Of a stretch of DNA of 64,000 bases, positions 1 through 64,000 are shown piece after piece. The stretch's first letter is position 1, and each line of letters begins with the position of its first letter. The stretch is from Acidobacteriaceae bacterium. Its GTDB lineage: Bacteria > Acidobacteriota > Terriglobia > Terriglobales > Acidobacteriaceae. The stretch lies in contig JAOAPC010000003.1 in assembly GCA_025462735.1 (NCBI GenBank), positions 62,001-126,000 on the forward strand, given 5' to 3'. Made by a program: the position numbers and the translations under genes. The notes under the pieces are model-generated. The model saw only the letters and a list, made by a program, of their open reading frames with translations, was not told the origin of the DNA and did not search any database.

Positions 1-2
1 GG

Positions 3-533
3 GCATTCGTGCTCGGCCAGACTCGCTTCTTTAACTCGTTAGGCATTACCAGCTACAACCTTTCCCAGTTCACTCCCGTGGCTGTGGCCAACTTATCTGA
101 ATTAAGTCCGCAGTACAACTCCTCTACTGTTTCCAAGTTCATGCAGTGGAGCACCAACGGAATGGCTTTCATTCTGACCAGTGGCTGTTGCGGAACGACC
201 AGCTCTCAAGTTGTACTGGTGCAAAGCCCCACTCTAATGCTTACTCTGACCAGGACCGCCAGCACTGTCCCAGTGTCGAATTCCTTGAACCCTGCAACGG
301 TTTCTCACGGTACTGGGAACTTCCGCATGACCGTGCGGGGCTCAGGATTTGTGCCCGGCACAGTTGTCACTTGGAACGGGAAGAAGATATCAGCGAGCTA
401 TGTAAGCGCGAACCAGATGACGGTCTACGTAACTAAGGCCGCCGTCTCGTCTGCCGGCACGGCTACGATTGCGGTGCACAACCCGGCGCCGGGTGGAGGA
501 AAGTCGAACACTCTTACCCTCACTATCAAGTAA
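3..533 (+). CDS. IPT/TIG-domain protein, 3' part of gene
   Basis: The reading frame is open to the window edge, so the gene starts upstream. The visible C-terminal 177 residues end in an immunoglobulin-like IPT/TIG-type fold, roughly the last 90 residues, with the typical alternation SGFVPGTVVTWNGK and a final stretch TATIAVHNPAPGGGKSNTL. Such domains are common in large exported acidobacterial proteins, often behind beta-propeller repeats; the upstream residues here could be the end of such a propeller. A strong hairpin terminator follows 21 bases after the stop. The true function depends on the missing N-terminus. The exported location is inferred only from the family. Confidence 0.7.
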   Translation, partial: AFVLGQTRFFNSLGITSYNLSQFTPVAVANLSELSPQYNSSTVSKFMQWSTNGMAFILTSGCCGTTSSQVVLVQSPTLMLTLTRTASTVPVSNSLNPATVSHGTGNFRMTVRGSGFVPGTVVTWNGKKISASYVSANQMTVYVTKAAVSSAGTATIAVHNPAPGGGKSNTLTLTIK

Positions 534-554
534 TAGGTTCGGTGTTTAATACGA

Positions 555-599
555 GGCCCCATTTCTCACGTTGCGAGAAAGTGGGGCCTTATTATTTTT
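555..599 (+). terminator. Rho-independent terminator after the IPT protein
   Basis: Arms 555-567 and 575-588 form a GC-rich stem (GGCCCC with ATTTCTC, one bulge) around a 7-base loop and run into TTATTATTTTTG on the plus strand. It lies between two convergent genes, and the T-tract overlaps the stop codon of the minus-strand trmO. The stem resembles the dispersed CCCACTTCTC repeats elsewhere in the window. Confidence 0.8.
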
Positions 600-1053
600 G
601 TCGCGCTTCGGCTTCGGCTAGCCATCCACGGCGTAACTTTTCGGACGGAATGTTCGACAGGTAGGGTTTGATATCGAGGATAGGTGTCCCATCCAGCATG
701 TCGACGCCGCGAACAGAAAGCTCGACGCCTTCGCGGCGAAGCAGCTCAACGGTCGTAAGTCCGATCGGGTTCGGACGTCGCGGAGACCGGGTCGCAAACA
801 CGCCATGCGGCCGGTTGTCGGACGGCGGCGTTCCGAGTAAGTCGTCCCCGCGCAACTCGATCTTAGGGGAACGGTCGAACGCCCAGATGACAATGAGATG
901 TGAGAAGCCCTCAATGTCCGTCAGCCCCGGCTCAAACTCAGCCAGTATCTTGAGGACACCATCTGCGTCGTGTTTAGCTCCCAGACCCTTCGGGACTTCG
1001 CTTGCGTCTTTGTATGGACTACTCACAAATCCGATGGGGCGTGAGGTGAACAT
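592..1053 (-). CDS. trmO: TrmO-like tRNA t6A37 N6-methyltransferase
   Basis: A TsaA/TrmO family protein: these use S-adenosylmethionine to methylate N6-threonylcarbamoyladenosine at position 37 of some tRNAs. Family marks visible are the N-terminal RPIGFVSSPY, then FSHLIVIWAF, GVFATRSPRRPNPIGLT and GVDMLDGTPILDIKPY, in the usual order and spacing. I chose the ATG at 1053, giving 153 residues, because the conserved domain begins at residue 3 and GGAGG lies 11 bases upstream. A TTG at 1152 would add 33 residues that resemble nothing in the family and cover repeat-like DNA. The gene converges on the IPT protein and seems to stand alone. Confidence 0.88.
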   Translation of the reverse strand: MFTSRPIGFVSSPYKDASEVPKGLGAKHDADGVLKILAEFEPGLTDIEGFSHLIVIWAFDRSPKIELRGDDLLGTPPSDNRPHGVFATRSPRRPNPIGLTTVELLRREGVELSVRGVDMLDGTPILDIKPYLSNIPSEKLRRGWLAEAEARQK

Positions 1054-1200
1054 ATACGGGAAGGCCTCCGGTTCCCATACTAATGCCGGGTGCCCCGTCC
1101 TGTTTTCCACCGCTTCGGCTGCGGTCAAGGCAGGCTGTACCACTGTGCGCAAATTTTTCTTCTAGAAATGCGAAGCTAGTGCTATGGGTGGAGGTGGCCG

Positions 1201-2025
1201 ATGAAACGAGCAGCAAAGAAAACCACAACGATAAAAGTTGCGGGCGAGAAGAACGCGAAAGTCCTGCGCCTCAACGATCCAATTCGAATTGTTCCATTGC
1301 ACTTGCCGAGCGAGTTGTACCGACCGTCAGTAGGCATTGCTGCTGCTCCCGCGGCGCAACTCACCTACCGCCAGGGTCCGTTACTGGTCTCAGTAAAAGT
1401 GTTGACCATTTTCTGGGGGCAGGCGTGGCAGACAAGTCCGAACTCCGATCTGGCAAACCAGATCAACCAGTTTTTCAGCTTCGTGGTGAGCAGCGCATTA
1501 ATGGATCAGCTTGCGGAATACAGCGTGCCTGGGCAACCGATTGGGCGCGGATCGTTTATTGGCACGGTGAACATCAGCCAGCCCGCGCTCTCACACTCGG
1601 TCACTGATGCTGCGATTCAGACGATGTTGCAACAGGAGATCAACAACAACTCGTCGGTTCCCAAGCCCGACGCCAACACACTCTATTTCGTTTATCTTCC
1701 GCCGGGAACCGCGGTAGTGCAGGGCGGATCCCGTTCCTGCCAGGCTTTCTGCGGCTATCACGACACATTTGGTAGCGGCATCTACTACGCCGTGATGCCC
1801 TTCCCGAATTGCGCTGGGTGCCTGGGCGGCATGACTAACCTTGACGCCTTGACCTCCACCAGTTCGCACGAGTTCTGCGAAGCGATCACCGATCCGGTAC
1901 CGGGCCAGGGTTGGTACGACGACGCGCACGGCGAGATCGGCGACATCTGCGCCTGGCAGACAAAGAAACTAGGGAATTACACCGTACAGCTTGAGTGGTC
2001 AAACCAGGGCGCGAGCTGCAAGTGA
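1201..2025 (+). CDS. Putative zinc-peptidase-like protein (SHEFCEAITDP motif)
   Basis: A 274-residue protein with GGAGG six bases before the ATG. I do not recognise a characterised enzyme. It carries SHEFCEAITDP near residue 222 followed by GWYDDAHGEIGDICAW, an arrangement of His-Glu, acidic residues and a GEIGD block that recalls the EXORDIUM/phosphate-induced-1-like family of plants and bacteria and suggests metal binding. A Cys cluster (CQAFCGYHD, CAGCLGG, CAW, final CK) suggests disulfides, yet the N-terminus (MKRAAKKTTT) is basic and lacks an obvious signal peptide, so the location is uncertain. It lies alone between convergent or divergent neighbours. The peptidase role is inference from the motif only. 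Confidence 0.6.
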   Translation: MKRAAKKTTTIKVAGEKNAKVLRLNDPIRIVPLHLPSELYRPSVGIAAAPAAQLTYRQGPLLVSVKVLTIFWGQAWQTSPNSDLANQINQFFSFVVSSALMDQLAEYSVPGQPIGRGSFIGTVNISQPALSHSVTDAAIQTMLQQEINNNSSVPKPDANTLYFVYLPPGTAVVQGGSRSCQAFCGYHDTFGSGIYYAVMPFPNCAGCLGGMTNLDALTSTSSHEFCEAITDPVPGQGWYDDAHGEIGDICAWQTKKLGNYTVQLEWSNQGASCK

Positions 2026-2128
2026 GGAGTGCGCGAGATCCCCGCCCCGGCACGCCTCCATGCACTACCATCGAAAGTATCCCCTCCCAGCTCTGCTTGG
2101 GGAATTTTGATGAGACTTTCCTGGTTAT

Positions 2129-2160
2129 CCCACTTCTCGCAAAATCGGCGAGAAGTGGGG
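2129..2160. repeat. Dispersed palindrome, CCCACTTCTCGC family
   Basis: Arms 2129-2140 and 2148-2159 are exact inverted copies (CCCACTTCTCGC) around a 7-base loop. A second copy with the same arms and a related loop lies at 43119-43149, and related stems occur at 555-588, 14302-14330, 39512-39539, 43463-43490 and 56129-56156. It may serve as a terminator between the convergent genes here, but no T-tract follows. Confidence 0.8.
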
Positions 2161-2184
2161 CACCCCCGTGTTACGCCGCGATCT

Positions 2185-3291
2185 CTACTTCAGCGACGCC
2201 ATGTCAATCACGAAGCGGTACTTCACATCGCTCTTGGCCAGACGTTCATAGGCTTGATTAATGTCCTGAATCTTGATCAGTTCAATGTCCGACGTGATGC
2301 CGTGTTCGGCGCAGAAATCCAGCATCTCCTGGGTTTCGCGAATGCCGCCGATGGCGGATCCAGCCAGACGATGCCGGCCAAGAATCAGATTGAAGGCAGC
2401 CACTGGAGCGGGTTTTTCCGGCGCGCCGACCAGAGTCATGGTGCCATCTTTTTTTAGCAGCTGCAGGTAAGCGTTCAGATCATGCTCGGCTGAAACGGTG
2501 TCGAGAATGAAGTCGAAGCTGCCAGCGTGCTTTTGCAATTCAGCCGGATTCGTCGAAATCACGACTTCGTCAACGCCCAGGCGCTTGGCGTCGGCAGTCT
2601 TTTTCGGCGACGTGCTGAACAGCACCACATGCGCGCCGAAAGCTTTGACAAATTTCACGCCCATGTGTCCGAGGCCGCCAAGGCCAACGATGCCAACCTT
2701 TTGACCTTTGCCGACATTCCAGTGCCGCAGAGGCGAATACGTAGTAATGCCCGCGCACAGCAGCGGCGCCGCGCCCGCGAGGTCGAGTTTGTCCGAAACG
2801 CGCAGGACAAACGCTTCGCGCACCACAATGCTGTCCGAATATCCGCCATAAGTGACACCGCCGAGAATCTTGTCCTCGGCGTTGTAGGTAAGGGTTGGAA
2901 AATTCACGCAGAATTGCTCATCGCCGGCAGGACAGTTCTCGCAAACGCCGCAGGAACTGACCATACAGCCTACGCCAACGATGTCGCCTTCTTTGAACTT
3001 TTTTACGGCGCGGCCGGTTTTCGCGACCCGGCCAATAATTTCGTGTCCCGGCACGACTGGATATACCGTCGGCATGACGTTCTGCCATTCATTGCGCACC
3101 TGGTGCAAATCGGAATGGCAAACGCCGCAGTACTGAATATCGATCTGCACGTCGTCAGGACGCAGGTCGCGTCTCGGCACTGAGAACGTTGCCAACCCTG
3201 ATGTGGCGCTCTTGGCTGCATAGCCCTTAGCCTTGTAGGCGGGCGATTGTGGTGTTTGAGTTTCGACTTCGGGGGTTGCTACTCCGCTCAT
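2185..3291 (-). CDS. Zinc-dependent NAD(P) alcohol dehydrogenase (YahK/CAD type)
   Basis: A 368-residue medium-chain dehydrogenase that interconverts alcohols and aldehydes, probably cytoplasmic. Catalytic zinc ligands appear in YCGVCHSDLH and PGHEIIG; the four structural cysteines are in SCGVCENCPAGDEQFC; and the Rossmann loop reads GIVGLGGLGHMG. The block YGGYSDSIVV and the C-terminal DVKYRFVIDM are typical of the YahK/cinnamyl-alcohol group, which usually prefers NADPH. AGGAGA lies seven bases before the ATG. The first 20 or so residues are a variable extension. It is divergent from the RraA-like gene and has no obvious operon partner, so the physiological substrate cannot be told. Confidence 0.92.
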   Translation of the reverse strand: MSGVATPEVETQTPQSPAYKAKGYAAKSATSGLATFSVPRRDLRPDDVQIDIQYCGVCHSDLHQVRNEWQNVMPTVYPVVPGHEIIGRVAKTGRAVKKFKEGDIVGVGCMVSSCGVCENCPAGDEQFCVNFPTLTYNAEDKILGGVTYGGYSDSIVVREAFVLRVSDKLDLAGAAPLLCAGITTYSPLRHWNVGKGQKVGIVGLGGLGHMGVKFVKAFGAHVVLFSTSPKKTADAKRLGVDEVVISTNPAELQKHAGSFDFILDTVSAEHDLNAYLQLLKKDGTMTLVGAPEKPAPVAAFNLILGRHRLAGSAIGGIRETQEMLDFCAEHGITSDIELIKIQDINQAYERLAKSDVKYRFVIDMASLK

Positions 3292-3554
3292 TTTTATCTC
3301 TCCTGAAATTAATTTTGAGATCGCTTAAAAAGGTCCGCGCACGAACCGCTGCGTGCGCCGTAACTCATGTGTATGGCTTTTATCTTCAGATGACCTGCTT
3401 TCGATAAAGGAAGCAAGAAAAAGAAAGATGGTAGTTGCGAGCACGGCTTCTCTCATATTCGGATGCCTTCTCACAGAAAGAACCTGTAAGCTGGGCGGCG
3501 GACACGATCGAGGATAGTTCTGCACACGATCCACGTTCACCACGGAGGAAAAGA

Positions 3555-4487
3555 TTGAAAAAAATCGATACTTCACTTCTTGTCGTATGTCTTTGCGCGT
3601 CAGCTTTGTTTGGCTTCGTAGCAACTGCTTCCGCACAACTGTTCAGCTTTCCAAAACAGGAGCTGATTAACTACACGGCGCGGAATCCATTCGACCGCCT
3701 TCCCGATGGCAGACCGAAGGTGCCGGATGACCTGATTGAGCGCGCCCGGGGCTTGTCTTCGGAGGAGGTCTGGGAGGTCCTGCAACAGAAGGGCTTCAAC
3801 AACCAGTATGCAGACGGGTTTCAGGTTCTTCGTCCTGGCAAGACCATGGTGGGGCGCGCATTCACGGTGCAGTTCATGCCGATGCGCCGGGACGTAGACG
3901 ACGTGGCCGAAGCTAAGACCAAAGGGCACGGCATTGGGCGACTGGAAAATCAGACCGCGATCGACATGTTGCAGCCAGGAGACGTGCTGGTTGTGGACCT
4001 ATTCGGCAAAAAAGTAGACGGCACAATCGTGGGCGACAATCTTTTTTATTACATAATGACGGCCACGCACGGGGCGGGATTGGTGGTGGACGGCAGCCTG
4101 CGCGATCTGAATGGAATTTCAGAAATCGACATGCCCGCGTATTTTCGGGCGGTTGATCCGACTCCCATTGGGAACGTAATGCTGACTGGAATTAATGTTC
4201 CGGTTCGCATTGGCAATGTGACCGTGATGCCCGGCGACCTGGTGGTTGGCGACCGCGAAGGCGTGTATTTTGTGCCTCCGCAGTTCGTGCAGGAGGTACT
4301 GGACCGTGCCGATGAAACCCACATCCATGATGAGTGGACGAAGAAGAAATTTGCCGAAGGCAAATACAAATCGAGCGAAATTTATAGCACACCTACAGAC
4401 CCGAAATTGCGGCAGGAATACCAGGAGTATTTAAAGCAGCGGCTTGAGGAACTCCGCAAAGAGCGCGCGGCTAAGAAGGCACACTGA
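3555..4487 (+). CDS. Exported RraA-like family protein
   Basis: A 310-residue protein of the RraA/HMG-aldolase fold. Conserved blocks are QPGDVLVVDLFGK, GTIVGDNLFYYIMTATHGAG and VVDGSLRDLNG, the last carrying the Arg-Asp that binds the divalent metal in aldolases of this fold. Unlike cytoplasmic RraA it begins with a clear signal peptide (KKIDTSLLVVCLC then ATASAQ) and ends in a charged Lys/Arg tail. I chose TTG 3555 because GGAGG lies six bases upstream and the signal peptide starts there; upstream in-frame sequence has no such features. Exported RraA relatives occur in Acidobacteriota, but their reaction is unknown, so retro-aldol or decarboxylase activity is only a guess. Confidence 0.8.
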   Translation: MKKIDTSLLVVCLCASALFGFVATASAQLFSFPKQELINYTARNPFDRLPDGRPKVPDDLIERARGLSSEEVWEVLQQKGFNNQYADGFQVLRPGKTMVGRAFTVQFMPMRRDVDDVAEAKTKGHGIGRLENQTAIDMLQPGDVLVVDLFGKKVDGTIVGDNLFYYIMTATHGAGLVVDGSLRDLNGISEIDMPAYFRAVDPTPIGNVMLTGINVPVRIGNVTVMPGDLVVGDREGVYFVPPQFVQEVLDRADETHIHDEWTKKKFAEGKYKSSEIYSTPTDPKLRQEYQEYLKQRLEELRKERAAKKAH

Positions 4488-4570
4488 ATTCGATTTGCTT
4501 CGCATAGTGAGCCAGAGGAGACATCGGTGGAGACCTAGGATGTAAATGACCCGGCTACTACAATAGCCTC

Positions 4571-5827
4571 GTGCTGGCGCGCGCACTCACATTCTCGGCG
4601 AATTGCGAGGACAACTTTTTCGAGGAAATCCCGGCTGCGCCGGCGGTTTTCCTGTTGCGCGCCGAAGGAGAACCGTACGTCAGCAAGACGGCAAATCTTC
4701 GACGGCGGCTGCAGCGGCTGCTCGGCAAGCCAGCGGAGCAGAGTAAGAGACTCAATCTTCGCGAGCGTGTGAGCAAGATTGAGTTCACGCTGACAGGTTC
4801 GGATTTCGAATCCCAACTTCTGCTCTATCGATTGCTGCGCGAGGCGTTTCCTAAGACGTACGCGGCACGGCTGCGGCTTCGCCCCGCGCCATTGGTTAAG
4901 CTCCACTTGGAAAATGAGTATCCACGGGCCTCGGTGACCACGCGGCTGGGAAAGCTTGCGTGGGGACAGCCGCCCTCGGCTGTCCACTCGGGCGATGCTC
5001 GACATTCTGGAGGCCCGAGCGATAGATCGGGCCAGCGGCCGGAGGACAGCCGAGAGCAGCTGTCCCCACATGGTCAGAACCTTTATTACGGCCCTTTCCC
5101 CTCTCGCGCAGCTGCGGAAAAATTTGCCAGTGATGCCCTGGACTTTTTTAAGATGCGTCGATGCGTCGATGACCTGCATCCTGACCCGTCGTTTCCCGGC
5201 TGCGTGTATTCCGAGATGAAAATGTGTCTCGCGCCTTGCTACAAAGGCTGCACAGACGCGGAATATCATGCCGAAGTCGCCCGCGTGCAGGCCTTCTTCG
5301 ATAGTGGCGGAGAATCGCTCTCCCGTGAACTGGCTGCGCAGCGCGAGCGGGCGTCGGCACAACTTGCATTCGAAGAAGCGGCGACCATTCACACTAAGCT
5401 GGACAAACTCAAGCATCTACTTTCGCAGCTGCCTGAAATTGTGCAGCCGATCGACCGTTTAGCGGCGATCATCGTGCAACCCAGCGGCGAGGCCGGCAGA
5501 GTCGAGCTTTTTCATTTCGCGGATGCTACGTTGCGAGGGCCGATTCCGTTCAGCATTGAGCAAAGCGGCGAGCCGCAATCGATGGAATCACGCCTGCACG
5601 CACTAATTGAAGAATTTCCGTCGGGTGACGCGGGCTCCGTCATGGAACATACCGAGCATCTCGCGATCCTCAAGCGCTGGTACTATCGCTCGCGACGCAT
5701 CGGGGAAATCTTTTTCGCTGACGAGAAAGGCCAGTGGCCAATGCGAAGGATGGGGCGCGGGATCGCACGCGTCTACCGGGGAGAAAAGGTGGAAGAAGCG
5801 ATCTCGCGAACGCTCGCCCATGATTAG
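4571..5827 (+). CDS. Short UvrC-like protein with in-frame repeat insert
   Basis: A 418-residue UvrC/Cho relative from GTG 4571. The N-terminal GIY-YIG region is recognisable (AVFLLR, then PYVSKTANLRRRLQRLL) but the GIY and YIG signatures have become AVF and YVS, so nuclease activity is doubtful. A middle block YYGPFPSR, CVYSEMKMCLAPCYKGC and a UVR-like helix (SAQLAFEEAATIHTKLDKL) match UvrC. The RNase H-like C-terminal nuclease and HhH domains of full UvrC are absent. Residues 131-167 are encoded by a palindromic repeat inserted in frame (see separate entry). The next gene starts immediately after the stop. Possibly an accessory excision-repair factor; the role is inferred. Confidence 0.75.
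   Translation: MLARALTFSANCEDNFFEEIPAAPAVFLLRAEGEPYVSKTANLRRRLQRLLGKPAEQSKRLNLRERVSKIEFTLTGSDFESQLLLYRLLREAFPKTYAARLRLRPAPLVKLHLENEYPRASVTTRLGKLAWGQPPSAVHSGDARHSGGPSDRSGQRPEDSREQLSPHGQNLYYGPFPSRAAAEKFASDALDFFKMRRCVDDLHPDPSFPGCVYSEMKMCLAPCYKGCTDAEYHAEVARVQAFFDSGGESLSRELAAQRERASAQLAFEEAATIHTKLDKLKHLLSQLPEIVQPIDRLAAIIVQPSGEAGRVELFHFADATLRGPIPFSIEQSGEPQSMESRLHALIEEFPSGDAGSVMEHTEHLAILKRWYYRSRRIGEIFFADEKGQWPMRRMGRGIARVYRGEKVEEAISRTLAHD
4960..5069. repeat. Palindromic repeat inserted in frame in the UvrC-like gene
   Basis: Outer arms GTGGGGACAGC (4960-4970) and GCTGTCCCCAC (5059-5069), inner arms CTCGGCTGTCC (4974-4984) and GGACAGCCGAG (5044-5054), and a central hairpin GGCCCGA..TCGGGCC (5013-5034). 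The 110-base element keeps the frame open and adds about 37 Pro/Ser/Gly-rich residues. A related GGACAGCCG..CGGCTGTCC arm pair is at 52201-52246. Confidence 0.85.
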
Positions 5828-5862
5828 TGCAATCCAAAAACGACATATATACAATTCGAGCG

Positions 5863-6612
5863 ATGGAAGCCCAAGAGGGGGTTCGTCGCTATCGGCTACA
5901 GCCAAGCACCTTACGTGATGCTGAGCGCAGGCAGCTTCGTTCCTCTCTGCCACAATTGCTCGTTATGCTCCTGGCCGTCCTATTGCCCACATTCTTTGGC
6001 CGGGGCAATCGTTCAGTCCTAATCGTATTCTTGCTTCTGGATGCGCTTTATATAGCTTACAGTGGTGCGATTACGATCCCTAGGATGCGGAAGCGTTTAG
6101 CAAAGTGTTGGGACACCTATGTCCTTGAGATCGGACCCGATTACCTGCTTCGACAGCAAGCCGATACGCCTGACATCCGCATGAGCTTTTCCGAAGTCAA
6201 GCGGATCGAGCACTTACCGGAACGCTACTTGCGCGTGATCGGCAATACAAAACGTGATGTGATTGGAATTCCTGAGGGGCTAGATAACTTTTCTGATGTT
6301 GTGCTGGAACTTTCTAACATCTTCTCGTCTAAGCGCCTGAATCGCGATCGCACGATTCGGAACACGCTCCTGACGGGACTCGGATTCGGTGCCTATCTCC
6401 TTATGCTTTGGATGCGAAGCCCAAGAATCGTGATTCCACTGGCAGTCGCAGTGGCAACACTTCTGGTTTGGCTATTCGTCTTCATACAGCGTAGTCCAAA
6501 CGTTTCGTATCGCAGCAAACGGTTAAGCTGGGTTGTATTTGCTTTTTGTTGGAGTATGTGCGCTCAAAGTGCTTTCACTGCTTACGTCAACTTCGCACTG
6601 ACCCGTTGCTAA
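5863..6612 (+). CDS. Membrane protein of unknown function, PH-like middle
   Basis: I do not recognise a named family. From ATG 5863 the 249-residue product has two hydrophobic segments near residues 35-70 (LLVMLLAVLLPTFFG, VLIVFLLLDALYIAYSGAI), a soluble middle that reads like a YcxB/PH-like beta domain (YVLEIGPDYLLRQQADTPDIRMSF, then VKRIEHLPERYLRVIG), and two or three more membrane spans towards the C-terminus. A GTG at 5827 overlapping the previous stop is an alternative start. It lies 3 bases before the DinB gene, so the two may be co-transcribed. Confidence 0.65.
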   Translation: MEAQEGVRRYRLQPSTLRDAERRQLRSSLPQLLVMLLAVLLPTFFGRGNRSVLIVFLLLDALYIAYSGAITIPRMRKRLAKCWDTYVLEIGPDYLLRQQADTPDIRMSFSEVKRIEHLPERYLRVIGNTKRDVIGIPEGLDNFSDVVLELSNIFSSKRLNRDRTIRNTLLTGLGFGAYLLMLWMRSPRIVIPLAVAVATLLVWLFVFIQRSPNVSYRSKRLSWVVFAFCWSMCAQSAFTAYVNFALTRC

Positions 6613-6615
6613 TTT

Positions 6616-7092
6616 ATGACGTCGAAGCAAAATCTTCGCAAGCATCTTCTTGAACTTCTCGACGGCGGCCATGCGCATGCTGCATTCGATGACGTGATCG
6701 CAAACTTCCCGTCGCAGTCCTACAGTGAGGTTCCGAAGGGCTTGCCGCATTCCGCCTGGATGTTGCTCGAGCATCTGCGCATAACGCAATCGGACATTCT
6801 CGAGTTCAGCCGGAACCCGAAATACAAAGCGCTGAGGTGGCCAGACGATTACTGGCCCAAAAAACCTGCGCCACCCAGCTCCGACGCCTGGGACAAGAGC
6901 GTGAAATCATTCCGCGAAGATTTAGCAGCGATGAAGAAGCTGGTCAGCGATTCGAAAACCGATCTGTTTGCAACCATCCCGTGGGGAGAAGGTCAGACCA
7001 TCTTGCGCGAGGCGCTCCTCGTGGCCGACCACAATTCGCACCATTTGGGACAGTTGATCGACGTGCGGAGATTGTTGGGAATTTGGAAGTGA
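6616..7092 (+). CDS. DinB-family four-helix protein
   Basis: A 158-residue member of the DinB/DUF664 superfamily, four-helix proteins that include thiol-dependent metalloenzymes. Probable metal ligands are His in LPHSAWMLLEHLR and the two His of ADHNSHHLGQL near the C-terminus, matching the usual H...HxxxH spacing. Length is typical. It follows the membrane protein with a 3-base gap. Substrate unknown; the family ranges from bacillithiol transferases to uncharacterised stress proteins. Confidence 0.8.
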   Translation: MTSKQNLRKHLLELLDGGHAHAAFDDVIANFPSQSYSEVPKGLPHSAWMLLEHLRITQSDILEFSRNPKYKALRWPDDYWPKKPAPPSSDAWDKSVKSFREDLAAMKKLVSDSKTDLFATIPWGEGQTILREALLVADHNSHHLGQLIDVRRLLGIWK

Positions 7093-7511
7093 GCGATCGG
7101 TGCCGTCCCTTGCGGGACTCGGGCTTGTCGTGCTCTGCTTCCCGGCACTGCCGTGCCGGGCTTTCATATGTCGCCGCTCCGCGGCTGAAGCTTGCCTCAG
7201 GCATTCCTTATACCGCCGCGTTGTGGCTGAAACTTCTAGAAATGTTCTCGTGTGATCCGCGCGAGATCCCTCCCTCGGCGGAAGAACGCCGAGTTTTCGG
7301 GATGACCCATTTCCAAAGATGGAAGCGGCGGAACCCAATGCATCTCCCTTGACGGCGTCATCCCGAAGGCCCGCGTTTTCACCAGCGGGGCGAGGGATCT
7401 GGCGTACAGCGGCACCCAAGCCATCGGAATGTTCAGCCGTCACAGACAAGGGGAAACACTGAGTTCGAAAAATGTTGCCATTCGTAAGGGGAATTCCCCA
7501 GCGGTTTTGAG
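7093..7511. repeat. Intergenic region with a three-hairpin composite repeat
   Basis: No convincing gene in these 419 bases. It holds a composite repeat: GTCCCTTGCGGGAC (7105-7118), CCCGGCA..TGCCGGG (7141-7160) and GCCGCTCCGCGGC (7173-7185), with the same order at 51436-51514 and 51574-51653. Downstream, 7270-7400 contains inverted fragments (GGGATGACC and GGCGTCATCCCGAAG) of the common TCATCCCGA/TCATTCCGA repeat class. Confidence 0.75.
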
Positions 7512-9053
7512 CTAGACCGCGGTCCTGAGCAGCGCCTTTTCCGGACGTTTTCTGAATACCACTTTCAGATCTTTCCGCCACCTCTCGTCAATTCCGAGCA
7601 GCACCCACTCGATCTCAGGCGATACGTATCGCAAAACAGTGTCGGTTGCGGGATGCACATGCAAAGCCGGCGCAACCATTATTAAAAGTGGTTTTTGCGG
7701 CGAAGGTTCGCGCCCGGCAAAGTACCCGAACTTCTGGAACTCTCCGCGGGCGTGGTGCGACGCAACCCGGGACCAGTAATCCACGGCTTGCAGCGGCAGG
7801 TGAATGTCCTCGTCGGCCTTTAATTCGACGACTGCCAATCTGCCCTCACGATTCGAAACAAGCACATCAATCATCGCGCGGTCGGACGCGGAAAAGGCCG
7901 GCACCTGGGAATAGCACCACCTGGGATCAAGCTGGTCATCCAGAGCGCCAATATTTTTCACGACCAGGGACTCCAGCCAGCGCTCGGGATGCAGTCGCCA
8001 CCACCGACTCTCGCCCGGCCCTTCAGCATGGCGGACTTCGCCGATGCTGCGAATCAGCCGCTCGAAGTGCGCAAAGTTGGTGCCCTCGAGAACTCGTTCC
8101 GACGGCCCGGCCCCAAACACAATTTCCGGCGCACTACGGAAGTTGCCGGGCTTCGCGGATAAGCGTGCGCGAGCAAACTCGAGGCCGTGACAGCGGAATG
8201 AAACCTCCGCCGGCGACACAATTCCAACTTCTACTTCCGGCATCAAGGCCTTCACTAGGGCAACCGGCGCAGAGAATCGCGTATGGATTTCAGTTTCGTC
8301 CGGACAGTGGACCAGGCGGGTAGAGATATTTCCCTGGTCGGAAACCTCTAAGCGCTTGAGATCCTCCCCTCGTTCTTCAAGTTCGTAGAGCTGCCACTTT
8401 GCCGCGGTGGGATTCAATCGCGCCATACGCTCGCGCACCACAGCCGAGCAGCCGTCTGGTACAAACAACTTCAGGCCTTCGACGACCAACTTGCCGGCGT
8501 GCGCTTGGCGGCAAACGTCCAACCATAAAATCCCAAAGGTCAGGGCGGCGTCTACCGAAGACTGCAGTTCCTGCCGATTTACCCCGAGCACTGCGAATCC
8601 GGATTGGCCGCGCTTCACAAGCCCGCGTGCGTAAACCGGCCCGAAGGACTTCTCCAAATCCATCGAGGTGCTGAGCTGCGCGATCGTCAGATCAGGAAAG
8701 GTTTTGTGCAGCACTCTTTCCAGCACGCGCTGGTAACACACTCGAGCCGCACGTTTTGCGGAACTGGTTCGAGGATCGCGCTCGCGACAAATCTCCAGCT
8801 TTGTGGGACGCGCCTGCCCCATTCGCTGCACAGTCACGCGCAGCGTCTCGCCCTTATTTTCCACATCCAGCACTCGCCGAACCACATTCCGCTCGGGCGA
8901 CCACAAATGCAGCAGGCATTTGTTGCTCTCTCCGGAAATCGAATACTTTGCCTGGCCTAGATCAAAGACGACCGAGCCGTCTTCAATCACAACTGCGTTG
9001 CTGCTGCCGGAGAGGAAACCTTCGAGTGTGCTGGCGAGAGTCTGTGATGTCAT
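7512..9053 (-). CDS. Uncharacterised protein with C-terminal PD-(D/E)XK-like nuclease motif
   Basis: A 513-residue protein from ATG 9053; sequence upstream in frame is repeat-like and was left out. The N-terminal two thirds match nothing I know. In the C-terminal third, MIDVLVSNREGRLAVVELKA has the Asp, then Glu-x-Lys spacing of the PD-(D/E)XK fold, and LPLQAVDYW resembles the following helix with its Gln-x3-Tyr/Trp. Family members with this layout include restriction-like and DUF-type nucleases. The gene is divergent from tldD and has no methyltransferase or helicase partner. Nuclease activity is inferred from the motif only. Confidence 0.65.
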   Translation of the reverse strand: MTSQTLASTLEGFLSGSSNAVVIEDGSVVFDLGQAKYSISGESNKCLLHLWSPERNVVRRVLDVENKGETLRVTVQRMGQARPTKLEICRERDPRTSSAKRAARVCYQRVLERVLHKTFPDLTIAQLSTSMDLEKSFGPVYARGLVKRGQSGFAVLGVNRQELQSSVDAALTFGILWLDVCRQAHAGKLVVEGLKLFVPDGCSAVVRERMARLNPTAAKWQLYELEERGEDLKRLEVSDQGNISTRLVHCPDETEIHTRFSAPVALVKALMPEVEVGIVSPAEVSFRCHGLEFARARLSAKPGNFRSAPEIVFGAGPSERVLEGTNFAHFERLIRSIGEVRHAEGPGESRWWRLHPERWLESLVVKNIGALDDQLDPRWCYSQVPAFSASDRAMIDVLVSNREGRLAVVELKADEDIHLPLQAVDYWSRVASHHARGEFQKFGYFAGREPSPQKPLLIMVAPALHVHPATDTVLRYVSPEIEWVLLGIDERWRKDLKVVFRKRPEKALLRTAV

Positions 9054-9205
9054 GCCCCGCAGTTTTGCAGATAGCGAAGTGGCTGTCTGTGACGAGTGAA
9101 CATTGCGGGATGGACGGTGAGAGCTTTGGCAAAACGAGGGCGTCCGCCCCGGCATGGCTGCTTGTCGGACAAGAGTGTCCGACCCACTCAAGCACATGTG
9201 GGATA

Positions 9206-10702
9206 ATGACCTATCGGAGTCCCTACCCTGCTCGAGGTCATCCAATAACTGTGGACAATAATCATTTCTTTTTTCAGCACTACGGACTGAGCGACCGCGA
9301 TCTGGAACGCTATCTGGCAGCGGCGCTTTCGGCTGGCGGCGACTATGCCGACCTTTATTTTGAGTATCTTTCCTCGACTTCTCTGAGCGTGGATGAATCC
9401 ATGGTGAAGTCGGCATCGCAGGGAATTTCGGCGGGATGCGGTATTCGCGTCATCTCCGGCGAGCGCACCGGATATGCCTACACGGACGATCTCTCGTCCT
9501 CGCGTATCCTGCATGCGGCGCGCACCGCGGCGTTAATCGCTAAGGGTCCCGCAAAAACGCCGACCGCCGGCTTCCGGCAGAAGGCGGCTCGAAGCTTATA
9601 TCCCGTTGCGCTGCCGTCCGTCGATGCCGAGATCACGGCCAAAGTGGAATTGGTGATGCGGGCGGATACCGCGGCCCGTGGTTACGACCCTCGAATTAAA
9701 GAAGTCCGCGCCGGTTACGCCGACGAGTTGCGCACCATTCTGGTGGTTGGGTCGGACGGGACGTTTGCCGAAGACTCGCAACCCCTTGCACGCATGAACG
9801 TCTCCTGCATTGCGAAGACCGAAACCAACTCAGCTCGCGGCAGTGCGGGTGGTGGAGGGCGCGTTGCGCTGGACTTCTTCTTTGGCGAGAAAACGCCGGA
9901 GTACTTTGCGAAAGAAGCCGCGCGCCAATCGATTCTGCAACTCGATGCCCGCGAAGCTCCCGCCGGGGACATGGAAGTTGTTCTCGGGCCGGGCTGGCCG
10001 GGAGTCCTGATTCACGAAGCAGTCGGTCACGGGCTGGAAGCTGATTTCAATCGCAAACAGACCTCGGCATTCGCCGGGCTGATCGGAAAGAAAGTTGCCA
10101 GTGAAAAATGCACAGTCGTCGACAACGGAGTCATGCCGTGGCGCCGCGGCTCGATCAACGTGGACGATGAAGGTCATGCCACGCAGGAAACCGTCCTGAT
10201 TGAAAAAGGAATCCTCAAGGGATACCTGAGCGACAAACTGTCCGCGCGATTGATGGGCATGGCCGATACTGGCAATGGACGCCGCGAGAGCTACGAACAC
10301 ATTCCGATGCCGCGCATGACCAACACTTACTTGCTTGCAGGTGAAGATGAGCCCGAAGACATCATCCGCTCTGTGAAGCGCGGGATTTACGCGGTTAACT
10401 TCGGCGGCGGACAAGTGGACATCACTAATGGCAAGTTTGTCTTCTCCGCGTCTGAGGCTTACATGATCGAAGACGGCCATGTGACTGCCCCAATCCGCGG
10501 AGCAACCTTGATCGGCAACGGGCCGGATGCTTTAACTCGCGTGTCGATGGTCGGAAACGATTTGAAGCTCGATGAGGGCATCGGCACCTGCGGAAAAGAT
10601 GGTCAGGCGGTGCCGGTGGGCGTGGGCATGCCGACCACGAAACTTGATCGGCTGACCGTCGGCGGAACTGCAAAGCGCGAGGCCGGCGGATTCATGCAAT
10701 AA
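9206..10702 (+). CDS. tldD: Metalloprotease TldD
   Basis: TldD, the catalytic half of the TldD/TldE zinc protease that degrades unfolded peptides and, in enterobacteria, matures microcin B17. The zinc site is intact: IHEAVGHGLEAD gives HExxxH. Also present are the N-terminal DYADLYFEY, GCGIRVISGERTGYAY and the C-terminal GGGQVDITNGKFVFSASEAY typical of the family. About 498 residues from ATG 9206; GTG 9251 is an alternative start, just before the conserved region. Its partner pmbA follows 174 bases later beyond a long inverted repeat, so the pair probably still forms one transcription unit. Confidence 0.93.
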   Translation: MTYRSPYPARGHPITVDNNHFFFQHYGLSDRDLERYLAAALSAGGDYADLYFEYLSSTSLSVDESMVKSASQGISAGCGIRVISGERTGYAYTDDLSSSRILHAARTAALIAKGPAKTPTAGFRQKAARSLYPVALPSVDAEITAKVELVMRADTAARGYDPRIKEVRAGYADELRTILVVGSDGTFAEDSQPLARMNVSCIAKTETNSARGSAGGGGRVALDFFFGEKTPEYFAKEAARQSILQLDAREAPAGDMEVVLGPGWPGVLIHEAVGHGLEADFNRKQTSAFAGLIGKKVASEKCTVVDNGVMPWRRGSINVDDEGHATQETVLIEKGILKGYLSDKLSARLMGMADTGNGRRESYEHIPMPRMTNTYLLAGEDEPEDIIRSVKRGIYAVNFGGGQVDITNGKFVFSASEAYMIEDGHVTAPIRGATLIGNGPDALTRVSMVGNDLKLDEGIGTCGKDGQAVPVGVGMPTTKLDRLTVGGTAKREAGGFMQ

Positions 10703-10726
10703 GTTTCAGACAAGCAAAAAGCATCA

Positions 10727-10855
10727 ACCACGAAGGACACAAAGGTTCACGAAGGAAACCTCAACCGCGAAGAACACCAAGGTTGACAAAGAAATTCACT
10801 GGATCACAAGACCACACCATCTCAATCCTTCGTGAAACTTTGTGTCCTTCGTGGT
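10727..10855. repeat. Long inverted repeat between tldD and pmbA
   Basis: Arms 10727-10756 and 10826-10855 are 30-base inverted copies with one mismatch, beginning ACCACGAAGGACACAAAGG. The 69-base centre has a further degenerate copy (ACCGCGAAGAACACCAAGG). A related partial copy lies at 30764-30796, just before yggS. It can fold into a long stem in the tldD-pmbA transcript. Confidence 0.85.
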
Positions 10856-10876
10856 AATGATCTTGATTTTTAATCT

Positions 10877-12265
10877 ATGTCTTCAATTCAGATCGAAAAT
10901 AAAAGCGCAGAAACCGAAACTGACCTGAAAGAACTTGCCCAGGACATCGTCCAGCGCGCCATGCAAGGCGGAGCTACTGCCGCTGAGTGCGTGATCCGCG
11001 AAGGCGACGAGTTCTCAACCCTCGTCCGGCTCGGCGAGGTCGAGACGTTGAAAGAATCTGGCTCGAAGTCTATCGGCGTTCGTATTTTTCACGGACAACG
11101 CGCCGCCAGCACGCACTCGAGCGACTTCACTCGCGCGGGCCTCGACCGCATGCTGAGTTCTGCGCTTGAGCTGGCAAAGATCACTTCGGAAGATCCTTTC
11201 TCTGGAATCCCCGAACCGTCGCAGTTGGGTTCCATTTCCGGCGATCTCGACCTTTACTCGGCCGACGTATATTCGCTTCCGGGCGAAGAGCGCATCAGCT
11301 ACGCGCGCCGTGCCGAAAAGGCCGCACTCGAGTCCGACCCGCGCATCAAGAACTCCGAAGGCGGCTCATTCGACGCAGCTACCGGTCACAAGATTCTTGC
11401 CAACTCGCACGGATTCGTTGGCGAATATCGCCGGTCCTACTGCTCGGTCGCTGCCATTCCGATCGCTCAGGACGAAAAAGGCGGCATGCAACGTGACTAC
11501 TGGTTTTCAGTTGCGCGCAGCCTGAACCGGCTTGAGTCTCCAGAGCAAGTCGGTAAAGTCGCTGCCCAGAGGACAATTCGACGTCTCGGCGCACGCAAAG
11601 TAAAAACCCAGCAGGTCCCAATCATTTTCGATCCGCTGGTCGCTAACTCAATCCTCGGCCATATTTTTGAAGGCGTAAACGGAGACTCGGTCTATCGCGG
11701 CGCATCTTTCCTCGCGGGTAAACTGGGCGAGAAGATTGCCGCGCCGCAGGTCACGGTGATCGACGACGGCACCATGGTCGGCGGTTTCGGCACCAGCCCC
11801 TTCGACGGTGAGGGCATCCCAACACGCCGCACGGTGGTGATTGAAAATGGCGTTCTCACCTCATACGTCCTCAACACCTATACGGCGAAGAAGCTCGGCT
11901 TTCAAACTACAGCCAATGCTTCTCGCGGACTGGCCGGAACTCCCGGTATTGGTCCGGGAAATTATTTTCTGCAGCCGGGAACGAAAACTCCACAGCAGAT
12001 CATCGGGAATGTGAAAGAAGGGCTGTACGTCACCGAGTTCCTTGGCATGGGCGTGAACCTGGTCACCGGAGATTATTCCCGCGGCGCATCGGGCCTCTGG
12101 ATTTCCGGAGGAGAGCTCAGCTATCCGGTCGAAGAGATTACCGTGGCCGGCAATCTCAAAGACATGTTCCTGAACATTTCAGAAATCGCCAACGACCTGG
12201 AATTTCGCGGGTCGGTTGCCTCGCCCACGATCCGTATTGATGGGTTGACCGTCGGCGGAGAGTAG
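10877..12265 (+). CDS. pmbA: TldE/PmbA, partner of TldD
   Basis: The non-catalytic partner of TldD, 462 residues. It shares the TldD fold (GSKSIGVRIFHGQRAAS, IFDPLVANSILGHIFEGVNGDS, GEGIPTRRTVVIENGVLTSY, GLYVTEFLGMGVNLVTGDYSRGASGLWI) but lacks the HExxxH zinc motif, as expected for TldE. The order tldD-pmbA is common in Acidobacteriota and supports the heterodimer. The start at 10877 has no strong Shine-Dalgarno, but the next Met is far inside the domain. Confidence 0.93.
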   Translation: MSSIQIENKSAETETDLKELAQDIVQRAMQGGATAAECVIREGDEFSTLVRLGEVETLKESGSKSIGVRIFHGQRAASTHSSDFTRAGLDRMLSSALELAKITSEDPFSGIPEPSQLGSISGDLDLYSADVYSLPGEERISYARRAEKAALESDPRIKNSEGGSFDAATGHKILANSHGFVGEYRRSYCSVAAIPIAQDEKGGMQRDYWFSVARSLNRLESPEQVGKVAAQRTIRRLGARKVKTQQVPIIFDPLVANSILGHIFEGVNGDSVYRGASFLAGKLGEKIAAPQVTVIDDGTMVGGFGTSPFDGEGIPTRRTVVIENGVLTSYVLNTYTAKKLGFQTTANASRGLAGTPGIGPGNYFLQPGTKTPQQIIGNVKEGLYVTEFLGMGVNLVTGDYSRGASGLWISGGELSYPVEEITVAGNLKDMFLNISEIANDLEFRGSVASPTIRIDGLTVGGE

Positions 12266-12360
12266 CAGCGGCCGGCTGCAGGTCGGCATCTTTTCAGGTA
12301 TCTCTTTATACCCGTTTTCGTGCGTAAATGAGGAAAGCCTCGGCTTGGGGAAGGCACATT

Positions 12361-12795
12361 ATGCGTTTCGCACTTGCCGGAATAATTGCGTTAACAATTT
12401 GCCGGCTGTCCATGGCTTCCGCCGTGGCTGACGAGAGCAAAATTCTGGCTTTGGAGAACGCATGGAATCAGGCACAACTGCATCACGATGCAGCGGCGCT
12501 CGACAATCTGCTTCCACATTCATTCATCTACACGGACTATGACGGCACGGTCATGAATAAGGAGCAGTTCCTTGCCGACTTGAAAGATCCGTCTTATCAG
12601 GCTAGTTTGATAGCCAATGAAAACGTGAGGGTATTCACTTACAACGGAGCCGCGATCGTGGTGGGCACTTATCACACCAAAGGAAAATACAAGGGCCGCG
12701 CGTTTGAGCACTGGGGTCGATTCACCGACACCTGGGTATTCGATAACGGCCTTTGGCAGTGCGTAGCCAGCCACACCACGCTGGTCAAAAAATAG
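12361..12795 (+). CDS. Exported DUF4440/SnoaL-like protein
   Basis: A 144-residue protein with a signal peptide (MRFALAGIIALTICRLSMASA) followed by an NTF2/SnoaL-type domain: the pattern ALENAWNQAQLHHDAAALDNLL, then DYDGTVMNKEQFLADL and FTDTWVFDNGLWQCVASHTT is that of DUF4440 proteins. I chose ATG 12361 because the signal peptide begins there; an in-frame ATG at 12328 would add 11 residues. Such domains act as small-molecule binding pockets or enzymes; nothing indicates which here. It follows pmbA but the gap of 95 bases gives no proof of co-transcription. Confidence 0.8.
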   Translation: MRFALAGIIALTICRLSMASAVADESKILALENAWNQAQLHHDAAALDNLLPHSFIYTDYDGTVMNKEQFLADLKDPSYQASLIANENVRVFTYNGAAIVVGTYHTKGKYKGRAFEHWGRFTDTWVFDNGLWQCVASHTTLVKK

Positions 12796-12827
12796 CCTGA
12801 GTTTCCCACAACTAATACAATCCTGAG

Positions 12828-13337
12828 ATGGGCGGTCTCGACCTCATCCAGCCATCATCCGGCACGCAAGAGCCCGACCACAGCCGGCGATTCATCGTCG
12901 TGGCAATTGCCGTCGTAGTGGCGCTGGTTCTACTGATTGCTCTGCTTCTGCGTCAGCCTCCGCGCCTCCTGCCGCAAATTCCGCCTTACGCAGCCAAGCT
13001 GAAAATTTCAGACCTCAAGATGAGCCAGTCGCAGAATTTCGTGGGGGCAAGCGTCACCTATGTTGACGGCAACCTGACCAACTCCAGCGACGAAGTCGTG
13101 ACCCATGCGATTGTGCGGGTGATCTTCAAAGATTCCTATGGCCAGGTCGCGCAGATTGAGGATGTTCCGATCAAGCTATTGCAGACCAGCGGGCCATATC
13201 CGGACGCCGTGGATTTGACTGTCTCCCCGCTTGGTGCCAACGAGAGTAAGCCCTTTCGCCTGATCTTCGAGCACGTCAGCGAGCAGTGGAATCAGGCGTA
13301 TCCGGACTTGCAGATCACGGGTCTCAATATAAGGTAG
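12828..13337 (+). CDS. DUF2393-type membrane-anchored protein
   Basis: A 169-residue protein with one N-terminal membrane anchor (residues 23-42, IVVAIAVVVALVLLIALLL) and an extracytoplasmic beta-rich domain: KISDLKMSQSQNFVGASVTY, then GNLTNSSDEVV and VIFKDSYGQV, ending in RLIFEHVSEQWNQAYPDL. This matches DUF2393 proteins frequent in Acidobacteriota as I recall them. Function unknown; the domain resembles FxLYD-type envelope domains. Confidence 0.75.
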   Translation: MGGLDLIQPSSGTQEPDHSRRFIVVAIAVVVALVLLIALLLRQPPRLLPQIPPYAAKLKISDLKMSQSQNFVGASVTYVDGNLTNSSDEVVTHAIVRVIFKDSYGQVAQIEDVPIKLLQTSGPYPDAVDLTVSPLGANESKPFRLIFEHVSEQWNQAYPDLQITGLNIR

Positions 13338-13368
13338 TTTCGAGAGCAGCTATCGCAATCCTTACTGG

Positions 13369-13503
13369 TCACTCGTCTTCAGATGAGACGGAGTAGATTC
13401 CCTCATCTTTCAGGCGGCGCCTTAGTCCCTTGATGGCGATTCTGGCCACCAGCGCAGCAATGCCACAACCGAGCAAGAACATTCCAACCGTTGCTGTATG
13501 CAT
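13369..13503 (-). CDS. Possible small single-span membrane protein, 44 aa
   Basis: Reading the minus strand from ATG 13503 gives MHTATVGMFLLGCGIAALVA followed by a basic RIAIKGLRRRLKDEG and an acidic tail ending SSEDE: a textbook small membrane protein with one span and a positive inside flank. It converges on the DUF2393 gene with 31 bases between stops. No good ribosome-binding site is visible, which lowers confidence. No family recognised. Confidence 0.4.
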   Translation of the reverse strand: MHTATVGMFLLGCGIAALVARIAIKGLRRRLKDEGIYSVSSEDE

Positions 13504-13637
13504 TACAGAAATATGGACTAGCATTTTTACGTAGAGCCACAATATCTGTGTTTTTTACGAAAACGGAACAGACACAGATAAAAACCAGACACGCGGACAC
13601 AAATCCCCGACCCGCTTCCCTCCTCTACAATGTCCTC

Positions 13638-14750
13638 ATGTCACAAACCAAGACCGTTCGCCTCACGGAGACGGTAAAAGCTGCGGGTTGAGCTTCCAAG
13701 CTGAGTCCGGCGGCGCTGGACAAAGTGCTTGGGAAATTAGCCCGGCAACAGGACCCGAATGTTCTTGTCGGCTTCGACCACGCCGACGACGCCGGAGTGT
13801 ATCAAATCGCGCCTGACGCAGCACTTGTTCAGACTGTAGATTTTTTTACGCCGATCGTCGACGATCCCTACACCTTCGGCCAGATCGCGGCAGCCAATTC
13901 TCTCAGTGATATCTACGCCATGGGCGCGCGTCCCTTGACCGCACTCGCACTCGTTTGCTTTCCGGAAAAAGGCGACCTCGAAGTTCTCGAGCAAATTCTT
14001 GCTGGGGGATTATCAAAAATGGTCGAGGCGGGATGCACCATCATCGGCGGCCACAGCATTCGCGATGAAGAGACAAAATTTGGATATTCGGTAACTGGCA
14101 CGGTCAATCCTAAGCGGGTCCTGAAAAACCAGGGCGCGAGAGCCGGAGATCGCCTGCTGCTCACGAAGGCCTTGGGGACCGGCGTGATTTCGACGGCAAT
14201 CAAAAAAGGGGTTGCCAAGCAATCATGGATCGATTCGGCCACACGATCCATGACAACGCTGAACAAAGTTGCCGCCGAGGTGATTACCGGCGAACGAAGT
14301 TCCCACCCTTCGAAAACCGCAAAGGGTGGGGCACCCTCATCAACGGAGAACAACGACTTTCCCGTTCACGCACTTACTGATATCACCGGCTTCGGCTTGA
14401 TCGGGCACGCGCGGGAAATGGCCCTTGCATCCGACGTATCTCTGCGCTTGTATGCCGGCCGCATTCCTCTGCTGGAAGGTGCGATTGAATGCGTTCGTGG
14501 CGGCCACATTCCGGGCGGGCTGAATGCGAACCGCGAGTTCGCTGAGTGCGTGGTGAATTACGAAGAAGAAATTCCTGAGGACACAAAGACTCTTCTGTTC
14601 GACCCGCAAACTTCCGGCGGCCTGCTGATCTCGTCTGCGCGGGACGCGACACCAGAACTCATTGCGGCGCTGCACCGAGATGGAGTTTCAGCCGTAGAGG
14701 TCGGCGAAGTCTTACCCAAAACGAAACCTCTGATCTCGGTGGTTACCTAG
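13638..14750 (+). CDS. selD: Selenophosphate synthase SelD, itself a selenoprotein (UGA at 13689)
   Basis: SelD makes selenophosphate from selenide and ATP. Translation from ATG 13638 meets an in-frame TGA at 13689-13691, exactly where the catalytic Cys/Sec sits: LTETVKAAG-U-ASKLSP, with the partner Lys three residues later. Read through as Sec18, the protein is 370 residues with the usual VGFDHADDAGVYQI, DIYAMGARPLTALALVCFP and GGHSIRDEETKFGYSVTG blocks. A stem-loop directly after the UGA fits a bacterial SECIS. An automatic caller would start at 13725 and lose the active site. Residues near 222-235 come from an inserted palindrome. It implies selA, selB and selC elsewhere in the genome. Confidence 0.92.
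13689..13732 (+). promoter_or_regulatory. Selenocysteine UGA and candidate bacterial SECIS hairpin
   Basis: UGA at 13689-13691. Outer stem CCAAGC (13696-13701) with GCTTGG (13727-13732), internal loop TGA/AAAGT, inner stem GTCC (13705-13708) with GGAC (13718-13721), and a 9-base apical loop starting with GG at 13709. The loop begins 17 bases after the UGA, within the distance expected for bacterial SECIS elements that bind SelB. Confidence 0.75.
14302..14339. repeat. Palindromic repeat inserted in frame in selD
   Basis: Arms CCCACCCTT (14302-14310) and AAGGGTGGG (14322-14330) with the CGAAAACCGC spacer, followed by GCACCCTCAT. Near-identical intergenic copies are at 43463-43502 and, more diverged, 56129-56156. 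In SelD it encodes SHPSKTAKGGAPSST, a stretch absent from the conserved family layout. Confidence 0.85.
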
Positions 14751-14810
14751 GAAGCTCCGAGGCTGCCGACCTCACACTGACGACCGAAGGCGAACGACGA
14801 TTTTCCGCGC

Positions 14811-16556
14811 TCAGTCTGCCTCGTAAACCGTCTTTCCGCCTACCACCGTCCGCAAAACGCGCGTGCCGAGGATTTGCATTGCCGGAATTGCCGTAAGGTC
14901 GCGATCGAGCACCACAAAATCCGCCAGCATTCCGGGGGCCAGCGTTCCCTTCTTTTTCTCGGCAAACTCGGCGTAGGCTGACCCAGTGGTATAAGCGGCA
15001 ATCGCTTGCTCAATGGTCAGCTTCTGCACGGGATAGTATTCCTGCTTGCCATCTTCGCTCTTGCGAGTGATGGCTACATACATCCCGCGAAATGGCGCAA
15101 CCGGCTCCACCGGATAATCGGTGCCAAACGCCAACGGGATGCCATGGTTCTCAAACTCCGCCCAGGCATACGAATGCGCTGCTCGTTGCGGACCAATCCG
15201 CGACACTGCCCAGTGCATATCCGTAAGAAGATGGCTCGGCTGCATAGACGCGATCACGTTCAGTTCGCGAAATCGCTCAACCTCACCCGGATTTGTGACT
15301 TGCGCATGCTCGACGCGTAGTCGGAAGTTCCCACTGCCATCCGGCGCTTTGGCGCCACTCCCGTGTGCCGCTTTCTCGGCCTCCGCAAAGGCATCGAGCG
15401 CCATCTGCACTGCCTTGTCTCCGATAGCGTGAAACCCCAGCTGGAACCCGGCCGCTACCCGCTCTTTTGCCATTTCGTTCAGCTTGGTTTGTTCGTACTG
15501 GGGGACGCCTGAATTTTTTGGAGCATCGGCGAACGGCTCAAGCATGGCCGCCGTGTGGGATCCCAATGAGCCGTCCATGTATGCCTTCAGCATTCCGGTG
15601 TGCAACATTGGGTCAGACTGCGGATGGGAAGCACGCCGCTGCTTCAGACTTTCCACCGGCTCATTGAACGGCAGCCACTCAGAGATGCGAACCGTCAACT
15701 TGCCTTCACTCTCGAGCTGCTCAAGAATTTTGAAATTTGCGAGATTGTCTTCGCCGGTGTCGCCGGAGAAATCCTGCGCTGAAGTCACTCCCGAGAGCGA
15801 AATGTCCTGCAATGCCACCTCGATCGCTTGCCGCCGCTTTTCCGGCGTCGGCCGGGGAATCAATGGCGAGACCAGCGTCTGGGCAGTTTCCCGCAGAACC
15901 CCGTTGGGAGCGCCGCTCAGGTCGCGTACGATTTCGCCGCCGTCAGGGTCTTTGCTGGCAAGCGTAACGTGCGCCATTTTGAGGGCTAGCGTGTTGGCCA
16001 CCGCCGAGTGGCCATCGATGCGAACCAGAAACACTGGATGGTCCGCCGCAACCTCGTCGATGTCCCACCGCGTTGGAAGTTGGCTCCCCTGCCACAACGT
16101 TTCGTCCCAGCCCGAGCCGGTAATCCACTCCAGAGGCTGAGCCGTTTCCACCCGTTTGCGAATGCGGTCTTGAAATTCCTGTATGGAGCGTACTCCGGTC
16201 AGATCGACCGTGAGTTTTTTAAAACCGGCCTCGGTCAAGTGCATATGAGCATCGTTGAAGCCGGGCATCACAAAGCGGCCCTTCAGATCGAACACCTTCG
16301 TCTCAGGCCCGTTCAGCTTGACTATCTCGGACTCAGTCCCGACCGCGAGCACCTTGTCTCCGCGGACGGCTATTGCCTCCGCGCGCTGAACCTCGTGAAA
16401 TGAAGATTGGCCAATCACGCCGGTGTAAATATTGGCGTGAATGTAAATTGAATCCGCTGTTGGCCGGGGAGCGGTCTGGGCTACTATGCTCGCGCCGAAA
16501 ATGATTGCTGCAAGAACGAAAACAAAAATAGAGATAAGGAATTGCCGCAGGGTCAT
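14811..16556 (-). CDS. Exported YtcJ-type amidohydrolase
   Basis: A 581-residue metal-dependent amidohydrolase of the amidohydrolase-3/YtcJ group. A signal peptide (residues 1-27, FVLAAIIFGASIVAQ) precedes a beta segment (EAIAVRGDKVLAVGT, GRFVMPGFNDAHMHL), with the metal-binding HxH at residues 105-107. Later blocks include GFHAIGDKAVQMAL, RVEHAQVTNPGEVERF and LAFGTDYPVEPVAPFRG, carrying the remaining His and Asp ligands. The C-terminus returns to the beta sandwich (GMLADFVVLDRDLTAIP). Its ATG overlaps the stop of the upstream M20 peptidase by 4 bases, so the two are translationally coupled and probably act on related periplasmic or environmental amides. Substrate unknown. Confidence 0.9.
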   Translation of the reverse strand: MTLRQFLISIFVFVLAAIIFGASIVAQTAPRPTADSIYIHANIYTGVIGQSSFHEVQRAEAIAVRGDKVLAVGTESEIVKLNGPETKVFDLKGRFVMPGFNDAHMHLTEAGFKKLTVDLTGVRSIQEFQDRIRKRVETAQPLEWITGSGWDETLWQGSQLPTRWDIDEVAADHPVFLVRIDGHSAVANTLALKMAHVTLASKDPDGGEIVRDLSGAPNGVLRETAQTLVSPLIPRPTPEKRRQAIEVALQDISLSGVTSAQDFSGDTGEDNLANFKILEQLESEGKLTVRISEWLPFNEPVESLKQRRASHPQSDPMLHTGMLKAYMDGSLGSHTAAMLEPFADAPKNSGVPQYEQTKLNEMAKERVAAGFQLGFHAIGDKAVQMALDAFAEAEKAAHGSGAKAPDGSGNFRLRVEHAQVTNPGEVERFRELNVIASMQPSHLLTDMHWAVSRIGPQRAAHSYAWAEFENHGIPLAFGTDYPVEPVAPFRGMYVAITRKSEDGKQEYYPVQKLTIEQAIAAYTTGSAYAEFAEKKKGTLAPGMLADFVVLDRDLTAIPAMQILGTRVLRTVVGGKTVYEAD

Positions 16557-17812
16557 CTGCCCGCCCCGGCCAACGCCAGGCTGATAAGCAGAATGCGCTC
16601 CAGCCCGAGAGCTCTGCCTGCCGGATCAAACCACTCTTGCAGAGTATGAGCTCCGCCTCCGTTACCGCCGGCGCCGATGGCAATCGCTTCGCGTCCCATA
16701 GATATCGGGATGTTAGCATCCGTCGAAGCCCGCTGGATTTGCGCGCTGTTGCCTAAGTAGGCATCTACCGCACGGGTGATTTGAACTGCGCGAGCGTTCG
16801 GGTCCAGTTCTCCACCGGGGCGATTCCCTATCGGCACCATTTCCGCGGTCAATCCGGAACGGTAACGCGAAGAGTCGCGTTGTTGTGCAGTGCGCGCTTC
16901 CTCTTCCTGAATGGACAGGTCAATCGCGCGGCGCAGCTCCAGATCCAGCCGATCGATTTCCGCCGGCGAGCTGGAACGGATATCAACTCGCATGCTGGCA
17001 GACTCCGGAATCGAATTAACCGATGTTCCCCCGCGGATCACGCCAATGTTGAAAGTAGTTTTTGGCGACGAAGAAACCCGGGTTTGCGAAAAAAGATGAA
17101 TTGCGCGTCCCAGCACCACAATCGGATTGGGGGCGCCGAAGTCGCTCCAGGAATGGCCGCCCGGCCCGCGCACAATAACTTCAAAGCGGCGGCTGCCGAG
17201 GGCTTCGGCCACGATGGTATCGGTGCCCGCGCCATCGAGGACCAGGCAAGTACGAATCGAATCCTTCCATTCGGAGTCAGAAAAAATGTAACGCATGCCG
17301 CGCAGGTCGCCTTCGCCCTCTTCTCCAACATTGCCAATGAACAGCAGGGAAGCTTCGTGCGGAAGTCCGAAGTTTTCAAATGCGGCGGCAATGGCCAGCA
17401 AAGCCGTGACCCCCGCGGCATTATCTGAAATGCCGGGGCCGTAGAGCTTTGTCCCTTGCTGGCGAACATTCAGCGGCGTGTTGGAAGGAAAAACCGTATC
17501 CAAGTGTGCGCTGATGGAGAGGACTGAATCCTGCGAGCCTTTGCGGAATCCGAAAACGTTTCCAATCTTGTCCTTGCCTACTTCTTTTATTCCGAGGGCG
17601 CGAAACTGCTCTCCCACCCAGTCTGCCCGGGCTTTTTCACCGAATGGCGGGGCCGGGATTCGCGCCAGATCCATCTGCCAGCGCGCAAATTCAGCTTCCT
17701 GATCGCGGAACCACTGCATCGCCGAACGCACTTCGGGCATTGCAGCCAAACGAGAGACTTCCTGCTGGACGTTGGGGAAATGCTCAGTCAACGGGCGCGC
17801 TACCTGGCTCAT
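16553..17812 (-). CDS. M20-family metallopeptidase
   Basis: A 419-residue zinc aminoacylase/dipeptidase-type hydrolase. Two-metal ligands are visible: SAHLDT (His103, Asp105), GISDNAAG (Asp130), GNVGEEGEGD (Glu164-Glu165, general base plus ligand) and a late His near GGGAHTLQEWFDP. The dimerisation lid lies between (GPGGHSWSDFGAPNPI). No signal peptide, so cytoplasmic, unlike the exported amidohydrolase whose start overlaps its stop. Relatives cleave tripeptides or acylated amino acids; the pair suggests import and breakdown of amide compounds, which is inference. Confidence 0.9.
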   Translation of the reverse strand: MSQVARPLTEHFPNVQQEVSRLAAMPEVRSAMQWFRDQEAEFARWQMDLARIPAPPFGEKARADWVGEQFRALGIKEVGKDKIGNVFGFRKGSQDSVLSISAHLDTVFPSNTPLNVRQQGTKLYGPGISDNAAGVTALLAIAAAFENFGLPHEASLLFIGNVGEEGEGDLRGMRYIFSDSEWKDSIRTCLVLDGAGTDTIVAEALGSRRFEVIVRGPGGHSWSDFGAPNPIVVLGRAIHLFSQTRVSSSPKTTFNIGVIRGGTSVNSIPESASMRVDIRSSSPAEIDRLDLELRRAIDLSIQEEEARTAQQRDSSRYRSGLTAEMVPIGNRPGGELDPNARAVQITRAVDAYLGNSAQIQRASTDANIPISMGREAIAIGAGGNGGGAHTLQEWFDPAGRALGLERILLISLALAGAGR

Positions 17813-18168
17813 GGGGCAAGTTCATATTACAACGCCCCTGGGGTGACGGCGCCGGTGAAAGAGAATGATCGGGTGATTGGAAGTGCAATCGCCTGATAAC
17901 GACAGTTGAGAACTCACCTCTGTGCTCCCGGATTTCCTCTTGACTCATACAAGGCTACGAGAACACAATTTGATCGCTGTGCAAGGAGCAGTTTCCAACC
18001 GTCACCTCGTCTGGTAGCAAACCGACGCGAACAAATCTCTGTCTTACGGCTATTCGAGCCTGGGCGAACGAATCCAGCGGTAAAGAATCGTGTCGCTATC
18101 AGCAGAAAATCGCGCCATGTTTGTTTATAGGGCACACAAATCAAAACCTACTCGAAAAGGAGGACACC
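17813..18168. other. Divergent intergenic region, no gene seen
   Basis: 356 bases between the starts of the M20 peptidase (minus) and the epoxide hydrolase (plus). Both promoters should lie here. I see no stable hairpin, riboswitch or convincing small gene; the only clear signal is AAAAGGAGG at 18155-18163 just before the epoxide hydrolase start. Confidence 0.5.
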
Positions 18169-19416
18169 ATGACCCCAACCAGTGCTACACAACAGGGCAA
18201 CAAGCAGGGATCTGACATGAATGCGATTCGTCCGTTTCATGTGAGCTTCCCGGAGGCGGAGCTTACCGAGTTGCGCAGGCGCATCAACGCAACAAAGTGG
18301 CCGGAACGGGAAACGGTCACGGATGCAACGCAAGGCGTACAGCTCGCAACGATTCAGGCACTCGCGCGTTATTGGGAGACAGAGTACGACTGGCGGAAGG
18401 TGGAGTCGCGGCTCAACGCCCTGCCGCAGTTCATCACCCAGATCGACGGGCTGGACATTCACTTCATTCACATCCGTTCAAAACACGAAAATGCGTTGCC
18501 GCTGATCGTTACGCACGGATGGCCCGGCTCGATCATCGAACAGATGAAGATCATCGATCCGCTGACCAATCCTACGGCGCATGGCGGCAGCGCATCCGAT
18601 GCGTTCCACCTGGTGATTCCGTCAATGCCGGGCTACGGATACTCAGGCAAACCGACCAGCACCGGGTGGGATGTTGCCCACATCGCGCGTGCCTGGGTCG
18701 TGCTGATGAAGCGCCTCGGGTACACGAGTTTCGTGGCGCAAGGCGGCGATTGGGGTGCAGTCATCACCGAACATATGGGCCTGCAGGCGCCTCCGGAATT
18801 GCTCGGCATTCACACCAACATGCCTGGCATCTTTCCAGTCGACATTGACCAGGCGGCCTTTTCGGGGGCGCCGGCGCCGTCGGGTCTCTCAGCCGATGAG
18901 AAGGTCGCTTACGCGCGCTTGCAGTTCGTATATCAAAAGGGAATCGCCTACGGGTTTCAGATGGGGCTGCGACCGCAGACACTATACGGAATCGCGGACT
19001 CACCCGTCGGCCTGGCGGCTTATTTCCTTGATCACGATGCGCGCAGCTACGAGCTGATCGCGCGCGTCTTTGAGGGAAAATCGGAAGGCCTCACGCGCGA
19101 CGACATCCTCGACAACATCACGGTCGCCTGGTTGACGAACACGGCGCTTTCTGGCGCCCGTCTCTATTGGGAGAATTGGGGCAAGCTCGGGTATTTCAGT
19201 GCCAAAGGCGTTTCCATCCCGGTTGCCGTGAGCGTCTTCCCTGACGAACTCTATCCAGCCCCGCGGAGCTGGGCAGAGCGGGCGTATCCCAAACTGATCC
19301 ATTACAACAAGCTCGACAAAGGCGGTCACTTCGCCGCATTTGAGCAGCCCCAACTTCTTTCAGAAGAGATTCGCGTGGGCTTCCGATCACTGCGAAGAGT
19401 AGCAAAAGCAGCGTAG
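18169..19416 (+). CDS. Epoxide hydrolase (alpha/beta-hydrolase with EHN domain)
   Basis: A 415-residue soluble epoxide hydrolase that adds water to epoxides to give diols. AAAAGGAGG precedes ATG 18169. The N-terminal EHN lid (IRPFHVSFPEAELTELRRRI) is followed by the oxyanion motif HGWPGS (residues 116-121), the nucleophile Asp194 in QGGDWGAVIT, and a C-terminal catalytic His in KGGHFAAFEQP. The layout matches the microsomal-type bacterial epoxide hydrolases. No signal peptide. The gene stands alone with its own terminator at 19448-19480. Confidence 0.92.
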   Translation: MTPTSATQQGNKQGSDMNAIRPFHVSFPEAELTELRRRINATKWPERETVTDATQGVQLATIQALARYWETEYDWRKVESRLNALPQFITQIDGLDIHFIHIRSKHENALPLIVTHGWPGSIIEQMKIIDPLTNPTAHGGSASDAFHLVIPSMPGYGYSGKPTSTGWDVAHIARAWVVLMKRLGYTSFVAQGGDWGAVITEHMGLQAPPELLGIHTNMPGIFPVDIDQAAFSGAPAPSGLSADEKVAYARLQFVYQKGIAYGFQMGLRPQTLYGIADSPVGLAAYFLDHDARSYELIARVFEGKSEGLTRDDILDNITVAWLTNTALSGARLYWENWGKLGYFSAKGVSIPVAVSVFPDELYPAPRSWAERAYPKLIHYNKLDKGGHFAAFEQPQLLSEEIRVGFRSLRRVAKAA

Positions 19417-19447
19417 GCGCGGTTTGGCGCGTAAATCGATAAACCTT

Positions 19448-19480
19448 GTGCGGAGTGGATGGACTCCGCACTTTTCTTCT
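19448..19480 (+). terminator. Rho-independent terminator of the epoxide hydrolase gene
   Basis: Perfect 9-base stem GTGCGGAGT (19448-19456) with ACTCCGCAC (19463-19471), 6-base loop, then CTTTTCTTCTT on the plus strand. Confidence 0.88.
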
Positions 19481-19749
19481 TGCACCTGCCGAGGTTTGAG
19501 CACAGCTCCCGTTGTTGCTGGCGAAAAATCGCCATTGCACTCACAACCGGGGCTCCGAATCTTGGCCGTTCGTTGGCGGTGATGCTGGTTTGGACCGGCG
19601 TTCCGACTGAGGGGTGGCCTACCCTTCCCCCGTCCTTTTGCGAGAGAGCCTGCCCTGAGCGGAGTCGAAGGGACGGTTTCGGCAACTTGCCTTGTTTCAC
19701 CGCATCTAAACTTTTAGAGTAGGCTTGATTCAGGCCTTTCCTGCCAATT
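19481..19749. repeat. Intergenic region with nested CCCTGAGC-type repeat
   Basis: No gene seen between the terminator and the next start. A palindromic unit spans about 19630-19677: outer CCGTCC and GGGACGG enclose CCCTGAGCGGAGTCGAAGGG (19653-19672), a member of a repeat class also present at 41501, 42936, 52218, 52852, 62235 and 63395. Confidence 0.7.
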
Positions 19750-20574
19750 ATGAAATCATTTCGCTTCTCATACCTGCTGATCGCAGTTTGTTTTGGTCTC
19801 GTGCTCCCGGCGCTTTCGCAAGAAGGCGCGCTTACGACCGATCCACCCAAAGGCGTTACCGCGGACCAGATTATCCAGAAATTCGCCGCCAAGGAAAAAG
19901 TGTTCAAGGAAGCCCGCGACAACTACACCTTCCGGCAGGACGTCAAGGTGGACACCGTGGACGGCGACACCGTCACTGGCGAGTACCGCGAAGTGTTCGA
20001 TGTAACCTACGACAATCAGGGCCACCACCTCGAGAACGTAGTCTTTGCCCCGCAAAACACGCTGCAGGAAATTTTGATGACGCCCGAAGACCTCCAAGAC
20101 ATTCGTCACACTATGCCGTTCGTTCTGACATCGGACGAAATTGGTGACTACGACATTCTCTATGTCGGCCAGCAGCAGGAAGATGAGCTGCACTGTTACG
20201 TTTTCGATATCGCGCCGAAAAAGATCGAATCGAAAAGGCGATACTTTCAGGGACGCATCTGGGTGGACGATAAGGACCTGCAGATCGTGAAAACTTTCGG
20301 CAAGCCCGTGCCCGAAACTCACAAGAAGAACAACGAGAATTTGTTCCCCAAATTCACCACCTGGCGTGAACAGGTGGACGGCCAGTATTGGTTCCCCGCG
20401 TACACCGAAGCCGACGACACGCTGCACTTCCGCAAAGGTTCCTACCAGGATGTCCACATTCACGACATCATCAAGTACACCGATTACAAGCGTTTCGGCA
20501 GCAAGTCGAAGGTCACGTTCCAGGGACAAGAAGCACCGGGAGGCCCGGAAAAGGAAAAGCCGCAATCGAAGTAG
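19750..20574 (+). CDS. Exported protein of unknown function (outer-membrane lipoprotein-sorting-like)
   Basis: A 274-residue protein with a signal peptide (SYLLIAVCFGLVLPALSQ). The mature part begins with a helix that resembles LolA-like proteins (TADQIIQKFAAKEKVFKEARDNY) and continues in beta-rich sequence (KRRYFQGRIWVDDKDLQIVKTFGKPVP, then TTWREQVDGQYWFPAYTEADDTL), a pattern frequent in acidobacterial exported proteins. The C-terminus is a Pro/Lys-rich tail. No catalytic motif seen. Role in envelope lipid or lipoprotein handling is only a guess from the fold-like pattern. Confidence 0.7.
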   Translation: MKSFRFSYLLIAVCFGLVLPALSQEGALTTDPPKGVTADQIIQKFAAKEKVFKEARDNYTFRQDVKVDTVDGDTVTGEYREVFDVTYDNQGHHLENVVFAPQNTLQEILMTPEDLQDIRHTMPFVLTSDEIGDYDILYVGQQQEDELHCYVFDIAPKKIESKRRYFQGRIWVDDKDLQIVKTFGKPVPETHKKNNENLFPKFTTWREQVDGQYWFPAYTEADDTLHFRKGSYQDVHIHDIIKYTDYKRFGSKSKVTFQGQEAPGGPEKEKPQSK

Positions 20575-20666
20575 CTGGGAGCTTAAGGTCCGCACTCTGT
20601 GTTAGCGCTCAAGTGGGCAAGAGAGGCAGACCGACTTGAGTTGCGGGTCCCCGTATAGCAGGTTCA

Positions 20667-20709
20667 GCGGGAGCGGCCGCTGGCCATATGCAATCCGGCC
20701 GCTTCCCGC
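20667..20709. terminator. Possible terminator hairpin between convergent genes
   Basis: GCGGGAGCGGCC (20667-20678) pairs with GGCCGCTTCCCGC (20697-20709), one bulge, 18-base loop. It sits between two convergent stops at 20574 and 20748, but no T-tract follows on either strand, so it may instead be another dispersed palindrome. Confidence 0.5.
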
Positions 20710-20747
20710 CGAGTAGTTCGCTAGATCAGACCCTGAAAGTCAAGACT

Positions 20748-21251
20748 TTAAGAATTGCTGACCTTTAAGTCCTTAGTGGCCTGGCTTTCGCCTTTTTTAG
20801 ACTCAGCCTTCTGATTTGCTGTCGGATCCAGCGTCTGAATGGCCTTTCCCAGGCTCATGCTCTTGGTTCCCGTCCCTGCGGGGCAAGTGCCCTGAGCTGC
20901 TTGGCCGGTCATGTCGGATTTCAGGCAGTCGAAGCTGATCCCCAAATTCTTGCTGACGTGGGCGGCGGCCACACACTGACCCAGGTTCTTGAACCCAGAA
21001 CATGCCTGCGTCGCCGCCATACCGGTCAGCGACTGGATTTTGTCGGAGAGCCGCGTGTTCTTGGACAAGATCTGGTTCATGGTCTTGCCGTGCGCCGTGC
21101 TTGTGCTACCAGAGCTGGCAAGCTTTGCACTTCCGTGATTACCCGAAGCCATTCCATGGCCCATGTTTCCACCATTATGTTGAGCAAGCGCCATCGTCGT
21201 CGCGCACAGAAGAACAGCCAAGCTAAGAGTTGCAATTTTCATTGTCTTCAC
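20748..21251 (-). CDS. Small exported protein, Gly/Ser/His-rich N-terminus
   Basis: A 167-residue exported protein. GTG 21251 was chosen because GGAGG lies seven bases upstream; ATG 21242 is three codons later. The signal peptide (MKIATLSLAVLLCATTMALAQ) is followed by a low-complexity stretch HNGGNMGHGMASGNHGSAK, then a helical region with three cysteines (QACSGFKNLGQCVAAAH, FDCLKSDM) and a charged tail. The region SDKIQSLTGM..GFKNLGQCVAAAHVSKNLGI is seen in small acidobacterial exported proteins of unknown role. It lies 46 bases after the upstream barrel gene on the same strand, so they may be co-transcribed. Confidence 0.7.
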   Translation of the reverse strand: MKTMKIATLSLAVLLCATTMALAQHNGGNMGHGMASGNHGSAKLASSGSTSTAHGKTMNQILSKNTRLSDKIQSLTGMAATQACSGFKNLGQCVAAAHVSKNLGISFDCLKSDMTGQAAQGTCPAGTGTKSMSLGKAIQTLDPTANQKAESKKGESQATKDLKVSNS

Positions 21252-21297
21252 CAGAGTTCCTCCTATTTCACGTTTTCGCCTTCCCAAAAGAGTGAAG

Positions 21298-22185
21298 TTA
21301 CTGACTCTTGTGGAGCAGGCGTCTTACATTGAAACCGACCGAAAACGAAACCGAATTCAAAGCGTAGTGAATGCTGCGGGTATATCCCAGTTCTGCATCC
21401 ATATATGAGTTGGGACTGAAATCCACAAAAGTTGAGAAGCCGTCATCTTTCGCGATGTCCGCGCCTCCGGTTGTTTGCTGGCTGGTCTGAAAGTTACGCC
21501 CGTGCGATGCGCCAGCGCCGCTGTCCGAAGCGCCCGTAACTCGACTAAAAACTGTCTGATTGCCGAAGGGCACGATGTCGTACATCGACCCACCAACGCT
21601 GATCGACTTCCAAACATCGAAGCTCGCGCCTGCCTGAAAATGCGAGTTAAGGCCCAGCGTCGTGTACGGACGCACAAAAAGCCGCGAATCCGACGTCGTG
21701 TTCGAGAGCCCAACTTCGAAAAACGGATTCACCATTGAGAACGAGCGGTCAATGCGGTTCGTCCAATCAAAGGTTGCGCGCCCGGTGCTCAGACCCTTCT
21801 TGCTATCGGCGAGTGGCGCAGATCCGGTCACCACCGAACCGTAGTTCAACTTGGCATTGGGATATTTCCAGCGTAGGTCGACAGACGGATTGCCGATTCC
21901 ATTGCTTGAAGTTCCACCTGTCGTTGAAGTGGACGTCGAACTCGACGCGGAGACAAAATAAACCGGCACTCCTAAATCCATCCCAAAGTGTTTGGTGAAG
22001 GTGTATCCGACGTTCGATTGCAGTTCATAAACCTGTCCATCCGCATCCGAAGTGCCTCCGAATTCAACGTGCGAAGTGAGGCCCCTATCATCCGTCGGGG
22101 CCGCTGGTTTCGACTGCGCTGCCATTAGTCCAGACAAAGCGAAAAGACAGACCCCGGTAAGACCGAACACAAAGCGATTACTCAT
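21298..22185 (-). CDS. Putative outer-membrane beta-barrel protein
   Basis: A 295-residue exported protein with a signal peptide (FVFGLTGVCLFALSGLMAAQ) and a series of alternating amphipathic strands ending in aromatic or hydrophobic residues: VYELQSNVGYTFTKHFGMDL, SVDLRWKYPNAKLNYGSVV, RLFVRPYTTLGLNSHFQAG, SYMDAELGYTRSIHYALNSV. A Ser/Thr/Gly-rich loop lies near residue 85. The pattern suits an 8-12-strand transporter-like barrel, perhaps of the phenol/alkane family. There is no C-terminal aromatic signature. Substrate unknown. Confidence 0.65.
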   Translation of the reverse strand: MSNRFVFGLTGVCLFALSGLMAAQSKPAAPTDDRGLTSHVEFGGTSDADGQVYELQSNVGYTFTKHFGMDLGVPVYFVSASSSTSTSTTGGTSSNGIGNPSVDLRWKYPNAKLNYGSVVTGSAPLADSKKGLSTGRATFDWTNRIDRSFSMVNPFFEVGLSNTTSDSRLFVRPYTTLGLNSHFQAGASFDVWKSISVGGSMYDIVPFGNQTVFSRVTGASDSGAGASHGRNFQTSQQTTGGADIAKDDGFSTFVDFSPNSYMDAELGYTRSIHYALNSVSFSVGFNVRRLLHKSQ

Positions 22186-22621
22186 AAGTTTGGTATTAGC
22201 CCCTTGAACGTATTTGGTAGGAACTCAATCGCTGGAAAAGTTGGTAACCAATTTCCTGGTTACCCTAGAGTCGGACATCCGCACTCCTTGGGTTCAGGAG
22301 CATCCTCTACACGGTTCGGTGGGAGCACAAGTGACCAAAGTGAAGCACTCTTCTTAACACCCTGGAGGCGAGGTTCGGGCGAGTATTCTTGCGGTCTTAA
22401 GGGTTGCGGAAACAGAAAAGAGAGGGGACCAAAGGGATTAAGTGTTCGTGGCGCGGCGTAATTGGAACTTCTTAATAAAACAAATACTTCCGCCAGCGAT
22501 CGTCCGACCGTCCCATCGTGCATTATTTCCGGTTTGCCCGTGATCCGTCCGGAGCCCTAACTCAAGAAATTCTTGGGTCGGCAGTTTTCGCTCAGTAGAT
22601 TGGCCATTTATCTTGCTTTCC
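22186..22621. repeat. Intergenic region holding a decayed copy of the HNH gene 3' end
   Basis: The first 215 bases show nothing clear. From about 22405 to 22530 the sequence is a direct copy of 26468-26592: shared runs include GGATTAAGTGTTCGTGGCGCG and TTAATAAAACAAATACTTCC plus CGCCAGCG. The second copy is the end of an intact HNH endonuclease gene, so this is a pseudogene fragment with its downstream flank. Confidence 0.8.
22473..22545 (-). pseudogene. Fragment of HNH endonuclease 3' end
   Basis: Homologous to the last 20 or so codons of the intact gene at 26539-27159 (encoding [13 protein letters not shown] there), in the same orientation. Substitutions and small indels break the frame, so it cannot encode the original ending. 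It marks the left edge of a 4-kb module. Confidence 0.6.
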
Positions 22622-23338
22622 TCAGTACTTTGCGGCCGTTGTTGAGTTGGCGTCATCCTTTGAGGTCATGTCGAACGTCAGCATGAAGCCATTCGTTCCC
22701 TTGTACTCGAAAGCTTTCGGGCCCTCGCGGTAAGCCTCGGCCTCGTTCGGCATCATGATGAAGCCGTCATTGCGTGGCGTTCCCCAGTACTTCACGTTTT
22801 TGAGCACGACGGGTTCATCGGTCATGCCGTGGAAACTCTTCAGTTTGACCTCTGCAGTTTTGCCGCCGTTCAGAGTCGCATGGGCCTGATCTTTATCGAA
22901 CGTCCACGTGTCAATGCTGCCTTCGGCTACTTGGAACGATTTCCATTTAACCGGAAAGACATGCGGAAAGATCTCCGTCAGAGCCCGCCGTTGTTCACCC
23001 GTGACGGATTTGTCAAAGGTCACGACCACCCAATCCATCTGTCTCGTTGAGAAATCGCCACCAAGATCGCCGCTCAGCCAGAACTTGGCGTCGCTCAGAT
23101 CAGTAGGCCCGTAATTTCCCTTGTTGATCTTGTACGCGATGTTGAACCGACAGTAGTGTTCCATCTTGCCATGATCGTGGTGCGCCGCCGGATGCGAGTT
23201 GAAATAGCACATGCAGAAGTGAGGACAACTACATGCCTCAATGGCGGTGGCATTGATCGCCCAGTCTGAAGGAGCGGTATGCCCAGCAGTGATTCCCAGC
23301 AAAGCGATGGTGGTAAGGACCAGTAAATGTCGCATCAT
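22622..23338 (-). CDS. Exported DUF1326-domain protein
   Basis: A 238-residue protein, start ATG 23338 with GGAGGAG just upstream and a signal peptide (MMRHLLVLTTIALLGITAGHTA). The DUF1326 hallmark IEACSCPHFCMCYFN, three closely spaced Cys with a His, follows at once and may bind a metal or form a redox centre. Later HYCRFNIAYKINKGNYG and DWVVVTFDKSVTGEQRRAL fit the family. Two bases pairs of His (HHDHGKMEH) near residue 60 add to the metal-binding look. Function is unknown. It lies 48 bases after the next upstream gene on the same strand, a probable operon. Confidence 0.82.
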   Translation of the reverse strand: MMRHLLVLTTIALLGITAGHTAPSDWAINATAIEACSCPHFCMCYFNSHPAAHHDHGKMEHYCRFNIAYKINKGNYGPTDLSDAKFWLSGDLGGDFSTRQMDWVVVTFDKSVTGEQRRALTEIFPHVFPVKWKSFQVAEGSIDTWTFDKDQAHATLNGGKTAEVKLKSFHGMTDEPVVLKNVKYWGTPRNDGFIMMPNEAEAYREGPKAFEYKGTNGFMLTFDMTSKDDANSTTAAKY

Positions 23339-23385
23339 TTTGACTCCTCCATTTTCATTTCTTTTTCTGTTCCTTTGGACCTGGC

Positions 23386-23976
23386 TTACGGAGCTTGACC
23401 CGAAAATGCCGCGCAGGAGACGTTTGGGTGCCAGTTGACAAACGCGCCTTTTGGATTTGGCTTCCACGCCCAAACGTGCAGGGTGTAGAACGGCGGGAGA
23501 CCGAAGCGATTAGGACTTTCGAAGTAGTGATAAAGCTGGCCCATGAGCTGCGGCGCGCCTTGCCCAGGATGGGCCTTGTCCCATTGATCGGCCAGGACCA
23601 GAAAATCGGCGCCAATCAATTGAAGATGGCCGTCAGGTTGCGGTTCGTAAATGATGATTTGGGGCTTAGTGGCGTCGACGCCGCCGCTGCCCACCAGAGC
23701 CATGTTCACGTAGTGAAGTCCCATCGCTCCCGAATCGGGGCCGGTCACGCAGCCGAACAAAAGGGAGTACCCCTCGGCCTCTGCTACCGAGACATCTTTG
23801 AACCTTGCTGTTGACTCGCGTACCGCTTGGAGAAGTGCCCCCTGAGCCGTGGTAAGCTGTTGAACCTTCGAACTTGCTGCGTGGTTACGGGTAGATTGCG
23901 CCGTGACGCGTCCAGGAGCCATGGCACCCAGAATCAAAGCCATGACCGAATACTTTGCAATTCGTGCGATCTTCAT
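23386..23976 (-). CDS. Conserved exported protein of unknown function
   Basis: A 196-residue exported protein with a signal peptide (YSVMALILGAMAPGRVTAQ). The mature part carries recurring family blocks I have seen in unnamed exported proteins: SLLFGCVTGPDSGAMGLHYVN, IIIYEPQPDGHLQLIGADFLV and LPPFYTLHVWAWKPNPKGAFVNWHPNVSC. The His residues in GLHYVN, LHVWAW and NWHPNV could form a metal site. It shares its probable operon with the DUF1326 gene downstream, and both are Cys/His-containing envelope proteins, which hints at a joint metal or redox role. This is inference. Confidence 0.7.
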   Translation of the reverse strand: MKIARIAKYSVMALILGAMAPGRVTAQSTRNHAASSKVQQLTTAQGALLQAVRESTARFKDVSVAEAEGYSLLFGCVTGPDSGAMGLHYVNMALVGSGGVDATKPQIIIYEPQPDGHLQLIGADFLVLADQWDKAHPGQGAPQLMGQLYHYFESPNRFGLPPFYTLHVWAWKPNPKGAFVNWHPNVSCAAFSGQAP

Positions 23977-24167
23977 TGTCGAACCCTCCGGTGAGCAATG
24001 TGATTTGGTTCAACCCCTCGTTCCTAAACCCGCCAGAATGGGATAAAATCGGCCACATTCTGCTGGCTTAATGCCGAGTCCCGCTTGCTGTGTTCTCAGC
24101 AAGGTGCCGAGAAGGTGGTTGGAATGTCTTTGAGGAGTTCTGAAGAAGTTATTGAGAATTTCTTCCG

Positions 24168-25958
24168 GTGGGCAGTTCCTTGAAAACAAAGCATACTTAC
24201 GAATTCGGCGTTTATCAGCTCGACACCGAGGAAAAGGTCCTCGTTCGCGAGGGACAACCTGTTGCGCTGCCGCCAAAGGATCTGGAAACGCTTGTCGTAC
24301 TGGTCGAAAAGGCAGGACACATCGTCGGGAAAGAGGAACTCCTGGAAAAGGTCTGGCCAGGCGTTTTCATCGAGGAAAACAATCTTGCAAGACGGGTCTT
24401 CAACCTGCGGCAGGTGCTGGGAGAGGGGCCGGACGGATGCAAGTACATCGAGACCATCCCGAAGCGAGGGTATCGATTTGTTGGCTCAGTTCGGGGGCTG
24501 GGCGATAGCGCAGAATCCAGGGCACCCGCACCTCGGACATCCGATTCGCCGCACTCTACTTTGCAAACGAGCCGCCGGAGGATTCTCTGGCCATGGGCGA
24601 TTGCCGCCGTCCTCATCGTAGCAGCGAACCTGCTCACGCAGCATTTTTGGCGGGGGCGGAACGCTTCCCCTGACAGGGTTATGCTGGCCGTTCTTCCGTT
24701 TGAAAATTTGAGCGGCGATGCTAACGAGGATTACTTCGCCGATGGGCTCACAGAGGAGATGATTGTCCAGTTGGGGCAGGTACAACCTTCGAGGCTGGGA
24801 GTAATAGCTCGGACGTCGATCGTGCACTACAAACACACCAAGCAGTCGATCGCGGAAATTGGTCGGGAACTAGGGGTGGGGTACGTAATGGAGGGGAGCG
24901 TTCGGCGCGCTGGCGGACGCGTCCGAATTACCGCTCAGCTCATTCAGGCAGCCCAACAAACGCATGTGTGGGCCGAGACCTATGAACGGTCCCTGGATGA
25001 TGTTTTAACTATTCAGAGCGAAATCGCGCAAAAAGTGACAGACTCACTGTCAATTGAACTATTACCCGCCGGGACGAGATTGGATGCGAACGCACATCTC
25101 AATCTCGATAGCTATGACAAATACCTTCTCGGCCTGCACGAGCTTGGGCAAGGCAGCAAAGATAGCGTCACCAAGGCTATTCACTATTTTCAAGAAGCGA
25201 TAGAGGAAGAGCCCAAAGACGCACGTCTCTATTCCGCGCTGTCCCAAGCCTACGATGCCGCAACCACGTACTACAGTTCGCCTACGGAGGTGATGCCGCG
25301 CGCGAAAGAAGCTGCGCTTAAGGCGGTTGAGCTCGACCCCAATCTCGCGAGCGCGCACGTAAAGCTTGGCTACGTACATTTGTTCTATGACTGGGACTGG
25401 CCAGCGGCAGAGAAGGAATATCGCAGAGCGCTAGAGATCAATCCCAGCTCTCCCGAAGCACAGCTCGGTTATGCCAATTATTTGGGCACATTGGGGCGTT
25501 TTGATGAAGCGCTCTCCCGAGTACAACAGGCGTATCTATACGACCCCCTTGCAGTCGAAAGTCGTAACGAGGCCCTGTGGATTTATTACTTCTCCGGCAG
25601 AATGCCCGAAACCGTAGATCAATGCCATAAGACGATCGAGCTCGAACCTGCCGCGGGCACGCCTTACATCGTTCTCGCCATGGCTTACGCGCAAATGGGG
25701 AAACGCGCCGAAACGCTACGTGCCGCCGAAGATGCCGTTCACTTTGCGGATTTTCCCAGTGGCAACGCCACCACGGCTTCGGCGCTCGCTCAGGTGGGCG
25801 AGAAACTCAAGGCCAAGAAAGTGCTCGCTCGAGCTTTGGAACAAGCGAAGCAACGGTATGTCTGCCGTTTCATCGTTGCAGCGGCATATACCGAACTGGG
25901 AGAAAACGAGAAGGCGCTGCAATCCCTACAGCAAGCTTTCCTCCAGCGGTCAACTTGA
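24168..25958 (+). CDS. CadC-like regulator: winged helix, membrane span, TPR domain
   Basis: A 596-residue transmembrane transcription regulator. Residues 10-105 form an OmpR-type winged helix (YEFGVYQLDTEEKVLVREGQ, then GKEELLEKVWPGVFIEENN and YIETIPKRGYRFVG). A membrane span follows near 140-158. The outer part starts with a TolB-like domain (LAVLPFENLSGDANEDYFADG, GVGYVMEGSVRRAGGRVRIT) and ends in six or so tetratricopeptide repeats (for example AEKEYRRALEINPSSPEAQLGYANYLGTLG). Such proteins are expanded in Acidobacteriota. GTG 24168 is the start. It is divergent from the DUF1326 operon, a likely but unproven target. Confidence 0.88.
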   Translation: MGSSLKTKHTYEFGVYQLDTEEKVLVREGQPVALPPKDLETLVVLVEKAGHIVGKEELLEKVWPGVFIEENNLARRVFNLRQVLGEGPDGCKYIETIPKRGYRFVGSVRGLGDSAESRAPAPRTSDSPHSTLQTSRRRILWPWAIAAVLIVAANLLTQHFWRGRNASPDRVMLAVLPFENLSGDANEDYFADGLTEEMIVQLGQVQPSRLGVIARTSIVHYKHTKQSIAEIGRELGVGYVMEGSVRRAGGRVRITAQLIQAAQQTHVWAETYERSLDDVLTIQSEIAQKVTDSLSIELLPAGTRLDANAHLNLDSYDKYLLGLHELGQGSKDSVTKAIHYFQEAIEEEPKDARLYSALSQAYDAATTYYSSPTEVMPRAKEAALKAVELDPNLASAHVKLGYVHLFYDWDWPAAEKEYRRALEINPSSPEAQLGYANYLGTLGRFDEALSRVQQAYLYDPLAVESRNEALWIYYFSGRMPETVDQCHKTIELEPAAGTPYIVLAMAYAQMGKRAETLRAAEDAVHFADFPSGNATTASALAQVGEKLKAKKVLARALEQAKQRYVCRFIVAAAYTELGENEKALQSLQQAFLQRST

Positions 25959-26207
25959 ATACCGTGGATCGGGGTGGATCCCCGACTCAACCCTTTGCGA
26001 AAGGATTCCAGATTTCAGGACCTTGTTCGCCGCATCGGAATCCCGCGCGGCTAATTCATCTTTCACTCTGAACTTCCAACGAAAGACAACGCTGTGGGTA
26101 ATCGTTCGCAATCGCCATTAGAAGGGCCGAGGCACTCATTGAGAAGTGCACGAGATGTTATGACGTTCCGAGTGGTCGGCAACCGGAAATTATGCCGATT
26201 GTTGACG
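25959..26207. other. Intergenic stretch, nothing recognised
   Basis: 249 bases between the CadC-like stop and the small zinc protein stop. No hairpin with T-tract, no repeat family member and no convincing reading frame seen. Confidence 0.4.
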
Positions 26208-26438
26208 TCATATCGCCATTTCACTCATTGGCCGGAAGCTTCCGGATCTCTTCTTCTCTCTGGCATCCCATTGGCGACTGTGCTGGTTCTGCAGATGTGC
26301 ATCAAACTGCCTCAGCATGTCTTTCTTGAAGTCCTCAACGTCAAGCAGCACATAGAACGTCTCTCCACAAGCCGAGCATTCCGCTTTATGAAAAGGCCCG
26401 GAAGGAGAATAGTGGACGCGCAGATTTGCTTTTGGCAT
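26208..26438 (-). CDS. Small C2H2-like zinc protein, 76 aa
   Basis: A 76-residue protein with CSACG at residues 21-25 and HLQNQH near residue 48-53, the layout of a single C2H2-type zinc finger (Cys-x2-Cys, then His-x4-His), in the context KAECSACGETFYVLLD. The C-terminal part is basic. Codon pattern and conserved-looking core support a real gene, though the ribosome-binding site is weak. It lies at the right end of the 4-kb module bracketed by the direct repeat. DNA, RNA or protein binding cannot be told. Confidence 0.6.
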   Translation of the reverse strand: MPKANLRVHYSPSGPFHKAECSACGETFYVLLDVEDFKKDMLRQFDAHLQNQHSRQWDAREKKRSGSFRPMSEMAI

Positions 26439-26467
26439 GTCGCTATGATTTCACGTGATCCTGCATG

Positions 26468-26592
26468 GTTGCGGTTGCGAAAACGGAAGTGAGGACCAAA
26501 AGGATTAAGTGTTCGTGGCGCGCGACCTAATTGAGCTCTTAATAAAACAAATACTTCCGCCAGCGGTCATCCGAGCGTCCCATCAATCGCAT
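26468..26592. repeat. Direct repeat, right copy (3' end of HNH gene plus flank)
   Basis: Same-orientation copy of about 22405-22530, some 85 percent alike by eye, distance about 4.06 kb. The shared part covers the last codons of the HNH gene and roughly 60 bases beyond its stop. Confidence 0.8.
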
Positions 26593-27159
26593 GATGTGAC
26601 GGCTGGTATGGAGATTGAAGGCATGCGGCTCACGCATCAGCTTCATACCGGCTTCGGTGGGCATTTGATTTCCCTTGCTGCGGTTGCAGGGATGGCAACA
26701 CGCGACCAGGTTTTCCCAACTCGAGGCCCCGCCTCGCGAGCGCGGCACTACATGGTCCAACGTCAGCTCACTCGAAGGCAAAAGTTCTCCGCAATACTGG
26801 CAGGTATTCCGGTCGCGCAGCAGAATGTTCTTTCGCGATAAGGCGCGTGTTTGATGTGGAATCCGGCGATACTCCAGCAGCCGAATCACGGACGGCACCC
26901 GCAGAGCTAAACGCGCCGCATGCAGGAAGTGACCGTTCTCCTCCTCGGTCATGGCAACGCCCTTCAGCACCAGGACGATCGCTCGCCGCGCCGCACAAAC
27001 ATTGATCGGCTCGTAGGAGGCATTCAGTACCAATACCGGCGCGTGCAGCGCGTGCACATCACTCTCCTGATGAATGCCGACGCCAATGCCGAAGACGGCA
27101 GCGGTAACACTATGCCGTCCGTGGTCCGCGCCCGAATTGTGTCTGTGTGACATTTTCAT
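26539..27159 (-). CDS. HNH endonuclease family protein
   Basis: A 206-residue protein with an intact HNH site: [25 protein letters not shown] then [15 protein letters not shown], which has the two Cys pairs of a zinc knuckle, the catalytic His of LDHVVP, and the Asn of the third position. The N-terminal half ([26 protein letters not shown]) is the typical leader of the bacterial HNH family found with housekeeping genes. ATG 27159 overlaps the comF stop (ATGA), so the genes are coupled; ATG 27153 is two codons later. Chromosomal stand-alone members have no known target. Confidence 0.88.
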
Positions 27160-28121
27160 GATGCCTGCGCGATCGTTGCGTCTTTCGGGAAAAATCTTCC
27201 ACTTTCGAAACCGCTCTCCTTCAACGTGCGTGCGACGGTCGCGACCCACACCTTCTCCGCGCCCGCTTTCCGCAGAATGCGCGCGCACTCGGAGACCGTC
27301 GTCCCGGTGGTCAAGACATCATCTATCAGAAGGATGTTTCGTCCCGACACTTTGCTTGGATGCCAAACCCGGAATGCTCCGCGAATATTCTCAACCCGCT
27401 GCGGACGGGTAAGCCCGATTTGCGAAACCGTCGGACGGGTGCGCTCAAGGACGTCGGCGGCAAACTCACACGAAAAAGTATTTGTTTTCAACGCGGCACG
27501 CGCAATCATCGCCGCCTGATTAAAGCCGCGCTCGCGCCGCTTCGACGAATGCAGCGGTACTGGAATCACAAGAATAGAATCGGCGCCAAGGCGCAGCTTC
27601 TGAATCGCTTCGCCTAGCATCCGTCCTAAGACGACCGCAGCCGGCGCAACCCGCTCATACTTCAGCAGATGAATTAAATCGCGCAGTCCACCATCGTATG
27701 CGCCATAGGCTGCTGCCTTTGTGAAATACTGGCGCGTTTCCTGGCATGCGGGACAGATCTGTTTTTCCGCCACAAAACCCGCTGCGCCCAGTCGCTCCCC
27801 ACAAATTTCGCAAGTTGCTCCTGTGATCGGCACCATGTCCATGAGACAGCTGGGGCAGACCGGCAGTCGGGAGATGTTTGTTAGAGGGGTAGCACAGAAG
27901 CGGCAATCCGAGGGAAAGAGCGTCGCAAAAAGCCCCTGAGCGACAAGCGCCGCTGCGGAAGCCGCCGAGCGCACAAGGTTTCGCGCGCCATGACCGGTGG
28001 AACGCCCGAATTTCGCGTCTTCGGGTGGGAAAGCGGCCTTGCGAATTATGTCTCCGGTACTGCTGAAGACCGAGCCTCCCTCGTTCGGCGCCTGGTCAGG
28101 CTCCAGCCGGACGAATTGCAC
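27156..28121 (-). CDS. comF: ComF-family phosphoribosyltransferase-like protein
   Basis: A 321-residue ComF/amidophosphoribosyltransferase-like protein linked in other bacteria to uptake of transforming DNA. An N-terminal zinc finger ([28 protein letters not shown]) precedes the PRTase fold: [36 protein letters not shown] and the PRPP loop [13 protein letters not shown]. The GTG start at 28121 gives a long variable N-terminus of about 65 residues; a later start is possible. It overlaps the HNH gene by 4 bases. No other competence gene is near. Confidence 0.88.
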
Positions 28122-28192
28122 TCAGTATAACGGGGACTCCAGACACACGCAATTGCCACGGAACCCTATCCAACACCAGAGTTCCACGACTA

Positions 28193-28402
28193 TCAGGCGG
28201 CTTGCCCTTTTGCGGATAGCTTTTGCGCCCGCTCGGGCACATGGATGAACATTGAAATGTGGCTCCGGCGATAACAACTCATGCAGCGGACAGGCTGCAG
28301 CATTACCAACGGGAGCATGTACTTTTCGAGCAGATTGCGGCGACGTGAACGATTGCCCTCGAAACTGCCGCAGTCAGGGCACTGATACCGCTTTGAGAAC
28401 AT
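28193..28402 (-). CDS. Small zinc-ribbon protein, 69 aa
   Basis: A 69-residue protein with CPDCGSFEGNRSRRRN at the start and CMSCYRRSH at residues 40-48: two CxxC knuckles that should make a zinc ribbon, separated by a hydrophobic stretch (LEKYMLPLVMLQPVRC). Similar short proteins are common in Acidobacteriota, with no known role. It stands alone, upstream of comF on the same strand. Confidence 0.6.
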   Translation of the reverse strand: MFSKRYQCPDCGSFEGNRSRRRNLLEKYMLPLVMLQPVRCMSCYRRSHISMFIHVPERAQKLSAKGQAA

Positions 28403-28624
28403 GACGAACCCCCAGTCCTGGAGAAACGCGATCAGCGCGACGTGCTTCTCTGGATTATACGCGCAACACCAGAGAGCGAAGGCGCACTTGTAAATCGCCC
28501 ATCCGCCATGCTAAGGTGCGGCGCGGTTTGTTTGCGATGCAAAGCGGTTAAAAGGCAGTTAATTTCCAGTTTGTTTTGCCCCGGCCAGTTGAAAAAATGG
28601 ATTGGGGGAAACCTAAGGAAACCC

Positions 28625-30724
28625 ATGAGCGATCGGGCAAGGCTGATACCAGGCGGCAAGAAACATCAACCATTCGTTCCCGAGCACATGCAAATGAAGG
28701 AGTTCACTCTCCGTGCCGTGCTGCTGGGGCTAGGGATGACGGTGGTATTGGGCGCGGCCAACGCATATCTGGGTTTGCGAGCTGGTCAAACAATCGCCGC
28801 CACCTATCCGGCCGCCGTGATTGGAATGGCCGTTCTCAGATTGCTAGGCCGGGGAACGATTCTCGAAGAAAACATCGCCCGTACCGCAGGCACCATAGGG
28901 GAATCAGTCGCCGCGGGCGCGGTCTTCACTTTGCCAGCGTTTTTTATAGCTCGAGCCTGGACACCGACGGTCATTCCTAAAGGGCTGGGATTCTGGGCGA
29001 GCATGTGGGCGCTGGCAGCGGATAAGACTTACCTGAAGTCCACTTCGCTCATGATTGTGGGCGGCGTACTCGGCGTTCTGTTTGTGTCTCTTATCCGGCG
29101 CGTAATGGTGGAAGACCCAGACCTGCCGTTTCCTGAGTCGGTGGCGGCAGCTGAAATTCACAAAGCTGGACAAGCCGGCGCCCGCGCTGCCAAGTACCTG
29201 TTCTACAACATCGGATTCGGTGCGCTGGTGTATCTCGGCGGCGTGTTTAACCTGTTCGCGCCCGATCATGATTTCTTTTTCTCAGTAGGTCAGTTTGGGA
29301 AGAGTACCCTCCGCCTTGGACCTGCCGGCAGTCCGCAAGTACTTCAGGCCGGCGGCATCTCCACTTGCGCTGGTCCAGAGATAAGCCCGGCATACATCGG
29401 TGTTGGATACATCATTGGTCCGGAGCTGGCCGCACTTAATTTTTCGGGCAGCATCATTGCGTGGGGCCTTCTGATTCCGCTGCTTATTTTTTTTCTGGGA
29501 CCGCAATTGCAAAACTACCTGCCACCGGGATCAACCGCTGACCAAGGCTGGCTGGGGCTCGCGAACGCCGTCTGGCGCTACATCGTGCGGCCGATTGCGG
29601 TCGGCGGCATGATGGTGGGTACTGTCTACACCCTGTTTCGCATGCGCAAAAATCTACTCGCAGGACTGGGCAAGGCCTTCTCGGAACTGCGCGGTGCAAC
29701 ATTGTCCCAGGCATCCGTCGCCCGCACTGAGCGTTACATGAGCTCGAAAACGGTTTTTGCCCTGATCGGCTGCACGTTTTTAGTGATGTGCGTTCTTTAT
29801 GTGCGCCTTTCAGGATTGGTGAGCGGAGGCATTGCCGCTGCTCTGGTAATGCTTATCATCGGATTTTTCTTCGCGACGGTTTCGGGTTACCTGGTCGGCG
29901 TAATCGGTTCGTCTAACAATCCGATTTCTGGGTTAACGCTTTCAACCCTGGTAATCGCCGCCCTGCTGATGGTTTCGATGGGAGTTTCCGGCATGAGCGG
30001 GGTAGTCGCAGTGCTCGGAGTCGCCGCAGTGGTTTGCGTTTCTTCCGCAGTCGCAGGCGAGTTATTACAGGACTTTAAAGTCGGTTACATTCTGGGAGGC
30101 ACTCCGCGTTATATCCAGATTACCGAGCTGATTGCTGTCGTTGTAGCGGCATTAGTGATGTATTTTCCGTTGATGATTCTCTACCAGGGCAACATCAACA
30201 TGGGCGGCACAGGCTTCGGCGATAAGGCACTTTCCGCGCCACAGGCGGGATTAATGGCGTCACTCGCCCAAGGCATTGTTGGCGGCGAGATGGCCTGGCC
30301 GCTCGTGATAGCGGGCATCCTCATGGGCATCGCCATGATTATGTTCAAGGTGAAGAGTCCCATGCTGGTTGCTATCGGCATGTACCTGCCGTTTGCAACC
30401 ACATCAGCAATCTTTATGGGCGGAGTAATCCGATGGGCTGTCGACCGGCTCCGCGAACGCAAAGGGCTGAATGCAGCGCAGAAGGCGCGCGTGGAAAACG
30501 TCGGCATATTGGCTGCCTCAGGACTAATCGCGGGAGAAGCGTTGGCCGGGCTGGTAAAAGCAACATTCGATTTCCGCAATAAGACCTTGCCCGCCGTCTT
30601 TGCGAATCCTTCCTACATTACTGGAGTGTTCGTGATGCTTTTGATCGCCTGGGTGCTGATCTGGATACCGCTTAAGAATGCTGGCGATCCGAAGGAACCT
30701 GCACCGCCAACTGCCATGATGTAG
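28625..30724 (+). CDS. OPT-family oligopeptide/metal-complex transporter
   Basis: A 699-residue inner-membrane transporter of the oligopeptide transporter (OPT) superfamily. Start ATG 28625 has AAGGAA upstream; earlier frame is noise. The family entry FTLRAVLLGLGMTVVLGAANAYLGLRAG is clear, then about 14-16 membrane segments, including the conserved NIARTAGTIGESVAAGAVFTL-like block, DLPFPESVAAAEIHKAG, and GSSNNPISGLTLSTLV. Bacterial members are thought to import peptides or metal chelates using the proton gradient. The next gene, yggS, starts 82 bases later and is separated by a repeat. Confidence 0.92.
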   Translation: MSDRARLIPGGKKHQPFVPEHMQMKEFTLRAVLLGLGMTVVLGAANAYLGLRAGQTIAATYPAAVIGMAVLRLLGRGTILEENIARTAGTIGESVAAGAVFTLPAFFIARAWTPTVIPKGLGFWASMWALAADKTYLKSTSLMIVGGVLGVLFVSLIRRVMVEDPDLPFPESVAAAEIHKAGQAGARAAKYLFYNIGFGALVYLGGVFNLFAPDHDFFFSVGQFGKSTLRLGPAGSPQVLQAGGISTCAGPEISPAYIGVGYIIGPELAALNFSGSIIAWGLLIPLLIFFLGPQLQNYLPPGSTADQGWLGLANAVWRYIVRPIAVGGMMVGTVYTLFRMRKNLLAGLGKAFSELRGATLSQASVARTERYMSSKTVFALIGCTFLVMCVLYVRLSGLVSGGIAAALVMLIIGFFFATVSGYLVGVIGSSNNPISGLTLSTLVIAALLMVSMGVSGMSGVVAVLGVAAVVCVSSAVAGELLQDFKVGYILGGTPRYIQITELIAVVVAALVMYFPLMILYQGNINMGGTGFGDKALSAPQAGLMASLAQGIVGGEMAWPLVIAGILMGIAMIMFKVKSPMLVAIGMYLPFATTSAIFMGGVIRWAVDRLRERKGLNAAQKARVENVGILAASGLIAGEALAGLVKATFDFRNKTLPAVFANPSYITGVFVMLLIAWVLIWIPLKNAGDPKEPAPPTAMM

Positions 30725-30763
30725 TACGGAAGCTTTCGAAATTACAAAACAACGCCATTGGTG

Positions 30764-30796
30764 TTCCTTCGTGTACCTTAGTGTCCTTTGTGGTTA
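30764..30796. repeat. Partial copy of the ACCACGAAGGACAC repeat
   Basis: The plus strand reads TTCCTTCGTGTACCTTAGTG then TCCTTTGTGGTTAA, matching one arm of the long inverted repeat at 10826-10855 with substitutions. It lies directly before yggS. Confidence 0.65.
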
Positions 30797-30805
30797 ATTG
30801 CTCTC

Positions 30806-31522
30806 ATGTCAATTGCCGAAAACATATCCTTGTTGCGAAGCCAGATTACTGCAGCAGCCCGCGGCGCACACCGCAATCCCGAGGACATTATCTTGATGGG
30901 GGTCACGAAGACGGTTGCGCCGCAGCAAATCCGCGAAGCCTACGACGCCGGACTGCGCATCTTTGGCGAGAATCGCGTTCAGGAGTTTGCGACGAAAGCC
31001 GAGGCGGTACGCGATTTGACGGAAGCCGAGTGGCACATGATCGGCCACCTCCAAACCAATAAAGCCGCGAAAGCCGCTGAACTTTTCGCACATGTCGATT
31101 CGGTCGACTCGCTTCGTCTGGCACAAAAGCTGAATGCGGCAGCCGCAGAGCTGGGCAAGAAACTTCCTGTACTCATCGAGATCAACATCGCCGGTGAGGC
31201 GGCGAAGAGCGGGTTGGCCCCTGATTCCGCCGGGCTCGAAGAATTGCTGAAGGCCGCGTCCGAGCTGTCGTCACTCGACATTCGCGGGCTGATGACGGTG
31301 CCGCCATATCATGACGAGCCCGAACAATCCCGGCCGCATTTCCGCAAAATGCGCGAAATATTCCAAAAGATCGCCAGCCGACAACTTCCAGCCGTTGGCA
31401 TGGAAGTCCTTTCGATGGGCATGTCGCATGACTTTGAAGTTGCAATTGAAGAGGGCGCAACCTGCGTTCGTGTCGGCACAGCAATTTTTGGGGATAGACC
31501 GCCGCTCAGGAGCAAGGTTTAA
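30806..31522 (+). CDS. yggS: YggS/PLPBP pyridoxal-phosphate homeostasis protein
   Basis: A 238-residue PLP-binding protein of the YggS/PROSC family, which buffers free PLP and affects amino-acid pools; it has the fold of the alanine racemase N-terminal barrel. PLP-binding Lys35 is in LMGVTKTV, followed by FGENRVQEF, WHMIGHLQTNKA, INIAGEAAKSGL, GLMTVPPYHDE and the phosphate-binding end LSMGMSHDFEVAIEEGATCVRVGTAIFG. ATG 30806 was preferred to an upstream in-frame ATG at 30788 since the family starts with this Met. Length is typical. Confidence 0.93.
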   Translation: MSIAENISLLRSQITAAARGAHRNPEDIILMGVTKTVAPQQIREAYDAGLRIFGENRVQEFATKAEAVRDLTEAEWHMIGHLQTNKAAKAAELFAHVDSVDSLRLAQKLNAAAAELGKKLPVLIEINIAGEAAKSGLAPDSAGLEELLKAASELSSLDIRGLMTVPPYHDEPEQSRPHFRKMREIFQKIASRQLPAVGMEVLSMGMSHDFEVAIEEGATCVRVGTAIFGDRPPLRSKV

Positions 31523-31541
31523 AACTTGGGAAGTTAAGTAA

Positions 31542-32756
31542 TTAGTAGGCCCAATAAGGACCGACTCCCCCAGGAGTGGGCTGGCCCTCTATCGCGACGA
31601 ACACATTCCGGCCATAGAAAAAGGGCAAGCCCCAATCGAACATTCCAGCATTGGGCCCGCCTAGCGTGGGGAACACCGTGTCAGTCTGGTTGGAAAATAG
31701 TGTGTCAGCGTTGTCTATGCTGAATGATACTGTGCCGCTGAACTTGTTGGTTCCCGTGTTCGTGACGGAAAAACTTACCGGGGAAGACGGACAGTAGAAT
31801 CCACTCTCCGGGCTGGGACACGTGGGCATTCCAGTTGTCCCGGCATTAAGGAAAAAGTATGCATTCGAACCAGTATCAAGGAAGCTGGAGTACGACTGTC
31901 CTTTAAAAGTCGTACTGATATTTCCCGTCTTTGGGTCGATGGTGTACACGTGGACGCCGCCGAGTGCGTTGTTGCTTTCTGTTCCAATTCCAAAGATCAA
32001 CGATCCACTCACGGTAGTAGTACTGGAAGGGACTGCAGGGAGTTCAACCAAGACTCCGTTATTGTCTGTGCCGAACGAGGCAACGGGGTTCTGTACCTGC
32101 TTAGGAAGATCGACCGTGGTCACGCTGCATGAGGATCCAGCGCAGGCATAGTAAAAATTTTGGTTGTTGTTAGTTCCCGGCGCGCATGCCGGGCAGTCCT
32201 GGACAAACGGTCCAATCCCCAAAATGCCGTTCGCGCCCAATTTCTGCAAAGTGTCTTCCGGTGCGCCCGTGTTGCTGCAGCCGGCGGGAATTGCCGAGAA
32301 TGCCAAATCTCCGATGACCTGAATTGGTATGGCGGCGGCCTCTTCGCTGGCAATTTTCACATCGGCTGTTTTAACCGGCCCCCAGGTAATACCGTCAGAG
32401 AACTGCGCGCATTCGGTTATAGAATTCCCGATCGCGTCTTTCTCTTGTCCCAACCCGCTGCTCAACGCAGGTGTAAGCGCGGTAGACAAAATGCGCACGC
32501 CAAACGAACCTGTGTCCACCAGCACGCCGCTGACGGCTTGGCAGTTCGAAGTTCCCGCGGCGCAGATCGTCACCGTGGTGAACAAGCCATTGGCGTAACC
32601 TCCATTTGGTCCCCCGTTCACCACTATGGGAGCGATGTTGGCGCCGGGGGTGGAGTTGGAATTTTTCGATCCACCTCCACCGCCGCATCCAGCCCACAAG
32701 ATCAGAATTGTGAATCCACAGGCGACCGGGATAAGACGAAATCTACCGAATGGCAT
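31542..32756 (-). CDS. DUF3443 lipoprotein
   Basis: A 404-residue DUF3443 protein. ATG 32756 begins a lipoprotein signal (CGFTILILWAGC) and a Gly/Ser spacer, so the product is probably lipid-anchored. Features include VSGVLVDTGSFGVRIL and FLDTGSNAYFFLNAG, which resemble two retropepsin-like Asp-Thr-Gly motifs, suggesting an aspartic-protease-like fold; whether it is a protease is unknown. Several Cys pairs suggest disulfides. Its start lies inside the end of the DUF2844 gene (14-base overlap), so they are coupled; this pair recurs in Acidobacteriota and Proteobacteria. Confidence 0.85.
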   Translation of the reverse strand: MPFGRFRLIPVACGFTILILWAGCGGGGGSKNSNSTPGANIAPIVVNGGPNGGYANGLFTTVTICAAGTSNCQAVSGVLVDTGSFGVRILSTALTPALSSGLGQEKDAIGNSITECAQFSDGITWGPVKTADVKIASEEAAAIPIQVIGDLAFSAIPAGCSNTGAPEDTLQKLGANGILGIGPFVQDCPACAPGTNNNQNFYYACAGSSCSVTTVDLPKQVQNPVASFGTDNNGVLVELPAVPSSTTTVSGSLIFGIGTESNNALGGVHVYTIDPKTGNISTTFKGQSYSSFLDTGSNAYFFLNAGTTGMPTCPSPESGFYCPSSPVSFSVTNTGTNKFSGTVSFSIDNADTLFSNQTDTVFPTLGGPNAGMFDWGLPFFYGRNVFVAIEGQPTPGGVGPYWAY

Positions 32757-33219
32757 CGGCACTGACTCCGTTTGGGACCTTGGCGCGAAGGTACGCACGG
32801 CCGACGACGAACCTCATGTGTCCGCTGGACTCGAACACCAGGTCTCCGGTTTCAATGTGCACCATACGCCGCGAGACACGAGGTGTCGTCTGAGCAGCCT
32901 GCATGTATTGGTCGAAATACTCTCCGAGTAATTGACGCAGGTCAGGAATAGATGATCCCTGCCAGGAGACCCCGAAGACCTGTCCCGCTGGCGTAACGAA
33001 TTCCCTTATCCTGGTTCCCGTGGACGCACGCATCTCGTGAACCGAAAAAGATTGGCCAGGCAAAACGCTGACGGCGGCTTTCATGCGCACCCCATCAGAC
33101 TGCACTGAGGAGACATCTTGCCCCAGGGCCGCCAATGCAGATGAACTAACCAGAAGCGTGGAAATCAAGACACTGCTGCGCGGCAGTGCCCCGTTCACGC
33201 AATTGAAACAATTCAGCAT
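32743..33219 (-). CDS. Exported DUF2844 protein
   Basis: A 158-residue exported protein with a signal sequence (SSVLISTLLVSSSALAALG). The core VHEMRASTGTRIREFVTPAG, GQVFGVSWQGSSIPDLRQLL and EYFDQYMQAA is the DUF2844 pattern. It overlaps the DUF3443 lipoprotein gene by 14 bases in the usual order, DUF2844 first. The two probably act together at the envelope, but the function is unknown. Confidence 0.85.
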   Translation of the reverse strand: MLNCFNCVNGALPRSSVLISTLLVSSSALAALGQDVSSVQSDGVRMKAAVSVLPGQSFSVHEMRASTGTRIREFVTPAGQVFGVSWQGSSIPDLRQLLGEYFDQYMQAAQTTPRVSRRMVHIETGDLVFESSGHMRFVVGRAYLRAKVPNGVSADAIR

Positions 33220-33295
33220 GTGGTGAGTCCTGGGAACTTGGATTTAGATTCAGGTTTTTGGGGTTGCTTCGGTGGGTACCCGTCCGACCAGGGTA

Positions 33296-33727
33296 CTAAG
33301 CTTTAGCGGCACGAACTTGCGTGAGAGCTGAATCTTCGCCAATATGCTTCACCGACATCGGAAAGAATTTGGGCGGCGCTGCATATGTCCCCCAGTCCGG
33401 TGGAACCGGAGCCAGGCACCACAAATTACCCGGCGAAGGGAGGGCAATGCCGACGATCCAATACTTGCTCCCATCGTTCATAGGCAGCGTGCAAACCACT
33501 CTCGCCAGCGCACTTCCCCGTCCGGGAAGATCTTCTATGCGTAGTTGCAGGCCCTCTGCCAATGGGCGAGAGCAGCGAATCCCGCAGCCTTGCGGGTTCA
33601 CCATCACCGTGTGGCACGTCTGTGAAAAATTGTCCGCCGGATTAAGACTGGTGATCCGGACAGGAATCTGCGCGCGCACTCGTGTTCCAAGACGCCGCTG
33701 AGGCTGGTTGCTAGCGCAAGAGGCCAT
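33296..33727 (-). CDS. PilZ-domain protein
   Basis: A 143-residue protein with a PilZ-like start (NQPQRRLGTRVRAQIPVRI) and the later strand pattern TVMVNPQGCGIRCSRPLAEG. PilZ domains bind cyclic di-GMP through RxxxR and D/NxSxxG; here RRLGTR is present but the second motif is NPQGCG, so binding is uncertain. It lies 76 bases upstream of the DUF2844 gene, on the same strand. Possibly a link between c-di-GMP and the exported pair. Confidence 0.7.
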   Translation of the reverse strand: MASCASNQPQRRLGTRVRAQIPVRITSLNPADNFSQTCHTVMVNPQGCGIRCSRPLAEGLQLRIEDLPGRGSALARVVCTLPMNDGSKYWIVGIALPSPGNLWCLAPVPPDWGTYAAPPKFFPMSVKHIGEDSALTQVRAAKA

Positions 33728-33827
33728 ACTGGTAAGCAGGATTCTAGCGACGCAGGTCGAGTGATGGGCGGTAATTTGAATTGAGAAGAAACCGAAGTAA
33801 CTGCGGTCCGTTCACAGTAATCGGCCA

Positions 33828-34619
33828 TCAATAAAAGGACAACGTTCCATTTTGACGCGCTTGGCGCACCATCCACGAAAAAAATACCACCCCCGCAGGA
33901 ACAAGAAACAACGCGAACAACGCCAGAATCTCGACCTCATGCGCAATCGCTGCGAAATTTCCCGGAAACAGGGCCATACGCATCGCCGACAATGAATGAG
34001 TAAATGGAATAAGGAATGACGCAACCTGCACTGCGCGCGGCAAAGCCGTCACCGGAAACAGTGTCCCGGACATGAGCCACGCGCCTGATCCGAGCAGCCA
34101 TAGCACGGCCGATCCCTTGTGCATGGAAATTTGCACTCCGGCGGCGAACAGGCCAATTGCGAATGCACTCAGAATCGAAAATCCGAATACGAGAAGGCAT
34201 GCGGCAACGTTCACATGCAGAGCTGGAGCAAAAAGAAAAATTCCCGCGCCCACGTATACCAGAAATTGCAGCATGCCATCGGCGAACGCGGAGATTGCTC
34301 CTAGCGAGACTAAGACCGAAGCAGGAGTTGCCGTGGTCAGGAGCACTTCCAAAGTTCCTGTCTGCTGGGATTCCTGAATTGAGTTAAGAAAGCTATGCGT
34401 TCCCGACAGCAGAAATGTGTAGAATCCCGTCCCGATGAGCAGAAACAAAAAGTATGGCATTCCATCGGGACGAAACTGCGGCCCAACTGCTCGCGAAAGG
34501 TAATAGAAAGTCGCCAGTTGCGCAACTTGCGCCAACGCCGAGAGAACAAACCCGTTGCGGTAGCGCAGCGCGGTGATTGCGTCTTTCTTCAGGACCGCAA
34601 TAATCTTGTCTGCGATCAC
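33828..34619 (-). CDS. ABC-2 type transporter permease
   Basis: A 263-residue membrane protein with about six spans, the permease of an ABC exporter (ABC-2 family). GTG 34619 overlaps the ATPase stop by 4 bases; further upstream in-frame sequence is shadow. Hallmarks are the N-terminal amphipathic IADKIIAVLKKDAITALRYR, then ILSALAQVAQ-like spans, and LLTTATPASVLVSLGAIS near residue 105. Partner of the ATPase upstream. Cargo cannot be told; relatives export antibiotics, lipids or polysaccharides. Confidence 0.88.
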   Translation of the reverse strand: MIADKIIAVLKKDAITALRYRNGFVLSALAQVAQLATFYYLSRAVGPQFRPDGMPYFLFLLIGTGFYTFLLSGTHSFLNSIQESQQTGTLEVLLTTATPASVLVSLGAISAFADGMLQFLVYVGAGIFLFAPALHVNVAACLLVFGFSILSAFAIGLFAAGVQISMHKGSAVLWLLGSGAWLMSGTLFPVTALPRAVQVASFLIPFTHSLSAMRMALFPGNFAAIAHEVEILALFALFLVPAGVVFFSWMVRQARQNGTLSFY

Positions 34620-35401
34620 GCCAGGACTCCTAGCCGGAACTCCTCCGGCATGGCCTCGCGCGTTGTCTCCAGATAAAATTCCCGCAGCTCTTCGGCGGCA
34701 AAATTGCTCGCCTTCTCGATCGCCCTCAACTCGCCTTCTTGCAGAAGGGCTACTCGATCGCATACTGCTGCTGCTTCCTCGAAGTTATGGGTCGCGAGCA
34801 GGACCGTAATTCCCATGCTCGACATTTCATGAATTAGCCGCCAGAGTTCCCCGGCGGCCGCGGCATCCAGACTGCGCGTCGGTTCGTCGAGCAGCAGAAC
34901 TGAAGGTCTTTTGATCAATGCGCGAGCAATTCCCAGACGTTGATACATGCCGGAGGAAATTTTCATCACCTGCTTGCCGGCGACATCAGTCAGAGAGACG
35001 CAGGACAGCACCGACTCAATGCGGTCCGAAACCTCGCCCCGGCGCACGTCTTCCAGAGCGGCAAAGAATTCGAGATTCTCTCGTATCGTCAACCGGGGGA
35101 AGAATGACCGCTCTGAAGCCATCGCGAACCCGACACTTCTCCGCACTTCCTGACCGTGGCGACGGGTGTCGCAGCCTTGTACAACAACATGACCGAGGTC
35201 CGGCAGCAGCATCGTCGAGATCAGTTTCAGGGTTGTGCTTTTGCCGCTCCCATTCGGCCCGAGCAGGCCGAGCACTTCTCCTGCTGAGACGGTCAAAGAA
35301 ATGCCCTTGAGTGCGTGAGTCTCAGCCTCCGGTTTTCGCAAGAAAAAGAAACCGCGTTGTCGGAAGACCTTGTGGACGGATTCGAAAACAATGCTGTTCA
35401 T
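34616..35401 (-). CDS. ABC transporter ATP-binding protein
   Basis: A 261-residue ATPase of an ABC exporter. Walker A GPNGSGKST, Q-loop region FAMASERSFFPRLTIREN, a variant signature KISSGMYQRLGIARAL (SSGMYQR in place of LSGGQ), Walker B VLLLDEPTRSLD, and the H-loop LLATHNFEEA are all visible. The N-terminus carries an insertion (RQRGFFFLRKPEAETHALKG) that recalls polysaccharide/lipid exporter ATPases. Its stop overlaps the permease start. The gene is divergent from the nucleotidyltransferase-like gene. Confidence 0.93.
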   Translation of the reverse strand: MNSIVFESVHKVFRQRGFFFLRKPEAETHALKGISLTVSAGEVLGLLGPNGSGKSTTLKLISTMLLPDLGHVVVQGCDTRRHGQEVRRSVGFAMASERSFFPRLTIRENLEFFAALEDVRRGEVSDRIESVLSCVSLTDVAGKQVMKISSGMYQRLGIARALIKRPSVLLLDEPTRSLDAAAAGELWRLIHEMSSMGITVLLATHNFEEAAAVCDRVALLQEGELRAIEKASNFAAEELREFYLETTREAMPEEFRLGVLA

Positions 35402-35526
35402 TTGCCAGGTTCAAGCGCAGGCACTTCTGCGTTGCGCTCTCTTGATAGAAGATTCTATGGACGACGTACTCCGTTTCCGGAAACAGAATTCGCGCAGGGA
35501 TATAGTTAGTCCACAGGAGCATCCGG

Positions 35527-36690
35527 TTGGCAGCAGCAGCACAGGTTGATTGGAAGACCGGCCGGCCACGGATTGGCCGTTTCGAGCCTGAGTTTGAGCT
35601 TCTGGTCGCGTGTTGCGACAACACGAAAAAATCTGACTTAACTCCGCTCCTCGCGCCGGACCTCGACTGGGACCGCGTGCTTAAATCCGCCGAACATCAT
35701 CGACTGCTGCCCGCGCTTTTTGAAGCCTTCACCTCGCAAAATCAATCGCTGGCGGAACTACGCGAGCGTGCTCGCAATCATGCCTGGCGGAGTTTGCAGT
35801 TCACGGCTGAACTCAAGAAAATTGCGCGATGTTTCAAGCAGCACGGAATCCCGTTTCTAGCGCACAAAGGGCCGGCGCTGGCGCAGGTACTGTATGGGGA
35901 TCCAGCTCGGCGGCAGTTCGGCGATCTTGATCTGCTGGTGAAACCGGCAGACGTTCCGCAGGCGCGAACCGCGCTGGTGGAATTAGGTTACGAGCCCGGG
36001 CTGCGGCTTTCTCCAGTCCAGGAAAACTCTTACTTGCATTCCGGATATGAATACGTCTTCGGTCTGAATTCAGAACCTAACCTGGTTGAGTTGCAGTGGC
36101 AAATCGTCCCGCGATTTTGCGCGATCAAGTTCGAAATGCAGGCGCTCTTCGAGCGATCGATCGAAATCGAAGTGGATGGCGCCCGGATTCGAACTCTGGG
36201 CTATGAAGATCAAATGCTCGTTTTATCTGTCCATGCCGCGAAGCACGAGTGGGCGCAACTCGGCATGTTGCGTGACATCGTGACCTTGGCACGGTTCGAC
36301 CTCGATTGGACCTGGATCGTAACCGAAGCGTGCCGCCTCGGGATTTTTAAGATTTTGCAGGTTTCGCTTCTGGTTGTGCGGGAACTCTTTTTCCGTGAGT
36401 TGCCCGAGGCCGTGGAATCAATGCCAGTTGTTCGAGGCGCCGCGAAGTTGGCACACACCGTCGTGACGAAGCTCCAGAGCAATTATGGACCGGACACCGA
36501 GTCCCTGCTGTACTTCCGCGCCCAACTACAGACGCGAGAGAGATGGCGCGACCGGACGCAATTCGCGTGGAGACTCGCGACCACGCCGGGCGTTCAAGAG
36601 TGGAAAGCTATCCGAATGCCGGACCGTTTTTTCGCGCTGTACCGAGGCCTCAGAATTGCGCGCCTGATAAGAAGGTTGGTTAAGGGCTAG
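35527..36690 (+). CDS. Nucleotidyltransferase-like family protein
   Basis: A 387-residue protein of the 'uncharacterised nucleotidyltransferase' family. The nucleotidyltransferase-like core is recognisable in FLAHKGPALAQVLYGDPARRQFGDLDLLVKP, with the two acidic residues of GDLDLLV as the expected metal site. Then LVELQWQIVPRF and an alpha-helical tail with a hydrophobic segment near residue 290. Family members occur near polysaccharide and lasso-peptide-like clusters, and here the gene is divergent from an ABC exporter, though no other biosynthetic gene is near. Start is TTG 35527, chosen by frame and lack of better; a later start is possible. Confidence 0.75.
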   Translation: MAAAAQVDWKTGRPRIGRFEPEFELLVACCDNTKKSDLTPLLAPDLDWDRVLKSAEHHRLLPALFEAFTSQNQSLAELRERARNHAWRSLQFTAELKKIARCFKQHGIPFLAHKGPALAQVLYGDPARRQFGDLDLLVKPADVPQARTALVELGYEPGLRLSPVQENSYLHSGYEYVFGLNSEPNLVELQWQIVPRFCAIKFEMQALFERSIEIEVDGARIRTLGYEDQMLVLSVHAAKHEWAQLGMLRDIVTLARFDLDWTWIVTEACRLGIFKILQVSLLVVRELFFRELPEAVESMPVVRGAAKLAHTVVTKLQSNYGPDTESLLYFRAQLQTRERWRDRTQFAWRLATTPGVQEWKAIRMPDRFFALYRGLRIARLIRRLVKG

Positions 36691-36698
36691 CGCGGCTG

Positions 36699-37604
36699 CT
36701 AGCTACAAGCCGCGTCGGCCTGCTCGTGCGCGTGGTAGCTGGAGCGTACCAATGGTCCCGATTCCACATGGCGGAATCCAAGCTGAAGCGCCTCGTCTTT
36801 CAAGTACTGAAATTCTTCCGGAGTGTAGAACCGCGCAATCGGCAAATGGTCGCGCGAGGGACGCAGATATTGACCCACAGTCAAAAGGTCGACTTCCCTC
36901 TCTGCCAGGTCGCGGAAGACGTCCACTAATTCCGTCATGGTCTCACCCAAACCAACCATCACCCCGGATTTCGTGACCATGCCAGGAGCAAATTTCTTTG
37001 CGTTCTCCAGCAACCGCAACGTGCGCTCGTAGCGCGCGCCGGAGCGGACCGCACGGTAAAGCCGCGGCACAGACTCTGTATTGTGATTGAGCACATCCGG
37101 CCCGGCGTCGAGCACGATCCGGAGCGCTTCATCGAGACCTTGAAAATCCGGGATTAGCACTTCGACGCGGCATTCCGGCGACACTCGACGGACCTCGCGA
37201 ATGGTCTCGGCAAAAATCCTTGCTCCCCCAAGATTGTCGTCATCCCGGTTCACGCTGGTGATGACGGCATGTTTCAGGCCGAGCGTCGCCACCGCTTCCG
37301 CAACCCGCCGCGGTTCATCTAAATCGAGCGGCAGCGGACGTCCCTTGGGCACGGCGCAAAAGCCACATCGGCGTGTGCAGATCTCACCGAGCAACATAAA
37401 GGTCGCGGTGCGATGGTTCCAGCATTCGCCGATGTTCGGGCACTGTGCCGATTCGCAGACCGTGTGCAGTCCCAGGCCGCGCGCGAGCTTTTTCAGTTCG
37501 TGGAAGTTCTCGCCTGCCGGTGCCTTTGCGCGAAGCCATGAAGGCTTAGGCTGCCGCACGGGAGGCCCAATCTCAATTTGCACCAGCTGCGACGAGCTGC
37601 TCAT
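36699..37604 (-). CDS. lipA: Lipoyl synthase
   Basis: A 301-residue radical-SAM enzyme that inserts two sulfurs into octanoyl groups to make lipoate. Both iron-sulfur sites are complete: auxiliary cluster Cys50, Cys55, Cys61 in CESAQCPNIGEC, and the radical-SAM Cys76, Cys80, Cys83 in CTRRCGFC. Also VTSVNRDDDNLGG, NHNTESVPRLYRAVRSGARY and KSGVMVGLGET. The C-terminal RSSYHA supplies the conserved Ser. It converges on the nucleotidyltransferase-like gene; no lipB is near. Confidence 0.96.
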   Translation of the reverse strand: MSSSSQLVQIEIGPPVRQPKPSWLRAKAPAGENFHELKKLARGLGLHTVCESAQCPNIGECWNHRTATFMLLGEICTRRCGFCAVPKGRPLPLDLDEPRRVAEAVATLGLKHAVITSVNRDDDNLGGARIFAETIREVRRVSPECRVEVLIPDFQGLDEALRIVLDAGPDVLNHNTESVPRLYRAVRSGARYERTLRLLENAKKFAPGMVTKSGVMVGLGETMTELVDVFRDLAEREVDLLTVGQYLRPSRDHLPIARFYTPEEFQYLKDEALQLGFRHVESGPLVRSSYHAHEQADAACS

Positions 37605-37751
37605 GGGTCATATTCTACAGGAGTGCTGGCGTGAAGCCTTGACACGAGATTCAGCCGGACTGTATAGCTGTTGGCGTTACTTTGTTGTGAAATCGTGTAC
37701 TAGCATCTTTTAAGCGAGAGCTCAGCAGATTTACGCATCCAAGTACCCGCG

Positions 37752-39476
37752 ATGACTTTCTCACTCCGAGGTGTGGCCTGGACGGCATTCGCGTTCGCTG
37801 TAATTTTGCTAGTGGGCAGTAGCATTTTTCTGCTTCGCGCGACCCACAGTCTCTTCGATAGCGAAGCCCTGGTCTCCCATACTCGTGAAGTACAAACTGC
37901 TCTGGAGGGCCTCAGCTCTGAAGTTTTCCAACTTACCAACTCGCGGCGCGGTTTCGTTATTACTGATGATCAGACCTTCCTCGGCGACTATCACACCGCA
38001 GCGGCTCAGATTCCTGGGGATCTCGATAGTCTCCGTCACCTCACGACAGACCGGCCGGACCGCCAGCAGGAACTCAGCCAAGTGACCGACGACATTCAAG
38101 CGCTCTTGAATCTGATCAACGGCTCATTGAACGCCCACTTGGCACGAACTTCCAACAGAGAAATGGACATCCGTGTCACGCGGCAAACCGGTGCGATCGC
38201 AAATCGAGTGCAAGCCACTCTGCAGAAGATGGGCGGCGAGGAAGACCAGCTGCTGCGAGAGCGCCAGATCGCCTCTCGCACGAATTACCGGCATACCTTG
38301 CGCCTTATCTTTGCGTCTTTCATCATTGCCCTAATGCTGCTGATTGCGGAGATGTTCCTGCTCAGCTATGAATTCACCCGCCATCGCGAAACCGAGCATA
38401 AAGCGCGCCAAAGCCAGGAGATCGTTAACGCCTTTTTCTCTTCTTCCACCGTGGGTTTCGGCATTCTGGACTCGCATTTCTGCTACACCCGCATCAACGA
38501 TGTGCTGCCGCGAATGGCAGGACTCGCACCGGAAGAGATTCTTGGCAGACCTGTTTCGAAAGTTTTCGGAGAGTCTGGCACACGCGCGGAAGCCGTCCTG
38601 CGCGAAGTGCTCGAAACCGGTAAGCCGGTTCTTGACCGCGAAGTGGAAGCGAAACCTGTCAGCAGGCCCGGCGACCTGCGCCACTGGCTGGTAAATTATT
38701 TTCCGATTCGCGAAAGCGGTGGAAAGGTTACGCAGGTTGGCGTCACCGCCGTCGACGTAACCGCGCGGCGAAATGCAGAAGACGCGTTGAGAAAACTGAG
38801 TGGCAGACTGCTCGGCATTCAGGACCAGGAACGCCGAAGGATTGCTCGCGAGCTTCACGACAGTTTGGGCCAATACCTGGCGGGGATGAAGATAGCCATC
38901 GATATGATGAGCTCGCGTTCGCCACAACAAGATCCGCTATTGATTGAATGTGCGGATATTCTCGAGCGGGCCATTGCCGAAACCCGCACCCTTTCGCATC
39001 TGCTGCACCCGCCGCTGCTCGACGAAGCCGGTTTTGCCTCGGCTGCCAGTTGGTTCGTGGCCGGATTTTCTCAGCGCAGCGGGATCCCGGTCTCTCTCGA
39101 CTTGCCGGCAGATCTGCAGCGCCTTCCTGACGCGATTGAAATCGCCTTATTTCGCGTTCTTCAGGAGAGCCTTACCAATGTGCATCGCCACTCCCGCGCC
39201 AAGTCGGCGGAAATCAGCGTTGAAGTTGACGCCGAGCAGGTCACGATCGAAGTTCGGGACCACGGACGTGGTATGCCGCCCCACGTTATTAAGCAGGTCG
39301 AAGCTGAAACCAGCAAATTAGGCGTCGGGCTGGCCGGAATGCGCGAACGCATTCACGAACTCGGAGGAAGGTTTGGAGTCTCCTCCAACGAGCACGGAAC
39401 CACCGTGCATGCGAGTATTCCGCTCGGTCTAGAGCAACCGCCGCCATTGCGAATCGGCGCCGAAAACTTTGCTTGA
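37752..39476 (+). CDS. Sensor histidine kinase (CHASE3, PAS, HisKA_3)
   Basis: A 574-residue membrane histidine kinase. Spans near 10-28 and 183-205 bracket an extracytoplasmic CHASE3 domain (LTNSRRGFVITDDQTFLGDYH). A PAS domain follows (about 225-340), then HisKA_3 with the phosphoacceptor His369 in RRIARELHDSLGQYLAGMK, and an HATPase with the N box ESLTNVHRHS and G boxes DHGRGMPP and GVGLAGMRERIHELGG. This is the NarL/DesK type, which pairs with LuxR-type regulators, but no response regulator is adjacent. The input signal is unknown. Confidence 0.93.
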   Translation: MTFSLRGVAWTAFAFAVILLVGSSIFLLRATHSLFDSEALVSHTREVQTALEGLSSEVFQLTNSRRGFVITDDQTFLGDYHTAAAQIPGDLDSLRHLTTDRPDRQQELSQVTDDIQALLNLINGSLNAHLARTSNREMDIRVTRQTGAIANRVQATLQKMGGEEDQLLRERQIASRTNYRHTLRLIFASFIIALMLLIAEMFLLSYEFTRHRETEHKARQSQEIVNAFFSSSTVGFGILDSHFCYTRINDVLPRMAGLAPEEILGRPVSKVFGESGTRAEAVLREVLETGKPVLDREVEAKPVSRPGDLRHWLVNYFPIRESGGKVTQVGVTAVDVTARRNAEDALRKLSGRLLGIQDQERRRIARELHDSLGQYLAGMKIAIDMMSSRSPQQDPLLIECADILERAIAETRTLSHLLHPPLLDEAGFASAASWFVAGFSQRSGIPVSLDLPADLQRLPDAIEIALFRVLQESLTNVHRHSRAKSAEISVEVDAEQVTIEVRDHGRGMPPHVIKQVEAETSKLGVGLAGMRERIHELGGRFGVSSNEHGTTVHASIPLGLEQPPPLRIGAENFA

Positions 39477-39511
39477 CGCGGTTTATTTCGGCTTTGTTGG
39501 AAAAAGATAGT

Positions 39512-39539
39512 CCCACCCTTCGCGGTTGAAGAGTGGGGC
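39512..39539. repeat. Palindrome of the CCCACCCTT family between convergent genes
   Basis: CCCACCCTTCGCGG (39512-39525) pairs with AAGAGTGGGG (39529-39538). It sits between the kinase stop and the CsbD stop, and may act as a weak terminator, but lacks a T-tract. Confidence 0.7.
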
Positions 39540-39545
39540 TTTGAA

Positions 39546-39821
39546 CTAACTTACTTTGCGGTCTTTCTGGGATTCAGGAACACGTTGAGACTCAGGACCG
39601 CCTCGTTGTGCGTCAGTTTCCTGGCCCAGCGTCCGGTTCCACTCTTCTACTTCCCGCTGTGCCTGCTCCTTGGCGACTCCGTACCTCTCTTGGATACGGC
39701 CCACAAGCTTGTCGCGCTGTCCTGCAACCACGTCCAAATCGTCATCGGTTAGCTTGCCCCAGCGGGTCTTGGCTTCACCTTTCAGCTGCTTCCATTTCCC
39801 TTGCACCTGGTCCCAATTCAT
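39546..39821 (-). CDS. CsbD-family stress protein
   Basis: A 91-residue CsbD-like small protein: NWDQVQGKWKQLKGEAKTRW, then LTDDDLDVVAGQRDKLVGRIQERYG, exactly the family core, plus a charged Gln/Arg tail. CsbD homologues rise on general stress in many bacteria; their molecular role is unknown. GGAGG lies just before the ATG. It stands alone, convergent with the kinase. Confidence 0.9.
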   Translation of the reverse strand: MNWDQVQGKWKQLKGEAKTRWGKLTDDDLDVVAGQRDKLVGRIQERYGVAKEQAQREVEEWNRTLGQETDAQRGGPESQRVPESQKDRKVS

Positions 39822-40054
39822 GAGTCCTCCTGTATTTGCGTTCCAGAGAGAAGCCTAGCGGTCGACCACAGAAACAGGCAATACAGGGAACACCCCATTA
39901 GCAGAGAAGAAGAGTAGGAACAAAATCAGGCTGGCGTGAGTCTCTGGGAAGAGTGCTTGCGAAAAATGGGCGAGGGGCCAGAACTGACGAGAACTGCTGA
40001 CTCAGAACTGCCGACTCAGAGCTGCTGACAGGGACTTACGTCTGATGCTCGCGC

Positions 40055-40771
40055 TCAGCTCTCCAAATACGACTCCACCCACTCTTTAACTTTCTTACGC
40101 CGCTCATCTCCGCGATCAAAACGCACGCCGAACGATTTGTCGGACGCCTTGATCCAACTCACATTGCCGCGGACCCAGACCCGGGGCAAAGTCAGCAGCG
40201 CAAACGAAACTTCCACCGGCAACCCCGGCGCAACTTCCTGCGCACATTTCAACGACATGCCGCCGCTGCTGATCTCTACGCTGCTGGCTTCAAACTGGCG
40301 ATGGTTCGAACCGGCTATCACAGAAACCTGCGTGATCACCGGAACGCGGGCGTACCGGCGAAATTCGTGCAGTACCAGCATCTGCGTCGAGCGCACCAGC
40401 TTCAGCGCCGACGACCTCTCCAAGGGTTCGTGAAAAATTGCGTTGATCCCAAATTGTGAGAGATTCATCGCGTCTTTAATCGTGCCTCCCAGCCCATAAA
40501 TCACCATACGGCTGTTAGACCGTGATCGGCGTGCCGACTCCAGCACCGGCGCAGCTTTGCTGCCTACGTGCACTACGCAGGCCTCAAATTTCTCGCTGGA
40601 CAGTCGCTCAGCTTTCTCGCCGGTCATCGTCACGCTATCAATTCCAAATTGCCGGAAACATTCAGACAGCAGTACGCGGGAGTTTTCGTGCAAATCCACG
40701 AGCGCTGCGCGGGCTGAGAACTTTCTAGAGGGGGGTAGGGGTACAAGAGAGTTTCCCAAGGTATTCTCCAT
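40055..40771 (-). CDS. Degenerate receiver-PilZ protein
   Basis: A 238-residue protein. Residues 15-130 look like a response-regulator receiver fold (RAALVDLHENSRVLLSECFRQFGID, VVHVGSK, MVIYGLGGTIKDAMNLSQFGINAIFHEPLERSSAL) whose phosphoacceptor Asp is replaced (VVHVG), so it is probably not phosphorylated. A C-terminal PilZ domain follows (RRYARVPVITQVSV, then SVEISSGGMSLKCA), with RxxxR as RRYAR and SSGG rather than D/NxSxxG. The pairing suggests protein-protein signalling with c-di-GMP or vestigial input. No neighbour in an operon. Confidence 0.7.
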   Translation of the reverse strand: MENTLGNSLVPLPPSRKFSARAALVDLHENSRVLLSECFRQFGIDSVTMTGEKAERLSSEKFEACVVHVGSKAAPVLESARRSRSNSRMVIYGLGGTIKDAMNLSQFGINAIFHEPLERSSALKLVRSTQMLVLHEFRRYARVPVITQVSVIAGSNHRQFEASSVEISSGGMSLKCAQEVAPGLPVEVSFALLTLPRVWVRGNVSWIKASDKSFGVRFDRGDERRKKVKEWVESYLES

Positions 40772-41155
40772 TAGCTAATCTGGTTGACTCCTACTAATTT
40801 GTATCGGCTGCCGCGGATTTCTTATTAGTTACTCGCTCTTGCTGAATTGCTTTTTCTTGTGCGCCGATCCACATCATTCCGCTGAAACCCCATTCTGGCG
40901 CGGGAAGTCGGCCACTGCAACTGTGCATTAGGACAGTGCGCAGTACAAAGGTGCCATTACTCGGATGACCATTGACGCGTTACGGGTAACAGCAAAAATT
41001 TCCGGCAAAACCAGAAGAAATCGTGAACGAAACGGCGCGGACGCTACAATTCTCGTTCTTTGTGCGGCGATTCCGGACTGTCATTTCTGGCGACAAAATT
41101 GCGTATCCACAAGTCAGCTTCGCTCGGGATTCTGCCCCGGTTCTCGCCCAAGCGA
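40772..41155. other. Intergenic stretch, no gene seen
   Basis: 384 bases upstream of the PilZ gene and beyond the small membrane frame. It should hold the promoter of the PilZ gene. No repeat, hairpin or convincing coding frame found; a plus-strand frame at 40965-41282 shows no protein-like pattern. Confidence 0.4.
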
Positions 41156-41368
41156 TTACATAACCTGCTTCTTTGCAAAACGCACGCTCAACATTGTGCT
41201 GATTGCAGCGATGCCGGCGAAGAAAATAACAAGCGCTGAGTCGCGTCCGCTCGAAACTTTTCCCAACCGAAACAGGATGTAACCAACAACGAGATTAAAT
41301 AGCGCCCAAACAACGTTCACCGTTGGCGATGACAATCCTTTACCCGGAGGATGAGCAAATGGAGTCAG
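41156..41368 (-). pseudogene. Small two-span membrane protein without a usual start codon
   Basis: The minus strand reads a protein-like frame: LTPFAHPPGKGLSSPTVNVV then WALFNLVVGYILFRLG, a basic loop, and ALVIFFAGIAAISTMLSV followed by RFAKKQVM and stop. Two membrane spans and a basic end look real. The frame is open back only to a TAG at 41404-41402 and has no ATG, GTG or TTG before the first conserved part; CTG 41368 is the only candidate. It may be a gene that lost its start or a sequence with an unusual start. Confidence 0.45.
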
Positions 41369-41574
41369 TTCACTGTGATTTTTCCTTTCGATTGAGCGTC
41401 GCTAAAAGAATATTCCTGTCGGAAATGAAAAGCGTCTCTTAGGCCATCTCATCGAAGCCGAGGGAGTTGGGGGGAAAGGCACAGCTTTAAGAGTTTGTCC
41501 TGAGCGAAGTCGAAGGATTGGGCGCCCGGAGTTGATGTCGCTAAGTAGTGTGCGATCGCCACCACGCAGAAATC

Positions 41575-41605
41575 GAGGAGAGCTGGCAATGCCAGCCCTC
41601 TCCTC
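41575..41605 (-). terminator. Terminator-like hairpin after the exported DUF5818-like gene
   Basis: GAGGAGAGCTGGC (41575-41587) pairs with GCCAGCCCTCTCCTC (41591-41605) with a small bulge and 3-base loop, 10 bases past the stop at 41616 on the minus strand; a short TTTCTG follows, so termination would be weak. Confidence 0.6.
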
Positions 41606-41615
41606 ATAGATCAAG

Positions 41616-41996
41616 CTACTTCGAGCACGAATCGCTGACCATTTTTACATGCGTCACTTTCAGATGTCCGTGCTCGGTATTTTCCTTCGTTGCCCCGGTA
41701 TCGTGGGCCATATCTTTGGTGTCTTCTTTCATGTTATGCGCCATTGCATTCTTCACGACTCCGGTCACCGCAACCGTATGCCCCACATGGTCCGCCAGCG
41801 CCACATTGCTGCTGCGCACTTCCCATGTGCTGCCGTCTTCCGCTTTCAGGTTAAACTCCTTAGCGTTATCGCCTTGCGATAAGCATCCCGTGATGGTTCG
41901 CGTGTCCGATTTGCCTTTCGTGTCGGCCGAATCGTCGGCCATCACCCACGCCGAAGCTGTACATGCCAGTACCAAGCACAAAAACAGGTTTCTCAT
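41616..41996 (-). CDS. Small exported protein, DUF5818-like
   Basis: A 126-residue exported protein from ATG 41996, which has AAGGAGG upstream and opens a signal peptide (MRNLFLCLVLACTASAWVMA). Mature part: an OB-fold-like TITGCLSQGDNAKEFNLKAE then STWEVRSSNVALADHVGHTV and VTGVV, a pattern found in DUF5818-type proteins, followed by a Met/His/Lys-rich linker and a final CSK. The upstream in-frame extension was dropped. Function unknown. Confidence 0.75.
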   Translation of the reverse strand: MRNLFLCLVLACTASAWVMADDSADTKGKSDTRTITGCLSQGDNAKEFNLKAEDGSTWEVRSSNVALADHVGHTVAVTGVVKNAMAHNMKEDTKDMAHDTGATKENTEHGHLKVTHVKMVSDSCSK

Positions 41997-42178
41997 GTTT
42001 GTTTGTTCCTCCTTAGAATTTTCCTGATTAACCGGAGATTCGATTCCCACCAACGAGAACGGGTTGTAGGAGGATAAGCGGGGCGTGAACGAATGGCGGT
42101 TCCAAACCTCAAGTTTTGAAGGATTTGACGCGCATGAGAACCGATTCACGGCCTCACTCATCCTCATACCCGCCTTCT

Positions 42179-42790
42179 TCACGCCCGATCCCTGATGAGC
42201 TTCACCAGCTTCTCCTTCACCCCCGGCCACTCTGCCGCAATGATCGAAAATCTCACCGAGGCGCCGGGGATAAAGTCCGCCGCCATCCGATGCGCCCGCA
42301 GAATCCCTTCACACTGTCCGCCAATGCGTTTGAGCGCAGCTTGTGAGCGCTCGTTCCGTGCGTCCGTGTGAAAGCAGACGCGGAGCACCTGCCATGTCTC
42401 GAAAGCATGTGTCAGCATTAGCAGCTTGGCCTCGGTGTTCGCGGCCGTGCGAATTGCCGAACGGGTCAGCCAGGTGTACCCGATCTCGCCGGCATCGGGA
42501 GTACCGCGGCCGTGCGAAGGATGTCCCTGCGGCCACCCCCATCGCTCCAGGTTCCAGAAGCGGGTGGAACCGATGACCACTCCATCATCCGCGCGCACGA
42601 TCGCGAACGGCACAGCCGTACCCGCATTCCTCCAGGCCAATGCGATCTCAACGTACCTGGTCGCCTCGGCTTTGCCTTGTGGAACCGGACTCCACTGGTA
42701 CAGCAAATGATCAACCGCGGCAGCCACGGCCAGCCCGTCAACGTGGCGATGATCCAACGGTTCAAGACGAACCCACCTGCCTTGCAGCAC
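42179..42790 (-). CDS. GNAT-family N-acetyltransferase (RimJ-like)
   Basis: A 203-residue GNAT protein of the RimJ/RimL type. GTG 42790 starts LQGRWVRLEPLDHRHVDGL, the family opening, followed by FAIVRADDGVVIGSTRFWN (the beta-strand before the acetyl-CoA site), AGEIGYTWLTRSAIRTAANTEAK with the acetyl-CoA binding turn, and VCFHTDARNERSQAALKRIGGQCEG. Substrate could be an amino terminus, an antibiotic or a metabolite. No operon context. Confidence 0.88.
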   Translation of the reverse strand: MLQGRWVRLEPLDHRHVDGLAVAAAVDHLLYQWSPVPQGKAEATRYVEIALAWRNAGTAVPFAIVRADDGVVIGSTRFWNLERWGWPQGHPSHGRGTPDAGEIGYTWLTRSAIRTAANTEAKLLMLTHAFETWQVLRVCFHTDARNERSQAALKRIGGQCEGILRAHRMAADFIPGASVRFSIIAAEWPGVKEKLVKLIRDRA

Positions 42791-43546
42791 AAAACTTTTC
42801 GGATGTCATGACTCTCACTATGCAAGGAGCCGTTGCGCAGCCGCAAGGTGCAAACAAACAATCGCATTGACAATGACAATCACGCCGGCTGGCCACCGCG
42901 AGAGATATCTAACGGTGAGTTTGGGTAGCACGCCTGCCCTGAGCGAAGCCGAAGGGGCTTCAGCCTCGCATATTCGCACCCTCCATCGATGTCATCCTGA
43001 GCGAAGCATTGTCATTCGTTGGCGAATGAAAATGCGGAGTCGAGGGACCTTGTGTTTCTACTCGTTGCGAACCGCAATCCCGGGATCTTATTTCTGCCGC
43101 TCAGGGTGCAGGGGGTGCCCCACTTCTCGCCGGTTTTGCGAGAAGTGGGAATCAACTGAACCCTGCGCCACCGCGGAAGAGCGGCGCTTCAGCGCCGCGT
43201 GACGCGCACCCAACTTGATGTCATTCCGAGCGAAGCATTTCGCGTCTGCGAAATGCGAAATCGAGGAATCTGCTGTTTTCGTGCGTGCCCAAAGCAGCGG
43301 GCGCTTCTTCCGTCGCGCTTGGTCAAGGTCTGTTCCCGGTAGCACGGCTGAAGCCGTGCCGCACAATCGGCTTAATAATTGTCATTCCGACGAAACAGGA
43401 TCATTCACTTCGCGAATGATCCTGCGAAGTGGAGGAATCTGCTGTTGAAGATTGTCGGCAATCCCACTCTTTGAAAACCGCAAAGGGTGGGGCAGCCTCA
43501 TTTTGGGTCGTGCAGATGGGTTACAACCCATTGATTAAGATAAGTT
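42791..43546. repeat. Repeat-rich intergenic region
   Basis: 756 bases without a gene, packed with dispersed repeats: CCCTGAGCGAAGCCGAAGGG near 42936; TGTCATCCTGAGCGAAGC near 42988; CCCACTTCTCGC palindrome at 43119-43149; GCGGCGCTTCAGCGCCGC near 43180; TGTCATTCCGAGCGAAGC at about 43219; GCACGGCTGAAGCCGTGC at 43342-43359; TGTCATTCCGACGAAACAGG at about 43380 with an inner TCATTC..GAATGA hairpin; and AAACCGCAAAGGGTGGGG at 43473-43490. Confidence 0.85.
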
Positions 43547-43897
43547 ATGCCCGTGAATAGAGAGAATCCGCCGCCTGGCATCGCCAAGAGCACCCATAAA
43601 CTAATCTGGACGTCTATTGAAGGACATCGTCACGTTCGGTTCTTCTATGACGCGAAGGAACGAATCTCGGAGCCTCACGACTATGGTATCCAGAACGGAC
43701 AAGTGCGCCTCCTCGTTTACCAGTTCGGTGGCGAGAGCAACACCGGGCGTTTGCCTGCATGGCGCTTGGTTGGCGTCGATGGAATAAGTGAACTCAAAAT
43801 TCTCAGCACTACCTTCCCGGGGAACCGGCCTGCTCCATCAGGTCAGCACCACCACTGGGATCAAATTTTCATTCGCGTCGGCGAGCCGCAAGGCTGA
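43547..43897 (+). CDS. Hypothetical protein, WYL-like pattern
   Basis: A 116-residue protein. The core HVRFFYDAKERISEPHDYGI, VRLLVYQFGGESNT and PAWRLVGVDGISELKIL reads like a stand-alone WYL-type ligand-binding domain (substrate-sensing part of some transcription regulators), but no DNA-binding part is present. ATG 43547 is preceded by AAGATAAGTT, a weak ribosome-binding site. It lies between repeat clusters, so it may be a recent or relic gene. Not recognised further. Confidence 0.6.
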   Translation: MPVNRENPPPGIAKSTHKLIWTSIEGHRHVRFFYDAKERISEPHDYGIQNGQVRLLVYQFGGESNTGRLPAWRLVGVDGISELKILSTTFPGNRPAPSGQHHHWDQIFIRVGEPQG

Positions 43898-44085
43898 GCA
43901 GCGTTGTATCGGGGCACGGCTTTAGCCGTGCCACCTACAATTCCGTTTCAAATTTGTCATTCCGAGCTTCGCATTTCGCGTACGCGAAATGCGAAGTCGA
44001 GAGCCTGCCCGTTTTAGCCGAAGCCCCGAGCGAAGTCGAGGGGGACTGACCAGAGGAGGGAGTCGAACGGGAATCTGCTTTTCGG
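43898..44085. repeat. Repeat cluster downstream of the defence operon
   Basis: Holds GGCACGGCTTTAGCCGTGCC (43913-43932), a TGTCATTCCGAGCTTCGCA unit near 43957 with TTTCGCGTACGCGAAATGCG hairpin, and a CCCGAGCGAAGTCGAGGGG unit near 44026. No gene seen. Confidence 0.8.
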
Positions 44086-44280
44086 CTATTGATTTGCAAA
44101 ATTGTATTTGCCAGGCTCGCCCAGCGCGTCTGCCTCACGGTCCACCATCTCGCGCGTGATGCGAGAATTCTCGATCACAGTGTTGCCGTACGCGACGCTC
44201 CGCCGCTGCTGTTCCTTGTCTTCTGAAGTAAGGACAAACTTCTTTGCCGCCTCAAGCAGGTCTTGCAGGTATATGGTCAT
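44086..44280 (-). CDS. 64-aa protein downstream of the PHP-ATPase
   Basis: A 64-residue protein from ATG 44280, with GGAGG six bases upstream, 37 bases after the ATPase stop: clearly the last gene of the operon. Sequence is mostly helical and charged, MTIYLQDLLEAAKKFVLTSE, ending NTVIENSRITREMVDREADAL and GEPGKYNFANQ. I recognise no family. It could be an antitoxin-like or accessory regulator of the ATPase; its place in the operon is the only evidence. Confidence 0.7.
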   Translation of the reverse strand: MTIYLQDLLEAAKKFVLTSEDKEQQRRSVAYGNTVIENSRITREMVDREADALGEPGKYNFANQ

Positions 44281-44317
44281 GGCTCGCCTCCGGACGAACG
44301 AGCTCCGGATAAACTTT

Positions 44318-47002
44318 CTAGCCCAAAAGTCCGTAAATCTGTGCTCGCCGCTTAAACGCCTCCTCCGAACCCTCGAGTATTTGGCAGGCAATCTTCTTTG
44401 TAGCGCCATCATCGATGGATCCATTAGCAACAATGCGGCTCTTTTCGCTTGTGCTCTTAAGGGCGATAATTTGCTCGGCATCGCCCAAAATTGCGATGTT
44501 CGCGTTATGAGTTACGACAATGATCTGCCGCCGTTCCTTTGCGCGCCTCAAGACGGGGACTAACGATTGGAAGATGAATTCACCGTCCAAATTGTCCTCC
44601 GGCTGATCGATAATCAGAGGACACTTACTATCCGATGACAGCATCAGAGCCAATAGGATCGATTGCTGCTGCCCCATTGAAAGCTTGGAAAAATCTCTGG
44701 AAACGAATCGCTCCTTGCCCGCCTCACTAATTTTCTTTGTAACAGTTATTTTCGGCCGATCTTGCACCACGCATCGCTCGAGCTGAAACCTGTATGGCGT
44801 CTCGTTAAGTCTCCTGAGAATAGACAGTGCGTCATCCTTATTGAAGACCCTTATTCCCGAGGACTCCAACTCCGTTAACGACGTTGGATCATTCTTGTCG
44901 ATTGCATCAAGAAGGGCCGGGATAGTCACATTTTCTGCTATGAGCGTGGCCCTGGGCACTTGCGCGGTCCGCCAATCCATTGTGTTCTGGATGATCTCCG
45001 CGCCTTCGACCGATAATCCAGATTCCGCGAATTTGATACTCACCAGTAGGTCTCCCAACGCGCCTTCTAGCGCTTTGGTGCTCTTTGTCGCGTATGCGCC
45101 ACGAACCACCGAAATCTTGCTCAAGAGAACGCGTCGTTCCTTAATTATTTGGACACGCTCCTGCCGAAGGCTGTTAAGGCTCTTCTCCCACTCAGCCAGT
45201 GTGACGAGCGCCTTCGTGTAATTTGCTTCGTCTGTCGCAAGTTTTCTGATGTTCGCCAGATCGAGCCTCACGCCTTCAGCGGCGAGTTCCTTCCGCTTCT
45301 GTTCTATCGTGTCCACAATTGCCTGCTCTTTAGCTTTCCATGTATCGACGTGGCCCTTGATCGCGGACGACAATTTACCAATTTCGTCCGCACTCCACTG
45401 TTCTGCCTTCTGCATCTTCCCTTGGAAATCCGTAAGGAGAATGAGGATTTGAGCAAATTGTTCTTTGCCAACCTCAAGGTCCTCCACTCGACAGAGCCCC
45501 TTTACCTTGGCAACGTCCTCGGAGATGGCAGCGGATTTTGCAGAGCCGGAAATGTCTCTAAGGCGCTTGTCAATCTGCTCTCGGAGGCTCCGTTCCTCCG
45601 CTACTTTCCGCTCTAGTCCAACAACCTCCTTCGCCTTAGCTTTTTCTAAAGCAGCGAGCTGTCTCTTGGTCACGTCCAGAACCTGTCGGAAATATGCGGT
45701 TTTGTTCACCTCGAGTTGCGCCTTCTCAATGCTGGTTTGATTTTCGAGAAGTCGCTGTCTTAGTTGATCGTCCTCTTCAACTAGCTTTTTAATTGGGATG
45801 AACTTGTCTAGATACTCCAGCAAAGAAACGGAGTCGTATCGGGCTTTAGCGCTGGTTTCGGCCGTTTCACCTTGCCCATAACTCTCGATTGGGAATTGTG
45901 TCGGTCCCCAGTCGCGATCATCAACGTTCACGGACACGTCCTCAATTCTGCGCTCGATCAGATGCTGATGTCCTGCTTCGTCGACCCAGACCAAGCTTAG
46001 AACCTCCGGCCAAATTTCCGAGTCTATGAGCTTGCTATCACTTACGCCAGGAGCGATGGTTCGCACGCATTCAAACACGGTAGATTTTCCGGCACCCCTG
46101 CCACCGATGATGCAATTCAGGTTTCGACTGAAATGTATCACCTGATCATGGAGGAAGTTCCCGTCTATTTTGAGTCCCATAATGTACGGGACAGACATCG
46201 GAATGTCGTCTTCCAAGCGAATGCGAGCATCCGCGTCCTGCAGCGCCACGCGCATACCATTGAAGGATGGATTGTCCATCTTTACTCGCGTTAGTCGCTT
46301 CGCACCCTGCGCGTTCTTGCCCAAAGTCGTCAGCGCGTGCGAATCGGAAAACATGACGCGAGCTAAAAACTGCTTCTCGCCGAGCCCTAATGCCCGTTGT
46401 CGTAGCCTTCCGAAGTTCGCGCGTTGCGGATCTTCGTCATCGGGAGAGTAGAGCATTGGGGCCGCACACGATTTCACCTCAAAGCCCAGGAGAGCCTTCT
46501 GGCAGAATATGTCCCGCTTGTGGTTTCCGTCTCCTGGAAGCTTCTGCTCTATTCCGCCGTCACCATCGACGTGTGCAAGGATTGCGAAGCCGCGCATTGG
46601 ATCTATGCTTTTTAGGCAATCCAACATGGACGTCTGACACCGGGAATTCTGTGTTCCCCTCTCCTCTAGGTTAAGCTTCCCCCACAGGTTCTGCAGCGAT
46701 AGAAAGTCTTGGAAATATACCAAGAGATGTCCTTCTGGAGTGGAAAGCTCAACGCCCGGAATGAACAACAGCTGCTTGCCGTGTGCCTCCCGAAGCCCCT
46801 CTTCAATATTATTGATCTCGTTGTGATCCGTAATGGCTATTGCCGAAAGCCGTTCAGCAACCGCGGTGCTGACTATTGACGCAGGAGTCATCAGATTGTC
46901 CTTCACATCATGAGACCCGCCGTAGGAATGGATGTGGAGATCGGCGCGCCAGAAGCGAGCGCCCGCTGCCAACTTGGCAATCTCGTCCGAAACACTGCTC
47001 AT
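44318..47002 (-). CDS. PHP-domain SMC-like ATPase (TrlF type), defence-like
   Basis: An 894-residue fusion. The N-terminal PHP domain has metal ligands in DLHIHS (21-26), DHNE (59-62), GVEL (83-86) and AHVDGD (143-148), plus SDSH (219-222). The ATPase has Walker A GGRGAGKST (300-308), a long coiled-coil (about 400-680), signature LSMGQ (774-778), Walker B LIIDQPED with D799 and E802, and the H-loop VVTHNA. This is the layout of TrlF-family PHP-AAA proteins, found near defence genes. GGAGG is 5 bases before the ATG. It lies between an AbiEi-like gene and a 64-aa gene. Likely role: damage- or phage-triggered nuclease or phosphoesterase with an SMC-like sensor; this is inference. Confidence 0.85.
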   Translation of the reverse strand: MSSVSDEIAKLAAGARFWRADLHIHSYGGSHDVKDNLMTPASIVSTAVAERLSAIAITDHNEINNIEEGLREAHGKQLLFIPGVELSTPEGHLLVYFQDFLSLQNLWGKLNLEERGTQNSRCQTSMLDCLKSIDPMRGFAILAHVDGDGGIEQKLPGDGNHKRDIFCQKALLGFEVKSCAAPMLYSPDDEDPQRANFGRLRQRALGLGEKQFLARVMFSDSHALTTLGKNAQGAKRLTRVKMDNPSFNGMRVALQDADARIRLEDDIPMSVPYIMGLKIDGNFLHDQVIHFSRNLNCIIGGRGAGKSTVFECVRTIAPGVSDSKLIDSEIWPEVLSLVWVDEAGHQHLIERRIEDVSVNVDDRDWGPTQFPIESYGQGETAETSAKARYDSVSLLEYLDKFIPIKKLVEEDDQLRQRLLENQTSIEKAQLEVNKTAYFRQVLDVTKRQLAALEKAKAKEVVGLERKVAEERSLREQIDKRLRDISGSAKSAAISEDVAKVKGLCRVEDLEVGKEQFAQILILLTDFQGKMQKAEQWSADEIGKLSSAIKGHVDTWKAKEQAIVDTIEQKRKELAAEGVRLDLANIRKLATDEANYTKALVTLAEWEKSLNSLRQERVQIIKERRVLLSKISVVRGAYATKSTKALEGALGDLLVSIKFAESGLSVEGAEIIQNTMDWRTAQVPRATLIAENVTIPALLDAIDKNDPTSLTELESSGIRVFNKDDALSILRRLNETPYRFQLERCVVQDRPKITVTKKISEAGKERFVSRDFSKLSMGQQQSILLALMLSSDSKCPLIIDQPEDNLDGEFIFQSLVPVLRRAKERRQIIVVTHNANIAILGDAEQIIALKSTSEKSRIVANGSIDDGATKKIACQILEGSEEAFKRRAQIYGLLG

Positions 47003-47021
47003 TTGACCTCCGAAAAAAAAA

Positions 47022-47051
47022 GAGGGACACGGCTATGAGCCGTGCCCCCTC
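47022..47051. repeat. ACGGCT..AGCCGT palindrome between operon genes
   Basis: GAGGGACACGGCT and AGCCGTGCCCCCTC form a stem with a 3-base loop, between the AbiEi-like stop and the PHP-ATPase start. It is the same class as 43342-43359 and 43913-43932. It could weaken read-through or protect the downstream transcript. Confidence 0.75.
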
Positions 47052-47092
47052 GTGTTATCGCCTTTGTACGCCCAACCCTCGAATTTGTCTAG

Positions 47093-47998
47093 TTACCGCT
47101 CGGCTGCGCGAGAACCGCTGCGCTCGCGTAAGTCTGACGGATAGTAAACGCGCCATTCTGGATCGAGGAGTGGCTTAGACATTCCGTAACACAGGTAAAA
47201 GTCAAAGTGAGTACTAATACGCGAAAACAATCGCTGGTCCTTTGCGCTATATCCAGCACATTTTAGGTAAAAACCTATTGCCTGATGGTATGGATAGGTA
47301 TAATCCAGTGCTTCAAGATCGCGCGCGAGGCGCGGCACAGAAATTCGGTCGCGGGTGGCGATGAAGGCATCTAGAACTCGACAGACTCCGCCAGCATACT
47401 GTGGCCGTACGGCCACGTCGATTAGCGTCCGTTCCAGCGATGTTACATCGAGTGCGCCGGTGCCGGGAGCATTTATTCTTTTAACTCCACGACGATTAGT
47501 GTTCTTGCCGTTGAGGATCGTGATCGCACATTCGCCAAGTTTATAGATCGACTTCGTGTGACGAGGCTGATTCTGAAAAGCACGGTCAATAGCCTCCTGC
47601 GTGAGGTTGCTATCGTTGGGCGGCTTCTCCCGTTGTTCGTGGTTTACGTAGATTTGCTGCTCGCTTCCACCCAAGCCATGTGCCCATAGTGCGGATCCAT
47701 GCGACAGATAACAACCACGTTTTGTGGACAGCGCGATCGTCTCAGCGGCAACATCCTTCCCCCAAACATATCTCTTAATCGAGTCATAATGCGGACTCTT
47801 GAGCTCAACGAGCTGCATCGAACTGTTCTTCAATATCCACTCGGCGAACTCGTCTATTCCTACGCGCCGCGGTACATTCCAGGCACTCTTATATCGTCGT
47901 AGTATGCCGATGAAGTCAGAAGGCCAAAAAACGCGTTGGTGGGACGCTTCGAAAAAAAGTTGAATCTTATCCGCTTCAATTTTGTCTGAGAGTGACAC
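47093..47998 (-). CDS. AbiEi-like antitoxin/autoregulator
   Basis: A 301-residue protein with an AbiEi-like layout: an N-terminal helical DNA-binding part (HQRVFWPSDFIGILRRYKSAW, then VPRRVGIDEFAEWIL), followed by GCYLSHGSALWAHGL, a typical AbiEi block, and LDVTSLERTLIDVAVRPQYAGG in the C-terminal part. In type IV abiE systems this protein represses its own operon by binding two inverted repeats. Start GTG 47998 has no Shine-Dalgarno; the palindrome at 48003 abuts it, so the leader must be short. The expected AbiEii nucleotidyltransferase toxin is missing and a PHP-ATPase follows instead. Confidence 0.82.
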   Translation of the reverse strand: MSLSDKIEADKIQLFFEASHQRVFWPSDFIGILRRYKSAWNVPRRVGIDEFAEWILKNSSMQLVELKSPHYDSIKRYVWGKDVAAETIALSTKRGCYLSHGSALWAHGLGGSEQQIYVNHEQREKPPNDSNLTQEAIDRAFQNQPRHTKSIYKLGECAITILNGKNTNRRGVKRINAPGTGALDVTSLERTLIDVAVRPQYAGGVCRVLDAFIATRDRISVPRLARDLEALDYTYPYHQAIGFYLKCAGYSAKDQRLFSRISTHFDFYLCYGMSKPLLDPEWRVYYPSDLRERSGSRAAER

Positions 47999-48002
47999 AG
48001 AT

Positions 48003-48042
48003 TGGTAATGTGAGCCGGTATATATACCTGCTCACATTACCA
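48003..48042 (-). promoter_or_regulatory. Long palindromic operator 1, upstream of the AbiEi-like gene
   Basis: A 40-base palindrome, 19 of 20 pairs matched, arms TGGTAATGTGAGCC and TGCTCACATTACCA around the core GGTATATATACC, 4 bases from the GTG start. The TATATA core could be the -10 box. It is a very probable binding site of the AbiEi-like repressor; direct observation is the palindrome, the role is inferred. Confidence 0.82.
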
Positions 48043-48089
48043 GCTCAGCCTTAATGGCGTGCAATCAATTTTTTCAGTAGTTCTCAAGA

Positions 48090-48125
48090 AACGGGTATGA
48101 AGGTATATATACCTTCATACCCGTT
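48090..48125 (-). promoter_or_regulatory. Long palindromic operator 2, perfect
   Basis: A 36-base perfect palindrome, 18 of 18 pairs, arms AACGGGTATGAA and TTCATACCCGTT around the same core GGTATATATACC. Its centre is 85 bases from that of operator 1, close to eight helical turns, so both sites would face the same side, allowing cooperative binding or looping. No T-tract follows on either strand, so it is not a nrdJ terminator. Confidence 0.82.
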
Positions 48126-48135
48126 GGTTCAAATC

Positions 48136-48244
48136 CTAGCTGCACCCACTCGTGCTGCCGCAGCTCATGCACTTGTAGCAACTTCCGTTTCTCACCATGA
48201 TTGAGCCGCAGACGTGGCAACTGGGCGCGTCTCCCAGGTCAACC
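48136..48244 (-). pseudogene. Duplicated 3' end of nrdJ (zinc-ribbon tail)
   Basis: About 109 bases nearly identical to 48333-48441, the end of nrdJ, in tandem on the same strand. It encodes the same tail VDLGDAPSCHVCGSIMVRNG then SCYKCMSCGSTSGCS and its own stop. No start codon or ribosome-binding site is suitable, so it is probably an untranslated relic, separated from nrdJ by an 88-base stretch of palindromic repeats. Confidence 0.8.
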
Positions 48245-48332
48245 ACTGTCCGTGTGGCGCGGGCACTCCTGCCCGCGAATCCCTTCACACATAACCCTGG
48301 CGGACAAGAGTGTCCGCCCCACACGGCCGCTG

Positions 48333-51300
48333 CTAGCTACACCCTGATGTCGATCCGCAGCTCATGCATTTGTAGCAACTGCCGTTTCTCACCATGATTG
48401 AGCCGCAGACGTGGCAACTGGGCGCATCTCCGAGGTCAACCAATTCGGCGAGAGCGTCGGCGGCGTGGACCTTGCCAGTGGTCAGTGGTCGGTGATTAGT
48501 GGTCAGCGAGCCCGCACCCGACTCGCCGGGCGAGGACGCCCGCCCTCCATCACCCAAATCACCCGCTTCTGGCAACTGACCACTAGTCACTGACAGCTTG
48601 GGCCGCAGGTTCTCGAACAGCAACTGCTGCTGGCCGGTGAGGAAGCGCAACTGCAGCCAGCGGAAGATGTAGTCCATGATCGACTTGGCAAAGCCGATGT
48701 CGGCATTGTTGGTCCAGCCGCTGGGCTCGAAGCGGGTGTGCGCGAACTTCTCGCACAACAGCTTCAACGGCACGCCGTGTTGCAACGACAGCGAGACGGC
48801 GCAGGCAAAGCTGTCCATCAGGCCGGAGACGGTGGAGCCTTCCTTCGCCATAGTGATGAAAAGTTCGCCAGGGCTGCCGTCGCGGTAGAGGCCGACGGTG
48901 ATGTAGCCTTCGTGTCCCCCCACGTTGAACTTGTGAGTGATGGACATGCGCTCATCTTCAAGACGATGGCGCACGGCCTTCGGCGGGGCAAGCATGTCCT
49001 GCTCTTCAATGACTGCGTGTGTGGCGCGGGCGCCACTGCCCGCGGCTTCCGCAGTTTTTGTTCCGGCGGCCGAGAGCGGCTGCGACTTCTTGCATCCATC
49101 GCGATAGACTGCGACCGCCTTCAGTCCCAGCTTCCACGCCTGAAGGTAGGCTTCCATGATGTCTTCAACGCTCGCCAGCTCAGGAAGATTGACAGTCTTC
49201 GAGATCGCTCCGGAGATGAATGGCTGCGCCGCCGCCATCATCTTCAAATGGCCCATATAAGCGATAGAGCGCGTGCCCTTCGCCGGCTTGAACGAGCAAT
49301 CGAATACCGGCAGATGATCGTCTTTCACCAGCGGCGCGCCTTCGATGGTGCCGGTTGCGTCGATGTAGCTGACGATCGCGTCCGCCTGATCGTGCGTGTA
49401 GCCCAGCTTGAACAACGCCGTGGGCACGGTGTTGTTCACAATTTTGATCATGCCGCCGCCAACCAGCTTCTTGTACTTCACCAGCGCCAAGTCGGGCTCG
49501 ATGCCGGTGGTATCGCAATCCATAAAAAATCCGATCGTTCCCGTGGGGGCGAGGACGGTGACTTGGGAGTTGCGGTAGCCGTGCTTTTCGCCGTGGGCAA
49601 GAGCTTCGTCCCAGCAAGCTTTCGAGCCTTCGAAGAGCGCGGAGGGCACATTGGTTTTGTTGATGTTGTTGACGGAAGCGCGGTGCATGCGGATCACGTC
49701 GAGAAATGGCTCGCGGTTGATGTAGAAGCCGGGGCAGGCGCCTCCGGGCATCGTGGCGGGAGCCGAGCTTTCATTGGGGCGGGCCTGGAGGGCCGCCCCT
49801 ACACGGTCTGAGGTAAATCCGAGATTCGTATCGCCTAAACCTTTCTTGGTTGGTTCGGTTGCCGGAACCAGCGGCGGGCAGAGCTCGGCGATTCGCGAAG
49901 ATTGCAGATATGCTTCGCCGCACATGATTGCGGTGACGCAGGCAGCGTAGTCGCGTCCGCCGTCGGAGTCATAGGGCAAGCCGCAGGCCATAAGCAACGC
50001 TCCGAGGTTCGCATAACCCAGTCCGAGCGGACGGTAATCATGCGAATTCTTCATGATCATTTCTGTCGGATAGCCAGCGTTGTCCACCAGAATTTCCTGC
50101 GCGGTGATCAGGATGTCCACGGCGTGGCGATAGGCCTCGACGTCGAAGGTGCCATTGGGCGCGAACTTCAGCAGATTGAGACTAGCAAGGTTGCAGGCGG
50201 AGTCGTCGAGGAACATGTACTCGCTGCAAGGATTCGACGCGTTGATGCGAGCCGTGTTCTTCGACGTATGCCAACGGTTGACGGTGCTGTCGTATTGCAT
50301 GCCGGGATCGCCGCAGCGCCAGGTAGCTTCGGAAATTTTGTAGAGCAGGTCTTTAGCTTTGAAGGTGTGCATGGGGCGGCCATCTTTGACCGCGCGCGTG
50401 GAGAAGTCAGTGTCGCGCAGGACGGCATACATGAAGTCGTCGGTCACGCGCACGGAGTTGTTGGCGTTCTGGAAGAAGATGGACGAATACGCTTCGGAGT
50501 CGGGAGACGATCCGTCGTATCCAGCTTCGACCAGCGCGTGGGCCTTGGCTTCTTCTTTGGACTTGCACTCGATGAAGTCAACGATGTCCGGATGATCAAC
50601 ATTGAGGATGACCATCTTGGCGGCGCGGCGTGTCTTGCCACCTGACTTGATGACTCCGGCGAAAGCGTCAAAACCCTTCATGAAGCTGAGCGGACCGCTG
50701 GCGGTGCCGCCACCGCTGAGAGTTTCAGTGGCAGAGCGCAGAGGAGAAAGATTCGTGCCGGTACCTGATCCCCACTTGAAGAGCATGCCTTCGGTCTTGG
50801 CCAGTGTGAGAATCGAGTCGAGCGAATCGTGTACCGAATTGATGAAGCAAGCGGAGCACTGCGGCTTCTTGTATCCGGTGACGCCGAATTCAACACGGCC
50901 GAGGGCGGCGTTCCAGTGCCAGTTTTGGCCGTCAGAGTTGGGCTCAATACGGTCGCAGCCAACATTGAACCAGACCGGCGAATTGAACGCTGCGTACTGG
51001 CGGATGAGCAAGTGCACGAGTTCATCGTGGAATGTAGCGCCGTCTTCGGGAGTGCGGAAATAGCCTTGAGCCAATCCCCAGTCGCGAATAGTTTCGGCGA
51101 CGCGGCCGACGAGTTGGCGCACTCCGGTTTCGCGCTGTGAGGTGCCGACCTCGCCGTGCAGATATTTCGAGGCGACGATGTTGGTCGCAGTCATCGACCA
51201 GTCCTTGGGGACCTCGACGTCTTTTTGCTCGAAGATGATTCCGCCCTTCGAGTCGGTGATCTGCGCCAAGCGCTTTTCCCATTCGACTTCGTCGTAGGGA

Positions 51301-51413
51301 GAGACGCCGGGCTTGGTAAAGAAGCGGCGGAGAGTCAGGCCGGGAGCTTTCTTCGCGGGCGAAGAGGTTGCAGTGTTGGCGGTCGTGATGTTTTGGGTTT
51401 GGGTCTCGGCCAT
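48333..51413 (-). CDS. nrdJ: Vitamin B12-dependent ribonucleotide reductase (class II)
   Basis: A 1026-residue adenosylcobalamin-dependent ribonucleotide reductase making deoxyribonucleotides with or without oxygen. ATG 51413 follows AGGAGA. Visible: [43 protein letters not shown], the active-site loop [43 protein letters not shown], and a C-terminal zinc ribbon (CHVCG, [8 protein letters not shown]). Residues near 942-980, the linker before the ribbon, are repeat-derived (see separate entry). No nrdR or cobalamin riboswitch seen. It shares the minus strand with the defence operon, which begins 335 bases downstream after the duplicated tail and palindromes. Confidence 0.95.
   Translation of the reverse strand: [1026 protein letters not shown]
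48476..48595. repeat. Palindromic repeat inserted in the nrdJ linker
   Basis: Outer arms GTGATTAGTGGTCAG (48492-48506) and CTGACCACTAGTCAC (48576-48590), 14 of 15 pairs matched, with GGGCGAGGACGCCCGCCCTC in the middle. In NrdJ it reads [20 protein letters not shown] then [20 protein letters not shown], just before the zinc-ribbon tail. Confidence 0.8.
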
Positions 51414-51435
51414 GTTCTCTCTCCTGAGTTCAGTC

Positions 51436-51514
51436 GTCCCTACGGGACTCGTTCTTCTTCGTGTACTCACCCGGCGCTGAAGCGCCGGGCTATTTTCGTT
51501 CGCCCCTCCGGGGC
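51436..51514. repeat. Three-hairpin composite repeat, copy 2
   Basis: GTCCCTACGGGAC (51436-51448), CCCGGCGCTGAAGCGCCGGG (51470-51489) and GCCCCTCCGGGGC (51502-51514), same order as at 7105-7185. It lies directly upstream of nrdJ. Confidence 0.85.
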
Positions 51515-51573
51515 TTGGTCAATTGCTCACCTGTGGCACGTCTAAAGACGCGCCCTGATAAAAAACTCGTGCC

Positions 51574-51653
51574 GTCCCTTGCGGGACTCGTCTTCTATTC
51601 TTTGCTTCCCCGGCATTTCCATGCCGGGCTTTCCTATGCCGCCGCTTCGCGGC
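51574..51653. repeat. Three-hairpin composite repeat, copy 3
   Basis: GTCCCTTGCGGGAC (51574-51587), CCCGGCATTTCCATGCCGGG (51609-51628), GCCGCTTCGCGGC (51641-51653), nearly the same text as 7105-7185. Copies 2 and 3 lie 59 bases apart in the space between nrdJ and the next gene. Confidence 0.85.
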
Positions 51654-51660
51654 TGTGTAC

Positions 51661-52152
51661 TCAGGTCGCGAGATGGTCGAACTCTGGGTGATAACCGGAA
51701 TCGAAGGCAATAACGGGCCTCTCAGATTCGAATTTCAATTCATTGCTCAGCGACGAAACGAAGATGTGACGGAGCTTGACACTGGATACAATCGCGTAGC
51801 TGACGTATCGTGGCGGATTGGCTCCTCGAAGCACAGCCTCTGCCGCCGACCGCAAGTTGTCCGCTTGCGCACAGCTGACTGGATAGGGAACATGCGTCCC
51901 GTCTGAATATCGAATGCCGGAAGGTACGCTTGGGACAGCTAACGCGAGTATGCCGGGATCCTGCGGCAATGCCGTGGCCTTAAGCGGGAGAAAGCGCCTG
52001 AGCGAATAAAGGCAATCCTGAAAAGAGACGACGTGCTCCTCAGAGATCCCATACAGGCGCATCAGCGACTCAAGCTCTAGCCGCTCCAAGTCAGGTTGTG
52101 AACCGAACGCTTGCTGTATAGCTCGCTCAAAAAAAAGCTTCGCATCTTCCAT
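51661..52152 (-). CDS. Hypothetical protein, 163 aa
   Basis: A 163-residue protein I do not recognise. It starts helical and charged (MEDAKLFFERAIQQAFGSQP, LERLELESLMRLYGISEEHV) and ends with strands (YVSYAIVSSVKLRHIFVSSL). Upstream of it (minus strand) lies a nested repeat and then the hypothetical gene at 52285, so they are not tightly coupled. The codon pattern looks coding throughout. Function unknown. Confidence 0.55.
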   Translation of the reverse strand: MEDAKLFFERAIQQAFGSQPDLERLELESLMRLYGISEEHVVSFQDCLYSLRRFLPLKATALPQDPGILALAVPSVPSGIRYSDGTHVPYPVSCAQADNLRSAAEAVLRGANPPRYVSYAIVSSVKLRHIFVSSLSNELKFESERPVIAFDSGYHPEFDHLAT

Positions 52153-52200
52153 ATCGAACTCCTTACGACTTCCGAATTCCGTGTCGAGCTGCGCTCGACC

Positions 52201-52246
52201 GGACAGCCGAGAGCCTGCCCTGAGCTTGTCGAAGGGGCGGCTGTCC
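52201..52246. repeat. Nested palindrome: CCCTGAGC unit inside GGACAGCCG arms
   Basis: Outer arms GGACAGCCG (52201-52209) and CGGCTGTCC (52238-52246) enclose CCCTGAGCTTGTCGAAGGG (52218-52236). One repeat family has landed inside another, whose outer arms match the UvrC-like insert at 4960-5069. A further short hairpin GTCGAGC..GCTCGAC is at 52183-52199. Confidence 0.8.
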
Positions 52247-52284
52247 CCAGATCAGTCTTTCTGTCCGCATCCAGTTTGCCCCTT

Positions 52285-53076
52285 TCAGAAGCCGGAAGGC
52301 AGCGGCTGCGAACGTTTTAATTCTGATACTTCCCGATCTTGAACTTCCGTGCCCCACGCGAATGAAGTGGAAGGCTCAGACTTGCGAACTACACACTCGC
52401 GGGCGAAACCCTGCCCTAGTGTCGAAGCGGTGTCACTACGCACAGACTCGCGGACAAGAATGTCCTCCACCCCATCCGTCGAAAACCGCGCCGGCTGGGG
52501 ACCCCGGTCCGCGCCACACGGATCTTGCTGACCACTAATGCCCGATGCAGTCTCGGCAGATTCATGTATCCAGCGCTGGAAAACCGCGCTGGCGCTTTGC
52601 CGCTGGACTGGGTCTTCAATGACCGCGTAACGCGCGAAGCAACGTTCCGCAGCCAGGCGCTCACGCAAAGGATTGCCCGGCAGAAACAGACGACCCAAGG
52701 CCATGCCCAAGTCGTCGGTATCGGAAATCTGGAACAGCGCCAGCATGCGCTTGCCTACGGGCGAGGACGCCCGTAGCTCCAAACTCTCGGCTGTTGCCGC
52801 TATACGCTTAACGCACTCAGCACGATTGTGTCCGTCAAGAACAGCCACCGACCCTTCGACTCTGCTCAGGGCAGCCGCCCGTAGCTCCACGGACTCCCCT
52901 AGGGGAACAATCTCTTCTCCCAAGGCGAAGATTCCCGGCTTAGCGGGAGCAAGCAGCACGCTGAAGCTGGATTCGCAGCGGACCCAACTGGACCATTGCA
53001 GGCGGAGATGGTCGAAGCTCGTTGGGACGCCATGCCGGGCCAATGAACTCTCAACCAATTGCGAAATGTTTTCCAT
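52285..53076 (-). CDS. Hypothetical protein partly built from repeats
   Basis: A 263-residue protein, ATG 53076 with GGGGAG upstream. The N-terminal part (ISQLVESSLARHGVPTSFDH, SSWVRCESSFSVLLAPAK) and the middle (SVAVLDGHNRAECVKRIAAT, then LERAAERCFARYAVIED-like) look like a real protein. Several segments map onto dispersed repeats: AALSRVEGS is the CCTTCGACTCTGCTCAGGG unit near 52852, LELRASSPVG is GGGCGAGGACGCCC near 52759, and the final third is Pro/Arg/Ser-rich repeat text (52460-52540, 52300-52400). An ancestral stop may lie near residue 180. Function unknown. Confidence 0.5.
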   Translation of the reverse strand: MENISQLVESSLARHGVPTSFDHLRLQWSSWVRCESSFSVLLAPAKPGIFALGEEIVPLGESVELRAAALSRVEGSVAVLDGHNRAECVKRIAATAESLELRASSPVGKRMLALFQISDTDDLGMALGRLFLPGNPLRERLAAERCFARYAVIEDPVQRQSASAVFQRWIHESAETASGISGQQDPCGADRGPQPARFSTDGVEDILVRESVRSDTASTLGQGFARECVVRKSEPSTSFAWGTEVQDREVSELKRSQPLPSGF

Positions 53077-53365
53077 CACGCTCCCCTAAATCAGTTCCGG
53101 TTGAAGGTTACGTTCCCGGACAAGCAGAATGGCCTGGGGACGGTCGCCGCTATTAGTTTTGCAGGACGGAGCTGGGTCACCTCGGCCGCAAGCAACGTCC
53201 CATTTCTGTCTGCGATCACGCCCTTTCGGGTCGCGATTACCGCCTCTGGGATAGCAACAGTACTGCTGTATGTTGTGCCTGTCAACACCTAATCACTATA
53301 TATTGTATCGCATTGAATTAACTGGGTGAATTCCCGGTCTAGGACGCTTTTTCCACATTGGCCCT

Positions 53366-53623
53366 TTAGATGGTTAGCGTTCCACGGTTTGGGAGCGCCG
53401 GCGGATCACTCGGCAAGGCGTTTTCCTGCCCCTCCAAAACTACGTAAACGTCCTCAAAAATCTCGCGGGGCGCGACACGGAGACCGTCGGAAGATTGCAC
53501 TAGATAGTCTCCAGCAGCGCCACTGTGCTCCCGGCCAAGCACGTCGGTGAATGTGAGTGGTTCGGTGATTTGTTTGGCTTGAACGAGGAAGCGAGTGCGA
53601 TACGTGTTCCAGACATCAGACAT
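53366..53623 (-). CDS. Small conserved hypothetical protein, 85 aa
   Basis: An 85-residue protein: MSDVWNTYRTRFLVQAKQIT, EPLTFTDVLGREHSGAAGDYL, VQSSDGLRVAPREIFEDVYV. The pattern YRTRFLVxAKQ..EPLTFxDxLGREHSG..GDYLVxSSDG is one I have seen in unnamed soil-bacterial proteins, so it is likely real. No ligand motif. It is alone; a heptamer repeat tract lies just upstream on the minus strand. Confidence 0.65.
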   Translation of the reverse strand: MSDVWNTYRTRFLVQAKQITEPLTFTDVLGREHSGAAGDYLVQSSDGLRVAPREIFEDVYVVLEGQENALPSDPPALPNRGTLTI

Positions 53624-54157
53624 CTGCAGACTCCCGACGTCAGGTTTCAGAGTTTTCGAAGTTTCAGAGTTTCAGAGTTTCGAAGTTTCAAGGTTTCAAG
53701 GTTTCAAGGTTTCAAGATTTCAAAGTTTCAGGCCGGGCATTTGTTGCGCCCGCCAGAAACCACGGCTGGAGTTTTCGTTCGAAGTGATTGTGAATTTACG
53801 CGCCGAAGGGGGAGTGGTCAATTCTCAAATAGTGGTGCAGTCGCACACTGGTAACCCGAGTTTTTCGATTGCTATGCGACCACGCTAAATCCCCGTGAAA
53901 GCCGCTAACCACGCGGGTTTTGACGTTTTACGGTTTCACGTTCGCGTGCTGGAAGAATTGCACGAAATTATTTGGCGGCTGATTATCCACATGTCAAGCA
54001 CAGGAAATGCAGAGAAGCGGTCAGCCATCAGCCGTCAGCAAAACCATGGCGTTGGAGTTGAAGGTAGTCTGGACGAACTGCAAGGATTGCTTCTGTGAGA
54101 CGTCAGGTTCCTCTACCGCCCTCCTTCAGGAGAGCGGTTTCGGAATGACATCGCATA
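53624..54157. repeat. Gene-free stretch with a heptamer tandem repeat
   Basis: 534 bases with no convincing gene. About 53644-53731 is a tandem array of a 7-base unit, GTTTCAG or GTTTCAA, roughly 12 units with drift. The rest holds an inverted pair CCCCGTGAAAGC..AACCACGCGGG near 53893 and ACCGCCCTCCT/AGGAGAGCGGT (54115-54138) next to a TCATTCCGA-type end before accC. Confidence 0.75.
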
Positions 54158-55525
54158 TTAGTCGGCGGCTTTTTCTTTGGCGTTGCGGGCGAAGAAGCGT
54201 TCGATGAAATTAGTGTCGGTATGCCCAGCGCGGAATTCGGGATCGGCGAGAATTTTGCGGTGGAGAGGAATAGTGGTGTAGATGCCCTCGACGATAAACA
54301 TTTCGAGAGCGCGCGACATGCGCGAAATGGCTTCGGAGCGGTCTTTGCCGCGGACGACAAGCTTTGCGATCAGTGAGTCGTAATAGGGAGGAATCACGCC
54401 CTCGGCGTATGCCGCAGTATCGATGCGAACCCCGGTGCCGCCTGGCGGATTGAATGCGGTGATCTTGCCGGCTGAAGGAGTGAATTTCTCCGGATGCTCG
54501 GCGTTGATTCTGCATTCGATGGCGTGGCCGCGGGGCACAATCGGACCCTGGAGCACGTTCTCAAGGGTCTCGCCCGAGGCCAGCAAGATTTGACTCTTTA
54601 CCAGGTCAACGTCTGTCACCATCTCGGTGACCGGGTGCTCGACCTGGATACGAGTGTTCATCTCGATGAAGTAAAGCTTGCGGTCGCTGTCCATGAGGAA
54701 TTCGATGGTGCCCGCGTTGACGTAACCTATCTCGGAAAGCGTCTTGCACAGCATCTGGCCGATTTCTTCGCGCAGCTGCGGAGTCACCTGAGTTGAAGGC
54801 GACTCTTCAAGCAGTTTCTGATGGCGGCGCTGAATGCTGCACTCGCGTTCGCCGAGACTCGCAACCGTGCCGTACTGGTCCGCCAGGATTTGAAATTCGA
54901 TGTGGCGCGGGTGCTCCACGTATTTTTCCATGTACAGGTCCCCGTTGCCGAATGCGGCGGCCGCCTCGGACTGGGCCGCATGGAACAAGGCCGGGAGCTC
55001 TTCTTCTGAACGCACGATGCGCATGCCGCGTCCGCCACCGCCAGCGGATGCTTTGATAATCACAGGAAAACCAATCGTCCGCGCCCACTCGATTGCTTCA
55101 CCCTCGCTACCGAGAACGCCCTCGGATCCCGGAAGAATCGGTACGCCAGCTTTCTTCATGGCGGCACGGGCTTTTTCTTTTTCACCCATCAGGCGAGTGA
55201 CTTCGGGCGGTGGGCCGATGAATTTGATATTGCAGGTTTCGCAGACCTCGGCGAAATTCGCGTTCTCCGACAGCAAGCCATAGCCGGGATGGATGGCGTC
55301 GACATTGGCGATTTCTGCGGCGCTGATGACGGCGGGAATATTCAGGTAGCTTAGAGACAGCTGTGGCGGACCAATGCAAATGGCTTCATCGGCAAAACGG
55401 ACTGGCAAAGAGTTGCGATCGGCCTCGCTGTAAATCGCGACGGTTTTGATTCCGAGTTCTTTGCAGGCGCAGATCACCCGTAGGGCAATTTCACCGCGGT
55501 TGGCAATCAGGATCTTTTTGAACAT
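54158..55525 (-). CDS. accC: Acetyl-CoA carboxylase, biotin carboxylase subunit
   Basis: A 455-residue biotin carboxylase that carboxylates the biotin of AccB using ATP and bicarbonate, the first step of fatty-acid synthesis. ATP-grasp marks: [31 protein letters not shown], and the catalytic [14 protein letters not shown]-type block ([14 protein letters not shown]), plus the N-terminal [20 protein letters not shown]. Length is typical. Gene order pepQ-like, accB, accC is standard in this phylum, here interrupted between accB and accC by a 74-base palindrome. Confidence 0.97.
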
Positions 55526-55543
55526 CGAGTAACTTTTTGGTCA

Positions 55544-55617
55544 GAGCGCGGGCGGGGACGCCCGCGCCTCCACAATCCATAACGTTTATGGAGACGCGGG
55601 CGTCCCCGCCCGCGCTC
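55544..55617. repeat. Long palindrome between accB and accC
   Basis: Arms 55544-55572 and 55589-55617, 28 of 29 pairs, GAGCGCGGGCGGGGACGCCC outward, with a 16-base loop that itself holds TCCATAACG..TTTATGGA. It fills the gap between accB and accC and would form a very stable hairpin in the shared mRNA. GGGCG..GGACGCCC also occurs at 48531 and 52759. Confidence 0.88.
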
Positions 55618-55621
55618 AGCA

Positions 55622-56116
55622 TTATTTCTTTGGCCGTATCGCGAACAACTCCTGGTTGTATTCGATGGGCTGGCCGTTTTTCAAAAGAGACTTCACAATT
55701 TCGCCGGCCACGTCGGCCTCGATCTCATTCATTAATTTCATTGCCTCGACGATGCAGAGCACCTGGCCAACTTCGACTGAGTCGCCGGGCTTCACGAACG
55801 GAGGCGATCCAGGAGACGGTGATTCATAGTAAGTGCCAACGATGGGCGACTTGACCATGTGCAGTTCTTCTGGTGGCGGAGGAGCGGGCGCGGCAGGAGG
55901 CGCTGGAGTCTCGGGCGGTAGACCGGACGCCGGCGCTGCCGCACTCGCACCCTGCACAGGATGCGGGGCCGACACCGCGATAATCCTCTCGCTATGTGTC
56001 GCTTCCGGCGTCCCTCGCTTAATGCGCACTTTGACATCGCCGCGTTCGAGTTCGAACTCGGTAATGTCTTTCTCAATGAGGAACTCTACGAGTTCTTTCA
56101 GTTCTTTCTGGTTCAT
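55622..56116 (-). CDS. accB: Acetyl-CoA carboxylase, biotin carboxyl carrier protein
   Basis: A 164-residue BCCP that carries biotin between the carboxylase and transferase parts. N-terminal helices ([20 protein letters not shown]) precede a Pro/Ala-rich linker (residues 50-85) and the biotinyl domain [18 protein letters not shown], with biotin-accepting Lys127 in [13 protein letters not shown]. Linker and length are typical. Directly upstream of accC in the operon, and downstream of a pepQ-like peptidase gene. Confidence 0.96.
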
Positions 56117-56128
56117 GCTTATGCGGTT

Positions 56129-56156
56129 CCCACCCTTCGAAACCGCCGAGGGTGGG
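56129..56156. repeat. CCCACCC palindrome between pepQ-like gene and accB
   Basis: CCCACCCTTCG (56129-56139) pairs with CCGAGGGTGGG (56146-56156). Same family as the selD insert at 14302. Confidence 0.75.
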
Positions 56157-56226
56157 ACACCCTTTCACTCAATGCAGAGCACAGAAAAATGCGCGGTTCG
56201 CCGTCCGCGCACTCAAGGAAATTAAC

Positions 56227-57306
56227 TCAGAGCGTCAGTAAATCTTTGGGACAGGCAGTCAGAATTTCGCAACCCGTCTCCGTCACCACAACCGTATCTT
56301 CGATGCGCACTCCCCACTTTCCGGGGAGATAAACTCCGGGCTCGATGGTGATCACCATTCCCGGCCGCAACACTTCTTTCTGGGCAGCAGCAATTTTTGG
56401 TGCTTCGTGAATTTCCAGGCCTAAACCGTGGCCCGTGGAATGGGTAAAAAACTCTCCCAACTTACGATTATAAAGCAGCTTGCGGGCTGCGTGATCGACT
56501 TCGGCAGCAGTTCCTCCGGGCTTTACAGCGTTGAGAGCTGCCTGTTGGGCCTCGCGGACTGCCTCATAAGCCGAGCGCGCGTCAGATTGCGGACGACCCA
56601 CGTACACGGTGCGTGTCATATCGGAACAATAGCCCGCGAGTATAACACCGAAATCGCAGACCACGAACCCCTCTGCTGGAATCGGGGCACTCGAGGCGCG
56701 GCCGTGCGGGAGAGCCGACCGTTCCCCTGCCGCGATTATGGTGGGAAAGGCCATCTGGTCGACGCCGGCCTGGCGCGCCGCAAACTCGAGTTCGCCTGCG
56801 ACTGCCGATTCGGAAATTCCCGGCCGCAACTTTCCTGTCAATTTGCTGAATAATTGGACACCCAACTGGCACGCCGCACGAATGGAGGCAATTTCTTCGG
56901 CGTCCTTGATCATGCGCAGCGGCTCGACAATTGGCGGCGCGGCGACGAGGCTCGCGCTTCGCCCAATTAGCTTTGCCAGTTGAGCCCGCTCGGCAACGGT
57001 CATGTGCGCGGATTCGAAACCGACGCGGCGCAGACTGGCATGTTTTTTCAGCCACTCCGCGGCTGCCGCCAAAGCTGCCTTCTTCACAATTTTGACTTTG
57101 GCCCCTTTGACTTCCTGTTTCGCCTGTTCGGTGTAGCGGCCGTCGGTGAGCAAGACTTTGTCCCGCGCAGTGATTACCAGCACGCCCGCGCTGCCGGTGA
57201 ATCCGCACAAATAACGGATGTTGGGAAGATACGAAACTAGAAATGCGTGGAGACGGCGTTCCGCAATTGCGGCCTGAACCTGGCGCAGGCGGAGATTGTG
57301 GTCCAT
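56227..57306 (-). CDS. M24-family Xaa-Pro aminopeptidase
   Basis: A 359-residue metallopeptidase of the Xaa-Pro peptidase (M24B) type, cutting N-terminal residues before proline. N-terminal creatinase-like domain (LVSYLPNIRYLCGFTGSAGVLVI, LLTDGRYTEQA) then the pita-bread fold with metal ligands in CDFGVILAGYCSDMTRTV (two Asp), STGHGLGLEIHEAP (His), VITIEPGVYLPGKWGVRIED (two Glu). ATG 57306 preferred to 57312. This gene precedes accB-accC on the same strand, the arrangement common in Acidobacteriota and Firmicutes; the functional link is unknown. Confidence 0.93.
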   Translation of the reverse strand: MDHNLRLRQVQAAIAERRLHAFLVSYLPNIRYLCGFTGSAGVLVITARDKVLLTDGRYTEQAKQEVKGAKVKIVKKAALAAAAEWLKKHASLRRVGFESAHMTVAERAQLAKLIGRSASLVAAPPIVEPLRMIKDAEEIASIRAACQLGVQLFSKLTGKLRPGISESAVAGELEFAARQAGVDQMAFPTIIAAGERSALPHGRASSAPIPAEGFVVCDFGVILAGYCSDMTRTVYVGRPQSDARSAYEAVREAQQAALNAVKPGGTAAEVDHAARKLLYNRKLGEFFTHSTGHGLGLEIHEAPKIAAAQKEVLRPGMVITIEPGVYLPGKWGVRIEDTVVVTETGCEILTACPKDLLTL

Positions 57307-57502
57307 GAACACGAGTGTAGCAATTCGCCGATTGGTCTCTTTTAGGATTTAGACATCCTGGTTGCGAGCTGATGGTCCTTAGGAAAACTTGGCCTTATTT
57401 CTACAGGCCAATTTCTAACATATGTATTCTCATTGACTTACGAGTACATGGATATCCTGAGGTTCTTCAGGACAGATGTGAGATAAACTTAAAGAGGTAG
57501 GT

Positions 57503-57784
57503 TTGCCGCAACCGCGGCCCCCAGGTGAATGGATGACGAGTGAAGTTGACCGCTCTTTGGACAACGATACTTGCCGGAAGTTAATTAGCCTTGGTTATGC
57601 ACGCTCCAACCGCGTACGTCTGTATGGTCAGGAACTCCAAATAGTTTCCGATCCGTTCCCGCACGACGAAGGCGGAATCGCCATCGAGGTGACGGGAAGC
57701 AGGGAGCCGGGGACGCGCACGATGCGACTACCGTTGTCGGTGGTACAAGTGGCACGCAAGCGGCCTGAAAAGCGCGTCGCTTAA
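57503..57784 (+). CDS. Small conserved hypothetical protein
   Basis: A 93-residue frame from TTG 57503 (AAAGAGGTAGG just upstream); ATG 57533 would give 83 residues. Core DTCRKLISLGYARSNRVRLYG, ELQIVSDPFPHDEGGIAIEV and RTMRLPLSVVQVARK recurs, as I recall, in acidobacterial genomes with unknown function. It is short, mixed alpha/beta, and without a signal peptide. It stands between pepQ-like and the His-rich gene. Confidence 0.6.
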   Translation: MPQPRPPGEWMTSEVDRSLDNDTCRKLISLGYARSNRVRLYGQELQIVSDPFPHDEGGIAIEVTGSREPGTRTMRLPLSVVQVARKRPEKRVA

Positions 57785-58027
57785 GAATTCCCGAAATAGG
57801 ACTACATTTCTCCCGAGGTCGCTACCGCGATCTGGCTGACAGCGAGACCTGGCTGTGCGCTTACTGTGCCGCTGTTCCCTTTGCCTTCGGAAAGACGCGA
57901 AATCATACAGACAATTAACTACCCGGAGGCCAAGGTACTCTGGTGACTTGCCGCCCCCCAAAGCCGCCCCTAGTGTGAAGATTCGCACTTACATCGGCAG
58001 GAAATCTGGCGGGTAATCGGGGGAGAT

Positions 58028-58513
58028 ATGTTTCGTAAAAAATGGCTATTGGTTGCAGGCATGGCACTGTTTTTGTGCTTGTGGCAAAACGCAGCCTTTG
58101 CTGACCATGATCATGATGGTGGTGATGAGGAACACGGTCACGGACAGGGACACGGGCATGGTAAGGGCCACGAAAAGCACGACCGCGAGGGGGACGGGGA
58201 CCACGATAACGGTAATCATCGTGGCCACTATCGCGATCACGACCGCGAGCTCCACGACTGGTACCGCGGTCACGAGGATCATCTGCCGCCGGGTTTGGCA
58301 AAACGCGATTACTTGCCACCCGACCTTGAGCGTCAGCTGGTAGTGCGGGGAACCTTGTCCGTTGGCTTACAGCGGAGAATGCATCCCTGTCCGAGAGACG
58401 TTGAGCAATACTTGCCGCCAGCGCCGGTGGGATATGAACATACCGTTATCGGCGGACATATTGCGCTGGTAAACCGGAAGACGTTTCTAGTGCTGGATGT
58501 GTTTCAGTTTTAA
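58028..58513 (+). CDS. Exported His/Asp-rich protein, RcnB-like
   Basis: A 161-residue exported protein: signal peptide (WLLVAGMALFLCLWQNAAFA), then a metal-binding-looking stretch rich in His, Asp and Gly (residues 26-75, for example EHGHGQGHGHGKGHEKHD), and a C-terminal RcnB-like domain (LPPGLAKRDYLPPDLERQLV, MHPCPRDVEQYLPPAPVGYE and HIALVNRKTFLVLDVF). RcnB-type proteins help nickel/cobalt balance in the periplasm. The His tract suggests metal storage or buffering. A good terminator follows at 58530-58567. Confidence 0.75.
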   Translation: MFRKKWLLVAGMALFLCLWQNAAFADHDHDGGDEEHGHGQGHGHGKGHEKHDREGDGDHDNGNHRGHYRDHDRELHDWYRGHEDHLPPGLAKRDYLPPDLERQLVVRGTLSVGLQRRMHPCPRDVEQYLPPAPVGYEHTVIGGHIALVNRKTFLVLDVFQF

Positions 58514-58529
58514 GCTCTGAGGAAATAAC

Positions 58530-58567
58530 AAGGCTGCCCAGGTTTGGATAATTGGGCAGCCTTTTTG
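58530..58567 (+). terminator. Rho-independent terminator of the His-rich gene
   Basis: Perfect 11-base stem AAGGCTGCCCA (58530-58540) with TGGGCAGCCTT (58553-58563), 12-base loop, then TTTGTTTTC on the plus strand. Confidence 0.9.
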
Positions 58568-58630
58568 TTTTCAGACGAGTTCGTTCGTTGCGTGCGAAGT
58601 CCCGCTCTCAGCGTGAAGCCCGAGACCGAA

Positions 58631-58912
58631 TTAGCCGTGCAGCAATCCTTCGTACCAGTTGCTCCCGCGGGTCTCGGCGACGTCAGCCAGACGCTCGCCG
58701 ATTTGCGAGGCTATTTCGAGCAATGAAGTGCCACGGTCGATGTAGTGTGGCAGCTTTTCTCGGATATCGGCGAAGGTCTCCGGATACTCAGAGGCCAGTG
58801 CCGCCAACGCCACTCCTCCGAAAATAAATCCGCCGGTGCGATTGCCCTTTAGCAGAAGAATGGCAGCCACACCTGCTGAACCTGCCAGCACAGCTTTCTT
58901 CCAGTTTTCCAT
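58631..58912 (-). CDS. Small membrane-associated protein, 93 aa
   Basis: A 93-residue protein from ATG 58912 with GGAGAGGAC upstream. It begins MENWKKAVLAGSAGVAAILL, has a second hydrophobic segment (GGFIFGGVALAALA) and a helical, acidic C-terminal half (YPETFADIREKLPHYIDRGT, LLEIASQIGERLADVAE). The two short hydrophobic runs suggest a membrane-anchored helical protein. Not recognised. It converges with the His-rich gene and is divergent from the P1 peptidase gene. Confidence 0.6.
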   Translation of the reverse strand: MENWKKAVLAGSAGVAAILLLKGNRTGGFIFGGVALAALASEYPETFADIREKLPHYIDRGTSLLEIASQIGERLADVAETRGSNWYEGLLHG

Positions 58913-59027
58913 CGGTCCTCTCCGGTTAGCGGGGACTCTCGATCGTGTTCCCGCGCGTTGATATGTTCTGCTCATAAATGTCTCGATATACTTGCGAGTC
59001 TTCAAACTGCAAGTCTGGAGAACTTGG

Positions 59028-60188
59028 ATGCGCAAAGTGAGTCGTACGATCTGGGTAGCAGCCCTGCTTTTTTGCTGCATTTCCGTTTCGGTTGCTGCAG
59101 AACATAAGCCGCGGGCGCGTGATTTGGGGGTGCCGTTCGATGGGAATCCCGGGCCGCTGAATGCGATCACGGACGTGAAAGGCGTGGAGGTCGGCCACAC
59201 CACGCTGATCTCGGGCGAGGGCGCGCTGAAGGTTGGAGTTGGCCCGGTAAGAACTGGAGTTACGGCCATTCTGCCGCGCGGCAAGAATTCCCGCGATGCC
59301 GTGTTCGCCGGGTATTTCAGCCTGAACGGCAATGGGGAGATGACGGGCGCGCACTGGGTGGAAGACTCGGGCTTTCTGGATGGCCCGGTGATGATCACGA
59401 ATACTCACAGCGTCGGAGTGGTGCGCGATGCGGTCATCCGCTGGAAGGTGAAGCGGGGCGATGCCGACGCGGAGGGTTACTGGTGGTCGCTGCCGGTGGT
59501 GGCTGAAACCTGGGATGGCGATTTGAATGACATCAACGGCTTTCACGTCACGGCTGAAGATGCAATCCACGCGCTCGACTCAGCCCATGCCGGGCCGGTG
59601 GAAGAGGGCAACGTGGGCGGCGGGACGGGGATGATCTGCAACGAGTTCAAGGGCGGGGTCGGAACTTCGTCGCGCACACTCAGTACGAAAGACGGAGGCT
59701 ACACGGTCGGAGTGCTGGTGCAGTGCAATTACGGCGAGCGCGAGCAGTTGCGCATTGCCGGGATTAACGTCGGGCGCGAAATTCCCGCGCAGAAAATCTG
59801 GAAAGAAGACACCGGCTCGATCATTGTCGTGGTCGCAACCGACGCGCCGCTGATTCCCACGCAGTTGAAGCGCATGGCGCGGCGAGTGACGCTTGGACTC
59901 GGACGCGACGGCAGCTACTCCGGTAATGGCTCGGGCGACCTGTTCATTGCGTTTTCGACTGCCAACCCGGGAGCGATTGGGCCCAAGGGACTTCATCCCA
60001 TCACCATGATGCCCAACGACGAACTCAATCCGTTATTTCTTGCGACCGTGCAGGCGACTGAGGAAGCGGTGGTCAACGCCATGGTCGCCGCCGAAACCAT
60101 GACCGGGATCAACAATCACAAAGTGATCGCACTGCCCCACGATCAGCTGCGCGCAATTTTGAAGAAGTACAACCGGCTGGTGCACTGA
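59028..60188 (+). CDS. Exported P1-family peptidase (DmpA/BapA-like)
   Basis: A 386-residue N-terminal-nucleophile aminopeptidase exported by a signal peptide (TIWVAALLFCCISVSVAA). The mature protein has the DmpA layout: KPRARDLGVPFDGNPGPLNA, GVEVGHTTL, GGGTGMICNEFKGGVGTSSR, and GYTVGVLVQCNYGERE, with the self-cleavage site and catalytic Ser in EDTGSIIVVVATDAP (cut before Ser). It would release D-amino acids or beta-amino acids from peptides. GGAGA lies upstream of ATG 59028. Neighbours do not suggest a substrate. Confidence 0.92.
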   Translation: MRKVSRTIWVAALLFCCISVSVAAEHKPRARDLGVPFDGNPGPLNAITDVKGVEVGHTTLISGEGALKVGVGPVRTGVTAILPRGKNSRDAVFAGYFSLNGNGEMTGAHWVEDSGFLDGPVMITNTHSVGVVRDAVIRWKVKRGDADAEGYWWSLPVVAETWDGDLNDINGFHVTAEDAIHALDSAHAGPVEEGNVGGGTGMICNEFKGGVGTSSRTLSTKDGGYTVGVLVQCNYGEREQLRIAGINVGREIPAQKIWKEDTGSIIVVVATDAPLIPTQLKRMARRVTLGLGRDGSYSGNGSGDLFIAFSTANPGAIGPKGLHPITMMPNDELNPLFLATVQATEEAVVNAMVAAETMTGINNHKVIALPHDQLRAILKKYNRLVH

Positions 60189-60198
60189 GGCGTAGGAT

Positions 60199-60339
60199 TC
60201 AATGGCTTAAGCGTGGTCTTGGTTCTCCTCTTTCTTTTTCCAATTCCGCCTTAATTGCGGCATGAGGAACTCGAACTAGTTTCCGCATCGTGCGGTCAAA
60301 GTTATCGCACTCATCTGTTGCTTCGTTTTGCCTTTGCAC
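60199..60339 (-). CDS. Small protein, 46 aa, downstream of the AIPR gene
   Basis: The minus strand from GTG 60339 encodes MQRQNEATDECDNFDRTMRK then LVRVPHAAIKAELEKERGEP and RPRLSH. GAGGG lies 7 bases upstream. The pattern NFDRTMRKLVRVPHAAIKAELEKE resembles short acidobacterial proteins with a helical core beginning with a conserved Phe-Asp and ending in charged residues. It is 72 bases after the AIPR stop on the same strand, so a two-gene unit is likely. Its stop is only 10 bases from the convergent P1 stop. Confidence 0.6.
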   Translation of the reverse strand: MQRQNEATDECDNFDRTMRKLVRVPHAAIKAELEKERGEPRPRLSH

Positions 60340-60411
60340 GTTTTGCCCTCTTTTTCTTTGATCGAGATCGTTCTTTCCGTGGAGGTGAAAATTTCTTAAT
60401 TAGCACCTCGT

Positions 60412-62109
60412 CTAACAGTGACTCATGTCGGTGTTCTTGGCGGCCTCATCATTTGCGCCTTGCGAAACGTATATTGTCGTTATTTCTTCTAGTCCCTCGT
60501 ACAGTTGGGCGTCAGTTATTCCATCAACATCCGCCGCAACCAAGTGTCCTGGTGGACAATAAGCATTCTTTGTTACGGCACATGACACATAGCGGGCTAA
60601 ATAGAATCGAACGTTGCGCCTCAACACATTGTCTTGGTCAAGGGGGTCCAAGAAGGCATCAACGCGCCGCAATATTTTTACGCATCGTAGGTAAACCTCA
60701 AGGTCGAACGGCCTATATTTGTTGAATAGTTCCGATTGAACGACCTGCCTGTAGTCATCCACTCCGAAAACAGACCATCGTCGTGAATCCTTTACGACAT
60801 AATCCCTGGGCCTGCCTCGCGCGTCTGTTGGTTTCCTCAACATAATCGCCACGACTGCCTGAACTAAATACAAAATACTCACAATCTTGGATATGGGTTT
60901 CCCTTGATCTCTGTAATGCCCCTTTCTCCGGTCATAAAATAAGCCGTTCTTCTCGAAGAACGCGTCTATCTGCTTATGCAGTCTGCTGGTCGAAATGAGG
61001 GCTTCCGGGGGCATCCTGTTCTGGTTGTTTGTGGCCCTGATTATTTCATCTCTCACTTCCGGCTCTTGGTTCTGAATCACTCGAACCAAAATTCGGCGCG
61101 CATCTATCTCTGGCTTTACGATGGCCGATGTAAAGTAATCGAAAATTCGCCGCGACGTTTGGAGGCCGTTCACAATTTGCGGGTCGCGTATTTCCAAATC
61201 GCCCGATAGATACGCCTTGGGCGTTAGAATTGTTATTCCATTGTTCAATATCCAGAACTCAGGCTCATGTTCTGTCGTCAAGGTTGCAGTAATCGCTGTA
61301 TTGATAGCGGTGTTCTGGAAGTAACCTCTGACATTGTCGTCGAAGATTGATTCATTTAGTTTCTCTGGGTGCTTGTCGTCCCGCAAAAACTCGTAAAACG
61401 TTCGGAGGGTGACTAATCCTATCCAGCCTTCTTGAGTATCTATGGACTTCTCGAAATGAAGTGTTTTCTTTGAAGGCCGTCTTACGAGTGTTTGCTCATA
61501 GAGGGGTAAGGCACCTGCGAAGTTGAAGGGTTTAACGATTGCATTTCTAAAATGAGTTGCCGCTATCTTTGGCAGTTCTTGTGCGGATCGCTTGGCATTC
61601 TCGTCCGGTTCTTCATCACAGCGCGTTACGTAATAGTAGTCAACAGAAAGGTTGGCGTGCGCCATGCCTTTCATCTTTGCCTTGAACGTTGACATCAAGT
61701 CCGCGAGTTTGTCGCCATAGTTGTATCGGTACTCCGACCTTGTTCGTTTCAGATCAAATAGGTCATCAGTGAATCGCCCGATTTTATCTATAGCAGTCGG
61801 GGAAAACCCAGCAGTTTCTTTGATCTGCATGATGACGACATCTACATCGTTCTCGCTGCGGCGATCTACGTGAGAACTGTCATCCGCCAAAACCTTGTTT
61901 ATGAAGAAATAGAAGGCGTCTATGCCACCATCATCTCCGCTGCCAACCAGGCCTCTTACTATTTCGTCATCGTTGAGCGAGTATTCTTTAAGGAACTGTT
62001 CGGCGCAAAAGAACTCAAACGGATTGGCCTTCAGCGTGGTTTCCGCAAATCTGTTCTGTCGCCAGTCCTCGTAAAAATCGTTTAGCGCAAGTACTTCATT
62101 CTGGCCCAT
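60412..62109 (-). CDS. AIPR-family abortive phage infection-type protein
   Basis: A 565-residue protein of the AIPR family (abortive infection phage resistance type). ATG 62109 has GGAGG two bases away in the usual place. N-terminal part resembles a restriction-type nuclease domain: GSGDDGGIDAFYFF then DVDVVIMQIKET, with the Asp and the Gln-x-Lys of a PD-(D/E)XK core. The AIPR core includes LNNGITIL, DPQIVNGLQTSRRIFDY, RVIQNQEPEVRDEIIRATNNQN and SKIVSILYLVQAVVAIML. Members act singly or in small operons against phage. No partner beyond the 46-aa gene is visible. Confidence 0.88.
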   Translation of the reverse strand: MGQNEVLALNDFYEDWRQNRFAETTLKANPFEFFCAEQFLKEYSLNDDEIVRGLVGSGDDGGIDAFYFFINKVLADDSSHVDRRSENDVDVVIMQIKETAGFSPTAIDKIGRFTDDLFDLKRTRSEYRYNYGDKLADLMSTFKAKMKGMAHANLSVDYYYVTRCDEEPDENAKRSAQELPKIAATHFRNAIVKPFNFAGALPLYEQTLVRRPSKKTLHFEKSIDTQEGWIGLVTLRTFYEFLRDDKHPEKLNESIFDDNVRGYFQNTAINTAITATLTTEHEPEFWILNNGITILTPKAYLSGDLEIRDPQIVNGLQTSRRIFDYFTSAIVKPEIDARRILVRVIQNQEPEVRDEIIRATNNQNRMPPEALISTSRLHKQIDAFFEKNGLFYDRRKGHYRDQGKPISKIVSILYLVQAVVAIMLRKPTDARGRPRDYVVKDSRRWSVFGVDDYRQVVQSELFNKYRPFDLEVYLRCVKILRRVDAFLDPLDQDNVLRRNVRFYLARYVSCAVTKNAYCPPGHLVAADVDGITDAQLYEGLEEITTIYVSQGANDEAAKNTDMSHC

Positions 62110-62193
62110 GCCCCCTCCAATCCGGCTCATAGTACACCTCGGGCATTCCGAGGCGCACTACTCCCATCTTCGTCATCCGGGGCCTGGCCGTTC

Positions 62194-62262
62194 CCCAAAT
62201 ACCGGTTAAGCTATTACCTCTGAGGCTGCCCACCCCTTCGACTGCGCTCAGGGCAGCCTCTT
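62194..62262. repeat. Direct repeat, left copy
   Basis: Same orientation and about 90 percent alike by eye to 63356-63422. It holds GAGGCTGCCC..GGGCAGCCTC arms around CCTTCGACTGCGCTCAGGG, plus the leader CCCAAATACCGGTTAAGCTA then TTACCTCT. Confidence 0.85.
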
Positions 62263-62371
62263 CGGTGGTGTCTAAAAAGCGAGCCAGCCCGCCGTCAATC
62301 AGCGAGTCTACGAGCTAGGAATTGAGCTGTGTTTTGGAAAGAGCAACCGGCTCGGTAGTATAGTTTTGCCC

Positions 62372-63229
62372 ATGAAACTGTCCGTTCTTCTCTTCGCGCT
62401 GACTTGTCTCTTGATAGTAAACGGGCAGGAAAAGGGCTCCAAAACCAAGCCCCACCAAAACAATTCTCAACTCGACAAGACATCTGTCACGCCAACAATT
62501 GGGGTTAACGCAGTAGATCAGAAAGCACCCGCACGGCAAGAAAAACCAGCCGCAGAGCATCCGAATGGCTATCTCAGTCGTTTACTTTCTCCAGAGAACC
62601 TGCCCAATGTCGGCCTGTTCGTCATTGGAGTCATCGGGATTCTGGTAGCAATCTCTACTTTGAAGGACGTGCAGAAACAAACTAGGAATACTCAGATAGC
62701 TGCTGAGGCCGCGTATCTGAATTCCAAAGCTGTTATCAAATCGGAACGGCCTTGGGTTACGGGAGGTGAAGGACGCGATTCTTTCAGGCTCTTTGGGAAT
62801 CCCGCTCTCGTACCAAGATTCTGGCTCGCCCTCAAGAACTCCGGAAGGACCCCCGGTAAACTGGTTAGGGTCTTGATGAAGTTTGAAAAGCGAAGCAGCA
62901 TTGATGACTTACGCGGAATTGAGCACGATCTTAATTTCAGCGACATTTGCCCGATCCCTTACGTCCTCATCATTCCCGGAGATAACCCTTTTCAAATAAG
63001 TTGTACTATCGCGGGAGATCAGCCGTTGAGTCCAGAGGAAATTAACGAGATCAGGGATGGCGATAAGTTTCTTGTCGTGTATGGAGTGATCGAATACGAA
63101 GATGTTTTTGAAACCCCCGAGACGGAACACAAATCGGGGTTTTTCTTTTACTACGCCTACGGAAGCCCGACTAGTCACGGGTTCCAGACTTACTACTCCG
63201 CTCACCCCGACTATTTGCAGGTGACCTAG
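62372..63229 (+). CDS. Exported or membrane-anchored protein of unknown function
   Basis: A 285-residue protein, ATG 62372 (TTG 62366 alternative). Signal peptide (KLSVLLFALTCLLIVNG), a polar linker rich in Gln/Lys/Pro, a membrane span near residues 74-95 (LPNVGLFVIGVIGILVAIST), and a beta-rich outer domain (RPWVTGGEGRDSFRLFGNPA, VPRFWLALKNSGRTPGKL, FLVVYGVIEYEDVFETPETE). The domain resembles envelope proteins of soil bacteria that I cannot name. The gene is bracketed by a 70-base direct repeat about 1.16 kb apart, so it may be a cassette. Confidence 0.6.
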   Translation: MKLSVLLFALTCLLIVNGQEKGSKTKPHQNNSQLDKTSVTPTIGVNAVDQKAPARQEKPAAEHPNGYLSRLLSPENLPNVGLFVIGVIGILVAISTLKDVQKQTRNTQIAAEAAYLNSKAVIKSERPWVTGGEGRDSFRLFGNPALVPRFWLALKNSGRTPGKLVRVLMKFEKRSSIDDLRGIEHDLNFSDICPIPYVLIIPGDNPFQISCTIAGDQPLSPEEINEIRDGDKFLVVYGVIEYEDVFETPETEHKSGFFFYYAYGSPTSHGFQTYYSAHPDYLQVT

Positions 63230-63624
63230 CAACAAGACAAAAAATCAGTCCGAGGTTCCCCAAAAACTAGCCTTTCTCCCAATAAGTCCCGGTTGACCAG
63301 GTTTTATTAGGCAAAGCCGCCGAGGGGTTACCAGCTGGCGGGCTGCCCCACCTTTCCCAAATACCGCTTGAGCTATTACCTCTGAGGCTGCCCACCCCTC
63401 GACTGCGCTCAGGGCAACCTCTCCACGGGACATCTCGTTCTAGGCATCACATTTTTCCTTTTGTACAGAGACCGGCAAAGGTGGTATTCATGAATGGATC
63501 TTCGTCTTCAAGGGTCGGACACGGTCACACCTTGGCGGAGGACTGCCTGTGTCCTGACCGTGCGGATATAAATCCTCGATACAAGCGCCTGTCGCGAGGC
63601 CATCCTGAAAAAGGGGAATGAGCC
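63230..63624. repeat. Intergenic region with right copy of the direct repeat
   Basis: 395 bases before the haem c protein. Nothing gene-like; 63356-63422 is the right copy of the direct repeat at 62194-62262. AAAGGGGAATG at 63610-63620 is a candidate ribosome-binding site of the next gene. Confidence 0.7.
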
Positions 63625-64000
63625 ATGCGATTTTTGATCCCTTTGGCTGTCCTGAGTTTTATTCTCAGTCTTATCCTCGCTTCTTCTGCCTCTCGTTCGA
63701 CGGAAGCACCTACCGGTTTTGACAACAAAAGCAACGGCGTTGCCGACGATACGACTCATCAGGCCGATCAAACGAAATTCGAGGAAGTCGAGCAGCTAAG
63801 CGATGGCCTCGGGCCGCTCTATAACGCGCAGTCCTGCCGCGAATGCCACCAGAATCCAGTTTCAGGTGCTTCCTCCCAAGTCACGGAATTACGCGTCGGC
63901 CATCAGGGGCCCGAGGGACACTTTCGCACCCCGGAGATCCCGATCGCTCACGGAGCCGAAGTGATCTCTGGGCGGTCTCTGGTGAATGATCGCGCTATTT
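63625..64000 (+). CDS. Di-haem oxidoreductase-like protein, 5' part
   Basis: The frame runs off the window. It starts with a signal peptide (MRFLIPLAVLSFILSLILAS), then an acidic linker, and a haem c motif CRECH in LGPLYNAQSCRECHQNPVSG followed by TELRVGHQGPEGHFRTPEIP. The DGLGPLYN..SCRECHxNP block is that of the di-haem oxidoreductase (DHOR)-type family, exported c-type cytochromes of unknown partner. Only about 125 residues are visible, so identification is provisional. Confidence 0.7.
   Translation, partial: MRFLIPLAVLSFILSLILASSASRSTEAPTGFDNKSNGVADDTTHQADQTKFEEVEQLSDGLGPLYNAQSCRECHQNPVSGASSQVTELRVGHQGPEGHFRTPEIPIAHGAEVISGRSLVNDRAI

Follow-up and report, generated by a model that had tools for sequence, protein, structure and literature searches.

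Why should one promoter carry two long palindromes that share a core but differ in their arms? The question is raised by a locus in the window, the 64-kb stretch of Acidobacteriaceae DNA analysed here, where two such sites lie immediately before a gene for an AbiEi-like regulator. Whether cruciforms regulate anything in living bacteria is a long-standing question. The sites described below are short and natural, have a defined gene partner and covary strongly, and their complementarity could be broken and then restored by compensatory swaps. If the arms act through DNA shape, the loci would amount to a conserved type of promoter that senses DNA structure and governs toxin-antitoxin and defence genes. 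Otherwise, they would be clear natural cases of homogenisation by template switching. Either outcome on the arms would be informative.

Two long palindromes before an AbiEi-like gene

The proximal palindrome (palindrome 1, positions 48003-48042) is 40 bp long and has 19 of 20 pairs matched, the sole mismatch lying beside the core. The distal one (palindrome 2, 48090-48125) spans 36 bp and is matched at all 18 pairs. Both are centred on the same 12-bp core, GGTATATATACC, at 48017-48028 and 48102-48113, respectively. The arms differ, the dyads are 85 bp apart, and palindrome 1 ends 4 bases from a GTG start codon at 47998 on the minus strand. All of this agrees with the initial annotation, which also called the sites unusually long and perfect; they are indeed the top-ranked palindromes of the window. 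In addition, they have the sequence properties of a cruciform-forming element as given in the accessible text of PMC3834812, namely a perfect inverted repeat with copies of at least 10 bp and a small loop. A third perfect palindrome, of 30 bp, occurs elsewhere in the window at 43967-43996, within a 47-nt stretch that recurs at 43219-43265 with 87 % identity.

Could the twin sites be members of a generic repeat, a possibility that the annotation had raised against itself? In the 4,360,480 bases (4.36 Mb) of the genome that were searched, the core occurs at the two window sites only. A dispersed, REP-like palindromic repeat is therefore rejected.

The GTG codon opens the AbiEi-like gene (47093-47998, minus strand), which encodes 301 aa with a predicted winged-helix-like N-terminal part and a predicted nucleotidyltransferase-like C-terminal part. 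The profile evidence is weak, with PF09407 at 20.1 bits (cut-off 22.2) and the PADLOC AbiEi profile at an E value of 4.1e-11. An NCBIfam profile search of the protein gave no match, and a sequence search of solved structures gave one insignificant match. The AlphaFold model (mean pLDDT 94.0) aligns with Mycobacterium tuberculosis Rv2827c (1zel_B; Z 14.3, 252 aligned, rmsd 4.7) and with Streptococcus agalactiae AbiEi (6y8q_A; Z 11.6, 189 aligned, rmsd 4.4), and the next structural match below the AbiEi entries is a nucleotidyltransferase toxin at Z 8.4. These comparisons of the model support an AbiEi fold for the window protein, in line with the name that the annotation gave to the gene.

Behind this gene, on the same strand and after a gap of 90 bp, lies a gene for a TrlF-family PHP-ATPase (44318-47002, minus strand; 894 aa; 486.8 bits against NF045780, cut-off 350). 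No AbiEii was found in the window; TrlF stands as the neighbour instead, and is presumed to be the co-regulated effector. Are the palindromes then tied to TrlF? A survey of 150 related genomes yielded 17 TrlF loci from 16 genomes, some truncated upstream by contig ends, and only one of the 17, that of the window, has palindromes or an AbiEi-like gene. A tie to TrlF is thus rejected, and the palindromes go with the AbiEi-like gene.

The annotation had further proposed that the core of palindrome 1 overlaps a -10 box. This is not borne out. No sigma-70-like promoter was found at 47900-48350. In the homologs described below, where a -10 element is recognisable by eye, or in Bacteroidota a -7 element, it falls at the left arm or immediately outside it, which places the dyad near the transcription start.

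Some further observations concern the surroundings of palindrome 2. A stretch that we take to resemble a tRNA T-arm (48126-48140) directly adjoins it and has one other match in the genome within one mismatch. The window holds no tRNA gene, and the idea of a tRNA attachment site was rejected in favour of coincidence. The final 110 nt of nrdJ occur twice (48136-48245 and 48333-48442; 97/110 identical, same peptide), with the extra copy stopping 10 nt from palindrome 2. In locus L004 the palindromes likewise lie within ~25 nt after the nrdJ stop, and recombination may thus have brought in the cassette and a donor nrdJ end together. The window also has three matches to the Acido-Lenti-1 RNA (RF01687) above the gathering score (7141-7186, 51470-51515 and 51609-51654), two of them at the nrdJ start and a short way before it.

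Linkage of the palindromes to AbiEi-like genes

Do the palindromes accompany the gene in other bacteria? The promoter regions compared number 63, of which 23 were reached through the core, 39 through the gene (three of these by a DNA query covering a promoter as well) and one is that of the window. Gene starts were estimated from the profile match, both for these counts and for the positions of palindromes relative to the start. Comparison of these regions upholds the placement of the palindromes at the promoter and start of the AbiEi-like gene and their conservation with it: they are present in 61 of the 63 (39/39 gene-found, 21/23 core-found and the window), and 56 of the 63 have a perfect palindrome with a half-length of at least 12. 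The two exceptions, L015 and L024, have cores but little symmetry. Five homologs among 150 relatives (39-43 % identity) each have two or three long palindromes before the gene.

The linkage is also seen when the search starts from the core. Two exact cores 70-100 nt apart were found at 29 loci in a collection of 84,980 species, three of these loci being records already in the set (L019, L025 and L032), and an AbiEi-like gene adjoins in 26 of the 29 loci found by the double core alone. Across the 26 genomes behind the remaining double-core loci, 59 of 60 core copies stand at the queried locus, and a generic repeat is rejected there too. Among classical AbiEi_4 (PF13338) loci such a palindrome is present in 1 of 29; these came from 120 relatives, with 30 loci fetched and L106 left out as the same locus as L006.

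Gene searches in plasmids (27 of the 34 matching records and two further records) and in families added loci from Bacillota, Bacteroidota, Burkholderia-type bacteria and Campylobacterota. The core varies from clade to clade, as in GGTACGCGTACC, AGTATGCATACT or GCAGC-N6-GCTGC, and the palindromes persist. By record title, with the titles of metagenome bins taken as given, they occur in eight phyla: Acidobacteriota, Pseudomonadota, Planctomycetota, Eisenbacteria, Bacteroidota, Spirochaetota, Bacillota and Campylobacterota.

Comparable palindromes outside the promoter regions number 2 in 248 kb, against 93 in 28 kb within them, and one of the two (L048) lies further upstream of the same AbiEi-like gene. 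Loci L071-L074 and L076, which are near-duplicates or broken, were left out of these background counts, as well as of the arm, mismatch, spacing and half-length counts. In L071, where both AbiEi and AbiEii are apparently broken, no long palindrome is left, and this one case favours function. As regards carriage by phages, a search of viral contigs did not turn up the double core, and a tblastn search of phages with a single protein, the AbiEi-like protein of L048, found nothing.

Two perfect pairs, at 2706-2848 in L063 and 4900-5038 in L064, have the core and the usual spacing but no AbiEi-like gene nearby. No such gene was detected in the genomes of either locus, an empty answer that is weak evidence by itself. 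Genes near gene-less pairs include a Y1 transposase (L012) or a phage-type integrase and an AAA ATPase (L064). The record that contains L052 (NZ_CP106866.1, 81 kb) repeats the AbiEi region six times in near-identical form, at regular intervals of ~13.5 kb, and looks like a multimeric assembly; five of the six copies are split into two frames.

How are the neighbouring genes arranged? Relative to the AbiEi-like gene, in 61 oriented loci, AbiEii is convergent in 37 (L004, L005, L007, L008, L015, L020, L022, L033, L036, L046-L050 and others), divergent in 8 and not found in 16, partly because the locus sequence ends there; in none of the 61 is it on the same strand. The 3' ends overlap in 31 of the 37 convergent loci, and mutual antisense transcription of the two genes is possible. 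A palindrome before the convergent AbiEii gene is absent from 28 of 29 loci examined and the sole case (L082) is unrelated in sequence, so a palindrome at the AbiEii promoter is rejected as a rule. HipA-type genes occur near AbiEi-like genes with no AbiEii in the fetched stretch (L066, 3432-4355; L149, 2-1150), and the AbiEi-like regulator may be combined with different effectors.

A fixed core between free but complementary arms

The half-lengths of the palindromes are bimodal. The range of 8-10 is almost empty (3 palindromes), that of 11-27 is populated (95), and the mode is 14. The 95 perfect palindromes with a half-length of at least 11 compare with ~0.05 expected from Markov resampling of the 63 promoter regions.

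The statistics on arm symmetry and covariation draw mainly on loci retrieved through two exact cores separated by 70-100 nt. This makes the core invariant there by construction, which is not so for the symmetry of the arms. A core counted as palindromic if it paired at five or more of the six offsets 3-8; 66 of 74 pass, and the other 8 of the 74 are exact cores that are non-palindromic by this filter. The offset-mismatch, self/cross-match, spacing and G+C analyses use palindromic cores only, the last two being based on the 60 that are left after omitting three Bacillota loci. Arm length shows no significant dependence on G+C (rho -0.15, p 0.24, n = 60). The distance of about eight helical turns to which the annotation had drawn attention is not a conserved feature either. 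The spacings, restricted to those under 140, number 59 and range from 51 to 137, and helical phasing is rejected (Rayleigh p ~0.87 at 10.5 bp).

Within a clade the core is fixed, and, except in Bacillota, there is hardly any constraint on the sequence of the arms. With all 74 cores aligned and no filter applied, the arms are complementary at offsets 3-7 in 91-96 % of cases, whereas the arm match is 28-42 % between different palindromes of the same locus (Bacillota included in these unfiltered percentages) and 24-27 % between different loci. In the 66 palindromic cores the per-base count is 8 to 25 at offsets 3-7 and 8 to 26 at offsets 3-8. The comparison within loci was made in 23 non-Bacillota loci with two or more palindromic cores. 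The self match within one palindrome is 299/306, and the cross match between palindromes of one locus is 121/396.

What if the arms simply belong to an ordinary extended operator? AbiEi dimers would contact ~28 bp and the symmetric flanks would be two identical half-sites. S. agalactiae AbiEi binds two 23-bp inverted repeats, according to the accessible text of PMC7319586, and the commonest half-length over all clades is 14. Moreover, the arm sequence is conserved across genera in the Bacillota group, which resembles an ordinary long operator. However, the same protein would have to recognise unrelated arms in the same locus, as the self and cross matches make plain, so an operator read base by base along the arms fails. 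The broad base composition at offsets 3-8 also argues against it, and we consider this explanation improbable. The operator reading in the initial annotation thus accounts for the core, but not for the self-complementarity of arms that differ within a locus.

Covariation was scored on 67 unfiltered core sequences in locus rather than gene orientation, a set that includes L012 and L016, where no AbiEi-like gene was found, and omits L027, whose two cores have neither long arms nor the gene, and the cores of loci fetched after the double-core scan. Paired cells make up 87.3 % against 39.4 % in shuffles, double-changed cells number 363 against 125, and the covariation score is 1.11 against 0.21 when shuffled and 0.13-0.20 when slid. 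Two cruder measures of the five used (both-side-changed pairs and further pair types) do not exceed shuffles, because sequences this varied saturate them. No close relatives whose arms differ at only a few positions were found for the arm-variable clade. Loci L047 and L048 are 85 % identical over both genes, with upstream regions that BLAST left unaligned.

Pairing of this kind might also serve in RNA, with a hairpin in the leader of the AbiEi mRNA controlling translation or stability. The proximal palindrome adjoins the start codon, the right arm of L005 and of L031 contains a Shine-Dalgarno-like stretch, and the fold of the window strand as RNA is very stable (z -8.2). However, an RNA hairpin predicts G·U pairs, and the 396 cells at offsets 3-8 contain 1 G·T, along with 4 A·C and 6 other mismatches. 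Because G·T is this rare, the arm symmetry is a property of the DNA, which takes its place beside the gene linkage, the fixed core, the free covarying arms and the length threshold as a direct observation. Two other points go against an RNA hairpin. Distal palindromes, ~100 nt upstream, are equally perfect, and a -10-like box lies by eye at or inside the left arm in L045, L046, L049, L080 and L081, so that the transcript would miss part of that arm. With the near absence of G·T as the main objection, this explanation is very improbable.

Once a sequence-read operator and an RNA hairpin are disfavoured, what is left is selection for intrastrand DNA pairing, or copying. Copying is the main rival. 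The core, perhaps with the regulator bound, would stall replication, and fold-back template switching would copy one arm over the other; the arms would be a mutational by-product devoid of function. Template switching can create and repair perfect stems, as set out in the accessible text of PMC8794818. Arm tails extend up to 24 nt past the core, far above chance, and pairing in the six positions past the first outer mismatch is slightly raised (130/396 against ~26 %, p 0.0015), as if longer palindromes had decayed. Both features fit the birth of long palindromes followed by decay. The two perfect pairs in genomes with no detected AbiEi-like gene count for copying as well.

The trouble lies in where the mismatches fall. 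Copying outward from the core predicts that the core-adjacent pair is the most symmetric, whereas it is the least symmetric of offsets 1-8, mismatched in 13 of 66 palindromic cores (mismatches at offsets 1-11 are 13, 5, 0, 1, 0, 2, 1, 7, 16, 24 and 31). Ten palindromes, including palindrome 1 of the window, have their sole mismatch at offsets 1-7 beside the core. Also at odds with copying are the perfect arms of 10-19 nt around asymmetric centres of 9-14 nt in L004, L031, L042, L043 and L051, the rarity of comparable palindromes elsewhere in the loci and the broken L071. Functionless arms made by copying are therefore unlikely. Template switching may well supply new arms, but since the core-adjacent pair is not the most symmetric, a regulator-read core with cruciform-competent arms is favoured over copying alone.

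A proposed mechanism and its relation to known systems

The reading that we prefer has two layers, a core read by the regulator and arms selected for self-complementarity, most simply for cruciform extrusion. We give it a probability of about 45 %, a little short of even odds. The twin palindromes would control the AbiEi-like gene and probably also the TrlF-type gene behind it. In the first layer, the 12-bp core plus an A/T-rich base on each side would form the base-specific site of the AbiEi-like regulator, which, judging from the AbiEi fold and published AbiEi autoregulation, would repress its own promoter. In the second layer, arms of ~8 bp or more per side would be nearly sequence-free and mutually complementary at the DNA level. 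The simplest reason for such arms would be that the site leaves B-form and extrudes as a cruciform with a 4-nt A/T tip (TATA) and a half-length at or above ~11-14 bp. We infer regulator binding, cruciform formation and the use of both in a two-state switch, in which the regulator would occupy the site in its linear state and extrusion would take the core away into the hairpins. Negative supercoiling or DNA stress, for example phage takeover, could favour the extruded state.

Several points are compatible with a cruciform, namely the A/T tip, the length threshold just above 10 and the greater tolerance of mismatches nearest the core. Nevertheless, the accessible text of a cruciform paper cited here states that a stem with several imperfections close to its loop may fail to extrude. 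Other points go against the two-layer reading. The A/T tip occurs in the clade of the window and many others but not in all, Hymenobacter having CGCG and Burkholderia-type loci, for example, TGCA. The Bacillota arms are conserved, the pairs in L063 and L064 have no detected gene, L015 and L024 show little symmetry, 8 of the 74 exact cores are non-palindromic, and the G+C test is null. Even so, the pattern as a whole suggests that DNA shape, besides sequence, is under selection at these switches. Perhaps the loci make up a widespread class of elements that accompanies AbiEi-like regulators in eight or more phyla (by record title), controls toxins and defence effectors, and senses supercoiling or DNA stress by moving between linear and cruciform forms. 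This broader proposal is tentative, and on balance we lean against it.

Conserved pairing with free sequence has a precedent in integron attC sites, which are structure-recognised hairpins of single-strand DNA. They are, however, recombination sites, and their conserved boxes lie toward the stem base rather than at the centre.

The closest relatives are the AbiEi systems themselves, in which binding of AbiEi to promoter inverted repeats is already known (PMC3985639, PMC7319586, PMC11062541). The autoregulation described for S. agalactiae AbiEi and Rv2827c in the accessible text of PMC3985639 and PMC7319586 shares with the present loci the AbiEi fold and more than one inverted repeat in the promoter. 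The cooperative binding of two inverted repeats that the annotation ascribed to AbiEi proteins holds for S. agalactiae AbiEi but not for Rv2827c, for which PMC7319586 gives negative cooperativity. The published systems, as far as the accessible text goes, have 23-bp repeats of similar sequence that are bound by the protein, and a bicistronic toxin/antitoxin operon. In the present loci, by contrast, the arms are nearly free but self-complementary (outside Bacillota), the palindromes mostly have no interruption, and either AbiEii has a convergent or divergent orientation or the neighbour is another gene, which in the window is TrlF. The AbiE system of a Streptococcus suis ICE (PMC11062541) likewise has two palindromic sequences in its promoter, there bound by AbiEi, whereas arm variation and self-complementarity are not addressed in its accessible text.

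A second group of relatives is formed by the inverted repeats of PMC6060812, where a cruciform that represses transcription in E. coli is cited. They resemble the present palindromes in their small loops, their location in promoter regions and an action thought to take place at the DNA level, but the accessible text does not present them as fixed-core elements conserved alongside a single regulator family. Among the open-access papers searched, neither sequence-free self-complementary arms nor a convergent AbiEi/AbiEii pair was found described. The palindromes are filed as promoter control of the AbiEi type with new features and a proposed structural role for the arms.
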